Of a stretch of 64,000 bases of DNA, positions 1 to 64,000 are shown piece by piece. Under the pieces are notes generated by a model. The model did no database searches and had not been told where the DNA came from. It was given only the letters and a program-made list of their open reading frames with translations. Within the stretch, counting starts at the first letter, position 1, and every line of letters begins with the position of its first letter. The position numbers were made by a program, and so were the translations under genes. This stretch comes from Coprinus comatus (taxonomy: Eukaryota; Basidiomycota; Agaricomycetes; Agaricales; Agaricaceae), in NCBI GenBank assembly GCA_034638255.1, contig JAWPGT010000001.1, forward strand, positions 2,542,001 through 2,606,000. The letters are read 5' to 3'.

Positions 1-1428
1 ATTTTTTGAAGAGTGGTTATGGACCGGAAGTTTTTGAAGTGGTTATTGTTGAGGACATATCTATAGTGTGCCACTGATTTTTTTTGTTTCTGCTTTTGAT
101 TATGGTTTACTGACTTTTTTTTGGTTTTTGTTTCGTTTTTTTTGACGTTGTGTAATTTGACAGGAAGGAGCATTTGATGAAGCTGTTAAAGATGTTGATG
201 CGATTGTGCATAGTGCTTCACCTTTTGTGTTTAATTTGGATGATCCGAAAGACTTGATTGGTCCTGCTGTTGATGGAACTTTGGGAGTTTTGCATAGTGC
301 GATGAATTATGGGTGAGGAAATTGTTTTACTTTTTTTAATTCAAATTGTGTTACCCAAGTAATAATTGATTGTGGTGTTCCTAACAAACAGGGATTCAGT
401 GAAAAGAACCGTAATCACATCTTCATGTGCCGCTGTACTTGAAGTCAAACCACAACCTACGGTGTTTTCAGAGAACAATTGGAATGAATTTTCAGTTAGG
501 CAGGTTGAAGAAAAAGGAAGGTTGGCGTCGGCTGCTGATAAGTATAGAGCTTCTAAAACTTTAGCAGAACGAGGTATGTTCTCTTTTTTTTTTTTGGTGT
601 TGTGTTGTTTTGTTGTCGAAAGTATCAGTCTCACTTCTGGTGTCTCTAATAAATTATCAATTTAGCTGCATGGGAGTTTATTGAAGAGAATAAAGGAGAA
701 ATCGAATGGGATTTGAGTGTTATCAATCCTCCTTTTGTGAGTCCTTCATATAGTACCAAAGAAAGAAATCCGTTAACGAGATAATAATGTTCTCAATTGG
801 TCAGGTATTTGGAGTAAGACCCCCATGAACGCTATCATAAAACTGGGTAATCTGACTTAAAAACAATGAATTGTATAGCCCGCGATACATGAAGTCAATG
901 GACCAGCGAACTTGAACACGTCTTTGAAAGGTTGGTATGATAATGTGGTTGCTGGTGGTCCAGAGAAGAGGACGAAAGAAGTTTTGTATAATATACCGGC
1001 TGCTTGGGTTGACGTTAGAGATGTTGCGTTGGCTCATATTTTGGCTTTACAAACGGAGGAAGCGGGAGGTGAACGGATTATCATTTCTAAAGGTGAGTTT
1101 TGTACATTCTGGGGAAATTTAACGTACTGAAATAATTTTTTTTGTGTAGATTCGTTTGTTTGGCAAGATTGGCGTGAGTGTTCATTCATTTTCCCCTCCC
1201 TCTATTGTCGTTGGTTAATCTTACTTTCTTGAAGTTGATTTGGTAAATGAAATCAAACCATACCCACTTCCAAATCATCTTCCGGGTATCGGAATACCAG
1301 GACAAGAAAGAACATATCTTGTTCAATATGATACATCAAAGGCACAAAGGATATTTGGAATAAAGATGAAGACGAAGGCTGAAAGTGCTAAAGACATGTT
1401 AGAAGATTTCCGTCTTCGTGGATGGTGA
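1..1428 (+). CDS. NAD(P)-dependent extended short-chain reductase (GRE2 / dihydroflavonol-reductase-like), 5' end outside window
   Basis: This is the C-terminal three quarters of an extended SDR, a cytosolic NAD(P)H-dependent carbonyl or aldehyde reductase. Exons at about 1-65, 164-312 and 393-572 read VVIVEDIS, DAIVHSASPFVF and RTVITSSCAAVLE. The YRASK motif (about 541-555) is the catalytic YxxxK, and the Ser is in the ITSSCA strand. Later exons give INPPFVFGPA, the conserved loop after the active site, then AWVDVRDVALAHILAL, which is typical of the family. The stop is at 1426. The N-terminal glycine-rich cofactor loop lies upstream of the window. Introns are short GT-AG (for example 66-163). 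Yeast GRE2 reduces methylglyoxal and isovaleraldehyde, but the substrate here cannot be told. No frame break is needed in the visible part. A decayed partial copy lies 0.9 kb downstream. Confidence 0.9.
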
Positions 1429-2279
1429 ATATTCAAAACATATATCATATAAACTTTGACTCTTCCGAAAGGATCTGTTCGGTAGTGGCATGAATTTTTT
1501 TTTTTGTCGCTGGGACGTTCAACACCGTGCCGCCACTATTCTCCCCGTTTGTTTTTTTTTTTTGTTCCATTGAAATTCAATCTTGATAATGATTTCGAGT
1601 TTTATTCTCTTCCTCTCCTCCCCCCAATGTATGTACACATATTTGTACGCTTTGGTGCGTATAATGATGATCAGCGTTCTATAAATACTTCAAGTGCTTC
1701 GCGGGAGAACGGCTCTCGCTTCTCGCTTGGGTTTTGACGTTCTATTGATAATAAATAGCACCTGCCTACTTGTTATATTTCATCTATTGGCGAGACTATG
1801 AGCACCGTGCGTCCAAAATGATAACTTGAAATATTCACAATTCGTCATGTTATAACACACATAGTCCACATTTCTGGAATGACTCGGACTCGGCTTTTTC
1901 GTTGATGGTACAATAGGTGGTGTTAGCTGCGAGAATAGAAAGGGTATTTAAGAAGAGCATTGAATGGGATTCGTGTATCATTAACTCTGCCTAAGTTGAG
2001 AGGGTTGTTAATTGCTTGCTACAAGGGACTCTAGACGTTAATGTCAGGTATTTGGGGTGTAGCTTGATACTCAATTGCCACGATAAAGATAAATCTCTTG
2101 CATCAAAGGTTTGAACACATCTGACCTCGCATCTGACCGACATCTGATTTATGATTATATGAAATAATTAGGCTGAAATTAATAGACCATGTATTTTTCT
2201 AGTGATTGGATTGATGCGAGGGATGGTGTGCGTTGACTCGTGCTTTGTCACTTGGCACTACCAGCTTGGGTTAAAAAGG

Positions 2280-2590
2280 GTTTGTTGGACACAACAAGAT
2301 ACATCATTTTTGATTTGTTCGTTTGAGAAGACTGGCGTGAGTTTTCATTTTCGTTTATTGAGGTGAGTCACTGTCATTATGACTCGAGTACAGCAATGAC
2401 TCGTACTTGTTCTCCCTTTAACAAGTTGTTGACTCGGGTGTGATTGATGACATCATACTAAGCTTCCCTTAGAAATAGGAATTTCTGTCAAATATTTGTC
2501 AAGTAGAACACTTGAAAGGTTGAAAGGCTGAGATAATAATTGGAATAAAGATGAAGGAAAATGCCAAAGAGAAATGAGTGTTTGTGTCTG
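2280..2590 (+). pseudogene. Decayed fragment of the upstream SDR reductase
   Basis: Two patches match the 3' part of the reductase at 1-1428, in the same order. Bases 2312-2357 resemble the exon and splice donor at 1149-1196, sharing the ACTGGCGTGAG-like exon end. Bases 2535-2577 resemble 1349-1396, sharing TGGAATAAAGATGAAG. The roughly 165 coding bases that separate these patches in the intact gene are replaced by unrelated sequence, and the reading frame is interrupted. I read this as the remains of a tandem duplicate. The surrounding stretch 1429-2727 shows no other gene, apart from a GACTC/GAGTC-rich segment near 2360-2450 and the GCN2 promoter. Confidence 0.6.
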
Positions 2591-2727
2591 GTGAAATGTG
2601 TTATATTACATAAGCAAACCTACTTTACTTGTCGACCCTCACGAGCTCCTATGGAGACTTGAGTTGCTGAGGTCCTTCTTGGGCCCTCCCCTTCTCAACC
2701 ATATCTTGTCAAACTTTTACAAGAACC

Positions 2728-5700
2728 ATGGATTCCACACACGAACTACAGAACTTAGAAATAACTGCTCTACAGTCCATTTATGCAGAGGACTTCATTG
2801 AATGCCCACCCCCAAAGGCCTGGAAGGTACCTTTCTTTCTATCACTGGGACTATGCAGAGATTGACCTCGAGACTACAAGGGCGCAGCACGAGTACCAGA
2901 ATTCGTAATACGAGTCCCTCACCCAGACCCAAGTCATGCAGCAAAGATCAATTTCCATCTTAACGTCAAATTCCCAAAGACATACCCTACTCTTGCTTGT
3001 CCAACTTTTACTATCCAGAAACCTATCAAAGGGTTAACGCAAGACCAGATCACAAAGTTATCACATGCGATTCAGAGTGAAGCTCAGAAATGTAGAGGAT
3101 CAGAGATGGTATTTCAGGTGTGTAGTCCTTGAGGCGTACACGCGTTCCTCGCTTAATACATCTCTCTCTCTTTGCTTAGATTGTTACATTCGCTCAGGAT
3201 TGGATTGCTAGTAATATTACGCCGCCGGTAGAAGTTACCGGTTCCTTGGCGTTACAAATGAATCAACGTGCGATGGATGAAGAAAGGGTATGTTTTGTAG
3301 GGTGTGGTGATTGTTTTATTGACCTCGTTTTTTTTATAGGCACGACGTGAACGGGAAGCCGAAATAATCCGAAAGGAGAGTGAACGTGCGGCAAGAGAAG
3401 AAGAAGAATTAAATGAACAGATCAAGGCTGATGCCATGCGCCAAATGATGGCCAAGGAAGAACAATATAGAATGAGAAAGAGAGCAAATTCAGAGTCTAC
3501 AGAGGTACCGATGTCCGGTGATACTCCTATAGAAAGCTTTAGAAGAGAAATTGTCGTCGATGGTATCACGTTTACGACGGTTAAGCTGTTTCATGCTAGA
3601 ACAGGTACGTCTTTACTTTTCTCTCTTTCACCTACTCTCGCTTATGGTCCATGACTTTCAGAGGGCTTGGGTACCGTCTATATGGCTGATCCAGTTTGCG
3701 ACGACGTCAATACATCTCTTCCTCTCGAACTATACTCCGTTACATTCAACACCCCCTATTATTCCACAACCCAAGGTCGAAAGAAACTCAAACAACTCGA
3801 GGAAGAAATCCAACGAATCACCGGCATCCGACATCCAAATCTCCTTAGTATCTTCGCTGTTAAGCTTAACTTGCCAAATTCGAGTGGACCACCCAAGTTG
3901 ATGTTATTGATGGAACGTATGCCTGGGTTAACTCTTCATGATGTTTTGGAGGATTGTGCTTCACTCAAAGAGGAACGAGCATCGGTATGTTGTTGAGATT
4001 TTGATTGTTTCGTTTTGTAATGAGATACGATGCTGACATGTATACCTTCCTTCTTTAGGGTTATCTCAGTCAGATCTTGGGCGCACTCAATGCTGTTCAT
4101 CTACGCGATCTCGTTCATAGAGGTATGTTCGTTTCTTATTGGGTTTCGCTTAAATCGCGAAAGAGGATATACTAAAAAGACAAAATGATGATTTTGTTTT
4201 AGGTGTCAATGCGAGATGTATCGGATTAGCTTCGAGAGATCCTGCTACTGCGTCTAAAGTGATCAAATTAGGGAAGGTTGGATATTATACGAGATTATTG
4301 GATCTTCATCGATCGAATTCGTTTGGAGAGAATTTACCTTTGAGTGCTGATGAACCTGTTATTCCTGATGGATGGTGTGTAAATTGGGTTTAAATCCCAT
4401 TTTTTGAGGATTCATCGTACTAATTCTTTTTTTTTTTTTTTTCAAGGTTGTCGAATGATGCAAAGAATGAATCATCATTACATTATACGCGTCGTCGTGA
4501 TATTCATTCTGTTGGAATTGTGTTTTTACAAATGTTGTTGGGTTTGGATGTTATGGAACGTTGGTCAGATGTTCAAGTTGCAATTCAAAACTGTGAGTAA
4601 TAAATTATTTCAATAATCTACCCTTTTTTTTTTTTGGAGTATGGTTATATGCGTGTATGCGCTTTCTTTTTTCTTTTTTCTTTTTTCTTTCCCCCCGCTC
4701 ATAAACCTGTTCTAACAATCTATCCTAATTCTTCTTCTTTTATAGCAAACATTTCTCCGGGTTTGGCACGTATCGCTCTTAATATGATTCTACCTCCTAA
4801 AAAGAATCACATCACATGTCTTACTCTTCTTGCTGAATTGGCTGGTAATTCATTGACAATATCAAGTCCTCCTGGAAGTGGTGGAAGTGGTGGAAGTGGT
4901 GGTAATGTTACTGGAAGTGGAAATTGGTATGGAGGTGGTAATGGTAATGGTAATGGGGGTGGTGGTATTGGAACTGGAACTGGAATTGGGATTGGAATTG
5001 GAGTTGGAGTTGGAATTGGAAGTGGTAATGTCAATGTCAATAATTATCAGACTATTGTTGCAAGTTCGACTTCAACAAGTGTTGTTCCTTTGAATAGGAG
5101 TCCTGTTATACATTTTCAAGGAGGTGAGTGTGTTCAAACTTTTTTTTTTTTAAAAAAAAAAATAACAATAATAATAATACACTTTTAAAATGTGTGTTTT
5201 GTTTTTACGTTTTAGATCCAAAGACGCCTGTACCTATATCACATTTCATTGGGAGTCCTGAAATTGAATATTTTAGGATGCAACCGCGTATGAGGTTAGC
5301 TAGTAGATGGAAAGAAGATTGGGAAGAATTGGAATTATTGGTATGTCCTTTCCTTTCCTTACCCTATATTACCACTATATTAATTATACCCACCTCACCA
5401 CACCAAACAATATATAGGGAAGAGGAGCATTTGGATCAGTAGTAAAAGCACGTAACAAAATCGATGGAAGAATCTACGCAGTGAAAAAAATTCGATTAAA
5501 AACTCAACAATCGGATACTAAAATTTTTAGAGAAGTGAATGCGTTATCGAGACTTTCACATAGGTTTATTGTTAGGTATTATACGACTTGGGTGGAAAGT
5601 TCGGAATTACCTGTGTCTACTTTTGCTTCTGATGAATCTAGTGCTGAATCTGGTGAGGGTTTTGGAGTTTATAAAGGTGGTGTTGGTGTTGGTGTTGGTG

Positions 5701-8700
5701 TTGGTGGTTATGGAGGTGGTATGAGAGGAGGGGTAGGAGGTGATGAAGAAGAAGATTTTGATGGAATGACTTCTGTTCCTAATGATCATACTCAAACTCA
5801 TAGTCATGATCATCTTCGAATTGGAGGAGGAGGAGGTGGTGGTGGGCTCGCGATTCTTAATCGCTCACAATCACATTCAGGATCAACATCGAATTCAACG
5901 TCTACATCAACAGCTTCTGAAACTTCAATGAAATCATTTGGAACTGAAGTTTCGGAAAGACATTTACCTATGAATGGGAATTTTAGTATTGATATGAGTG
6001 ATTTTGGAACGAATGATTTTTCTGGGTCTAGAGGGTCGTTTCCTAGTATTCATTTTGATAGGAGTTTGTCTCCTGGGAGTACGGAAGAGGATGATGATGA
6101 CGATGATGACGATGACGATGACGATGACGGGGATGAAACTGAAGAAGAGGAAACGGAAGATGAAGAAGAGGATGAAGGTGAAGAAGATGATGGTTTTCAT
6201 GAAAAAATCATCTAGAATATCAATAGGAAAGGGAAAGGAAATAAGTACAAATACGAGGACGAGGATGAGAACGAGAACGAGAACACGAAAAATAATGGGA
6301 TCGGAAATGGAAATAGCAACGTCAACTGGGACAGCTATGATTCCAGTTCCGGGTGGTAGAAAAATTAGGAATAGGGATAGAGCTGGGACTATAGGTGCAA
6401 GAAATGGAAATGGAACGGAACTCCCAGTTGTAAATACACCGAAACCTGTACAAAGTACACCGGGAGTTACAAGGACGCTGTATATTCAGATGGAGTTTGT
6501 GGAGAGACAAACTTTGAGAGAGGTGGGTTTGGATACGTTTTTTGAATAACCCTGAAATTTGGAATCGTAATATTGATGTTTGTATTTTTTTTTTTTTTTG
6601 TAGAGGATTGACGAAGGGATTTCTGAAGATGAAGCTTGGAGGTTGTTTGGTCAGATTGTTGATGCACTTGTTCATATGTCGAATCTGGGGATCCTGCATA
6701 GAGATATTAAACTTACTAATATTTTTATTGGTATGTTTCTTTCCCCACACTGATCATTTGTATGTTATGTTAATTATTCTACGTTATTGTAGATGCAAGA
6801 GGGGATTGTAAAGGTGTGTGTTGTCTTGTTTGATCCCAGAAATATGGTAATTAATAGAGTTTTTTGTTTGTTTTATTACTTAGTTGGAGATTTTGGACTT
6901 GCAACTTCGAGTTTGGCGGCTGTAGATCCTTCAGATGTGTCTCGTCAATATATTTATCCTGAAGCAGATATGACTCTCGGTATGCTTAATCGTTTACTTA
7001 TATTGCTTATGGGTTGGGTATTGATGGGAATTTCTCTTTTGTGTTTTGTGCTTTAATTAGAGGTCGGGACCAGACTTTATATTGCACCCGAAGTTCAGTC
7101 GAAAAAGAGAGGCCCGAGGAATCATTCAAAGGCTGACATGTACAGTCTTGGAGTAGTATGTTTTGTTTTGTTTTGTTTTGTTTTTGTTATGTGTTGTAGA
7201 GCAAAATCTCTGACACGCTTTATTTTATAGATCGTTTTCTTTGAGCTGAATTATATGTTTACGACCGGGTCAGAGAGGATAGCGGTCATTGAAGATCTGA
7301 GGAAACCTGGAATCTTTTTCCCTAATTCTTGGGATCCTCATAGGAGCAGGCAACGCCAGAGTAAGGGTTTATTGGTCTTTATCATTCTGAAAACTGAATC
7401 GTTCCGTTCATCTTTTAGTCATTAGTTGGCTTTTACAACATGACCCTAACGATCGACCTACCGCTCTTGAATTATCTCAAAGCACATTGATGCCACCCAA
7501 ATTAGAAGACGAAAACTTCAGAGGAGCATTAAACCTAATGGCCAAACAAGATTCACCATATCATCAAGCTGTCATCGCATCTCTATTCAATCAAATTCCG
7601 AAACCTTCACGTTCATTCATATACGATTCTGAAGCTGATCCTCCGGAACATTCGGCTTTGAATGATACAGTTCAAGAAAGATTGGCAGCGATTTTTAGGT
7701 TGCATGGTGCTGTTGATATGGAACCTCCTTTACTTATGCCGGTTATGGATCCTGAAGATCAGAAGAATAATGCGACTTTTATTGATAAACATGGGGATTT
7801 GGTTACGTTGCCGAATAATTTGTTGTTGCCTTTTGCTAGGTTGGCGGCTAGGACGATGATTAAGAGGATCAAGAGGTATCATATCACGAATGCTTTTCGT
7901 CCCAGGTTAGTTCTTTTTGAATGGGGTTAAAATTGGGTTGTATTGATATATGCGTTTTGTAGTCCTGTAGCAGGTCATCCGAAGATAACGAAGGCTGCTG
8001 TGTTTGATATTATAACACAGGATTTAACTTCTGGTCCTTTGGCTGCTGGAGCGGAGATCATTTCTGTGATAAATGATGTTTTGAATAGTTTCCCTAATTT
8101 GTCACAGAATTATAACATTCATATATCACATTCACGAAGTGAGTCCTTGCTTGCTTCTTTTTTATTGAATGAAGAGAGGTGTTGATGTTTGATGTTTAGT
8201 TGTTGAACATGTGATGAACAGAATACCAAATACTCATAGGAACGCGGTGGTGGAGATTATTAATCAAACGAAATCTTCACCTTCGCAGAAGAGGGCTTTG
8301 TTATTGAAGAAAGGGTTACTGAGGAGTATGACTGATGAATTGGAAATTCTTTCTGAATGTGGTATGTTCTTATCATTATCTTATTTTCTTTCAACTAAAC
8401 AGAGGCTTAACTGACGCGATTTCGAATAGACGAGGACGTTGAAAATCTTATGTCACGTTTGGAGAAGGTTTCCCCGACTTTGATCACTATCCTTCGCCCT
8501 GCTATCAATGAAATCCAGAATACCTTACAGTTCGCTATATCAACGGGTGTTACAAGGCCTATCTATTTCCATCCGCTTATGTTGGGAAGTCATCAATCCT
8601 TATTCAAAGATGGTGTTATATTTGAAGTTCGTAAGGAAGAATAAAAGTATGGATGTACTTGCTGCTGGTGGTCGGTAAGTTTATCTACCCGAATATCCTT

Positions 8701-9858
8701 TTTGAGGAGCAGATTGCTAAGGTTTTACATCTCTGTTTTTTTTTAGGTATGATAACCTCATCGCTCACTTTTCTTCTTCAAAACAAAAACTGGATTCATT
8801 ATACGCCATCGGACTTCAAATCTCAGTAGAAAAGATTACAGCTGCATTAGCTTCTTTCCAAAGTACTTCCGTCAAAACTTTGGTGAAGAAGAACGTTCAT
8901 TTGGATTTTGGAGTCCTAGGAGATGTGATGTTTATGTTGTTTCGTATCATCCTGGTCATTTACAAGATCGATTGGAGGTGGTTAGTTATTTGTGGCAACA
9001 TAATATTAGTGCGGATATTATGTATGAGTCGGGGTTGCCGAATGCTGATCAGGAAAGTCATGTGGATTTATGTGCTCGAGAAGGGATACTGTAAGTCCAT
9101 TTTGTTGTTGTTGCTGATTCGGAGATTGTTTGTTGATGATGAGGGCCTTCTTTTAGATTTGCCGTGTATCCAAGACCGAGGACAGCACGTCGTGATCAGG
9201 CAGCGTTTAAAGTGAAGAGTATCTTGAAAGGAACGGAGTACGAATGTGAGTTTCTTCAAAACCCTTATCAACACTAGTGGCTAAACTCACTTGAAAACAA
9301 CTAGTGTCGCGTCAAGAGCTCGTCGGGTGGCTACAACAACAGATTTCTGAGCAAAAGCGCGCTGATTTGGCTACTTCTGCCGCACCTAGTCTTTCTGAGA
9401 CTACTGCTGGGACTTTACCTACAAAGGATCCTTCGGTCTCTTCTGATATTCAACTACTGCTTCCCATCGATGCAAAGAAACAACGCAAACAGGTGAAACA
9501 GCTTTTCCTTGATAGGGGTATGTCTCTTTGTTGTTCTCATATTTACCTAACTAGAAGTGCTGATACGATTGAATCAGCATTCGAGACTGCAATGGATGTT
9601 AGGTCTTCAATCAATAATGGAATTCCAACTGTCGCAGTTGATGTTCCTCCGAATGTGTTCGATGCTATGGTCAAGAATTCGGCTTGGATTAGTGATGAAG
9701 AAGCTTGGAAACTTTTGATGGCGGCTTTCTTACCTCAAACTGCGGCTTATGCTAATCAAATTAGAGAAGCGGTCGGGAAGAGGAAGGTTGAAGGACATCG
9801 TTATGTTTTGTTGTTTGCGGTTAGGGAAGAAAGGGTGCAGTTGCTGGATCTTTCTTGA
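2728..9858 (+). CDS. GCN2: eIF2-alpha kinase GCN2
   Basis: GCN2 senses uncharged tRNA during amino-acid starvation and phosphorylates eIF2-alpha, which represses general translation. The start at 2728 opens an RWD domain (ELQNLEITALQSIYAEDF), which binds GCN1. A charged coiled-coil segment follows at 3340-3500. A pseudokinase domain comes next (about 3550-4900), where HRGVNA replaces HRD. The active kinase starts at about 5410 with LGRGAFGSVVKARN, then YAVKKI, ILHRDIKLTNIF (6700s), DFGLATSS and APEV. A HisRS-like domain (7600-9240) holds GGRYDNL and FGFWSPRRCDVYVV, and the C-terminal domain ends at 9858. There are about 20 short introns. Long low-complexity inserts sit in the pseudokinase end (Gly-rich) and in the kinase insert (Asp/Glu-rich). 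Two one-base frame breaks lie in the HisRS-like part, near 8630 and 8890. The domain order makes the identity firm. Confidence 0.95.
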
Positions 9859-10175
9859 ATGTTTTTTGTTTTCCCTTAAATGATTTCTTTGTTCATGATT
9901 TTATGATTTCGTGATTCTCAATTCTTTCTCTTTTCCTGTGTTTTAAACATGTAATTTTGTTTCTCTCTCTTTTTCTCTCTTGTCTCCCGCTCTGGTTCCC
10001 ATTCACGGTTTCTTTCCTGTTTCTTTCCTGTATATTAATGGATAATTCTGTCATTTTACAGCATTGGCGTGAACTTGACTTTTCTATGATCACCATCATT
10101 TTCTGTTTTCCTCCTCTCTAAATAATTCCAAATATATATAACCCATATATTAGTAGGCTCTACATAGGATAGTGT
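9859..10175. other. Convergent 3' flank between GCN2 and the methyltransferase-like gene
   Basis: No gene is seen. The stretch is T- and pyrimidine-rich on the plus strand, with TTTCTTTCCTG-like repeats, and ends AT-rich at 10130-10160. This fits facing 3' untranslated regions and polyadenylation sequence of two convergent genes. Confidence 0.5.
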
Positions 10176-11465
10176 CTAATAAACCCAACCAATTCTATAA
10201 TATGCATATTCCACTTCTTCTCCGGTTTCCGTATCACATATAAGGATATCTTTGTCTATCACTTCGAGTGAAGGTGAAGGTGCTAATTCATCCATCCCTG
10301 TATCGTTCAAACTCGAATTGGATTTGAGTTTTGGTTTAAATACTTCTTCTATTGTATTTGTTTCAGAATTGTGTGTTGATCGGAGGGGAATTACGAGATG
10401 GAAGAGTGGTGGTAGTGGTGGTGCAGTGTTGTTATCCATTATGGATGTGGATATAGTTTTTGTAGGTTTGGGGAGGAGATATTGGAGACAAGAATGAATC
10501 CATAAAGCATGTTCTGTTTCATAGACGATATCCGCACCAAGTATGAGGTCGAAAGGTTTATCAAATGGATAAATATGGGTATGGTCTTGATTAAACGTGG
10601 ACCAATCAAGGAATTGAACAGTGAGTTTGATTTGAGTTTGAGTTTCCGAAAAATAATGTGATTTAGATGGGGATAGGATTTTGGGTAAAGATAAGGAATT
10701 GTTTTGGATGTTGGTATGAAGATTTTGAAGAACAGATGGATAATAATCTGTAGCAACGATTTCGACGAGTGGAATTGGGAGGGAAATGTGTTGTAGAAAT
10801 TTCGAGGTGGTTAAACTGACAAGACCCGTACCAGCACCTAACTCTAAAATACGAAAGCTGCCTTTGCTTTCGTTGGTGTTCATGGCGGATTTTATTTGGT
10901 GGGGACAAAGTCCAAAATTGGAGGGTTTGTCAACTATGAGTTCGGAAAGAACACAAGCTCCTCCCCAAGTTTGAGCTCCTACACTTCCATAATCGTCATT
11001 GTCGAGGGATATATCGGTGAGTTGGACCGTAATGGGTATCGGGGTATTAGTTTTCCCCTCGTAATAGGGAAAGGTGAATTTTCGAACAATGGTTCCTGCA
11101 GCTGACGTGCCAGCACACACTGCAAGTAGTCCAGCGGCATTTCGTATCGTTTTTTCTATGCATTTGACCTCTGCATCGTACTCGTGGTCGCCTTCGGAAC
11201 CCAGTTGAGATATTAGAGATGTAAGCCAGCGAACGGCATAAGCGCGTTCGAAAGAGTCTAAGCGTAGAACGTCTAGTTCTGCACTTCCACTGGTAGGAGT
11301 AGGTTGGGAGAAGTCTATAGAATGAGCGATTTTGCGACGACGCGACCCTCGAACTTCCGGGTTGTATATCATTCGGAGATAGGATATAGATGAGTTTAGG
11401 GAGTCCAAATCTTGAGATAATAATTTTTTAATTGCAGGGAGTTGGCTTGTCGGTGGCAGGTACAT
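10176..11465 (-). CDS. Putative protein-lysine methyltransferase, Methyltransf_16 / METTL21-EFM type
   Basis: A single-exon seven-beta-strand SAM-dependent methyltransferase. Motif I reads RILELGAGTGLVSL, the acidic end of strand 2 is IVATDYYPSVL, and the post-I region FDLILGADIVYE matches the (D/G)ADIVY motif of the METTL21/EFM group, which methylate lysines on elongation factors and chaperones. TWGGACVLSELI just before motif I is the usual W-G-A entry signature of the family. The frame is open upstream to an ATG at 11577-11579, but that ATG overlaps the start codon of the divergent gene. I therefore prefer the ATG at 11463-11465 (MYLPPTSQ), which leaves about 110 bases for a shared promoter. 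The substrate cannot be assigned. It is divergent with the small helical protein and convergent with GCN2. Confidence 0.8.
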   Translation of the reverse strand: MYLPPTSQLPAIKKLLSQDLDSLNSSISYLRMIYNPEVRGSRRRKIAHSIDFSQPTPTSGSAELDVLRLDSFERAYAVRWLTSLISQLGSEGDHEYDAEVKCIEKTIRNAAGLLAVCAGTSAAGTIVRKFTFPYYEGKTNTPIPITVQLTDISLDNDDYGSVGAQTWGGACVLSELIVDKPSNFGLCPHQIKSAMNTNESKGSFRILELGAGTGLVSLTTSKFLQHISLPIPLVEIVATDYYPSVLQNLHTNIQNNSLSLPKILSPSKSHYFSETQTQIKLTVQFLDWSTFNQDHTHIYPFDKPFDLILGADIVYETEHALWIHSCLQYLLPKPTKTISTSIMDNNTAPPLPPLFHLVIPLRSTHNSETNTIEEVFKPKLKSNSSLNDTGMDELAPSPSLEVIDKDILICDTETGEEVEYAYYRIGWVY

Positions 11466-11577
11466 TTTTTTTTGCGTTAAGTTTTGAGTCAAATTTAGAA
11501 AATCTAATCTTGGACCCGGTGTTTTAAAACGGAACGGAGCGCCGGCCCGGAATCTGGCTTTACCATCAACCATCATC

Positions 11578-12161
11578 ATGTACACACACGGAGTGGATTA
11601 CTCTGACTCGTACAGACCTTATTCTGCCCAACAGACTTTTATACCCGAACAAATTGCAGATCCAACATCACCCGAAGCCTTTAAACAAAATCTCCAACTG
11701 ACTCAAGATAATATAGCAAGGTTACTTGCTCTTACGAGACGTGCTCTTGCAGGCATGTAAGCACGCTTTTGTTCTCTTAAATCTTTCTCTCATTCGAACC
11801 ATTCTTGTTCACAGAAAACATGCATACCATGTAGGGAGTAATCCTTCTCAAACGCAAGGTTGTACCCTGTTCTATTCCTTGCTCGATGGCTTTCTGGAAC
11901 TGATACGAGAAACTCAAAGACGATATCAACTCTGCCAAACAAACATTGTCAAATATTTCTGAAATCATGAAGCAAAGCGGCATTGGAGCGTTACCGCTAC
12001 TCATACCCGATGCTTCCGGGCATATAAATCCTCCGACAGATATGCAACTCATCGAAAAGGCAGCCCGTGGTGTCAAGTCAGACTTCGAGAGGTTGAAACG
12101 CGCTCAGGATAGCGCAGCTGTTGTTGCGAATCTCCTAGGATCTGAACATCGACAAAAATGA
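11578..12161 (+). CDS. Small helical protein of unknown function, three exons
   Basis: The start at 11578 gives MYTHGVDYSDSYRPYS, then a helical stretch (SPEAFKQNLQLTQDNIARLL) up to a donor at about 11757 (GTAAGC). A middle exon starts after the CAG near 11817 and gives HAYHVGSNPSQTQ. The last exon carries LSNISEIMKQSGIGALPLL, then PPTDMQLIEKAARGVK and a final amphipathic helix ending at 12161. The exact acceptor of the last exon is uncertain; a site near 11920 keeps the frame. The protein is about 125-130 residues, mostly alpha-helical and without a signal peptide. It resembles subunits of helical-bundle complexes, but I do not recognise the family. From 12162 to 12699 I see no further gene. 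Confidence 0.6.
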
Positions 12162-12699
12162 GAAAGGATATATTGGTGGTTTTACGAATAGTATGCGTAT
12201 GTATATCCATGGTTGTCAGTTGCGCTCCTCTACAACCACTAATATGTATCAATGTTACATTGACCACCCGATCTACGCGTGAAGCGATGAAGAATCAAGT
12301 AAGACGCTATACAGTTATTTGGATGCCAAATCTACAATAATGACCGAAGATTTGTGATGCTTTCTGTCAAGATAACTAACCCCTGTGTTTCATTGCATGC
12401 TGCGGTCCAGAGAATGTATGTCGTTGGTCAAATGGTCAGTTTTATTGCACCATACTCAGATATATTACTCAATTAATCAGTACAGTTTACTCATCATATC
12501 ATCATTTGTCACGAAAGCTTGTATGGCGCCAATTGCTTCTGAATCATCTCAGCAAGCTAAGGTCCCAAACATTTATTCGCCATTCCCTTCAATTACTTCT
12601 GCAACAGAATAATATATGTACATTGACTGTATATCAATATCTGCCGTTCGACGCAGGTTTCAATAATCATTCATCTCAAATTCACAAACCACAAGCTCT

Positions 12700-13402
12700 A
12701 TGTCTACCTCTAAACAACGAGCTTTGTTCACCGCGTCACCCCACGACATCGGTTCTCCTAATCCATTAACAGCCACAAGTGCAAATAGCGGTATTCCTCT
12801 TGTCATCCTTGGCGGCGGGAACCTCGGTCACACAATTCGGTTCGTATTCACATAATATAACACAATCGTCCATCATCTAATAGTCAGTAAAAAAAACGCG
12901 TTAATCAGTCGTACAACTTGCCAAAGTCGCTGGTTTCTCTCCTATCATAACCACGGCCGGGCTCAAGCATACCGAATACCTTAAATCTTTGGGAGCAACT
13001 ACAGTTTTGGATCGTAATCTTCCGTTTGCATTACTAAAAGAAGAAATCGCAAAAATTACCAAAACTTGTATATGACGCTGCTGATTGGTCTTGATATTCT
13101 CGGACCTGGTAGTAATTTGGTATTGGTACTTCCAGCAGATCTGAACAAATCTGACGACAAGACCATCGTTCCTGTAACCGCTTTGCGTGATATACCTCCT
13201 AACGTCAAGGTACTCATTAATGTTTATGAGTTGTTGCCGGAGTGGTTGGAGGATGGAACAATCAAGGTATGTTCTCTTCTGCTCAGTTAAATTTGAATGT
13301 AATATAACTCTGGACTCAATAACCCCTTCTTTACTGTAGCCTGTTGATGGATTGTTTCGTCTGGAACAGAAACATGTTCGCCCGGAAGAAACTGGAATTT
13401 GA
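12700..13402 (+). pseudogene. Relic of a zinc-type alcohol dehydrogenase / enoyl reductase (MDR family)
   Basis: Patches of a medium-chain dehydrogenase cofactor domain are readable. They are ILGGGNLGHTI (glycine-rich loop), VQLAKVAGFSPIITTAGL, LKSLGATTVLDRN, LVYDAADWS and VLINVYELLPEWLEDGTIK, ending near 13402. The order matches fungal trans-acting enoyl reductase and ToxD-like proteins. The N-terminal GroES-like catalytic domain is missing. The patches fall in different frames: the VQLAK segment does not splice in frame from 12838, and the frame breaks at KIT/LVYD (13060) and DWS/VLGPG (13091). The C-terminal VLPNGL-type motif is also lost. I call it a pseudogene, although sequencing indels could account for part of the damage. 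Confidence 0.65.
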
Positions 13403-13575
13403 TTCTAGTAAACTCTGTTAGGCGTTGTCTTGGTTTCAGTTCGTCATGTTCAGATATATTATGCAATGGGCGGTAGTGCATACATATTGATCTACTACAA
13501 TACTACTTTCTTTCAAATCATTCTATGTTAGTGGGTCAAGTTATCATTTCCAGTTAAAGCCTCAGATCTCAGATC

Positions 13576-15627
13576 TCAGAGGTCTTGCCCGCTGAGCCAT
13601 CTCTGTACCAATGTCAATGCCTCCTTTGGTTTATCGAACGGGACCTAAAGCACGGTGAATCACAATAATTATCAGAGTGAATACATCTCACCAAATGCCC
13701 TGCTCCATCAATAGTAGCAAAAGTAAATCCCCCAAAACTCCTCGTTAATCCAGCCCTCTTTCCATCAACAATCCACTCTCGTTTTTCACTCTCCACAAAT
13801 CCTTTTTTCCCAGTCCATTCTAATTCCAAAGTCCATCGTTCATTTCCAACATGATTACAAATCCAATCATATGTTCCAACATATATCAAAGCTCGAATTC
13901 CACGATCAAGTAGTGCAGCAACGTAATCTGAAGTAATGTGAAGAGTGTCGAGAGCTATAAGGAAATTATTTCCTACAACTTCACTACAAGAAGTGAAGTT
14001 CTGAGGTACAGCAGAATCTACGCCTAGCATATTGCGGTTTGTTGAATTGCTAAGGAAATTACGTATATTACTGTAAATTGGTTTTGAGTAAATGGTTGAG
14101 AAGGGTTCAAATGTAATTTAAAAAAAACATACGCAGTTTGCGGGTAACATAATGTTTCGGCGAGCACCCCCTCGCAAGTTTTACTGATATCATAAGGATT
14201 TCGATCTATTACTCGTCATTGATTTCGAGGAAGAAAAGAAAAGGTAGTTGAATCTTACTTATGGCATAGTATGGGGTAGATATTATGGTTTGGCAGAATG
14301 AATATGCTGCTGCACAGTCGATATCATCAAAGTGCTCGATACATGACCTGGTTGTCCATCGTTCACATCGGTCAAGCTTTAATAAAGAAACAATAGTAAG
14401 TGATTGTGACATGAGGATGAGTTGAACATTAAGGCTGATTGTAGCATGCGACGTACAGTTTGTTTAATTCCAACGCAGGTTGTGATATCAAGAATAGGTG
14501 GGATAGAAGCAGGTGTACATTCCATATCGTAGTATGATAGAACCATTTTGAAGATGTCGGTCATCCCATTTCCTAGATATTGCGAAAAGAATATCAGTTT
14601 TTTTTTTGTTGCGATATTGATTACTCAAAAGCGTTCAGTGGAAAAGTCTTCTCACCAATCATAACAGATGTTAAATTAATAGGTTCGAGCCCCGCTTCGA
14701 CCATTCTCGCATTTTGATCATAAACAGCAGATGCAAAAAGTGGAATGTACCGCCCCTACTCCACTATATCAGTACGTGGAATATTTCAAAATGGTGACAA
14801 AAATTATTTACCCCATAAGATTCTCCGGCCATATGAAAAGCCCGCCCTTGAAACTGACGGAAGTTCTCGAAGAAAATGGCTACAAAGGCAGCAACATCAA
14901 TCGCTGCTTCCTCACTTGTTGACTTTGGGAAATGTGATTTAAATCAGCAACCTATTTGGTCGTATTCCTTGAAATTCACATACCACAGTCTCTCCGTAAT
15001 CAGCATAAGAGAAACCAACACCAATTGGTTGGTCAATGAAGAAAATATTGGCATTTGTATTCCAAGAATCAGGGTTAAATCTAGGCCCGTTGGCATCTGT
15101 AATCCTGCAAGGTCCTTTTGATCAATAGTACTTATCAGTATAGTGAAAGAATCGATAGATCGGATGCGAACCTAGCTCAAAGAATAGCCCAAGAGAGGAT
15201 GAACATCCTGGGCCACCATTCGTCCAGAATATGACGTCATCCGTATCAGGATTATTTCTACTCTCAAAGAAGTAGAAGAAGAGATGTCTAGCCTGTATGT
15301 CTATGTATCCTGTGTAACCTCTTCGCCACAGTCAGAAATGGGAATCTTTCGCTTGGAAAGTTTGAAACGGATAGAATCTTACTTGACAGTAGGATCACAA
15401 AAATCAGTGTTTTTCTTCACCCGAACACTGTATCTCGGAAACAAAGGGTGCGATAGTGTAGTAAAGTTTCTCTCAGGGACCTCTGATAAAGATGAAAAAG
15501 GCGTAGAGAAAGGTCCTGTATCATCATATTCGGTAGTAGTTGTTGCCCATCGGGCATGATTAAAGCTTCCTAGGATTGGACGAAAGATGCTGAGTGTGGT
15601 TGCAAGTAAGCAGAACAATTTGAGCAT
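13576..15627 (-). CDS. Serine carboxypeptidase, peptidase family S10 (carboxypeptidase Y-like)
   Basis: This gene encodes a secreted or vacuolar acid carboxypeptidase that removes C-terminal residues. It starts at 15627 with a hydrophobic signal peptide ([15 protein letters not shown]). Exons then give [19 protein letters not shown], with the Asn and Glu that bind the substrate carboxylate. [10 protein letters not shown] (about 14830) carries the nucleophile Ser preceded by Glu. [18 protein letters not shown] follows, then [14 protein letters not shown] with the catalytic Asp and IDGAGHLV with the catalytic His. The last exon reads [18 protein letters not shown] and stops at 13576. All catalytic and carboxylate-binding residues are present, and no frame break was needed in the parts checked. 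There are about eight short introns. It lies 10 kb from the RiPP-like island, so a link to it is only a guess. Confidence 0.88.
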
Positions 15628-17799
15628 ATTGGCTGAGAAAGAAGGGGGGCCCTGGGATTCTCACTCGTACATCGGCGCACTTTTAAGCTTCCACACGAGA
15701 ATAGCGTGTAGTGTGATTACAACCCGGATCGTGCATCAAATCCTGAATCAAGTTGATAAAAATAACGCTCAAATCAAATCAACTGCGATCATTATATATA
15801 AGTAATTGGGAGTGTTCTGTATACCTCCTAGGTTCTACGTCCACTGAAATACCCAATCCTGTTCCTTACAGAGATGTCAGTAGTTTTCTGGACTCTCGAT
15901 TCTGCAAACAACTTTGCTCAAGTTCAAAAGTGATAGATCTTTCACAATGTTCCTATGTACTCGATTCGGTACAGCCTTCTCCTCAGGAGAATATCTACTT
16001 GAGGCAGAGAAATGTGCGACGGCTTGACACGCCATATGCTACAATTACTAAGTGTTTCCAGTGTACTGTGCGTTACTACCACAAGGCAGCAAATAGTTCG
16101 TTCATTACGGTTCTACGAATATCATATTCATACCTGATTCACCTCCACTATATGAGCGTAGTACTCTATAAGAGTTGTGAGATTTCAGTGTTCGAAACGG
16201 GGGGACGATTAACAAGTTTGCATTAAATGATATATGAAGGGATTCATATAATCATTTACTAGTACCGGTGACTGAGGGTTCTATCTACCACGTTCTCTAC
16301 GGCAGAGGAATAGCTGGAGATAAGATAATGGGGCGGTACATCGGAGCATAGAACTATAATTTACATATTACTAGAAACTCCAGCACATTCACGAGTGTCT
16401 GTATGCGAAAGGCAGAACAGTGATGGTCGAGTCAGCGACTAAAGTCGTGTAACTGGTCATTTGGTCAAATGACTAATCAAGCCGAGTTGACCATGACCAT
16501 GGGGCATTCTGGGACTGTTTTAGGAGATAGAACATCGGAAGAGCTTGATTCCAGTAAGGTAAAACCTCAGAGCAGAACTCCAGCCTGGTATATATTGAAG
16601 CTGAGGGGAAGGCTCAGACTGCACGGTAACTAGTAGGCGGCTCTAGGTTCGATATACCGTGGGAAAGTGATGGGGACTCGTTTTGAATTAAGGTAGGTCC
16701 TAGTGAGATTCCATCCCATCACATGATCGTGACTGACAGTGACCATCGTGTTCCATGATTGTGACTACTTGTTCATATTTTTTTTTTTTTTTTTGAATCT
16801 GTTCTATTCTGGTCAAGCCAGCGCGGCCACGGATGTGAGCCGCGGGTTCTGTCTACACAGTCTACAAAACCTATTAACCGGTGCCCGATCGCAGTCCGTC
16901 GAGGTAGGCTACACCTAAAAGACCCTCTCATCAACCGTGAACTTGTTTATAAAGACACCTCCTGAAAGTCCAAATCAATGTTCTGCTCACTCGATAGTAT
17001 ACAAACAAAAGTAGAAAAAGAGAAAATATGAAGTGTATTATGTATATATAATATATTAGAGTAACGCATGGAGTTCTTTATCAAATTCCCATAAAATTGT
17101 CTCATAACAGGGAGAGGGAAGATGGTTTGCAATGGAATTCGCTTTTTAGAAGGTTTTGGTGTAAAATCTTCACGAGTTTGAGTTATTGAGGTACTAGGAG
17201 TATATTCAAAGTGATTCTATGTATAATTAAGAATCAGAACTCGTCCTTGAGACTTGTGTACCATGTAATATAAATATACTTACCTCTGCTTCATATATAT
17301 CTAGATTTTCGAGATTTTCAAAGTTATTTCTCATTCTCTTGGGTATAGCATAGTATCCCAGGTTCTTTACATAACTTCTCTTGTGTTTGAGCATTTTTGT
17401 GGTGGTATGTAATAGGTTCTACAATAAATTTTGCGTATGGACTGGGATGACACCTCATTAAATGATGCCTTCCTAATTAGGACATGGTACTTTGCAAGCT
17501 CTAACAACAGGTAACAACTTGCAAGCTTTTGTTGTCTCAGTACTAATATTGCATCTAACGGCTGTCATTTTAATTTCGACTCTCTGGTCAAAGTCAACTG
17601 ACTAAGTCAAGTCACACTCGACTTTGACTTGAGTCATGGTTAATTTGACTACTCAGAGCTGGAAGAGTATAGCGTGACAGCGGCTGTGCAACTAATTATA
17701 TATTGACAGCTTTAGTCATCAGAATATTCACACGTTGAACTTGCATTCGACCACCACCTATTCTCTCTCTAATATCCACCCTTAAACACCACTGCTACC
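15628..17799. other. Gene-poor intergenic region
   Basis: No convincing gene. The open frame at 15753-16226 has no recognisable domain or splice logic. Features seen are clusters of TGGTCA/TGACCA and GTCAA/TTGAC half-sites at 16425-16500 and 17580-17650, a T16 tract near 16776, AT-rich DNA at 17000-17350, and the RTF2 promoter with a pyrimidine-rich leader just before 17800. Confidence 0.5.
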
Positions 17800-18865
17800 A
17801 TGGGTAATGATGGAGGAAGCATTCCAGACCGTAGGGACTTGGTTAGAACTAAGCCAAAAGTACGTATATTCGTTTGTGACTCGCTGCTTTTTGTTAACAA
17901 AGCCATTTAGGCTGAACAAGCCGACAAGGCGAATCAGTCAAGGGCACGATGGTTCTTTTGTGCTTTATCAAAGGTATGTGTGCGAAATACGAAATACGCT
18001 AGATGAGTTACTTTCACTGAACTATCGCTAGAACAAACTAGAGGAACCGGTTGTTTCGTGTGCGCTGGGGAAACTATATAATAAAGTCTCAATACTGGAA
18101 TACCTGCTCAATAAACAAGCGTATGGGGATGGCGATACAATATGTGGGCATATACGGTCTCTAAAAGTATGTCTACAACTTGAGATCTTCGTGATTTCCG
18201 ATACTGACTTAAATCTATAGGATGTCAAACGGCTTACATTATCTCCTAATACCGCCCCCAAATCCGATTCCAAAACATCTTTGGACGACTCTTTAGACCG
18301 TGCTGAATTCGTCTGCCCTTTAACAATGAAAGAGATGAATGGGTCACAACCTTTCGTCTATATCTCAACATGTGGCTGTGTATTCTCTCTTGCCGGGTTC
18401 AAAACGATGTCGAATGTCGCCTCTGTTTCACCAAAAGGAGACAGCGAAAAGGCGTTGAGTCTTTGTCCTCAATGTCAATCAAAGTTTTCTGTAACAGAGC
18501 ATGTCATCCCTATCAATCCTACACCTGAAGAGGAAGAGCAACTACGTTTTGCATTGGAGAAACGACGTCTCCTCGACCCTGCTCCAAAGAAGTCAAAAAA
18601 GAGAAAGAATGTTTCTAAAGAGGGAGAACCACCGAAGAAGAAGCGAGAGTCTGCCTCAGTGCAACCAACGATTAACTCCACGGTTGCTACCAGTAGAGCT
18701 GTCACTAGCGAATTGGCTATGGAGGAGGCAAAGCGGAAAGCGACTATGACTGATGCTCTGAAGAGCTTATACGGGGAGGGACAGCCGAAGAAAAAGGAAA
18801 CGTTCATGACCATGGGAACTTTCACGAGAGTAGGTCCTCTTTCCATTAACAGAAATGCCCGCTAA
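17800..18865 (+). CDS. RTF2: Replication termination factor 2 (RTF2)
   Basis: RTF2 is a nuclear protein that acts at stalled replication forks in fission yeast and animals; its domain is a degenerate RING-like fold. The start ATG at 17800 gives the canonical N-terminus MGNDGGSIPDRRDLVRTK. Introns at 17860-17910, 17974-18031 and about 18168-18220 restore the frame through SRARWFFCALSKNKLEEPVV. The core reads EFVCPLTMKEMNG, then FVYISTCGCVFSL and SLCPQCQSKF, which are the C2HC2-like zinc-ligand positions of the family. The C-terminus is lysine-rich (PKKSKKRKN, PPKKKRES), consistent with nuclear localisation, and ends in KSLYGEGQPKKKETFMTMGTF. The length of about 290 residues is normal and the gene looks intact. 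Confidence 0.93.
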
Positions 18866-20011
18866 CTCTTCGTTTTAGTATGCTTAATCCTTCCATCTAA
18901 TTCGTTTGTTCGCGTATTGTATTTTTATATTTGTATCATTTCTGTTTTTCAATCATCATTTTACTGCTCCCACAGGTTATGTATGTGGTGAGAACATGGA
19001 ATTACATAATAACCGCTTAAAGGCTTTGAAAGGGAGTCTGGTGATTCAATTGAAATGGTTAAAAATAAAACGTTATTAATCTGGATCCAGTATTCACTAA
19101 GAATAGTCTAATATCAAAAGTGTTGATTGAGTATGGTGTGAATAAAAAGGTATTCTTCAGGGATAGTATATGCTTAGGCCTTTAGGTAGTGTTGATTATT
19201 GGAGTGTATAATAATCAAGTCCCCAGTTTTATACCATTTCTCATGAGCTCCGGAAAGTGCTAATCGGCTCCAGCCTCCCATATGAGAGGTAAAAGTAATG
19301 AGCGGTCAAATGTTCATAGTCCTTCAGCGGTAACGAGCTATATAAATGACTAATTTGAAAGCAACTGTCTACGATATAATATTGTTTGCTCGATAATATT
19401 AAAGGTTGAGCGTTTTGTGAACTTTAACGTTGAACGTTGAACTTAAAGCTTGAAATTTAAACTTTGAAGCCGTCGTATTAAGATTAAATTCTTTGGTCAT
19501 CATGCAAGCTGTCGACCCAACGCCATGGCTCATGCGCCACAAGTCCTTGATAAGAGTCGAATCGCCGATAAACCGATGAATAGCAATAGAAAATGGAACC
19601 TTCTTAGTCAATGTATATTACTGATAGATTCGCGAACTTCGGCCCCAGATAACAACGTCGCAGTGGATATATAAATATTAACTACTCCTGTATGTCATTC
19701 GGCTCAGAGCAGAACTGCAGGTAAGTTCCAAGCAAATACCAAGTTCCTTCTACAAGGGATATTACGACTGGATTCGATAGTTTAATTATCCACATCTGAA
19801 TACTTCCTCTAACAGTAAAGAATCACAAAATATTAGGATAAATTATATACAGCGAACCAAGAGTACTTATACCCTCGGATCTTGGAACAGGGGTTTAAAA
19901 ATATGAAGATGTAGTAGATAAACGAAGTTTAAAGAGAATGTCCAATGCAAAGTGGTGATTGATATACAAGAATAGAACTACTAGTCTCTAGAAGATCATT
20001 CATAATAATGC
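18866..20011. other. Intergenic region with palindromic AACGTT motif
   Basis: No gene supported. The only clear structure is a run of overlapping AACGTT units at 19425-19442, a motif that recurs elsewhere in the window. The segment separates RTF2 from the convergent transporter gene; the first part is 3' UTR-like and T-rich. Confidence 0.4.
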
Positions 20012-21875
20012 CTATTTCTGATGTTCAAGTAATCCACTTTCTTCATCAGGAGTCCTCGAAAGTACGGGAGGAGAATCTGTGACATTATTTCCAGGATCCG
20101 CTTTCATGAGCTTTCCAACAAATGTCAGAGAGAAGGTGACTTAGAGAGAGGGAAAGAATACGCACAGCTACATAAATTGCTGAAGAGATAATCAAAATAG
20201 TTCCGAGTACCGATAGCAGCGGGGGGACTGTATGGAAGAAGATACGTTCGAGAATCGTCGCAAACACGATCTATATATAATAAGCTTAGATGAATTGTGA
20301 TGGGGTTGAATGTTTATTTTAACACATACCTGAACATATAGCGCCATCGTACCTCTACCTGCTGTTTCCCTTGAAAGGCCCATTGATAACAAGATCTGTA
20401 CAATACTTTTTAGTACAAGTGTCAACGAATATTGAATGTTGAACGTACTTGCGCTACGAAGCCGAATACTCCAATCAAGACTAACATAACGAGCATAAGT
20501 GGTTTAGCAGGTATGGCAAATGGTTCTTTTGTGATCATCATCCTGTTGAATGAGAAGAAACCGTATCGTGGACGGTGAGAAGTTACGTCAAACGTAGTTG
20601 CATTGAATACGTACCCAACAACTGCTGCCAATACACATTGCCAAGAGAAAGATATCATCGAATGCATAGGATGAGCTCGTTTACCGATTGCTCGTAGACT
20701 CGTATCTGAAGTCATTGGAACAGTCTGATTAGGAGGTAAGAAGCTCAACTTGCTAAATTGAACTTACAAGAACCAGTAGCCCCCGTCACTCCAATAAGTG
20801 CAACACTATTTGACCGTATCAGTGATCATGAATTACGACATCGCTGTTATAGTGAGCGTACAGGACCGCAAGCATGCGCTTTTCATCCGGAGTAGAGTCA
20901 GAAGAAGTTCCCCCAAATAAGAATGGTGGTCGTGCAATAAGTATGACTCCGGAAAAACTGATAACTGTTCAAAGAAAATGAGAATCAAGCACAGGTATTA
21001 GGAAGAGAAAGAGACATACACCCAGCCATAATTTGTTTATAACTCAGATATTCCCCAAGAATAATGCACCAGCAAATGCGGTACATAGCGGGGAGAGGAA
21101 AGTAAGAACTGTTGCATCAGAGAGTGAAAGGTATTCGAGAGAGAAGTAAATCCCGAAAAGACCGAGAAATCTGTGAATTATGCTTGTTTTAAGCAGATGT
21201 TTGAAAATCCCAGAGGCATGCCCACGTACCCGAAGAGCCCGCGAGCTAGGAGAAGTCCACGAACACCTTTGGGGCCTATGAATGGATCGTTTATACCGGT
21301 TGCTAACCTAGACAACGTTGAGGTTCAGTTGATGGGATGAGACGCACGACGAACTTACATATAGACTATTGAACATATATATGTGATACCCTGATATATG
21401 AACAAATGTTAGCCATTGTGCTTGATATTTGATCGAGCAAAGATTTGTATTATACATACCATCCGGACGAGAATGAGCTTAAGAAGAATTAGAACCAATA
21501 CCTAAACGCAATTACCAAAAACCTACACACCTGTAATGTACTGATAGGGGGATCTATCCCATGTAAGGTCTTCACTGAAAAGTTCATGAGAGTGCCAAAG
21601 AATCCCTCAGCAGCTATAACCAGCAACAGTCCAGTATTCCTCCGACGAAATCCCCCAACGCTTTTTGATATCCCATCCCGTAGCCACTTCGTAGTACTAG
21701 TAGGAGTACTTTGTTCATCACAGGTGGTGGAGTCCGTTTTTGTTGTTGATTGATGTGTTGAACCATAGTTCACAGTGCTTGATGCTACATTTTGAATGAC
21801 TTTGTTGTCATTATCGTTTTGGTTGACGTTACAGCTATCGGAGCTCAACAGAGTGTATGGGATAGTAGAAGACAT
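20012..21875 (-). CDS. EamA/DMT-superfamily membrane transporter (SLC35G-like)
   Basis: A polytopic transporter of the drug/metabolite family with about ten helices in two EamA repeats. The start at 21875 (MSSTIPYTLLSSDSC) opens a cytosolic Ser/Thr-rich tail of about 75 residues, then RRNTGLLLVIAAEGFFGTLM and the family motif in the next helix. Further exons give LEYLSLSDATVLTFLSPLCT (the hallmark of EamA proteins), ALFLGEYLSYKQIMAG, GVTGATGSYTSLRAIGKRAH, AKPLMLVMLVLIGVFGFVAQ and the last helix LSVLGTILIISSAIYVAV. A short C-terminal tail ends EESGLLEHQK at 20012. There are about ten short introns, and the reading appears intact. Relatives transport small metabolites, but the substrate is unknown. 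Confidence 0.85.
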
Positions 21876-23620
21876 TCTGAAGAGGTATCGTTACTAGTAA
21901 GGTTGAAATGAATAATAGGGTATATACTAAGAGGAGGAGGGGAGGGGGGGAATGGTTTTTCGTATTTTCGACACAGGCCTCATTATAAACCAACAACGTC
22001 CATCAATTTACTACCAGGCACGGGCAAGTACTAACCAAAGAAAGACTCTGTGCAAGTGCCAAAAAACGTTGGTTGGTCGGTCAACAAGTGATTGTGTTCT
22101 TCTAGCGTCAAAGCCTCGGCATGAAACTCCATGGGCCGCCGCACAGTGGGCATTCATTAGGATGGCATCATGTATGGCCTTACTTGCCAACGCCGACCTC
22201 ACGCATCACTTTCATGCATCAATGCTATGCAATGCATCGGCAATGTACCTTCTTTCATTGATATCGTCATCGCGAGCGGTCGGCCGATGGAGCATTGCAT
22301 TAGTACCATTTAAGCACCACAATATCGCGTAGTATATAGCAAATGCTAAGATTCAGTTTGGCAATAAGTAAACACCAAGGCTAGATCGGAAAACACTATC
22401 TATTGTTTATCCTGATTGAAGAAACGATACATACGGTACGCAGAATAGTGTGACGTGTGGCGGACAGCTTGCATGGTTCTTAAAGTTGCACCTCCGACTT
22501 CATTTCTATTCAATTTCGGTTTAATTGAAGGTTATTTTAAGGTTCATCAATACGGTTTGTATTTGCTACCGCTGAGGGAGCTCCCCAGTTCTATCTGTCA
22601 TCTGGGAGCCGATAGGAACGCCATAGAAATCATGAGAGAGACTGCGGTATAAAAGCTAGAGGACGATAACTTTCTGGACCCCATTTCATCATATTTTAAA
22701 ACTCTTATCAGCCTCTCCCGGAGATCGAAACATGTAAATATGTTTAATTTCCTTTCACCTGTAATACAGCCACTGACTCGCTTGAATGTCTGAGGCAAGT
22801 TGGCAACATCACATCGGTCAACGGTAAGCTCCTGATACCGTGCTAACTTCTTATTATTATCCTCAATATTTATAGCATGGCGCTGATGCTTTTCTACTCA
22901 AGCGTCTTCCGGATGGCACGGCACTCAACGTTCAACGTTCCATAGGTGCGACTAGGTGGCCACAGCTTAGGCAAAGTAAAAGTCCAGCTTTTCCCAGCTG
23001 GGTAGAGACTGGGACGGTGTCATTGTAAGGTTTTGGAATCCCGATGACAGGTCACATCAGATAAGACCCTGGGCATAAGTGACTGGGGTTCAACGTTCAA
23101 CGTCAACCTCTTCAAGGCAAGAACCATATCTCTGTATCAGGCAAAAAAGGAGTGAATTTTCAAGATTGTGAAGGACTCGGAATCTCTTTGCTTCCAGGTT
23201 CCACGGCGATGAGTAGAGTCAACTTGGTCAAAGTATATTGTATAGGGCGTGACGGTACAGTAGCGAGAATAGGGGCCAGGCAACCCGACGCGATTCTGAA
23301 CGGTCCACTACTCATGATGTATTATTATATTTAATTCTCATAAATGAGTGGAGGCTACAATGATGTGCCATATACGCATAATATATACTATGTTGTCGTG
23401 CTCGGTGCATTTTTTTTTTTTTTTGACTCGGGAAGCTCCCAACGTATTTTCAATGGGCGAAAGTAATTTTCTATTCACAGCATGAAAAATCAAAGTGATC
23501 GACTCATTGGTCAATTGACGAGTCAAGTCAAACATTTGACTTGGTCATTGGCCTGTTCATCGCTACTCATATCTCTGAGTAGTCCATAAATGGTACTATT
23601 AAACCAGTATCAATATCACC
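21876..23620. other. Gene-poor region between transporter and F-box gene
   Basis: No gene supported on either strand. Two AACGTT-type repeats are present (22924-22940 and 23089-23106). A cluster of TTGAC/GTCAA half-sites lies at 23490-23560, and there is a T17 tract near 23410. Open frames here are short and show no domain. Confidence 0.4.
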
Positions 23621-25879
23621 TCATGCTCCTAATCCAAAGTCAACACTATAGACTACGGAAGTATCAGGAATCCCCATTGCTAGACGATGTACGGTCTTTC
23701 AACAAGAATGTAATTTAAGCTGAAGAAAAATATACATACCACGACGATTAAAATATCTCCTAGTACCATTCACCAGAGATTTGTACATTTCTTCATACTC
23801 TACTTCTCTATCTTCAAGTTCATTTTCCATATTCTCCACTACCAATGGGTCATCACTAACAGGGATTCTCTTCATGTGCCAATTCAACCACAGGGCTGTC
23901 GAAGTCATTTGAAGACAACTAACATGCCCAAAGCATACGGATTATTTAGAAAAGTCACTCTCTCAACCCGTATTTTTGGAGCAGTTTCTAGGTCGGAGGG
24001 GTGGGGGAAGGTCGGGTGGATGATATAAACTCCGAGTTCCTGCGTGTTATGATACGAGTCAACTAGAGCACCTAACCAGTTTATGAGTGGACTTACCGTA
24101 ACAACACTTATTCTATCCTCTTCGTATGCAAGGTATACAGAATCCACAGCAAAATTTAATTGTATGCTAATCTTGATATCGCTCAAGGTGGCCTCTCTTT
24201 GTTGATAACCCGTTCGAAATATGGAAGGAGCAATAATTTGGAACGTACACAAAGATAGCAATGTGTTGGCCACAAGGAGAAACGTGGGCTACGAAATTTT
24301 ATTACCGGATTTTGGACAAACTGTATGGTAATCAACCCACCTGATTGACACTCCGTATTCATCGCGAGACCCATGTAACTGTCTGGCTCTCGTATACCCC
24401 GCTTGATGGAATGTGAGACAACCACCTTGTCCTTGTATGCCCATGGTCTCTTCCTGTATTCCCGGTGCCTGTCAAGTAATAAACCGTCATCACTAGTATC
24501 GTCGTCGCTTTCCTCGTCTGAGTCAGAGTCTGACCATCGTGGACTAGGTGTTCGCAATCGCACTTCTGGCTCTTGATATTGATAGACTTCAGATACGAGC
24601 ATTTCATGTGGTTCCACGTATTCAACTTGGAAGGGCCATCTTTGGTTGAATCCTGCCAAGTCTATAACCTGAAGTTCCAGGACACATTCCCCTTCCCGAG
24701 CATCTCTTCTCTCATCGTCTGTCATTTGTGAATCCTGAGGATGGCGGCGAAAGACCCTGAATGCTCCTGAACCACATATAAATGCATAATTGTTATTGAC
24801 CTCGACGTAACTGATTTCTCCTAAGATGTCACCAGAATTTTGCCTAATAGGATCGTGATCTGTCTCGGGATGGGTGTTAGGCGTATTAACTGAACTGTTG
24901 GTGACCACAGTCTCTTCAGTTCTTGCTGCTCTACGCCTTTGATCGTCCCAAAACCAGATTGGTCTCTGGATATTGTTGATACGGTCGATGAGCTTCCCAT
25001 CCCGAATGTCCCAAAATAAAAGCGTGTTGTATCCACCAACAAGGAGGGTAGGATAAACAAAACGGTAGGCGCGACTTGGGACATCACCAGGAGGACGTAT
25101 CAAAGCATGAGGAAGAAATCGAATTCTAGATTGGTGAGGGAGTATCACTCGTTCATTTGCTTCTTTCTGGTGAACATCCACTTCAGATTCGGAGACAACA
25201 TCACCCCAATCGGTATCATTACAGTGCCAAACTTCCTTAGTGCCGCCGAAACGATCAAAGATGAGAAATCCTTCTCCATATTCGCAATGTGCATATGGGC
25301 GAACATAGTGCTATAATGAGTCAGTTTCAGTATTGTGTTCTTAGAGCAGTGCGGAACAGAGCATACGGGGGGTAATGCCCAGAGAAGGCTGTTGTCGGAA
25401 ATGTTTCTCACCGATATCCCACCACTTAGGTGCGACACAATAAAGAATCCACGCTTTTCATCGACTTTGATGCGATACACATTATCAAGTACATCACCTC
25501 TATTTTGGTGTTCCTTGATACGCGACGGCCCTTTTCCCAACCAACTCGAACGAACTTCGCATCCTCTACGACCTAAGATAGTTGAGTAAAACCCACAAAA
25601 ACAGAAAGAAAGAGGCATACAAAGGTTTTTCCAATCATTCGCATCTCCAAGAAATCTCTCCGAATGCCACTCCTTTGAGAGCACCCGATCAAATGATACA
25701 CTATCATGTGGAATTAAGTGTAGATCCGGATGTGCAGCTACCTGCCTGTAGATCGTGCTTTCATACTGATCGACAAATTCCTTGAGAGTTTTGCATGTAG
25801 CAATACATGCGGCAATTCCTGCTACGGAAACGTGCTTCAAAATCTCGAGAATCAACTCGGACGGAAGTGTGGTGAACAT
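23621..25879 (-). CDS. F-box protein with beta-propeller-like C-terminal region
   Basis: The start at 25879 gives MFTTLPSELILEILKHVSVA, a clear F-box that would dock the protein to SKP1 in an SCF ubiquitin ligase. The following region reads NVYRIKVDEKRGFFIVSHLS, then LLVGGYNTLLFWDIRDGKLI and FICGSGAFRVFRR. These strand-rich, WD-like units resemble the propeller-type substrate-binding part of mushroom F-box proteins. An acidic linker (SDSDSDEESDDDTSDDG) follows, then a conserved C-terminal part with YFNRRAMGIPD and a final exon ending VDFGLGA at 23621. Introns are short; the last uses a donor at GTATGT (about 23739) and an acceptor TAG before CAATGGG. Its target is unknown. F-box genes of this type are greatly expanded in Agaricomycetes. 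Confidence 0.78.
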
Positions 25880-25988
25880 GGTGGTTCTGGATATACAACC
25901 AAAATGGCAATTGCATCATCTTATGTCATAGCTTGTGACATAATTAAGTGCATTCATAATGTAGTAAAAAAGAACAAAAAAAACATTA

Positions 25989-26915
25989 TCACAACCTAAC
26001 TATCCATTCCACATGTTGTGTTAGATCGGGTTCATTTTCATAGAGATTGTCCTTTGCCCAGTCTCGAATTTTTTCGAAATTCCTACATGTATGAACAACA
26101 TCGTCTCTTTGTTCTGCTTTACCTCGAGTCTCATTCCATTGCCAAACGACAGTACTAATATCAGACGAGCACATGAGACTTTGTCGAATGGCGCCGATGC
26201 AGTGACGTAGATGTGAATATGGTAGGTGAAGGTCAGGGTATTGTTCATGATGGATTGTTTGCCTTAACATGTCCTGGTACAAGGGATTAGTAGAAGAACT
26301 CTAGGAAAAATTAAGGACAACGTACAAGACAATGAATTTGGTGAAAAACATCTAAAGCCGTTAGAAAATAGCCTTTGTGTTCGGGTATTGACCAAGTTCC
26401 GTTTGGCATTTGTGTTGCTAATTCCACTGGAATTTTGGAGGGAGCATCTATAGAAATGTTCATGACAGGAAATATTGAATTACTATTGAAGTACTTACAC
26501 ATATATAGCGCCTCCCAGGCCTCGTCTACTTCTGGTGAAGGCGGTTGTTCGTATATTGGTACATCGTCATAAAGTCCTCTGGTGAATTTCTGTATTCGAT
26601 ACTCGACAATATCTTGTGCTGGTGCTACATGGTAGATGTGAGAACCAAATTACTTTGAGTATCTGAAACCAATTACGCACAAAAAAGGAGTTGTGGTCCT
26701 GTCATTGAAGTACTACTGTCGGTCACTGGGTGCCATGAGTACAATAATATTAGAGCGCCATTGAGGAATATCGACAGAGTAAGCAGTAGCAGCACAGCAT
26801 AGTTCAGGGAAACAAAAGACGTGGGCGAGAACGTGGTGTGTACGTTCTCCTCTTTCTCTTCTTCAGAGAGAGGTTCGTAGGAGTGGGTATGTCGAGATTG
26901 CCACGGGAACGACAT
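25989..26915 (-). CDS. UstYa-family (DUF3328) oxidase A, putative RiPP-tailoring enzyme
   Basis: The start is at 26915. Residues 1-35 are polar and predicted cytosolic, followed by one membrane helix (about 38-59) and a lumenal domain, as in UstYa proteins. The domain reads YDDVPIYEQPPSPEVDEAWE, then FLTALDVFHQIHCL and, after an intron, HLRHCIGAIRQSLMCSSDIS. The two HxxHC motifs (HQIHC, HLRHC) are the conserved metal-binding signature of the family. The end of the domain (VVHTCRNFEKIRDWAKDN) is also typical. UstYa and UstYb catalyse oxidative macrocyclisation in ustiloxin biosynthesis in Aspergillus, and relatives act on phomopsin- and asperipin-type peptides. Here the gene is 5 kb from a second copy of the family and 6 kb from two candidate precursor peptides. 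Substrate assignment is inference; family assignment is strong. Confidence 0.88.
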
Positions 26916-27404
26916 TGTTTAAGGAAGAGAATATAATGCGAAGGTCCGGTTACAGTACAGTGAAGCTTATTGCACAGCCCAAGCAAGACACGGACCCGGA
27001 TTCTAGGCAAAACCTTTGAAATCGGACTAGCCATTGTTGTCAAGTAGAAAAGAGTCATAATCGGCACCATCATGTTCTGATAAAGATATCATTGAATAGT
27101 AAATCTTGATACTGACTTGAAACATTTGCTCTCGAGTGACACTATTAGTGGCGGCCGTCTAGTGATTTAATGCATAGAGATTGAAATACTTCAAAGGTTC
27201 AATTTCTTTCAGTGGGAATGGCGATAGTTGAGCGCTGAGCGTTAAAAATTAACCATTAAACGGTCTTGCATCTTCAGTGTGTGTGATTTGGCTGGGATTG
27301 ACCGCAGAGTCCAGACGCAGGCGACGGGTGCCTGCTGTTTATGTAAGTTGGTCACATTACGACATTACAACCGGCCGTCAAAACCCTGAGTATACCAATC
27401 TTTG

Positions 27405-29541
27405 ATGGCTCCAGCTATAGGTTATAGCGTACATTGGGGTAACACTGCAAATGCAAGCCTCTGCTCTAACAATACTTCCAGGAAGCTCATAGCAAAGATG
27501 TTGAAGAATGTGTTGGAAAAAACACCCCTCACTGGGAAATTCGCCCAACTTGAACGCCATCGCAAACGTCAGTTCTTGCGATGGCTAGTACCATGGTTGC
27601 TAGTAGGCGTAACGACCTTGTTACTTTTCTGGCGACCAGTACCACTAGTTATCTCTGGTGATGATTGGTACAGAAACATCGTGTCCCCTACTGGACTCTG
27701 CGAAAATGTACCTGGAAAACCTCCTAAAATGTTCACAGGTTACATTGGTCTTGGCGGCGATACTCCAATTTCTCCTAAGCGAAGCTTCTTTTGGTGAGAA
27801 TAATTATTATTGGTTGATGATGATAATTTGAGATTAATAGTCTGCGCATCACTCAGGCTCTTTGAAGCAGAAAATCAACCAGAAAATGCCCCTGTGGTGT
27901 AAAATCTTGTAATACTGATCCAGCAGTCTGGTATTGACTAATAATTTGTTTAGCTTAGTTACAGCGGGTGGCCCCGGTACCAGCGCGCTAGTTCATGCGC
28001 TATACGGACAATCCTCCTGTAAACTCGAAGGTGCAAACGGACTCGTCTATAATCCATGGCGCTGGACAGAACGCTTCAACATGTTATTTATTGATCATGT
28101 TCGTCTTTTTTCTTCACTATATGCGTTGTTATATCCATTTCCAAATGTCTGGAAGCCTGTAGGAACAGGTTTCTCGTATGGTTCCTTAGTGAACAATAGC
28201 TATTCTGCTGCTCTTGATGTTTACGATTTCTTGCAAAAATTCTATACTTTATTCCCCGCTTATTCAAGGTAAACATTCTTGACAAAACTGTTAGGAAAGC
28301 TGAAGTTAATGATTATGTAGAAATAAATTGGTCCTATCAAGTGGATCATACGGCGGCATATTCATGCCTCATATCGCAAATCTGATCATGAAATACAACA
28401 AATCTCCCAGACGGTCCAAGGATAAGAAAATTAATCTTGATTCAATAATGCTCACCAACCCCGTACTGGTATGTTTTTGTGTTTCTCCTGTTCTGTGATA
28501 TCGTTTGTAAGACTTTATTAGAACGTCGAGTCTCATTTCCTCCATATGTTGGATTACCGCTGCCAAGAAAAGCAGGTCTATGAGAACGAAACTTGTAATG
28601 TGTCGTATCAACATCTTCCAGAATGCCTAGAGAGGATTCGACTGGCCACTGTACTTACTAATGTCGAAAGGAGAATTTCGGCATTTGATTACTGCTACGC
28701 AAATATTGCTTCTGGGGACACTAATAACACCCTATTGGAGGACGTCAGAAAGAAGGTTGGTGTAAACCAATATTTGCGGGCCTGGTATTAATACCGTATT
28801 ATAGTGTTTTGCTACCCCCACACCAACGAATCCGGGAGTTTGTCACCCTCAATTTGAAGAGATAAATAAATATCTAAACGACCCAGAAGTGAAAGGGAAG
28901 CTTGGTGTACCACCAGAGCTTAAATACCGCTCTCTATCTATACCAGTCAATCAAGAATTTTACAAGGCAGGCGATATGTAAATGATCTCTTCGTTATTGT
29001 TCTTGGGTATCTGATTAGGATACTTGTAATACAGGATAGCCAAGCATCATCTCCTATTAGAACGGCTCTTACAAAAAGGCGTCCGGTTACTAGGTCCGTC
29101 CTGGTCAAAATTGCTCTGAAATCTTGTGTTTCATGTGTTTCTAGTTTATGTTGGTGCACAGGACGCAAACTGCGCATGGCCGGGTGTGATTTCATCGGTA
29201 CATATCCTTCTACAGATTGTGCTCGTATCAGCATCAATGACTCGGTTTACAGCTCAATCGCCTCAGAACACCTTTTCAAGAGCAATTCCTCGATGTCGAA
29301 GAAAGGGTGTGGAATCCTCTAAACTCTCCCGAGCTGTGCGCTCGCGTTCGCTCGGTAGGAAGTGGTGCAGGAAACTTGACTTATATCTTGATCAACGATG
29401 CTGGGCATTTCGTATGTCATGGGTTTGTTTCCGCTACTGTGATAAATTGACAAAATAGTTACCTAGGTCATCAAAGATAATCCAGCAATTTCGAAACTAA
29501 TTGCGGAGCATTGGATATTCAATAAAACATTTCATTCGTAA
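27405..29541 (+). CDS. Membrane-anchored S10-family peptidase-like protein with altered substrate-recognition residues
   Basis: The start at 27405 (alternative 27498) gives a basic N-terminus and one helix (about 58-76, WLVPWLLVGVTTLLLFW): a type II anchor with the enzyme domain outside the cytosol. About nine GT-AG introns join in frame. The domain reads FFWLFEAENQPENAPVVLVT, AGGPGTSALVHALYG, IDHPVGTGFSYG and LSSGSYGGIFMPHIANLI. Then come LLVYVGAQDANCAWPGV with the Asp, and TYILINDAGHF with the His; the stop is at 29541. Ser, Asp and His of the triad are present. The Asn and Glu of the NGGPG...E region and the Glu before the catalytic Ser (GES in S10) are replaced by Ala, Gly and Gly. It may therefore not be an ordinary carboxypeptidase. 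It lies between two UstYa genes and may process the island's peptides. Confidence 0.85.
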
Positions 29542-29730
29542 CTATCATATAGTAAACGTCAAGTAAATGAGACAATTTTTTTTTTACAAACGTTTCGTTA
29601 ATCGTCCAACATTCAATATAAAAACCAAACATTCAACAGCCTAGCAGGTCCTAGGCGTAATTACTTCCCTCAAAGCTCTTGATAGTATGGTGGGTGATAT
29701 TAACTTGAGTGGTAGAAAACATGTCGGCAC

Positions 29731-30942
29731 TCATTCCTTCAGAAGTGCGAACCCCGCTAATCTTAGTTCTATGTTCAAGGCCAGTCCTAGGGACACACGT
29801 GCTGTGATTAGAGTTGGTGCGATGCCCTTTAATCTCTATGTCAGGATTTTGGGATATATTAAAAACATGAGCTGCAGCTTACCGTTATCGGCACCAAGAT
29901 TGCCTGTGCATAACCTTGAGTAAAATCCCTCTGGGCGAAGAAAGGAAGAAAGATGATCATCACGACAGCATAAAGAGCCGCTGATTCTGTAATGATTTCA
30001 ATAACTCCTTTATACCTACTGGTCATGAATGTTTGCCGGGAGATTTGAACAATCCGAAAAACGATGAGACCGTTGGAGAGGAGGGTGGTTGCTAAAGACA
30101 GGGAAAAGTAAACCAGCCCATAGTTTACAAATCTTGCTCGATCAGAGGTAAAAAGTCTGCTTTGTGGTTGGATTTGAAATATGAGGCTAAAGACGCAGAA
30201 TACTGTTAGGATATTGTGTTAGAGATGACACTTGCAAATCTAATTATAGATCACATCTCACCTGTCCCAACAACCGTACTTATTAGGGGAAGAAGCGGTG
30301 CTTTCCAGTTCCTATCCCAAACTACCCAGCATCTCCACACCTAAAAGGGGGATTAGCAATGCCTCAACTATCCCGGGTAGAGCCTGATCCATACCAGTAC
30401 ACAATCAGCGATCAGTGTCATCAGTGATAAACTGAGACTTGATACGATAATGGACCATGTTGGCTGTCGCAGAATGGACTGCAAAATTGTATCCTCCGTG
30501 TTCCCATTCACTACAAATGCCTGCCGTACCATGTTCCACCGACAGCCTAAGTGAACAATTGAAAGACAGTAGAGGGTGATGATAATGGTTAACATGTATT
30601 TCCCCCCTTTATAATGCTTTCCACGTCGTCTAACTGCTATATGACTCGGATGTGAGTTTGACTGAAGTTTGACCATATAAAGTTAATAAATGTACCCAGT
30701 AGATAAAGCGTCATTCCAAATATCATGGTATACAGTCCTAGTGAAAAAAGGGAGTGCTTGCAAGTAAATACAAAAAGAAATACCAAAATTACAAAAGAAA
30801 TTTGCTTGCCGTTCATAAAGCTCTCTAGAAGTGTCATTCCCAAACCAACATCCCGGACAATGAACGATAGCTCTACCGCTGGCTGGGCCATCTGACTTTC
30901 GAGACTTGAGAGTGAGGGGAAACTTGCTCCAAGTGTAATCAC
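29731..30942 (-). CDS. Polytopic membrane protein of a mushroom-wide family (about seven helices), function unknown
   Basis: Spliced reading from 30942 (alternative ATG 30891) gives MAQPAVELSFIVRDVGLGMT, then MNGLYTMIFGMTLYLL. The junction uses a GC-AG intron (GCAAGC donor at about 30815). Next come the helices MLTIIITLYCLSIVHLGCRW, SSLSLSLMTLIADCVLVWRC followed by WVVWDRNWKAPLLPL, NYGLVYFSLSLATTLLSNGL and ESAALYAVVMIIFLPFF. The motifs RWNMVRQAF and IADC(V)L(V)WRCWVVW recur in many Agaricomycete hypothetical membrane proteins. The C-terminal end is uncertain. The direct frame after TARVSLG stops at 29731, whereas a one-base shift would continue to 29651 through a more family-like tail. It sits inside the RiPP-like island, between the S10-like gene and UstYa B, but the family is also common outside such islands. 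Confidence 0.75.
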
Positions 30943-31616
30943 TGTGAAACACCCACATCTGCTGGACTGTATTATTATATCAGTAACGCACTGGCACGAG
31001 CCACATTCGGCCGTAAACGCAATGGAGTCTAGTAAGGTTAGCTTACTTTGATTTTGATACTACTCCGGGTGACAGCTTACTCTAATATCAGAAAGTCTTG
31101 GTATGTAGTACAGTACTAGTACTATTAGTGAGCTGCGCATCTAAGTATCAGCGCTCATCACTTCCTATCTCAAGATGGGGACTATCTTTTCTTATAATCA
31201 TTAGTGCCTAATTTTTCGGATTTCTTCACTTGAGTCTGAGCACATGCCATTGGGCGTGTGAAAACGATAATTGATGAAACGATGATATCGAGTCACTGAG
31301 CCAGATCATTACACTGATCAGCATAACTGCGCCCGAACAGCCATTGTTACTTCACTACTAGACAGATTCCGCCTTACCAAATCTGTACCATGAAACTGAC
31401 CGCTTTACAATCCAATACTTAAATGATCGCCTCAAAAGGCATGATGGAGATTTAAGCCCGGTATATGTTAATATGCTACGGCAATCAGTGCCTACACATT
31501 ACATACCGCTAACTTGGTAGAACATCAGGCAGTACAGGTCATTGATAACACTTCTCCTCACTCACTCACCTTGACATTTTACCTTATCCTCCTACTACTA
31601 TACCTACTGCCTCCCT
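30943..31616. promoter_or_regulatory. Divergent promoter region between membrane-protein gene and UstYa B
   Basis: About 670 bases with no gene. It separates divergently transcribed genes of the island, so it probably holds both promoters. The 31550-31616 leader of UstYa B is CT-rich (CCTCCTACTACTATACCTACTG). No clear TATA box comparable to those of the precursor genes was seen close to 31617. Confidence 0.4.
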
Positions 31617-32569
31617 ATGCCCGCTCAACGAAAGCGTTTATACGACACGTTACTCCGGGGCGAAGAATCTTATACGGATTTGGACAATAATGATGATATT
31701 CACATGAATAGACCAAAAATCAATCGAACTTCCTGTTGTGGAAGTTGCACCTGGACGCTTTTCTTGTTGGTCCCATCTCTGTTATTCAACATATACGTCT
31801 GTGGAATCTGGCTGCAAGGCGGGGTTGGGCGCGGGCAGTGGCACCTCTCACTGGTATTTCCCCAGCGGGTACATTGTGAGTAATTAGCATCCCAAGTCGA
31901 CACCCACTTATTTGTTCGTTCACTCATTAGCACCCGCCGAAAGGGCACTGGGATACGAAAACAAAGTATTCTCTCGGGGACTGATAGATCAGGCTTCTAT
32001 ATATGAACAGGGGCCTTCTAAAGAGGTAGACAAAGCGTGGTTGGACCTATATGAGTGTGAGTTTTGACTAACTTCCTTGGGGAAGAATTATTAAAGTCAT
32101 CATCACCTGTTGCTACATAGTCTCAAGTGCCACCCTTCCTAGGAAAACTAAAGTACCAACATTTAACGAGACCCTAGATTTCGTGAAACATACTAAAGGA
32201 TCACGTATTCAAATGCTAGATGTCTTTCATCAGCTACACTGCCTGGTTAGTATCATTCGTCTCGTAAACATGATCGAAGTCCAAGTAATCATCTTATGTC
32301 CTTAGGATATGGTAAGACAGGCTTTGCATCCCCAGGCCTATAACCATGATATTGGCGAAGAACACATCACGCACTGCATCAATTCCATTCGACAGTCTAT
32401 TATGTGTATGTCAGATATAAGTGTAGTGTCTTGGGAGTGGAATGAGCAACTGGATTCCCTAGTTGAGAGCGCTGATAATGTTCATACATGTCGCGATTTT
32501 GACAAGTTGAAGGAATGGGCGCAAAGAACTCATTTTGATCGTCGGTTTATTGTAGTACAATCTCTCTAG
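31617..32569 (+). CDS. UstYa-family (DUF3328) oxidase B, putative RiPP-tailoring enzyme
   Basis: The start at 31617 gives a 44-residue polar tail, then one membrane helix (about 45-66) and the DUF3328 domain. Three or four introns splice in frame (for example donor at 31877, GTGAGT). The domain reads SIYEQGPSKEVDKAWLDLYE, MLDVFHQLHCLDMVRQAL, then HITHCINSIRQSIMCMSDIS and NVHTCRDFDKLKEWAQ, ending at 32569. Both HxxHC motifs (HQLHC, HITHC) are present, so the active site looks intact. It shares the layout of oxidase A but is clearly diverged from it (HLRHCIGAIRQ against HITHCINSIRQ). Its stop codon lies only about 270 bases before the start of precursor peptide A on the same strand, the tightest link in the island. 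In dikaritin clusters, two UstYa-type proteins commonly act on one precursor. Confidence 0.9.
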
Positions 32570-32766
32570 TAGCTCCGGCGATTTGTGTTGGGCTGGTAGT
32601 AGTACTATTAGCTTATAAGTTTGATTCAACTTGCGGGCGTTCGGAATTGACTGATATATATTCCAAATACCCGCATAAAGAGTAAATAATATATATTAAA
32701 GGCCTTGAGATTATTGGAACGCAAATGTTTGATGCCGCATAGGAATCGCGGACAGGCCCTCATGGC

Positions 32767-32773
32767 TATATAT
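32767..32773 (+). promoter_or_regulatory. TATA box of precursor peptide A
   Basis: TATATAT lies 73 bases before the ATG at 32840, within GGCTATATATT. The same GGCTATATATT occurs 83 bases before the ATG of precursor B. The surrounding sequence (CCGCAT upstream, TATTACTCTG and CCCA(A/G)TCTTCCTCATC downstream) is shared by both promoters. Confidence 0.6.
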
Positions 32774-32839
32774 TCAGTGGGCTATTACTCTGGCAACACA
32801 TTGTTTAACCCAATCTTCCTCATCTAGCTCTACCACATT

Positions 32840-33072
32840 ATGAAGACTTTATCCTTTATCTTCATGTTCTTCACAATATATTATGCATCAGCTGCAACCA
32901 TTCCGAATCACTCTGGAGATCTCAGGGGTGAGGGTAAGCGTATCGTCAAGTTGAGCTCTCATTATCAAACTTACATTTTTCAGGTGCGGCATCCAGGAGA
33001 CCACTAATACCTCAAATATCCCACGGGTGGCCTTTCAGATCGTACGACGACCGAGATGGCAATGTGGCCTGA
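32840..33072 (+). CDS. Candidate RiPP precursor peptide A (60 residues, secreted)
   Basis: Two exons, with an intron at 32934-32983 (GTAAGC...CAG, phase 1). The N-terminus MKTLSFIFMFFTIYYASA is a signal peptide with a likely cut near ASA-A. It is followed by the conserved ATIPNHSG, a variable middle with an RR pair (AASRRPLIPQISH), and the C-terminal GWPFRSYDD plus a six-residue tail, RDGNVA. The twin gene at 34193 shares the signal peptide, ATIPNHSG, the intron position and GWPFRSYDD exactly, while the middle differs. Conservation at both ends with a loose middle is what a leader-core precursor would show. Trp, Phe and Tyr in the motif are plausible targets of the neighbouring UstYa oxidases. 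It has no CaaX end, so it is not a mating pheromone. The core boundaries and modification are inference. Confidence 0.75.
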
Positions 33073-33304
33073 CTGTAGTGGCGACGGGCTGGTCAATAGT
33101 ATGTTCGTCCGCCATATCTCCTCCCTAGCTCAACTACAAATCTAAACAAGGAGAGTTAAGTTTTCCAAAAGAGATCATTGCAAAGATCGTAGAATATAAG
33201 AAAGGATAGTGTGAATTAATTATGATTGTGGAGATCGGTAAAGACATAGTAGAGGAGGTTGTGGTTCTTCGGAAGGGTCCAGCAAACCAATTTCATCATG
33301 GTTT

Positions 33305-33940
33305 TCATAATTGGCAAGCTTGTAACGTTAGAATGAACAATGTCGCAATGAACAGAACTGCGATGCTAATGAGGATTGCGATGGGCGTAGCAGCTAAAGT
33401 GTTTGGTTCCAATTGCTATGCGAGAAAGCCGGCGAAGAACAGGAACAAAGAAACCAGAAGCAGGCAATGCATTGTGAAACGCAATGAGTCCCCATTTCGT
33501 AAACTTGCGTGTCGCTGATAATGCAGATATATGTCAGTTTTGTCAGTTTTACTGAATTCTAGAAGCCATTGAGAGCAAGTAATGCCTTCGAGTACGAAAA
33601 TAAGACTAAGCGTGAGGCTGAAGGAGTAGAGGAGGTCTATTTGTTGAGCATCTGATGGTGACATAGACCTCACAGAATCGAGGTTGATCGAGGAACTTGG
33701 CTGAAAATTCGATAGATTGTTCACTTGAAAGACTGACGTTCGAAAGTAAGAGGACCATTTCCTCGCAAAGTCGACCTTGATTGCTTTTGAAGCTTCTAGC
33801 GTGAATATGCTGTCAAAATAGTGGAGAACAATGAAGCCTTTGAATTGTTATACATCTTCAGTGGAATGAGAACAAAAAGAAAGTAAACTCACAAAAAATG
33901 AGTAAGTGGGATATTGAAATGCAATTTGAACGCAATGCAT
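33305..33940 (-). pseudogene. Truncated DUF6535-like membrane protein, disrupted
   Basis: Minus-strand reading from about 33940 gives a short exon (MHCVQIAFQYPTYSFF). A longer exon follows with DLLYSFSLTLSLIFVLEG, then CSQWLLEF and CLLLVSLFLFFAGFLA. This resembles the C-terminal half of the basidiomycete DUF6535 domain, where FxLSLTLSLxxVLxGILCKQWLREY is typical. An in-frame TAG follows FLA. Beyond it the same frame continues as a further helix (PIAILISIAVLFIATLFIL), so the stop is inside homologous sequence. The N-terminal part of the domain is missing or diverged. It lies between the two precursor-peptide copies. I call it a decayed gene; a functional short form cannot be excluded. Confidence 0.55.
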
Positions 33941-34109
33941 AAACGTTTGAAACCCACAACGAGTAATTCATTCTAACCCCTGATTGTGTCGTAAGAGCCA
34001 CAGATGACAGGTCAGGTACATCAATACATCATCGCCCCTTTCACTGCCTGAAGTCAATAAGTACTCGGTGGAAGGTGATACCGCATCCGAGTATCGAGTC
34101 ACGGACGGC

Positions 34110-34116
34110 TATATAT
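34110..34116 (+). promoter_or_regulatory. TATA box of precursor peptide B
   Basis: TATATAT in GGCTATATATT, 83 bases before the ATG at 34193, matching the promoter of precursor A in both core sequence and flanking words. Confidence 0.6.
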
Positions 34117-34192
34117 TAAGAGGGATATTACTCTGACAATGATCATATCGTTCGAACCTAACCCAGTCTTCCTCATCCAACTCTACCCTATT

Positions 34193-34425
34193 ATGAAGAT
34201 TCTGTCTCTTATCTTAATGCTCTCCATGATATATTTCACCTCAGCTGCAACTATTCCGAATCACTCTGGAGGCCGGGACAGTAAGTGTAGTCAAGTTGTC
34301 AAGCTCTCATAATAAAATTCCTTACCTCTCTTTCAGATCTGTCCCCGAATTCAATAGATTCCCTGGGCTCTCGCCAGAGGAAGCCTGCGTCAGCTGGGTG
34401 GCCTTTCAGATCGTACGACGACTGA
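34193..34425 (+). CDS. Candidate RiPP precursor peptide B (58 residues, secreted)
   Basis: Two exons with an intron at 34281-34336 (GTAAGT...CAG) at the same codon phase as in precursor A. The signal peptide is MKILSLILMLSMIYFTSA, then the conserved ATIPNHSGG. The middle differs (NLSPNSIDSLGSRQRKPASA, with an RK pair), and the protein ends with GWPFRSYDD directly followed by TGA. In copy A the aligned codon is CGA (Arg). DNA similarity continues past the TGA (GATxxCAATxTGGCC, then GGGCTGGTCA), so the stop here comes from one base change and removes the tail seen in A. The GWPFRSYDD codons are identical in both copies. No known toxin or pheromone motif is recognised. Precursor status rests on the pairing with UstYa genes and on the conservation pattern. 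Confidence 0.75.
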
Positions 34426-34851
34426 GATAACAATTTGGCCTTACTGCCGCGGCGGAAGGGCTGGTCATAAATGCATAATGAAGGTTTGAATGGACATGAT
34501 GATTTTATTTATACGGTGCTGGTGGCGACTAGTAGCAGTATAACTTGTATCCACACCATTCGTTGGGATATTTGTCCGTGAACGATGAACATTTCGTATT
34601 TGATTTCCAGCAATACTGTAGTATATTAGAGACTTGGACTCGCATAGTACTTTGTAATCGATAATATGTACTGTTAGTGTTAGTAATAGTAAATACTCTA
34701 ATTCAAAAGTCGCTAGTGGTCTACAGGTATATAGTACATATAAGTTATACGATATTGGACATGTCCCAAATAAGGAATAAATATGTTTGTGGATAATTAA
34801 GGAGAATAAAAAGAAAAGAAAAGAAAGAAAAGAAAGGGGGTAATGAAAGTT

Positions 34852-36039
34852 TTAGTGCGGTGGAGTAATCATTAAGATGGGGGAAGGTCGGACGACCTCT
34901 ATGCCATCTACGAGAATAGTTGATATCAATGGACAAAGCCAAGGATCTCTTAAAGCTCCAATAAGGTCCTCTGTATCAACTCCCCGAATTCGGAGAAGCC
35001 GTAACTGAGGAAATGCACGCAACAAATATGTCGTCAATGGATGCGAAAACTCTGAAATATTTGACAAGCTCAACATATGTAATCGAGCAAATACAACGGG
35101 AGTTCTGGCAATTTCGTTGATCACTCCGACTAAGCGAACCAACGCAGAACCTCGGATGTTCTCGAGCTCGAGCTCCTCGAGAACAAACGGATTCATGACA
35201 GAGCGGACAACCTGAACAGGCAGATTGGTCTCATAATCAGATATGTAAATAAATTTGAGGTGTTGGTTATTAATGGATGGTGAGAAAGTAAGAGAAATAC
35301 GCTTTTGTGAGAACATGTCTAGGGTTCCAGCCAACCTAAGCTGGGTGAGTTGCGTCATGCAAGGCTGAGATGGAGTTGCGGGGTGATTATCATCCAGAAG
35401 TGCCTTTTGGTTGAGTATATGTTCCGGTGCTCTAACCAGCGTAAGGGACGTTACACCGGAAAGTTCTGAGGCATGAGATATATGCAGCCCAATTCCTTCT
35501 AGCGTCAAGGTCTTGAATCGTTCTTGATTCAGGCTGAGCGGACCAATGTAACATTGTTGTTGAACCATCAAGGTTTGCCGGACAACGAGACATTCAAGCC
35601 TCGGGAGTTGTTGGAAGATTGGGAAAATTCGGGAAATGATGACGTTCCGGCCAATAATTCGAAGCTCTTGTAGCCGGTCAGTGACCGAGGCATCGGAGAT
35701 CGCCTGCAGAAATGGTTGGTGTGCAGACAAAAACACAGTGACATCCATGTCTGCGAGAGCCAGGGTGAGTGGATACGGATTTGAACGTTGAAGGATATCT
35801 TGAGTTATTGTGGGATTGTGGGGATGCGATATATGTACGTGAGTCCAGTGATGAGGGAGGTCTAGAATGACCTCACGCCAGTGATGGCAGACATGAGACA
35901 GAGTGAGTGGAGTAGTAATTGAGCTTTTCGAGTCGGAAAGCAGATGCGATTGATGTACCAAGTTAAAGATGTCAACAAGCAGTTCTGTCGGCGCTTCCGC
36001 CATCCGCGATAACCTAGGGGGTAGGTAGTTGTGTTTCAA
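34852..36039 (-). CDS. F-box protein, Agaricomycete type
   Basis: A single-exon protein of about 395 residues. It starts at 36039, or at the internal ATG giving MAEAPTELLVDIFNLVHQSH, which is the better F-box start. LTLSHVCHHWREVILDLPHHWTHVHI is the standard end of the mushroom F-box-like motif, including the Trp pair. The rest is a run of leucine-rich, strand-forming units (LTLVRAPEHIL, MTQLTQLRLAGTL, LEELELENIRGSALVRLVGV, RLHMLSLSNISEF, FPQLRLLRIRGVDTEDLIGA), consistent with degenerate LRRs. It would recruit an unknown target to an SCF ubiquitin ligase. It ends the accessory island on its right side. The frame is intact. Confidence 0.82.
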   Translation of the reverse strand: MKHNYLPPRLSRMAEAPTELLVDIFNLVHQSHLLSDSKSSITTPLTLSHVCHHWREVILDLPHHWTHVHISHPHNPTITQDILQRSNPYPLTLALADMDVTVFLSAHQPFLQAISDASVTDRLQELRIIGRNVIISRIFPIFQQLPRLECLVVRQTLMVQQQCYIGPLSLNQERFKTLTLEGIGLHISHASELSGVTSLTLVRAPEHILNQKALLDDNHPATPSQPCMTQLTQLRLAGTLDMFSQKRISLTFSPSINNQHLKFIYISDYETNLPVQVVRSVMNPFVLEELELENIRGSALVRLVGVINEIARTPVVFARLHMLSLSNISEFSHPLTTYLLRAFPQLRLLRIRGVDTEDLIGALRDPWLCPLISTILVDGIEVVRPSPILMITPPH

Positions 36040-36697
36040 CAGCTATGTTGAGGTTGCTTATGTATGTTTGTCTCACGCCCTGACAGTGACATTACACATG
36101 TTAAATTGCTGGTCCAACCAGGTACATACTTGGTACATATGTACCTGCTGGTTCTATGTAAACAGAACCGCTAGAAGTTTCATTCAATTAGGGATTGATA
36201 GGGATTCTCCAATACAATATGCGACGTTTTTACTATGCATTAGATTTCTGCTGATTTTTTTTTTCAGGGTTTCATTATTTATATCAAGCCTGGTGATAGC
36301 TGAGCGCTGATTAATGATTCTTACTGGATTCTTTTAGGGATGTATGTGCTCCACATGTGCTCTTACTGATCTATACAAGCTGATACACCATACACCTACC
36401 CGGATTCCGGAGGCTGACTGTTTCAATGTTTCAGTAGTCCTAAAAACACAATGTAATGAATACCTTCCTTACAACGGACATGACAGCTCCTAGAATATAG
36501 AAGAGCTCATCTATTATGTACATTGTAACGAGACTCAGCACAAGTACACAAGAAAGTAGGTAGCCTTTAATAAGTTCAATGACGACATTCGTTCCTGTCA
36601 TTCTCCGTACTCATAAACTTAGTGATTTGTGAAGAGCGTACCATGAACACTCCCTTACAGTGTACACGAAACTGCACCATGTCGCATACGAGAATAC
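36040..36697. other. Intergenic region
   Basis: No gene seen. The part next to the F-box gene is its probable promoter. The right part is AT-rich, 3' flanking sequence of the damaged membrane-protein gene. Confidence 0.4.
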
Positions 36698-37513
36698 TTA
36701 GTTATAACCCGGTGGAGGTTCCGCCATAACTCTAATCGTTTCTATCTCTCTTCTCAATTGTTCAATCTCCGTCCTCCACTCCGAGTTCATTTCCTGCAGC
36801 TGCCGAGCAAGGATTTGAAGAGACCACCGGTATATTAGGAACCGATATGCGACGTGGAATGCTAGATTGAGACTCGGAAATTGGTGGTAGGCCCCTAGTC
36901 GGAACCGTTGCTGCTGCTCCAGGAGGCAATGAAGGAACTGAAGATGTAGTTGGCAATGTAGGCGATGAGAAATGACCCCGTTGATCTTGGGAAATACCTT
37001 CTCATCTAGGTCACCATCTCTGATTGTCCGACCTTTGGTTCACGACCCCGGGATCCTGGTAATTCGAGGTCACTTTAGAGTTGACAGTCGGTGGTTGAGC
37101 GAAGTTACTACGACATATGGAATGGTACTGGGACAGTAGCGTCTGGTCTCGGGAATGAGTGTGTTTTCGAGTATTCATAGGCTGCATCTCCTTGTGATTT
37201 TTTCTTGCGTTTCCAAAGGAGTATCACTCCAAAGAAGTCCGAGGAAGACCACTCCACCAACAACACCTACTATAGCACCAATATTTGAGCCACCCCCATT
37301 GGAGTTGTTATCTGAGTCGGATTCATTCAGCCCTGTATTATTGATAAGTTGGTTACCCATTCTGCGTAAACTCTTGTTAATGGATATATAATATACGAGC
37401 AACGGTACCTTACCCATTACTAAGAGTGCATATGAAGCTGCAATATTGCCTAAGTCAACAGATATAGCAAAGACCGGCCATGCGCTATTCTTATCCATGA
37501 GTTTCAGCCCCAC
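36698..37513 (-). pseudogene. Single-pass membrane protein with Ser/Gly-rich stalk (mushroom type), frame-disrupted
   Basis: The pieces follow the order of a common mushroom family of unknown function. An ectodomain end comes first, then the stalk and helix SDSDNNSNGGGSNIGAIVGV with VVGGVVFLGLL, a basic stop-transfer LLWKRKKK, a Ser/Pro-rich cytosolic part (SVPNIPVVSSNP) and the terminal coil RTEIEQLRREIETIRVMA ending PPPGYN at 36698. The pieces lie in different frames: between FLGL and LLWKRKKK (about 37225), and between VVSSNP and LARQLQEMN (about 36815). In-frame stops also lie downstream of the KRKKK exon (about 37105). The first exons cannot be joined cleanly. It is either a pseudogene or a gene with several assembly indels. 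Confidence 0.5.
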
Positions 37514-38050
37514 TATACAGAGACAGTTTTACTCACTCGTTGACAGAGCGGAAGGAGTAACTACTACTATCAACCAATCAGTATTCCTGCGCACAATTTA
37601 TGATCTTCTGTTCTCACTTGGAGTAGGCCCCTTCAGTCTCGGACAATAAAAAAGGACAATGAACTACGAGTATTGGGATATTATGGATAGTATATAGAGG
37701 TAGTGTAGGTATTATTCATAGCTGGTAATGGTATAAAGAATCGTACGAAGATATCGAAGGCAAAAATGATACAGAGGTAAAAGAAAGAGTCTCAAACAAA
37801 AGTCAAAGAATAGTCAGTGTCAATGAATATAATGAATAGAGGTGAAAGAAATGGAAATGGTTCGGGTGTGTCGAAAATGGTGGGATAGTGGAGCCGCAAA
37901 GAGAGTGGTAGTAGAAATGGTGTGCATACGGTGAGTGAGGCAAAAAGATGGTGGGGTTGGTGTTTGGGGTGTGTTGGAATTTTAGGGTTTGGGTAATGAG
38001 GGATGTAAGACGTGGCCTAGCCTAGTCGGAAACCATTGGACAAGATTCTC
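37514..38050. other. Intergenic region
   Basis: No gene seen. The right part is the 3' flank of the SAP-like gene. The sequence is purine-rich on the plus strand, with GTGG and AAAG repeats and no clear ordered repeat. Confidence 0.4.
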
Positions 38051-38978
38051 CTAATAGTATGTCCTACGTCGTTTGTGTCTGTTCCCACTGACAAGAGCAG
38101 CAAAACGTGGATCGTCTTCCAATTCTTCAGCTCGGTCTTCTAAATAACTAGAAATCCCCGTGTAAAGTTCAGCTACCGTTCCCTCAAATGGGTTTGGAAG
38201 ATCAAGCGCTACAGCAAGAGTCTGTAACTCGTCTTTCCGTTTGTAATAACTTAACCCAGGTCGATCGAATATCATAGTTTGCGCATCCGTACAGATTTTC
38301 TCCATCCGTTAACCTTATCCAGGTCTTTCCTAGTTTTCTCCGCTTCCTGGCTGCCAACACCTCTGGTTTTGTCCCTTTCGCTACTTCTCTCATCATGGCA
38401 GCTCGTTCTCTCCTTCCAGCTTCAATTTCCAATGTTCGTAATCTCCCTGTTTCCGATTTCATGATTTCCATAGTCAGAGTCATTTTCAGGTTTTCAAAAG
38501 CTGTTTTAGGATTAGGATTTTGGAAGGCTTTTTTCTCCGCAGCCCACAATTTCCTCTCGGCTCGAGCTTCCCGTTTTTCATGGTATTCTCGTAATTCTTC
38601 TATAGTATAGAATTCCTTGTCTTCGAGTCCAATGTACTCATCGAGCTCATCCTCCTCTTCCTCCCCCCATCCCTGGTTTTCGTTTTGAGAAAGTGTAGAG
38701 GATAGAATAGTTTGTTCGTGTAAAACTTCAGCAAGCGCGTCAAACATAAGCCGAATATCATGAACCTCTTCTAAAAGTTCTACCCTGGATTTTTCAAAAT
38801 CGCTCTTGAAGGTCGTAAGGTGAGCCATTTTTCGAAGGCAGTATTCGATCAGATCTCTGGGCTCCAAATATTCGATCGGGGATGGTTCGGGTCGTTGTAG
38901 TTGACGCTGTACAAATATAGCGTTTTCACGATCCATGTCTTCTGTCGTTGCTGAACGCTGTCGTTGAAATGGACGCAT
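38051..38978 (-). CDS. Coiled-coil protein with a C-terminal SAP-like motif, probably nuclear
   Basis: The start at 38978 gives a charged, helical protein (EYLEPRDLIEYCLRKMAHLT, then an acidic run EEEEDELDEYIGLEDKEF and the coil EELREYHEKREARAERKLW). The first exon has a donor after KRRKLGKTWI (GTTAAC), and splicing at the AAG near 38252 gives ISYYKRKDELQTLAVALDLP followed by FEGTVAELYTGISSYL. This helix-turn-helix spacing fits a SAP DNA-binding motif. The end, NRHKRRRTYY at 38051, is basic and nuclear-signal-like. Without the intron the frame would stop inside YGCANYDIRSTW, so the spliced form is preferred. It is probably a chromatin-associated protein. Identification as a SAP domain is moderate; I know no characterised homologue. 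Confidence 0.7.
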
Positions 38979-39566
38979 TGCAGAATAGTAAAAAACAGCG
39001 TTCTAAGTGGAACAAGTGGAGAGTATTTTTCTCTTATTTCTTGGATACCACGATTTACGCGTTAAGACTTTGGGAAGGAAAAAATATGAGAAAATGGGGG
39101 CTGATAGACACGATCAAAATTAGCATCATTCGATATATACGCGTCAAATTATGATCGCGAATATTTGTAACTTACTGCCACCGTGTTTTGGGGTTAAGAA
39201 TATGTCGAAGCGGTATTTTCCAAGGGTTCAAACGAGAAGGCTCTCTCCTAAACGTTGGGGGTTGGGGTGAGTAAATAAGGTATAATAGCGCGACTTAGGG
39301 TAATTGGGGTCAAACGCAAATGAATAAAAACCCATATGTAGGCGTTTAGTTTCTCGGCGATCAATTATAAAATTGATAGCCGGATATCTATCGGGTCATT
39401 CTTCTCCCATATACACAGGATAAGTAGCTGCAACTCGACTCAGCACACCCTCAAGCTCTCCCATCTCAACGCAAAAGGACCAAGGTAAAGTCACATTCAT
39501 CTTATCCCGGAATCACACAATCTCTAACGATTTTTCAACAACTTTCTAGGAGTTTTAGAGTCCAAA

Positions 39567-40764
39567 ATGTCGTCTGCTCTATTCAATTTTACACGTGTCG
39601 CATCACGGACCAGAGCATCTATAAAGCCCAACTCCCGATTGTCCTCCACAAAAACTGGAGCTGGAGGCCATGGTCATGGTCATGGACATAAACACAAACC
39701 CAATGTTCCCGAAACCTCACGTCCATATGCGACAATAGCAGCAGCAACTGCTCTTTCTCTTGGAGCCTATACCTTTGGATCAATATACCCACCAGCAACT
39801 ATCGAACTGCTCTTTCCAAGAATCGCGCCAGCACCCCCTACCGATCCTACTTCTCCCGAATCAATAGCCTATACCGAATCCTTAGAATGTGAACTCCAAA
39901 ACCATCCTTTCCTAAAGGATTTACGTTCATCTGATGATGCTAAGGATTGGTATGAAGCAAGACCTTATCAAGGTTTCCCAGAAGAAAGACGCGTTAACAG
40001 TCTTACTGCTGGTGCCTTGAGAGGTCCTGGAAAATTGGCTATAGCACCACTGATCAGAGCCAAACGTGATGAATCGGAGAGTATGGCGATTGTTCATGTT
40101 GGTAGAGGGTTATGTGGTCATGATGGGATTATTCACGGTGGTCTGTTGGCTACACTTTTGGATGAGACTTTGGCTAGGACTGTGAGTCTTATTGTCCCTA
40201 TTCCTTGACTGATTGACTGACCGCTTTTGGGATTATTAAAGGCTATCATGAATCTACCTGACAAAGTTGGAGTTACCGCGAAATTATCACTAAATTATCG
40301 TGCGCCCACTCGCGCAGATCAGGTAGGTTCCAACGTATTTTGGAAAACAAAGTACTCGTTTTCTCATACTTCGTCCTTCATTACAGTTCATCGTCATCAA
40401 AACTTCACTAGTCAAAGCCGAAGGTAGAAAAACTACCGTCAGGGGAAGAGTAGAAGACCTCGAAGGAACGCTTTTAGTTGAAGCAGAGTATGTCAAATAT
40501 TTCAAATTCATTATTCTAAAAGCGATACCTAATAATCTTACATTTAACTTTCTTTTAATCAGTGCTCTTTTCATTCAACCAAAATACGCCAAACTCCTCA
40601 GTTCAGCAGCTTTAAAACAAGCAATGGGAGAACAACCTAAACACGATGCTCCTTTACATCTTGCCGATGGACCAGAGCTTAAGCAACATCATCATCATCA
40701 CCACTCTCACTCCTCATCCTCATCCTCATCAGCCTACAAATTAGAGTTTTCCCTTGCCGGTTGA
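39567..40764 (+). CDS. Hotdog-fold thioesterase, THEM4-like, probably mitochondrial
   Basis: The start at 39567 gives a basic, Ser/Arg-rich leader (SSALFNFTRVASRTRASIK) that looks like a mitochondrial presequence, a GHGHGHGHKHK stretch and one helix (TIAAATALSLGAYTFGSIY). The catalytic hotdog domain follows with LCGHDGIIHGGLLATLLDE, the signature (HGG...E/D) of PaaI/THEM4 acyl-CoA thioesterases. Exons then give GVTAKLSLNYRAPTRAD, VKAEGRKTTVRGRVEDLEGT and LLVEADALFIQPKY. The C-terminus carries a His/Ser run (HHHHHHSHSSSSSSS) and stops at 40764. A leader intron is visible upstream (about 39484-39549, GTAAAG...TAG). Relatives hydrolyse acyl-CoA thioesters; the exact substrate is unknown. The frame is intact. 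Confidence 0.85.
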
Positions 40765-42854
40765 ATAATACGAGTATCGTTATATTTCTTTCTTTTTACC
40801 CTCCTTCCGATTCGGTTACAATAACGTTCCTACGATCCTAACACATGCTCCCCACGTTGTGACGTTTATTTGATATACGGTGTGGGGTATTGGTAAATAC
40901 TTGACATGCATTTTTGATCGAGGATATTCGCGATTGGATTATGGGTATTTGATGATCCGACATTTTCATTTTACATAGAATAGAACATGGGTGGTGTGAG
41001 AGAGAGACGATTGTGGATTTTATTGCTAGAGATAGATGTCTATAGTATATCTACTTCAACTACTTTACCTACTTAATTGATTTTTGTTAATCATTGTGTT
41101 ACTATGTAGTGGGAGTACTTTTGTTAGTATGATTATCACTTCACTGAGTTTTCGTACCACAGCTGGGTATCTTCGTCAATTAAGGTCAAGAAATATTTGC
41201 ACGTTTAGTTTTAACATGGTTCATCAAAATCATTGTTGCAAAAATATGAAGCTCAAGCAGATACTAGTAGTATTCTCGTGAATTCTTCACGTCGCAGTCC
41301 GCTGGAAGTTACTACCAACTAGTCTCTTATCCTTTCCCAAAAATAGTTGTATGTGCATAACTTTGCATTTTCGAGGTGTGAGACTCTATGGCTATTTATG
41401 GGAATCAGGCTATGGAAATTGCTCGTAGAGAGTGAAAAACTTCCATCAGGAGACCATCTTCAAGCGATTCAGACAGAGATGATTATTATAATGCTATACT
41501 AGCCGTACTAGTATCATGAATCGACACTTGTATACTATATTGCTTTTTTTATATCTTGGATTCAACTAGAGACACTTGGTACCAAGGATACGTAGTTCCA
41601 TCTTCAAATGATAGAGACGGTTATTATAACTCTGTTACTAGTATACGTTGTACTTCTTTTGTCACCATCTTTGGAAGCGTATTTTTATCTTAAAGCTATA
41701 CCTGTTGAAAGTGATAGATTATTCGAGCTCGATGAGTTGGGTACTCATGAGAGATAGTTACTATGCCATAAGCCTGAGACCATGATAGCTTGTGGCAGTT
41801 AGTTGCTGATACAACTCACTGCATGTGCATAAGGCGACTTAAGTTGTCTAATCCTATTACTAGTAGTAGTACTAGTAAAGACTTTAAGGATTCAACAGAT
41901 ACGATGGGGTTGTATTTTGATTTCTTCTTGGAAGTTGGCTCACAATTACTCTTCTTTTATTTTGTTTCTCCGGTTCATCGGTACAAGGGACACGTCATAC
42001 TAACACTTCACCGGTCACCGACAATCATCCGTCATCCGTCACCACTATTATCATTGTGGGCTGGAAATGTGTTCGCATCATTATCATCATATAGATAACG
42101 GTTAAGTAACCTCACATGCACTCAAAACCAAGTTGAAACACGAAGCATATTCGCTAAAACAATCTTTCAATCTGATACATAGTGACAACAATTTAAATAT
42201 GATCTTCTCCCTACTCACATTATGTGTAAAACCATTAGACACTAAGCCCTTTCATTTACCGAACTTCTAACAATATGAGCTATTCGTTTGACGGTGGAGT
42301 CGAAGAAACCAAATGATGTAGTAAGATCACGATCCATCACATTGTATGATGTGCCAGTAGAAAGGTTTAATCAAAAATGATGCTGCATCGCTACCGTTGG
42401 AAACGAATATGAAATAAGATAATAGATATTATATTTGTGTCCAAGGCCTAAAATTATATTGTATAAAATAATTCCCATCATCATACGAAGCTTGGGTATT
42501 GATATAGGATAATGCTGTTCAGTATACTCAAACGACGGCAAAGACCCATCGGTACATGAATAAAAACACGGACCTCTTTCCATTTCTTACTTTCTGAAGA
42601 TAAGGCACATATAGTAAAACATAAAACATAAAACATAAAAATGATATTGATATTTGATTGAACACAACCCGTCCCCCTTTATAAATCTTGACATCACACT
42701 CCAACCCGACGATCACGACCCACATAAAACTTGGGCTTGCCGACATTGTTCAGTGGTCTATTTTGATCCTTCTCTTCGACTCTTTTCTGGTCCTATACGC
42801 AGAGGAAAAAATTAAAGGTATGCTATCACAACTACCGGTGTACAATATATTTAT
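40765..42854. other. Long gene-poor intergenic region
   Basis: About 2.1 kb without a supported gene. Two weakly similar segments (near 41450-41520 and 41605-41670) share TTCAA-GA-GAGA-G-TTATTATAA-CT words, suggesting an old local duplication. A three-copy AAAACATA repeat lies at 42614-42640. The part at 42680-42850 may hold a 5' exon of the next gene, ending AAATTAAAG before GTATGC. Confidence 0.4.
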
Positions 42855-45721
42855 ATGCTTAGTAGGTCGTCGGATAACACAGTAGTATATCAGGAACAAG
42901 AACATTTACTCGGGCCCGGTTGGACAACGGACATCGACGGACGTAATACTAGCACTGCTACTATCAAAGAGGCTATGTCGAACGAAAATGGAACCCGTTA
43001 CATTAATAGTAGCAAGGCCTCTAGACTTCTTGGACTAGAGTCTACTGGACAAGGACTAGGGGTTGGAGTTGGAGTTGACGAGTCCAATAGTCTACAACGA
43101 CATCATTATCATTCCGATCATATGCATCACCAACCTCGGTCGGCCTCGATCGATAGTAGCAATTTCCAAGTTTCCCCATACCCACCACTCTTCACATTTT
43201 CTCAATCTCACCAACCTCAGCCTATTTATGAGTCCTATCACCGACATGCTGGGGCCGGAAATATACCATTCCGAAGTGCTAACATATCCTCACTTCCTAG
43301 CGGATCTTTAACATCGGAGTCTTCTTTCGTCAACACTTCGCTATCGGATGTGGGGACGGATACGGATGCTGGTTGGCCGGATCATGATGAAATTATCACT
43401 CAGTATACTGCCAGCCAAGTTAGTATTTTCAATGGTGTTGCCAGTGTTGCAAAGACGGAGCATTATCGAGATCAAAACGTCTATCTCTCTCAACACACAC
43501 ATTCAAAAACTAAATCCGATGCATCCTTTTTCTCATTATTCAATATTAACTACTGTACGTATGACATTACATAGTATGATCACTTTATACTAATGTTCTA
43601 TTTCTATTTTTAAAAACAGCTCCCAGTTTCACCGGTTCCGAGGAAATAGCAAGGACTACTACCACTACCGAATCTTCGACCTCGTTATCGACGGCATCTC
43701 AGGTACCCAGAACTAAAATATATCGGCACATAGGACGAGGAGGTCGGGGCTCAAAACAACGAATCGAGACCGAGAACAATGTTACCAGCTCTCCTCTTAA
43801 GTTTAACTCTGCAGATCATATCGTCGACGTCGGCGTCAGCGCAATTGAACAAAACTCATGCCGATCTCACCGCTCCGTTCCGTCGGTGGAATCCAGGGCA
43901 GGTCCTAACGACAACCAGACAGCAAGGGTCGTCGGGCGCGGAGGGTTTGGAACCGCCGGTGGTCCTCGTTATATTGATCCGAAACCTTTACTGTCTATAA
44001 GCGAACTTCGCGCTCGGTTGGTAGAGAATGGTGATAGTAAGCAGAGTGATGGGGATGGAGATGTAATTGGAGTACGGGTGCAGTACCGGATAGGAGGAAG
44101 AGGTGGCGCAGGTTCGGGTTTGAAACATAAACGAATTAAGGTTAGAGGACAAGGAAAAGGAAAAGGAAAGGAAGTGTCGCTGGAAAATCCACGGTCAAGC
44201 TCGTCGATGGTGGTCACGATGTTAAAGATGCAACGAATATCTAAATTTAAAGGTATTCGTAAGACGAAAGATGATTCTTTGTCTAATGTTCTCAGGCCCA
44301 CATTACCGCCTGGGACTGCTTTTCCACCACCGCAGCGTCAACGTCAGCAATCTTCGGCCTCCGGATTCTCGTTACCAGTAACGAGGTGTCGGCGATCGTC
44401 CCTGGACACGTTTTCGACACTAAGCGTAATGGAATTCGAAAGTGCCAGCAGACGAAGTTCTTACCTGGCGCCTGTCAATTCAGAAGCATCCACTCCTACT
44501 CCCAGGTCCTATTCACCTCACCCAAATTCACTATTCACCTTCACGTCTACCAGTACTGAACCTAAGGAATGTGATTCTGCTAGTACGCTAGCATTGTCAC
44601 CCGTGACGACCAAGGAGGAATCGGATCAATCCCTATGTCAGGGACCCTCGTTGTTACCTGCTCTGTCCCATTGTGACGATGGTATGCCATTGGGATTAGC
44701 CGAAACATGTAGTGCCGGGTTTTTGATTACTCAGGATACCAAAGATGAAGATCAAGCGGAGAAGCGAAAATCCATCAGCACTGGCAGTGCTATGTTCACA
44801 CAACTACCATCTTCTTCTACAACTACCACTACAACCCCAACGACAAAACCAAAACGTTCACTTTCCAACCTCCCAAATTCCTCTTTCATTTACTCTGGCA
44901 GTGACGATATCGAATTAATTGACCCTGCTGTGACTATGATGGTTGGACTAGGATTAGGTTATGGCAACAATAACGATTACTCAATGACCAGGGCGGCAGG
45001 TTATTTAGATAATGACCGGCCCTTTTCTAATTCTGCCAACACACTTCCTCTTGCTTCTTCCCACAACCACCGTCACCAACTCTCTCTCAAAATGCCTCAA
45101 AACCAAAAACATTCAACTTCATCTCTCGACGAATCACCCACGCCCACTGCCACACTTACCATTCCCAATCTGGCAACTCCTATAAATTCTTCTACGACAA
45201 TGGTTAATGAACATGGACAAGGTCAAAGACTAAAACCTAATTCATCGTCGATGTCTTCTCCTTCATCTTCATCATCTTCTAAATCTGCATCTCCATCAAT
45301 ATCTTCACGAAGTCAAATGCGTAGTCGTTCACCTACTCCCTCAATTGCCACTCGTAGCTCTGACGAAAGTCATGACTTTGCTCATCCTCATCATAGTGAA
45401 AGTCAAAAAGCACGGGAGAGGATGAATATTCCCTTACGACCTGATACGCCCTTCCTTGATAGGGAAGAAGAAAACGAACATGATGACGATACCTCTATCA
45501 GAAAGAGCACTGGTAGTGGTGATGGAAATGGTGGCCGCGTAGTTCCAGCTTGGTATGTAGAAGAAATAGAGGTGGAAAGACAGATAACTATCCAGTTACA
45601 AGAACCTATTACGCTTATTCGGTATGAAAAAAAACAAGGGTGGTTAGGATTTTGGAATAGGGGACATATTTTGGAAGTTATTGATGAATTGAGGTCTTTG
45701 AGATCTCCTAAAACTTCATAA
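42855..45721 (+). CDS. Large low-complexity protein with GRGG motifs (DUF3602-like)
   Basis: Two main exons, 42855 to about 43554 and about 43620-45721, joined by a short intron (GTACGT...CAG). A non-coding or short coding 5' exon upstream is possible. The protein is about 930 residues, mostly Ser/Thr/Pro-rich and disordered. Three glycine motifs stand out: RHIGRGGRGSKQR, GRGGFGTAGGPRYIDP and RIGGRGGAGSG. Their spacing recalls DUF3602-type GRGGxGN repeat proteins of fungi, which are poorly characterised. Polybasic patches (KHKRIKVRGQGKGKGKE) follow. The conserved-looking C-terminus (AWYVEEIEVERQITIQLQEP) may be an ordered tail. There is no membrane segment or catalytic motif. The frame is intact through the long exon, which supports a real gene; function is unknown. 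Confidence 0.7.
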
Positions 45722-47324
45722 TTCCGTGTCTTTCTTTGTTTTCATCCCCCCTCGCGTTTTTTTTCCGTGTTTTTATATTGTTTATTTCTTTCGCTTGTTC
45801 TTTTTTTTTTCTTGCTTGCTTGCTATCGTGTATTGCAATCGCGTTAATCCTGGCCCCCTATTTCCTGTTGATTATTTCTTTTTGTTATTCCCTTTGTTTC
45901 ATTTCCCCCTCTTAGCGCTTGAGCCTAAGCGCTCAACGCAAAGCTCTTGGCTGTTGATTTTCCAGAAAAAACTGTTAGTCATCTTATTCATTCTCATTTC
46001 AATTCTTTGTTCATTGTTTCTCTGTTTTTTGTTTGTTTGTTTTGTTTGCAACCATTACTACTTTCAAATTAACACACATCCAACACATCCAATAATCAAC
46101 TACTCTATAAAATACCCTAATTACTTCTACCCCTACCTCTACTCTTCTACCACTAGATTACAAAATTTTACGACCCGGACATTGGCCTTACAACTGAGAC
46201 TATACTACCGGGGATCGTGAAATTAAAAACATCACATTTTAATTTTTATGTCACCTTTTTTTTTACCTTACATTAAGTAACTGACCATTAATTTACCCAA
46301 AAAAGAGGTTTATTTTTTTAACGTTGAGCCGTTAAAACTCCACTTCTGACTTCTGTGCTTATGCTTTGTGCTTCTTCTAAGTATGTGAGTATGAAGCTTA
46401 ACTCCTATAAGTCGGTCAAAACCTAAATTAGAACTCATTAAGACTTGACACATGGAAACAGAGTGGGTCAATTTTAATTTTGATGTTTCAATGTTTCTCT
46501 TCAATCAATCGACCTGTCAACTTAACACACATCACACACATCACACAAATATTATATTGACAAACCCCGGCCTTGTCCCTTAATTGATATATCCTCAAGC
46601 CGACTTCTTACAAATGTCAAAAAAAAAAAAAGGAAGTGAATTCAGTGAGAGACTGAATGCGTATGTAACAACATTCACTCACGACCTGTCGCAACGTCCG
46701 ATCCCGTGTGTATAGAAATTGACATGGAGGTCGCGTGGAGGATGACAACACCACATTGTTTGAACTTGTAAGTGTGAGTACTGAGTATGTTATACAGTAA
46801 ATCATATTCATACTCATAAATTCCGAGGTGGGTGCCCGTTAACACACACACATATAATACAGGAAAAAATCGCGGAGGAAGAAGAAATGAATAGGAAGTA
46901 CAGGTAACAGGAGTCGACTATTTTCTAGTCCATGTCCGAGTCCGAGTCCAAAACCCTACAATCTCATTAGAACAAGTTGACAACGCTAACATTTACTTGA
47001 CTCCACACTCACGTTGAAAAAAAAAAAAAGGGATTATCAGGGCCGATAACCCGAAATGTCCTACTTACTTCTCATCTCTTCCTGACTACCGAGAACCCGA
47101 GGAAGGCGATGACGTGGTGGTGGTGGTGGAGGTGGAAGTTGATAAGCGGTACCATGGGTGTAGTAGCAGTAGTATTGCTATTAGCAGCGCGAAATTGGGC
47201 CCCAGTTCCAGTTCCAGTTCCAAATTTTTCTCCCTTGTTATATTCCTCGTTAACAGAACGATCAAAGTCTATATTTTTTATATATGCAAGTTCATAAAGT
47301 GATTTTTTAACAATTCAAAATCGA
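45722..47324. other. Intergenic / 3' flanking region
   Basis: No gene is firmly supported. 45726-46200 is very T-rich 3' flank. 46500-46560 holds repeated CACACATCA words, and an A12 tract lies at 46620. The stretch 47090-47290 read on the minus strand gives Thr/Pro/His-rich frames that could be a last exon of the glycine-rich gene to the right, but no frame is clearly preferred. Confidence 0.4.
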
Positions 47325-48165
47325 CTACTCACCAGTACGTCCACTTATATTTCCAGTTGCAGTTGTCGATGTCGGATAACTTGGTGTGATATTAGTACTA
47401 TCCGTATTTCCTACTCCAACTCCAGCTCCCGAAGCGGAATTGGAATTTCCACCATAATAACCAGAATCATAATCATAATCATTAATACCACTTTGAACCG
47501 AAGGCTGAGCACCACTTCCATTTCCACTAGTACCTCTCAATTTCGCTAAACCTTGTTGCATTTCCAACTTTCCTCTTCTCACTATTTCATCATTATCTAT
47601 TCCACTACCAGCACCAGCACCACTCCTTGGTTCATTATGATTTTGATTTGTGTTGAATGCGTTATCTATAGCTCCCAACGCTGTTCCCCTTATACTTTCT
47701 CCGAGACCTACATAAGAAAAGAAAAATGGGGATAAGTCAAATTGTTCGACGTAAAAATGCAAAGTTAAGGCAGGTCAAAAGCTGGGGGTTGATATGATTG
47801 ATGTATCAATGATCCACTATGTTATATGGTTACATGTTATGATCATGTCAACGTCAACCTTTATCATGAGTAAAAAAAAACGTCTAAACACAAAGTTTAT
47901 TTGCGTTCCAACTTCCAAGTCCAAAAAAAAAAAAGAAAAAAAAAGTCCCTGGCAAGTATATCATCGACATCAACTACCAATTGTAATCCCCATTCTCATA
48001 CATGCCGATGGTACCAGTGCCGGTATCGGTATTGATTAAAGAACGGGGCATAATGGAATCTGTAGATTCCGTCGACATACGGGTTGAAAGTAGGTCGACT
48101 AGAGGAACATGAACATGAACACGAACACTAGTCGAAATACGAATACGCCCCATATGATGTTTTAT

Positions 48166-48209
<44 letters not shown>

Positions 48210-48618
48210 AATTGATAGGCATGGGCCTTTTTGCAAGTTTAGAATGGGGAGGATAGGAAGTGGCACGCGGTAATTGTTGGAAGAAACGGAGAAAAAAAAA
48301 GACAAAAAGTTGGGTTCGAATACTCACCGTGAGTAGCTTCAAAAGCACCTCTAAAAATATCAACAAATCGACTACAAAGTCAGTAAATAAAATCACAATT
48401 ATATTACTCCAATGAGTTGAAAAAAAAAAAAAACGGAATGCGTACCTGAATTTCCCCATTCCACTAGTAGGAGGTCTTTCATTTGTTGTTGCCCCTGCAG
48501 TTGATGGACGATTCGTATAACCAGTGTTTATGTTGCCCATGTTATTGTCATTGCTAAGAATTGGATCCCTATCGCTCGGTGGAGCTCCGTATGTCGAATA
48601 AGCCGATGGATCGCTCAT
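47325..48618 (-). CDS. Small Gly/Asn/Ser-rich protein with conserved FRGAFEATHGLGESIRG core
   Basis: The start at 48618 gives MSDPSAYSTYGAPPSDRDP. The first exon ends TSGMGKF; the second is tiny and gives SRFVDIFRGAFEATHG (acceptor near 48372, donor at about 48328). A long intron of about 600 bases follows, then GLGESIRGTALGAIDNAFNT. The motif FxxxHGxGExIRGxxxGAxD, then EIVRRGKLEMQQGLAKL, is shared by small mushroom proteins of unknown role that look like stress-related, amphipathic proteins. The rest is Gly/Asn/Ser-rich. The frame given ends at a splice donor near 47335, and one more exon toward 47100 is likely but unresolved. The large intron, against about 50 bases elsewhere, contains an A38 tract. 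Confidence 0.65.
48167..48204. repeat. A38 homopolymer inside an intron
   Basis: A run of 38 adenines on the plus strand (poly-T in the sense of the minus-strand gene), inside the long intron of the Gly/Asn-rich protein. A second A13 tract lies at 48420. It could be a retroposon poly-A remnant or simple expansion. No target-site duplication or element body is evident beside it. Confidence 0.8.
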
Positions 48619-50113
48619 GATAGTTGATGTTGAATGTTGAACGTTGACGTGTTTCACTTTTGTATGATTGTTTACCAAGAAAAGAGGATAAACAAAAGAT
48701 GACGTGGTAGGAGCTTGAAGCTTTAAGGATTTATTAGGTTTACCTTGAGTACTTGAGTAAGGATTGGATTGTGAATAGAACACTATCCATACACGCACCA
48801 CAGCACGCCATCCCATTGAACTTGGTCATCAAAGGTCTCACATATGAACTCCTCATAAATGACGTAGCGGATGTGGGATATCGATCATAAGTCGTGACAC
48901 GTGTTGAACCTTGGGAAACTATTACCGTCCATTACCTTAGCATGCGCACTGTAGGAAAGGCCGAGGGAAAGTATTAACGTTCCGATTCCACAGGTCATTT
49001 AAGTTCAAGAAATTGAAATGGACGCGGGAGGAAAGAAAAGGGTCTTGGTCGGACTTTTACTAGTGGAACTTAGGAGGCAACTCTGATGTTAACAAGTCGA
49101 TCACTGTCACTCAAATCATTCAAAAAAAACATGACACAAATACAAATGAGCGCAAAAAAATCTCAGAACGAACGGCCTAGATTTGAAGGTTAAATTAGTG
49201 CATGACATATAGAAGCCGCGACGCACATGCATAATTATCTTAGAAGAGTCGTGTCCCAAATTGAGACTTTTTCTAGACCGTTCATTTTAATTTTGTTTTC
49301 TCTGAGATTCAAGTAAGAGTCGTACTCTTCGAGGTGGAAATCTATTTGCTAGCTAACCTATGGAAATTGGAATGAAATTTGAATCACCCGTCCAGTTTCC
49401 TAGCAATTCTCGGATCAAAGTTAAACTCTTGTTTTTCATTTTCACCGGAGACCAACTGGGGAGATAGTTTTGCAAATCCTTAAGCCTGCATCGCTGGCAT
49501 CGCTGGTCTTGAATCTATCATTTCGAGATATCTTCATTGTCCTGACGGTGATACTTTTATTCAGATACCACATTGGCATTCTCAATGTTCAATTGGATTA
49601 TCTTACTCAAACTATCAGTATAGTAAAAGTGTTTACGAGAGAAAGGTTTCTTGTTCCAGAGAGAAGTCTATAAACAGGGTCTGATCATTTCATTGCATCA
49701 GATTGTCATATCAACCACATGGCCTGCCACACAAATGACGTCATGTGGCAATGCCAAGTAAATCACTTGAATAGCCACTGGAAAGCAAAAAGTTGACTTG
49801 AAGGGTTGGAATAGTCAACATGATGGTTAGCAAGCTTCTAACAGCTAGCCGATGGTTCTAGCACTTCCGAGCTGCAGTGGACGGTTTAAAGGGAAGAACC
49901 GATGATATACTTAATGATTCATAAAGGTCTAGACCCTCAACCTGGTATTAATAGTCTATTCTACGTTATATATGTACACCTTCTTCATTGGAGGACTCGA
50001 GTACCCCTTGATCCTTTTCCCTTTCTTCACAACATCCTCCCGCCCAACAAATCTGCGTAAATGGTATATTTCTCACTTTGTTGTTTCGACAATCTATCCA
50101 AGAATTCTTTTAG
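48619..50113. other. Intergenic region with a CRE-like palindrome
   Basis: No gene supported. It contains an AACGTT/ACGTTGAC motif at 48631-48650, just before the minus-strand start, and the palindrome ATGACGTCAT at 49735-49744, flanked by GCCACACAA and GTGGC. Several TTGAC half-sites follow at 49790-49830. The first exon of the BTB-like gene should lie in 49960-50060. Confidence 0.45.
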
Positions 50114-51400
50114 GCCTCTCCCTCTGTGCAACAAGTGGGATCGAAAACCCAAACTGGATCTGGAGACTCTTCGACCTCGACCACGTTTTCCCCTGACTGG
50201 AATAAAGCTCGGACAGACCTAGTCTTTCAGTCTTCGGATTCGGTGTTATTCCACGTACACAAGAATTTGATCCGTCAAGTCTGTGTTAATGCATTTAATA
50301 CTTTGATCCCTTGCTCAAAAATATCATCTCTCGAGGGCGACAAAGGAAGCCGTGACTACAGGAGTCAAATCATCCAAGTTCCTGAACGTTCCGAATTCCT
50401 CAACATCATTTTCCATGCACTTTACAACCTCTCACCTACTTCCCCAGTTCCATCATTCGACCTCCTTTACGACTCTATAAATACCATGCCAAAGTACGAT
50501 ATCACCCCCAACCTCATATTCATTCCCAACACTCCAATCTTCGAGTTACTCACGTCTTACCTACCAAATTCCCCTGAATTCAAAACAACATCATCTGCGT
50601 ATGCTATATCACCGTCATCAACAGTACCATCGTCATTGATAACATCATCAACACCGTCATCGACAGTATTATTATCCTCCTTCGGCTCCGCATCCAATAA
50701 CACAAACAACAATTCCACTACTACCATAACCACTACTGATACTGATTCAATTGCATTTCGTCTTTACACACTTTCAGCAACACATAACATTTTCCCACTC
50801 GCCCAAATCTCATCATCATATCTATTATCATTTGATGTTCTTCAAATGTCAGACTCAATGGCTTCAGTTATTGGTCCTTTGTATTTCATGAAACTTATGA
50901 GGTTACTTATGAATCGGATTGATGCTTTGAATCGGATTTTAAATCAACCTCCTGATTTTCATGACCTTCCTGGTGTTGGTATCGAAATCGAAATCGAAAG
51001 AGGAAGAGGACAAGGAGGGGGAAGAGGAAGAGTATGTCAAGATATAGTTGAACAAAAAGGGTTGACTAGAGCTTGGTCTTTCGTTACTGTTTACTTAGCT
51101 TGGGATGCTAAACCTGGTACGTTTTTCTTTTCTTCTTCATATTATTATAGTTTTTTTTCTAATGGGATTTTCTTTTTGAGATTTATCGACAGATACGATT
51201 GAAATGGCTTATGGTTCCCTAACTAATCACTTAACATGTGGATTATGTATTCAAATGTTAGAAAAGCGGATTAAAGAAGTAGTTGATGAATGGTCTTCTG
51301 TGAAGGTAAATGTATTTTCTTTTTCATTCTGCTTTTTTTCTCACTTCCTTTACTATATACTTGTAACTGATCTGTAAACCATTCTCAGCGCACCATTTAA
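50114..51400 (+). CDS. BTB/POZ-like protein (Agaricomycete type), 5' exon unresolved
   Basis: Coding starts after an acceptor TAG at 50111-50113, or in an unresolved upstream exon. RTDLVFQSSDSVLFHVHKNL is the start of a BTB/POZ-like fold as found in many mushroom proteins (ADL-xxSSDxVxFxVHKxxL). The protein continues with IIQVPERSEFLNIIFHALYN, a Ser/Thr/Asn-rich low-complexity insert (50600-50750), FRLYTLSATHNIFPLAQISS and VIGPLYFMKLMRLLMNRIDA. Introns at about 51117-51192 and 51306-51388 join to DTIEMAYGSLTNHLTCGLCI and a last short exon ending KRTI at 51400. No kelch or MATH partner domain is seen. Proteins of this group are probably cullin-3 adaptors or transcription co-factors, but none is characterised to my knowledge. 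Confidence 0.7.
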
Positions 51401-52270
51401 AAACCGGCCCCCCAGCCACCTCATATTTCTCTCTCTCCCTTTTCTCTTTCACCCCCTCTCATCCCTTTCCTTCCCTTCCCAAAGATCGAAAACGAAAAAC
51501 GAAAGACAATACAAGAATTGGAATTTAAATTTGGAATTTGATGAAACGTCGTTCTGTAACCTGTTACAATATGTTAGTACTTATTTATATAGGATTGGAC
51601 TTTTTCTTTCTTTCTTTCCTTCTATTTCCACATCCTCTTCCGGAAAACGAAAACAAAAACAAAAAAGATATACGTATATCAGGCCAAGTTAACCGGAGAA
51701 ACAAAAGGGACAGATAGAGAGAGAGAACAAAATTGAAATCCGTTTCAGATACCGATACCTTTTGTCCTTTTTGTTTCTTAGTTTAGATTTTGATTAAAAG
51801 AAATATGTAATGCATCATGTCAATTTTTTTTTTCAATCGCTAGTACTTCTCTAGATCTAGCCATCGATCATCGATCGATTCGCTGGTCATTGGTCAACCG
51901 GTCACCAGTCATCTATTATTTTCATCCATCCATAGGGAAAAAACGTAAAAGCATGTAAAAGAAGAAGAAACAGAAGAGGGTATCAAAAAAGAGGTACTTA
52001 GTCTCATATACTATCCCATATCATATATCAACGTAACAAACTCATCCTCATGTCAAGCAAACGATCAAGGTTCCTAGAAACATTTGGCAAAAAAGTCAAA
52101 GAAAAACGGATGTTTCCCGGTCTTCACGCAACTTCGAGACCTTCACATACTCCATTATATCAAAAGTATCTTCTCTCCCTCTCTCCCTCTCTCCCCCCCT
52201 CCATTTCCCTCTGAGAATCTCCTCAATCCCTTCCTCCTTCCTTTGTTTTCCATCTTCATATCCTCACAAT
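51401..52270. other. Convergent 3' flank with polypyrimidine tracts
   Basis: No gene seen between the BTB-like gene and CHK1, which converge here. Strong CT-rich simple sequence lies at 51430-51480 and 52170-52210 (TCTCTCCC repeats), with A/G-rich stretches at 51630-51730. Confidence 0.45.
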
Positions 52271-54461
52271 TCACTTTCTCAAAACATGAGGACTTATAGG
52301 TTCCGATGAAACCAATGCTTTCCATAACTGTCTCCACGAGATCGGATTACCCTAAAACAAAAAACCACATATTATCGATATATGATATATTCTTTAGTCA
52401 AAGCAAAGATTAAAAAAATTATTGTAAAAACTCACCTCATCACGTTGCATAACCACAAAACTCCCACTACCTTCTTTCAATTCTCTATGATTAAACTTTT
52501 CAATCTCAACCCAACCTTTAAACACCATTCTCCTTTTATCATGTCCTCCAATTCTAATCCTAAATGGTCCTCCATCCATATTCATATTCTCCGATGTTTG
52601 TGATTGTGATTGGTTTTGAGATTGAGAAGGTGGGATTTTACATTGAACATTAAAACTTAACAGAGTTTCATGAATAATCTGGAATAAAAGTGAAGGTCCC
52701 AAAGATGCATAAAATCGAGTTAAATGAGGTGTATATCGACTTCCTCCTTGAGTTTGTGACTGCACGGTGTACCATGAATGAATTTCGTCAGTTTATGGTT
52801 AATAATATTCTAGGGGTATGAATATTTAATAAGGCAAGGACGTACGAAAAGCATTAAAGATTGAGTGAATTGTGAACGATGTCCTTCAGAAGCCATCATT
52901 TCATCTCCATCTTCGTCTACGGTATCACTATTTTCCCCCTCATAACATGAACAAAAAATAGCATAGTGAAAGGGGTAAGGCGTACCTAGCATAAAGATTA
53001 GGAGCGGCCATCTGTAAATCACCATTTTGACGCAAGGATTCTGTTAGTTTGTCGGCGAGAGTAACGACACTTTGAGATGCAAGTTGACTTTGTCTAATAA
53101 AATAAGAGAGAAAAGAAAAGGGCACAAAACACGATTCAGTAAGCGAGTAGACCAAAGAATAAGAAAAAAAAGGACTTTTACCTCATTGTCCAAGGATGAG
53201 CTTGAACTTCACTTAAATTCAACCTTTTCGCAGGATTTACGGTCATCATTCCACGTATCAGATCCAACGCGTTTTCTCCAAGTCTACACCAAGGTTGTTC
53301 TTTGAATATTGACCCAGAAACGTATTGACAGAATTCGGGACTACTAATTGTTGGTTCATCCCAAGGTGTATCTATTCCAAAAATACTCGTCAATATAATA
53401 TAAGAGAGAAAGAGAAGGTAAGGACGAAGGACACTTACTTCCTAATAGCATTGTGAATAGTATAACGCCTATACCCCATACATCGACAGGTTCCGCTTGA
53501 TACGGTTCATCGGTATTCAGCTGTAAATAAATTCCAATTTCAATACCAATAAATAAAGATGAGAGAAAACTGAAGGAGAAAGGGCAGAATTTAAAAAAAA
53601 CCAGACGAACCTCGGGTGCAACATAAGGAAGACTACCACATCTTTCACTTAACGTTCTAACCTTTCCAGTTCCAACAAGCTTATAAACAGCCGCAAGACC
53701 GAAATCCGAAATCTTGAGTGTTCCAGCAGCATCCAATAACAAGTTTTCAGGTTTCAAATCACGATGACACACTCCTTGATTATGTATATATTCCTGTCAT
53801 AATAATGTAAACCGTGAATCTTTGGCTGAACTACCTTCACAAAAAATCTGAGAAAACTCACCATACCAGCTAACAATTGACCAAAGTAATAATGCGCGAC
53901 TTCATCTCCAACGCCAACGTCAGGAGCTAAACGACAACATACAAACCATCAACAAAAAACAAAAAAAAGAATCTTATGACGGTGAGGAAACGACATACCA
54001 ATCTTATCAAACAGATCACCTCCAGCAGCCAATTCCAACAGCATATATATACCCGGAAAATACAAATGAGAATGCTTCAGTTCCACCACGACCGCATTCA
54101 AAAATTCCAAAACATGTTTATGTTTGAGAGCCGAATGAACTCTCATTTCTTTGTCGATAGATTTTCGTTGCTTTTCGGTTGTAGTGGATGTTAGAGCGAT
54201 AACTTTGCATGCTGCGACTCTATGTTCCGCAAAATGAACTGCTCGAAAGACCCTATTTATTTTCGTTCAAAAAAAGTTAGTAGGATTGTGAAATTGATTG
54301 CCTTGACAAGGCGTAATAGGGGGTAATTTGATTCACGTCGAGAATCCGCCTCCACCAATTTGTTGTACCAGTTCGTATCCTACAGTATTGTCAGAATAAT
54401 AACAATTACACGTCTTTCAGATGTACTTACCAACGATTTTTGGGTATTTTGCAGTCGCCAT
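52271..54461 (-). CDS. CHK1: Checkpoint serine/threonine kinase CHK1
   Basis: CHK1 is the nuclear effector kinase of the DNA-damage and replication checkpoint, activated by ATR/Rad3 and restraining CDC25. The start at 54461 gives [20 protein letters not shown], with a GGGGFS glycine loop split by an intron, then VAACKVIAL (catalytic Lys). Next come [51 protein letters not shown] and [16 protein letters not shown]. The kinase domain closes with [16 protein letters not shown]. After a linker, a KA1-like C-terminal domain reads [20 protein letters not shown] and [14 protein letters not shown], ending [16 protein letters not shown]...RK at 52271. There are about ten short introns. The HRD, DFG and APE motifs are intact. 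CHK1-type motifs ([12 protein letters not shown]) make the call firm. Confidence 0.92.
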
Positions 54462-54631
54462 TTAGATGCTGTAGTGGTCAGAGAGATAGTAATTTAGCAC
54501 CATAGTCGTGACGCATACGCGTGTGTCACATGCGTATACTTGCTATATTTAGATTACGCACATATCTTGAGATGGCGACACAACATTACGCACAAATCAT
54601 TCGCTAATCACTAACAATACTATACGACAAA

Positions 54632-55326
54632 TCACAAGTATTTAATCTCTTGATCATATTCAGACAAATCAACACCATGATCCTCCAAAAGTTCTCCCGC
54701 ATGAACCTTGGCATCATGAGATGTATGAGGATCTACAACCAACGTTAACGTTCAAAGTTTGAGAGAAAAATAGAGAATGACAAACTTACTTTTAAGAGTC
54801 GCTTTATAACCTCCAACTACATTTCCCTCATTTTTATCTTTACGCGCTTTCACCGCAGACCCTGAACCAATGGCGTCATGACGTTGTAGTTCAGCAGGAA
54901 CATCTACTACTTCATCAAGTTCATCGTCATCATCGTCATCATAATCATCATCATTCAAATCAATTAAATCTTCTTCATCATCCAAGGAAGCTATCGAGAG
55001 AAAAAAAAGTGTTAATGAGTATGTTAATAAGTAGTACAGCCAATGAGAACGAGATTAGGAAACTTACCTTGTCCAATAGGAGACTTAACACTTCCACTTC
55101 TCCTAGAATTACCAGCTTCATGAGTACTTCCAGAAACATTAGCATCAACTCCCATTTCATCCAACTTTCGTTTAGCGTTCTGTTTAGCTTCATCGGAAAC
55201 GTGAGGATTACGCATGGTGGCTTTATAACCTGAAGCAACACGTTCGGGGTTTTTGTTGGCTACAAGAAATATGATAAGGGCATCGGATTAATAAAGTGGA
55301 GGACGAAAGGAAACCTTACAAGACAT
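54632..55326 (-). CDS. Conidiation-specific protein 6 (Con-6) family
   Basis: A small hydrophilic protein with two Con-6 repeats. The start at 55326 is followed after seven bases by an intron; then KNPERVASGYKATMRNPHVS and DEAKQNAKRKLDEMGVD make repeat one. An acidic linker (DDDYDDDDDDELDE) follows, then KNEGNVVGGYKATLKNPHTS, with the final exon LLEDHGVDLSEYDQEIKYL ending at 54632. Both repeats keep the GYKAT...NP.(V/T)S..AK core. In Neurospora con-6 is induced during conidiation and light or stress; mushroom homologues are widespread and uncharacterised. The poly-Asp linker is longer than in most family members I know. The frame is intact with about four introns. Confidence 0.88.
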
Positions 55327-55751
55327 AATGGTGAAATGAAGTTTTTACGACGGTGCAGGGGGGGTACGTGATTGGATGGTGAAAAGATTGTGAAAGTTGG
55401 TGGACGGGGTTTTTGTACATTATATATGTGTGGAGGATTCGCTAGATCATTAGAGACTTGGTTTCGGGATGGTGTAATGAGACCATAGTATTGACGTCAT
55501 TTGTAATTGGATTCAGAACGATCCGATTCCCAGGTCAAATCCTTTCAGCTTCTCCTTTCAAAGTCGAGAGGGAGCACTGACTCCGGGAAAACACATATAT
55601 TGGGAGTTTTCCATGCTTTCTTTTTACAATACAGACAAACTCTTGATACAATAAGATACAATAATTGATACTCCGTATAAAATGCCCCCCCCTCACTTTC
55701 ACTCTTCCCTCCACTTGTGTCTCGTAACATTCGACCGTTGGTTGGCATGAA

Positions 55752-58105
55752 TCAACTGCGTACAAAACCAACTTTCAAAGGTAACCCTTTCTTCTCAACA
55801 ACCACTCCCTTCTCCTTCCCGGAAGTAGTAGTGGTGGTAGTAACGGTTCTGACAGCAGGAGCAATAATTTGTGATAAATTCCAAACAATTTCGTCTTCGT
55901 GTGATGGTTCGAATGTGAATTTCGTTAAGAGGATCGAAAGTATGATTTCTATGATTTAAACTCAGTTATTAATGAACATTCGAGGGATAAGAAGGAAGGA
56001 CGTACTCATTTCCAATTCCGCAAATTTATACCCACTACATATCATAGTTTCAAGTTAAATTCAAATCCTCGACTGCAAGAGTTGATATACTTACATACAA
56101 GACCTATTCCCACCTAAAAACGACATCCTGTAAGAAAAAAAATCCCAGTCAACGTCAACACCACCTCTCTGCAAGCTCTTGGGTTCTCTCAAGTAGAGAG
56201 AAAACGAAAACGTACATCCCAGAATAAACCCCAGGTAACTTCTCCCTCTCTCTCTTCTCCTCACTACCAATACCAACACCAACACCATTAGAACCAGAAC
56301 CAGAACCAGAACCGGTAATCCAACGTTCAGGTTTCCACTCTTTAGCATCCCACCCCCAAACACTTTCTAACCTATTACTTGCAGCTATACCTATAAACAA
56401 TGTAGTTCCTTTTGGAATGTTTACGTGACTTGTTTGGTTTCGGTTTCAGTTTTAGTGGAGAGGAAGAGGAGGTAGGGTGTATATGGAACCACACAATCTC
56501 TCGTTGCCCTAATTAAACCATTAACCGTCAAACATCAACACTTCAACCATTGGAAAGCAAGAAGAAGAAAAAAAAACGTACACTCTACGAACGAAAGGAG
56601 CTGGTGGATACCTATTAATCGTTAAACATCCCGAAATACCGTCATCCATTATTAGTATAAGAGGTGAGAGGAAGGAAGAAAGAGAGTAAGCGAAAACGTA
56701 CATTCGAAGAGTCTCTTTAATAACAGCATCTAACCAATGTAAACTCATCAATTCATCATAACTAAACCTTTCCTTTCCTTCTTCTTCTCCTTTTCCCTCC
56801 TACCTCGTTACCGTCACTATCACCATAATTGTGAGACTCGAAGTCAGGATCAGGATCAGTGTCGGATTCGGATTCAGTCAACTTCTTATTCCTCCTCAAC
56901 TCCAAAATCTCCTTTCTAATCTTTTCTTGAATATCCATTCTATAAGATAATTTCCATAATATTCTCGAGAGTGTTGAGGAAGTAGTATCTTGAGCTCCAA
57001 ATATTAATACCCTATTGGATCGTAATCATTAAAACAAAGTAGAAAGAGAGAGGGAAGTCACAGGAAAAGTAGACGTACGTCATTTGACCAGTCAATTCTT
57101 CATCACTCATTCTTTCATTTCTCGGTACTTCATCATTCGCTTTCACTTTTAGTAGAAATTCGATTAGTCTTCAAAAAAAAAAAAGAAGAGATAATTACCA
57201 TTGGTAGTACTCACCTAAAATACTAATAACATCTCTCCCCTCTTCCCCTTTCTCACCTACCAAGTCCGAATCCTTATCCTTATCCTTATTCAACAACTCA
57301 AACCGCTTCTCCTTCAAAATCTCTTTAGCCTTTAAATCCATAACATCCGACATTTGCTTTAATTTCTTAACAGCAGTTATCGGTGCTATATCTACTAGCT
57401 TCTTACGAAACCATGAAGGTCCTAGAGTTATTAAGAAGGGAGAAAGCTGACGGAGGAGTGATAATGAGAATATTGTTGGTCTGTTTGTTGTGGGTGTTAG
57501 TGAATGAATGGAAAAGGTAAGAGTTTCAGAGGTGTGGGGTAAGAGTTTTTTTTTTTTTTTTGTTAAAATGAATGAATAAAAAATCACAGAAGGTTAGTAG
57601 GGAAAGAAAGACGTACATAAGTTCTTTAATAGCCCTAGTATACGGATTAACTTCTTTAGAATCTAATGAATCAAAAGAATAGCTTAGGACTGTGCGTCCT
57701 ACCGATTCTAAAGCGAATCTTGACATCCAATCTGACATATCTATTTTAATGTTCTTCTTCCTAATTCTTTTACCTTCACCGTCACCATTGTTTAAGTTTG
57801 TAGTAGTACTCTCGTTGGGCTTCATATACCCCAAACCAGAACCCAAATCCAAACCAGAACCACAACCAGAACGAACCTCATCACTTAAAACTCTTTCAAC
57901 ATCCTCAGCAACATCAAACAATCTCCCAACAACTCTCTCACTTCTCAAATACTTATTATTCAAAAAAAATGGGTAATGTTAGTTTTCGTTGATGTTTATG
58001 TTGAAGTCCTTTAGTTGAAACTAGACCTGGTCCGAATATTGCTTTATTTGTTCTAATTTATTTATTTATTATGAAAATTTTAGTCAGTAATGAACGCTTG
58101 AGCCT

Positions 58106-58140
<35 letters not shown>

Positions 58141-58978
58141 AGAACGTACTCAAGAAATAATTCAGTTTCTTCAAACGCATCCGCCTCTTTCACAATTATA
58201 CAATTTAAAGATTTAGGATCTGAGATATATATAATTGTTCATCCTATAAGGTTGTAAGCCAGAGTAACTTCATAGTAAGGCGCGAATTAAGAATAGAAAA
58301 AAGAGGAGGAGGAGGGCTGGAACTTACACCAAAAAAACCAAACACTTTAACCATACCACCATACTCATTAACTAAATCCAAATGATACAAAAGTCCTTTT
58401 GGATTGAATAGTTGTTTAAGGTTACCTAAATGTTAATTCATATTAGTGTGCAGTAATATAAAATTAGGGATTCAATAAAAAGATGCGTTTGGTTCGGATT
58501 TTCGGAAGGTAATGGAAGGAGATATTTGGAGAAAAAAAAATATGAGACGAGATTGTGTATATGGGAGGAAAAGAAAAGATATATGGAGAGAGTTTTGAAG
58601 AGGAGATGGAGATAAGGATCCGTTAAGGTCGGTTCCAAGTCATCAACATCGACCATGACATCGACATTTGATGGTTTTTTTAGTGATAGTATTATATCAT
58701 AAACCCATCCATACCATATACATCGACGGAGAGAGAATCGGATAGAGAAGAAAAAAGGAAAAAAAAAAAAAGGGAGAAGTGTGGTACATACCAGTAAACC
58801 AAGATTGAGCTTTTGGTCCGGGTATACCACCAAACACATTCATATACTTTCTAATAAACCATTTGAAGATGAATTTAGAAAGGAGGTAGAGTGGTAATGA
58901 TAGTATAATATAGTATAGCAGAGAACTGGAACTGGAATTGAAATTGGAATTGGAATTGGTGATGTTAAAGTTAATCAT
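55752..58978 (-). CDS. Cytochrome P450 monooxygenase (microsomal, basidiomycete type)
   Basis: The start at 58978 gives an Asn/Ser-rich tip, a membrane anchor (LLYYIILSLPLYLLSKFIF) and the proline hinge GGIPGPK. Further parts are KGLQHKHQRKLTLPIF (C-helix), the I-helix FGAQDTTSSTLSRILWKL, the K-helix ETLRMYPPAPFVRRV and WKPERWI. The heme loop is MSFLGGNRSCVGYKFAELE, with the axial Cys in FxxGxRxCxG form. It ends KVGFVRS at 55752. About 12 introns are present. It has unusual low-complexity insertions (CGSGLDLGSGLG, TGSGSGSGSNGVGVGIGS, a charged run before the K-helix). Two one-base frame breaks are seen: in a T8 tract (57962-57969) after LPIF, and near 56425 before VNIPKGTTLFIG. The substrate is unknown. 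Confidence 0.85.
58106..58133. repeat. (GA)n microsatellite in a P450 intron
   Basis: About 14 uninterrupted GA units, ending in GAGGGAGAG, within an intron-sized gap of the P450 gene. Simple sequence only; no protein or RNA role is implied. Confidence 0.85.
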
Positions 58979-59848
58979 AATGATATGACTATTAAAAAAA
59001 AGGGGGGGAAAGGATTAGAACTTGAAGAAAGTATTTGGTACTTGAGGTCAAAATGTTTCGTTTCGTGAGGGATAGATATACATCCCCTACCCCCTCTCTC
59101 TTTTATACCTTTATACTAGTACTAATACCTCCTTAGATCATAAACCCATAGAACCTAAGCTAAAAGTCTTAATTAAAAAAAAAAAACGGTCATAAAAACC
59201 CTTATGAATCCGAGTCCTAAATCCGAGTTCAAACTACTACTGCCAACTCCGAATTCGAAACTGAAACACCAATTATCATCAACACATCACTAGAGACAAA
59301 AAAGTACTTACTTGATATATTATAATGAGTCAGTTTATGACCCCCATGGAGAGAGTGTTAAATTTATTGGTGAGTTGAAGAAGGTCTGCTGCTTCTTCTT
59401 GCCGGTCAATACGGAACGATGATGGATGATGATAAATTATTACAAGTAAGTCTAGTTTAAATATATGTTTTATGCTTATGCATTAATCAATATCATTATC
59501 AATTCACATGATTGATTTCGCTGTGTCAAGTATAATTGGTACTTGTTGGTATTATATCAAAACGAGTGCTGAGCTTTTGTTGGCGTTGGTTATAAGACTA
59601 AAAATACACACTGATATTCGGTGATCACCGAAGTAATTTTTCCCACACAGCGTTGTTCACATGGCACACACAACAATTGCACAGCAAAGCAATCAACAAC
59701 TCCCTTTCGATTATACCCTTAACTCAGAAACCATTTGAAGAGGCGGCGTTTCTTTTATTATTACTTTTCCTTGTTCTTTTCACAACTTCAACTTCAACAC
59801 ACAGAGGCAAAAAAAAAAAAAAAAAGTGGTAATATAAAGGAAAGGATT
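58979..59848. promoter_or_regulatory. Divergent promoter region between the P450 and VPS74
   Basis: About 870 bases between divergent genes and without a gene of its own. It holds AT-rich runs and an A11 tract near 59175. The VPS74 leader is rich in CAACTTCAAC words and ends in an A18 run about 25 bases before the ATG. Confidence 0.45.
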
Positions 59849-61198
59849 ATGTCTTCAAGTGGTGGACTTTCAAGAAGACGCGTAGTTCAAAATTCATCTT
59901 CTTATAACGATGATGATGATGAACATACTAGAAGTACCAACACTACCAACAACAACAACAATACCGATGATACTTCAAGAACAAGATCAGGAGCATCAGG
60001 AGGAAGTAATAATATGACAGGAAATGGTGGTGGAGGATTGGGATTGGGATCACCAATGTTTCATGCTGGATCTGCTTTTGAAGGTGGAAGTAAGATTGCA
60101 TATGATCCTAGAGATTTAACTGAAGATGCTACTGAGGAGAAGAGAATTGGTGGAAAGATGCCTAGATTGACTATTATGGAGGAGGTTTTGTTGTTAGGGA
60201 TTAAAGATAAACAAGTAAGTTTCTATATACAATATATTACCATATAACTAACCATGGGTATATGCGTCTCGTTTTTTCAAAAAAGGGATACCTTTCATTT
60301 TGGAATGATAATATTTCATATGCATTACGTGGTTGTATATTGGTTGAATTGGCATTGAGAAGGAGGATTGCGGTTGTTAAGGATCCTAATAGGAGAAGAG
60401 TACCGTTGGCTGAGCGGTTGGTGGAAGTTATTGATGATAAACAGACTGGAGAGACTATATTGGATGAAGCGCTCAAATTGATGAAAGCTCAACAAGAGAT
60501 TGAAAAGTTGGGAATTAATAGTTGGATAGATCTTCTCAGTGGTGCGTATTCATTTTTATTTATTTTATTTTAATTCTATTAATTCTATATATGTAGGCGA
60601 AACTTGGAATGTGATGAAGATAGGATTCCAACTGAAACAAGTTCGTGAAAGATTGGCGAAAGGACTGGTCGACAAGGGAGTTTTACGAACTGAAAAACGC
60701 AACTTTTTGTTATTCGATATGGCTACTCACCCCGTAGCCGATGTTCGAACAAAGGAAGGAATAATCACACGTATAGTATCGTTGTTAACCTCTACGACAT
60801 CGGCAATACCACCATCAGCATTGGATGTTGAAGGAGTGCAATGCCGAGTATCTAGAGCGGTCTGTTTGGCATGTGCAGCGTATACTGCGAGTGTGCTTGA
60901 CAATGCATTTGGGAGACTTGACTACGAAGCTCGAGAGGCAGCGTTCCAAAGATGCGATGAGATACTTGGAGAGTTTATGTGTTGGCCATTTGGAAGTGGA
61001 GGATACGATGGGGCCACGGCTGCTGCTCGACGACGACAAGGAACACGAATTGGGGCTGGGAGTGAAGAGAACGGAAGAGAAAGTGTTGTTGGACTTGTGC
61101 AGGGAGTGAAGCGGGAGATGACGGGGGATGAGGATGTAGGGTTTGAGGTTGTTGCTGGTGTTCTCGAAGTCCTGTCCAAGTTGGATTCGCTGCTCTAA
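59849..61198 (+). CDS. VPS74: VPS74 / GOLPH3-family Golgi PI4P-binding protein
   Basis: The protein binds phosphatidylinositol-4-phosphate at the Golgi and helps retain glycosyltransferases through the COPI coat. The start at 59849 opens a disordered N-terminus ([20 protein letters not shown], with an N-terminal Arg cluster as used for coatomer binding), then [20 protein letters not shown] and [17 protein letters not shown]. After a short intron the GPP34 domain reads [43 protein letters not shown] and [20 protein letters not shown]. It ends with [19 protein letters not shown] and SKLDSLL at 61198. An insertion of about 55 residues ([20 protein letters not shown] onward) precedes the last helix. 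The fold motifs are complete and the frame is intact, with two introns. Confidence 0.93.
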
Positions 61199-61278
61199 GG
61201 ATATCCCGGTTGCTCATAGATACTCCGGCCTATAAAAAATGACATATTTTATTTTATTTCTTTGTTCCTTCCCCAACT

Positions 61279-63713
<2,435 letters not shown>

Positions 63714-64000
63714 GGATTAGTAGGGGTTTTTGTTTAGAGAAGTTTTTTGAGAAGGAAAAAGGAGAGGAGAGCAGGGAGAAGAGAGTAGGTAGAAGAGGAA
63801 GCGGGATTGGCTCGGTGGGAGAAGAACAATGTGATGTATTTTAGTTGGTAACTTTGTCAGAAGAGAGTATCCAGGATGATGTGTTGTATAATTATTAGTA
63901 TGTGTGACGTTGGAGTTGGAAGTTGTTTTTGTGTGATGTTGACTTTTAGTGAGAGTAAGAGTGAGGATTTGTGGCGGATAAGCTATATATGACTAGGACT
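63714..64000. other. 3' flank of ACH1
   Basis: Purine-rich downstream sequence (GAGAAGGAAAAAGGAGAGGAG) with no coding signal, consistent with a 3' untranslated region and intergenic DNA up to the window end. Confidence 0.4.

What the first reader, a model, noticed from the sequence alone, without database searches (positions are those of the whole stretch)
25989..34425. Candidate undescribed RiPP (UstYa / dikaritin-like) gene cluster in a basidiomycete
Seen: within 8.5 kb there are two UstYa-family proteins, each with a membrane helix and two HxxHC motifs, a membrane-anchored S10-like peptidase, a polytopic membrane protein and two tiny secreted peptides with an identical GWPFRSYDD motif. Known: in Ascomycota, UstYa proteins cyclise peptide cores of ustiloxin-, phomopsin- and asperipin-type RiPPs. 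Inferred: the two peptides are precursors whose aromatic motif is oxidatively modified. Most described dikaritin precursors carry several core repeats between Kex2 sites; these have one copy each, so the architecture would be distinct.
Basis: partly seen in the sequence, partly recalled or inferred. Interest (0 to 1): 0.93.

Follow-up and report, generated by a model that had tools for sequence, protein, structure and literature searches.

The report
Candidate mushroom modified-peptide gene cluster
A mushroom genome holds a compact set of genes that probably makes a small secreted peptide, oxidises it with copper-type enzymes and trims it, and comparable sets elsewhere in the same genome suggest that this is a real and partly new version of a known kind of peptide pathway.

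Summary
Between two F-box-type genes lie two intact UstYa genes (Pfam 4e-47, 3e-43; two HxxHC motifs each), a membrane-anchored S10 carboxypeptidase, a seven-helix membrane protein and two 58-60 aa secreted peptides sharing GWPFRSYDD. The strongest new evidence is from the same genome, where 7 UstYa genes were found at 5 loci. At 2 of the 4 other loci secreted multi-core repeat precursors lie beside UstYa (C3: 5 x 20 aa around VQPASSWGGF; C31: two genes with NFxxxGNPTPDS-type cores); at the other 2 I found none. So 3 of 5 UstYa loci carry precursor-like peptide genes, this one with one core per gene. At 3 of 5 loci a member of one 7TM family (18 found) lies within 2.5 kb of UstYa, above chance; a larger control family does so at 1 of 5. 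Most likely this is a UstYa-type RiPP cluster giving an oxidised GWPFRSYDD-type peptide. Expression, product and peptide homologues were not seen. UstYa genes and repeat precursors near them were already reported in Basidiomycota, so this is a new variant, not a new class. The bolder, untested reading is a modified-peptide signal with a co-encoded 7TM receptor.

The parts
25989..26915 (-). U1: UstYa-family oxidase, 255 aa, 4 exons (26681-26915, 26499-26624, 26326-26447, 25989-26273), N-terminal membrane anchor, motifs HQIHC and HLRHC
27405..29541 (+). S10 serine carboxypeptidase, 498 aa (start 27498) or 529 aa (start 27405), 11 exons, N-terminal membrane anchor
29731..30891 (-). 7TM: 286-aa polytopic membrane protein of a Pfam-less family, exons 30810-30891 (GC-AG intron follows), 30696-30737, 30395-30636, 30262-30340, 29883-30202, 29731-29826
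   Evidence: the border of exons 2 and 3 was corrected by hand from the sequence after the script had used a non-GT donor
31617..32569 (+). U2: UstYa-family oxidase, 257 aa, 4 exons (31617-31875, 31931-32056, 32121-32245, 32306-32569), motifs HQLHC and HITHC; 67% identical over 60% of its length to a partial Macrolepiota fuliginosa protein
32840..33072 (+). P1: secreted 60-aa (or 58-aa) peptide precursor, one intron 32934-32983; core GWPFRSYDD at 33025-33051, followed by RDGNVA
34193..34425 (+). P2: secreted 58-aa peptide precursor, intron 34281-34336; ends in core GWPFRSYDD (34396-34422)
33416..33847 (-). DUF6535 gene piece lying between P1 and P2; member of a large family, probably incidental
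34852..36042 (-). F-box-like gene that bounds the cluster on the right
   Evidence: 22.3 bits, just under the Pfam cut-off of 24.3
25145..25915 (-). F-box gene that bounds the cluster on the left

Best explanation
A UstYa-type RiPP cluster of an agaric mushroom with one core per precursor gene. P1 and P2 enter the secretory pathway and lose the signal peptide at about ...SAA (seen only as sequence features). The conserved stretch ATIPNHSG after it is a candidate recognition leader (inference). A kexin-type protease cuts the basic sites before the core (P1 ASRR, P2 SRQRK) and, in P1, after YDDR; in P2 the PA-SA that follows the basic site fits STE13-type dipeptide removal, leaving GWPFRSYDD; the S10 enzyme trims C-terminal residues, so both genes would give the same C terminus (inference). 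U1 and U2, membrane-anchored copper-type oxidases with both HxxHC motifs intact, then oxidise or cross-link W, F or Y side chains of the core (inference from the family). The product is secreted. The 7TM protein is more likely part of the module than a chance neighbour, but its role is unknown.
For: Intact UstYa pair. Secreted precursor-like genes at 3 of 5 UstYa loci of this genome: this one, C3 (161 aa, 5 x 20-aa repeats, TRF 4.8 x 60 nt) and C31 (two multi-exon repeat genes). Chance of such genes at 2 or more of the 4 other loci: 3e-5 to 3e-3 for 6 to 60 of them per genome (these gene numbers are assumed, the repeat genes were not counted genome-wide). The same repeat scan over 8 loci of 7-10 kb around other 7TM genes gave one weak word match and no such gene. 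P1 and P2 share signal peptide, ATIPNHSG and core (27 of 27 nt), with a diverged intron (46%) and linker (45%); exon 1 looks under purifying selection. Dicopper-dependent cross-linking by DUF3328 enzymes is reported (passage of PMC12186524).
Against: No transcript, no product, no homologue of the peptides. At 2 of 5 UstYa loci (C9a, C9b) no precursor was found within about 10 kb. P1 has no XA/XP ladder after RR, P2 has the weak site RK, and Pro follows both, which kexins dislike (recalled). The identity of the cores includes all synonymous sites, so gene conversion could explain it. No co-inheritance of S10 with U2 was seen: the best S10 relatives are not from the species nearest to U2, and no other S10 match lies at the other UstYa loci. 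UstYa enzymes also act outside RiPPs (hydroxylation, chlorination in cyclochlorotine clusters; passage of PMC12048977). KEP peptides detected in agaricomycetes were linear and minimally modified (abstract of PMC9769878). Shared promoter motifs are at most weak (pairwise P 0.01-0.07 for 9- to 11-mers, none shared by all three regions at that length).
Confidence: 0.65

Rival explanations
1. The peptides are linear, kexin-processed secreted peptides (signal or antimicrobial), and the UstYa genes act on something else or are not co-expressed.
For: Linear or minimally modified KEP peptides are what was detected in four agaricomycetes (abstract of PMC9769878); only 6.1% of basidiomycete KEPs lie near DUF3328 genes (passage of PMC7329392).
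Against: Precursor-like genes at 3 of 5 UstYa loci in this genome; compact bounded cluster.
Confidence: 0.17
2. The UstYa pair belongs to a non-RiPP pathway (small-molecule hydroxylation or halogenation) and the peptides are chance neighbours.
For: UstYa enzymes have such roles (passage of PMC12048977). A cytochrome P450 piece lies in the window, but 23 kb away (57526-57978 minus).
Against: No PKS, NRPS or terpene synthase match in the cluster genes or in the 18 of 26 long window ORFs that I scanned (single-exon pieces only, 8 of 26 not scanned); an S10 peptidase is present; sister loci have precursors.
Confidence: 0.08
3. Modified-peptide signalling: the UstYa-treated peptide is perceived by the 7TM protein of the same cluster, as alpha-factor is by Ste2 in yeast.
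For: 7TM family matches 1.7, 2.4 and 2.0 kb from UstYa at 3 of 5 loci; P about 2e-6 if the family has 18 members, 3e-4 if 100, 2e-3 if 200. The DUF6535 family (105 matched stretches) is within 4 kb at 1 of 5. Cognate GPCRs for such peptides in Basidiomycota were speculated on before (passage of PMC6339444).
Against: No Pfam GPCR match; the association was noticed after the fact and in one genome; 15 of the 18 members found are not near UstYa; the C3 locus has a precursor but no 7TM within 35 kb; could be a transporter or self-protection protein.
Confidence: 0.1

Closest known systems
Dikaritins (ustiloxin, phomopsin, asperipin-2a, victorin) of Ascomycota
   Same: UstYa/DUF3328 oxidase(s) with two HxxHC motifs beside a signal-peptide-bearing precursor; a peptidase in the cluster, as in several of them
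   Different: One core per gene in two genes, where dikaritin precursors typically have several core repeats (passage of PMC12048977); S10 peptidase where phomopsin-type clusters have S41 (passage of PMC6514808); no tyrosinase or methyltransferase match among the cluster genes; a 7TM protein is present; basidiomycete
KEX2-processed repeat proteins (KEPs) of Agaricomycetes (Coprinopsis, Lentinula, Pleurotus; PMC9769878, abstract and passages seen)
   Same: Short secreted precursors with basic sites; sister loci C3 and C31 of this genome look like such precursors
   Different: P1 and P2 have no repeats and would be missed by repeat-based mining; the peptides detected there were linear or minimally modified, and the main text held has no DUF3328 or UstY
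Lichen RiPP clans R1/R2 (PMC12048977, passages seen)
   Same: UstY homologues, no repeat precursor found; the authors mention a possible single core peptide
   Different: There no precursor was identified; here two candidate single-core precursors are shown
Ascomycete alpha-factor system (Kex2, Kex1, Ste13, Ste2)
   Same: Secreted precursor, basic sites, XA dipeptides in P2, an S10 carboxypeptidase and a 7TM protein in the neighbourhood
   Different: UstYa pair added; the 7TM has no Pfam Ste2/Ste3 match; S10 is closer to carboxypeptidase Y (3.5e-46) than to KEX1 (1.1e-23)

Membership tests
UstYa / DUF3328 oxidases | Pfam PF11807 above its cut-off | tested here: met
   161 and 148 bits, cut-off 25
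UstYa / DUF3328 oxidases | Two HxxHC motifs and one membrane helix | tested here: met
Dikaritin RiPPs | Precursor with signal peptide beside the UstYa genes | tested here: met
   P1 and P2 start 0.27 and 1.6 kb after U2; signal peptide judged by hydropathy and a cleavage-like site only
Dikaritin RiPPs | Several core repeats between Kex2 sites in the precursor | tested here: not met
   One core per gene; but two genes with the same core
Dikaritin RiPPs | Dibasic Kex2 sites flanking the core | tested here: inconclusive
   ASRR in P1, SRQRK in P2, Pro follows both; only R after the core in P1, stop in P2
Dikaritin RiPPs | Tyrosinase, methyltransferase or S41 peptidase in the cluster | tested here: not met
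   No match among the genes of 25989-34425; S10 peptidase instead. Asperipin-2a has one UstY and no peptidase (passage of PMC12048977), so this is no strict criterion
Dikaritin RiPPs | Oxidatively cyclised product | not testable with these tools
   needs mass spectrometry
KEP | Repeated peptides separated by Kex2 sites | tested here: not met
   P1 and P2 have no repeats; the C31 gene A meets it, C3 has repeats with single R sites
Serine carboxypeptidase S10 | Family profile and catalytic Ser, Asp, His stretches | tested here: met
   Pfam 224 bits; GSYGG, GAQDANC, DAGHFV align with carboxypeptidase Y
Fungal pheromone receptors (Ste2, Ste3) | Pfam STE2 or STE3 match | tested here: not met
   no Pfam family at E 0.01

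The most novel reading that the evidence does not exclude
A mushroom signalling module in which a UstYa-oxidised, single-core secreted peptide is made, trimmed by a dedicated S10 carboxypeptidase and perceived by a 7TM receptor encoded in the same cluster, with at least two more UstYa-7TM loci (C31, C9a) in the genome: a modified counterpart of the alpha-factor system in a phylum whose sexual pheromones are said to be a-type only (passage of PMC6339444).
Probability: 0.12. Interest if true: 0.88.

Novelty: new variant of a known kind. Interest (0 to 1): 0.6.

Why it matters
Agaricomycetes can hold many UstYa genes, and their substrates are mostly unknown; Umemura considered that cyclisation of such peptides might hardly occur in Basidiomycota (passage of PMC7329392). 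Here one genome links UstYa genes to candidate substrates at 3 of 5 loci and offers a single-core precursor that repeat-based mining cannot see. It gives exact masses to look for. The recurring 7TM neighbour makes the earlier guess of cognate receptors for such peptides testable.

Tried and rejected
Peptide homologues: P2 against 5.8 billion proteins, none; upstream and exon 1 DNA of P2 against the genome, only P1 and P2; exon 2 of P2 as protein found only P2 itself and missed P1, so that search is not exhaustive. Other GWPFR matches in the genome (6 of 8) are not exon 2 of a signal-peptide gene by my splice rules (with P1 and P2 recovered as positive controls).

Promoter motifs: a first test seemed very strong, but the 450-base upstream stretches of U1 and S10, and of the 7TM and U2, overlap each other; after correction only P 0.01-0.07 remains for shared pairs of 9- to 11-mers and nothing for sites shared by all regions, so I do not use it.

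Synteny through contig lengths: one Mycena filopes contig of 791,715 bases has a UstYa (P0039) and two S10 proteins (P0140, P0173); distance unknown, so a lead only, and the other species that I compared by eye did not match. S10 relatives (120 listed of 169 found, only the 7996 candidates with most shared words scored): best in Amylostereum, Mycena, Sphaerobolus and Crucibulum at 46-51%; the one Macrolepiota protein listed has 45%. This speaks against S10 and U2 having been inherited together as one old unit.

UstYa tree: U2 groups with three Agaricaceae rows (99/99); U1 falls near a Mycena group with weak support (80/8); the C31 and C9 proteins are long branches. I draw nothing more from it. 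No PDB chain matches U2 by sequence.

Dropped rows: the hit L023 minus 2884 (48 repeated words) is the reverse of a low-complexity ORF, and L034 minus 3276 had one repeated word; neither is counted. That scan finds repeat precursors only; it could not find a single-core gene such as P1 at the control loci. C31 gene A is counted as 4 cores and gene B as 4 by eye; gene B is degenerate and its splicing is a guess. The signal-peptide scans list many other hydrophobic starts, which I judged by eye.

Viral contigs scanned with the UstYa alignment: 35 pattern hits, none a relative. Structure prediction was never run: machine busy.

Full report
What is there. The window is bases 2,542,001-2,606,000 of contig 1 of a 35.7-Mb, 134-contig assembly. 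The nearest relatives of U2 are from Macrolepiota, Leucocoprinus and Leucoagaricus, so an agaric is likely (inference). Between an F-box gene (25145-25915) and an F-box-like gene (34852-36042) lie U1, S10, a 7TM gene, U2, P1, a DUF6535 piece and P2.

The peptides. P1 is MKTLSFIFMFFTIYYASAATIPNHSGDLRGEGAASRRPLIPQISHGWPFRSYDDRDGNVA; P2 is MKILSLILMLSMIYFTSAATIPNHSGGRDNLSPNSIDSLGSRQRKPASAGWPFRSYDD. They are a tandem duplication: 5' flank 78% identical, exon 1 73%, intron 46%, linker 45%, core 27 of 27 nt, 3' flank 72% of aligned bases (the alignment is). Exon 1 has dN about 0.17 and dS about 0.60 over 27 codons. Two blocks are thus kept, ATIPNHSG and GWPFRSYDD, with a free linker between, which is what a leader plus core looks like. 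Because all synonymous sites of the core are identical too, gene conversion remains possible.

The enzymes. Both UstYa proteins have one N-terminal helix and both HxxHC motifs. In 60 relatives (60 of the 120 listed and 140 found, chosen by me, U1 and U2 not among them) D-V-F-H-x-L-H-C of motif 1, the second H and the C of motif 2, and HxC near the end are invariant; U1 has I for the L. Dicopper-dependent cross-linking by DUF3328 enzymes is reported (passages of PMC12186524; the original papers were not held). The S10 protein aligns over the whole domain with carboxypeptidase Y.

The in-genome comparison. Two searches agree on 7 UstYa genes at 5 loci (lower bounds). At C3 a single UstYa (Pfam match from 948.4 kb, likely start near 948.0 kb) lies 1.1-1.5 kb from a 161-aa secreted protein with five 20-aa repeats around VQPASSWGGF. 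At C31 a UstYa pair (50.6-52.3 kb; one member has HQISC in place of HxxHC) has a multi-exon repeat precursor on each side: gene A (57.12-57.68 kb) with four NFR(I/M)xGNPTPDS cores, three followed by KR and the last by the stop, and gene B (49.08-48.15 kb) with four degenerate versions. An S33-type alpha/beta hydrolase lies between the pair and its 7TM gene. At C9a and C9b no precursor was found within about 10 kb. So 3 of 5 UstYa loci have candidate substrates. This is the main reason why I believe the RiPP reading.

The 7TM protein. It has no Pfam family. Four protein searches of the genome give 18 places in all (E up to 0.001 and 0.1 in the others; some of the weakest may be false, and the list is a lower bound). 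By matched-exon coordinates three of the 18 lie 1.7, 2.4 and 2.0 kb from UstYa genes at C1, C31 and C9a; at C3 and C9b the nearest is 35 and 39 kb off. Under uniform placement P(3 or more of 5) is 1.7e-6 for 18 members, 2.8e-4 for 100 and 2e-3 for 200. As a control for shared unstable regions, the DUF6535 family with 105 matched stretches is within 4 kb at 1 of 5 loci (this window). The association was noticed after the fact and rests on one genome.

Mechanism. Seen in sequence: gene structures, families, motifs, duplication, neighbourhood. Inferred: secretion, cutting at ASRR and SRQRK, removal of PA-SA by a STE13-type enzyme in P2, trimming after YDD(R) in P1 by S10, oxidation of W/F/Y by U1 and U2. 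Cutting after single arginines was suggested for agaricomycete precursors expressed in Pichia (passages of PMC9769878).

Known and new. UstYa-like genes are known from Pleurotus (16 genes, passages of PMC8893723). KEPs near DUF3328 genes are known in Basidiomycota (103 of 1680; passages of PMC7329392). Agaricomycete KEPs have been studied by mass spectrometry and knockout, with no DUF3328 or UstY in the main text held (abstract and passages of PMC9769878). Single-core UstY precursors were considered in lichens but not shown (passages of PMC12048977). I found no report of this peptide (search for WPFRSYDD). For UstYa with S10, searched DUF3328, carboxypeptidase and peptide: 4 papers hold the three terms, 3 were listed, and I saw only titles and abstract openings. 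No search was aimed at UstYa with a 7TM neighbour; others (secreted peptide, pheromone and receptor terms; UstYa, DUF3328 or dikaritin terms) listed none that I recognised by title. These searches cover only openly licensed papers.

Verdict. A real, bounded candidate RiPP cluster of known logic in a less explored phylum, with an unusual precursor layout and a recurrent 7TM neighbour. It is not a categorically new system on present evidence.

Noticed in passing
L024 about 6121-6680 (G000:C31:57121-57680, +) and L023 about 8076-7150 (C31:49076-48150, -): Two multi-exon secreted repeat precursors with NFxxxGNPTPDS-type cores flank a UstYa pair; gene B puts roughly one core in each mini-exon.
   Followed up: partly
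L021 7379-7909 (G000:C3:946379-946909, -): Secreted 161-aa protein with five 20-aa repeats around VQPASSWGGF, without dibasic sites between the repeats, 1.1-1.5 kb from a UstYa gene.
   Followed up: partly
L023/L024, C31:50594-51130 (-), and C9:617879-618442 (+): One UstYa of the C31 pair has HQISC and the C9a UstYa has HQLRC in place of the first HxxHC, so some copies may be catalytically altered partners.
   Followed up: no
L024, C31:53324-54106 (-): S33-type alpha/beta hydrolase between the C31 UstYa pair and its 7TM gene, a possible counterpart of the S10 peptidase of the window.
   Followed up: partly
window about 13614-15322 (-): A second S10 carboxypeptidase gene, with stronger single-exon Pfam matches, 12 kb left of the cluster.
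   Followed up: no
window 57526-57978 (-): Piece of a cytochrome P450 (24.3 bits, cut-off 22.8), 23 kb right of the cluster.
   Followed up: no
whole genome (G000): DUF6535 is greatly expanded: 105 matched stretches, many on small contigs such as C27, C40, C80, C87 and C96.
   Followed up: no
window 33052-33072 and 34423-34425: A C/T difference right after the core makes the stop codon of P2 where P1 reads on for RDGNVA.
   Followed up: partly
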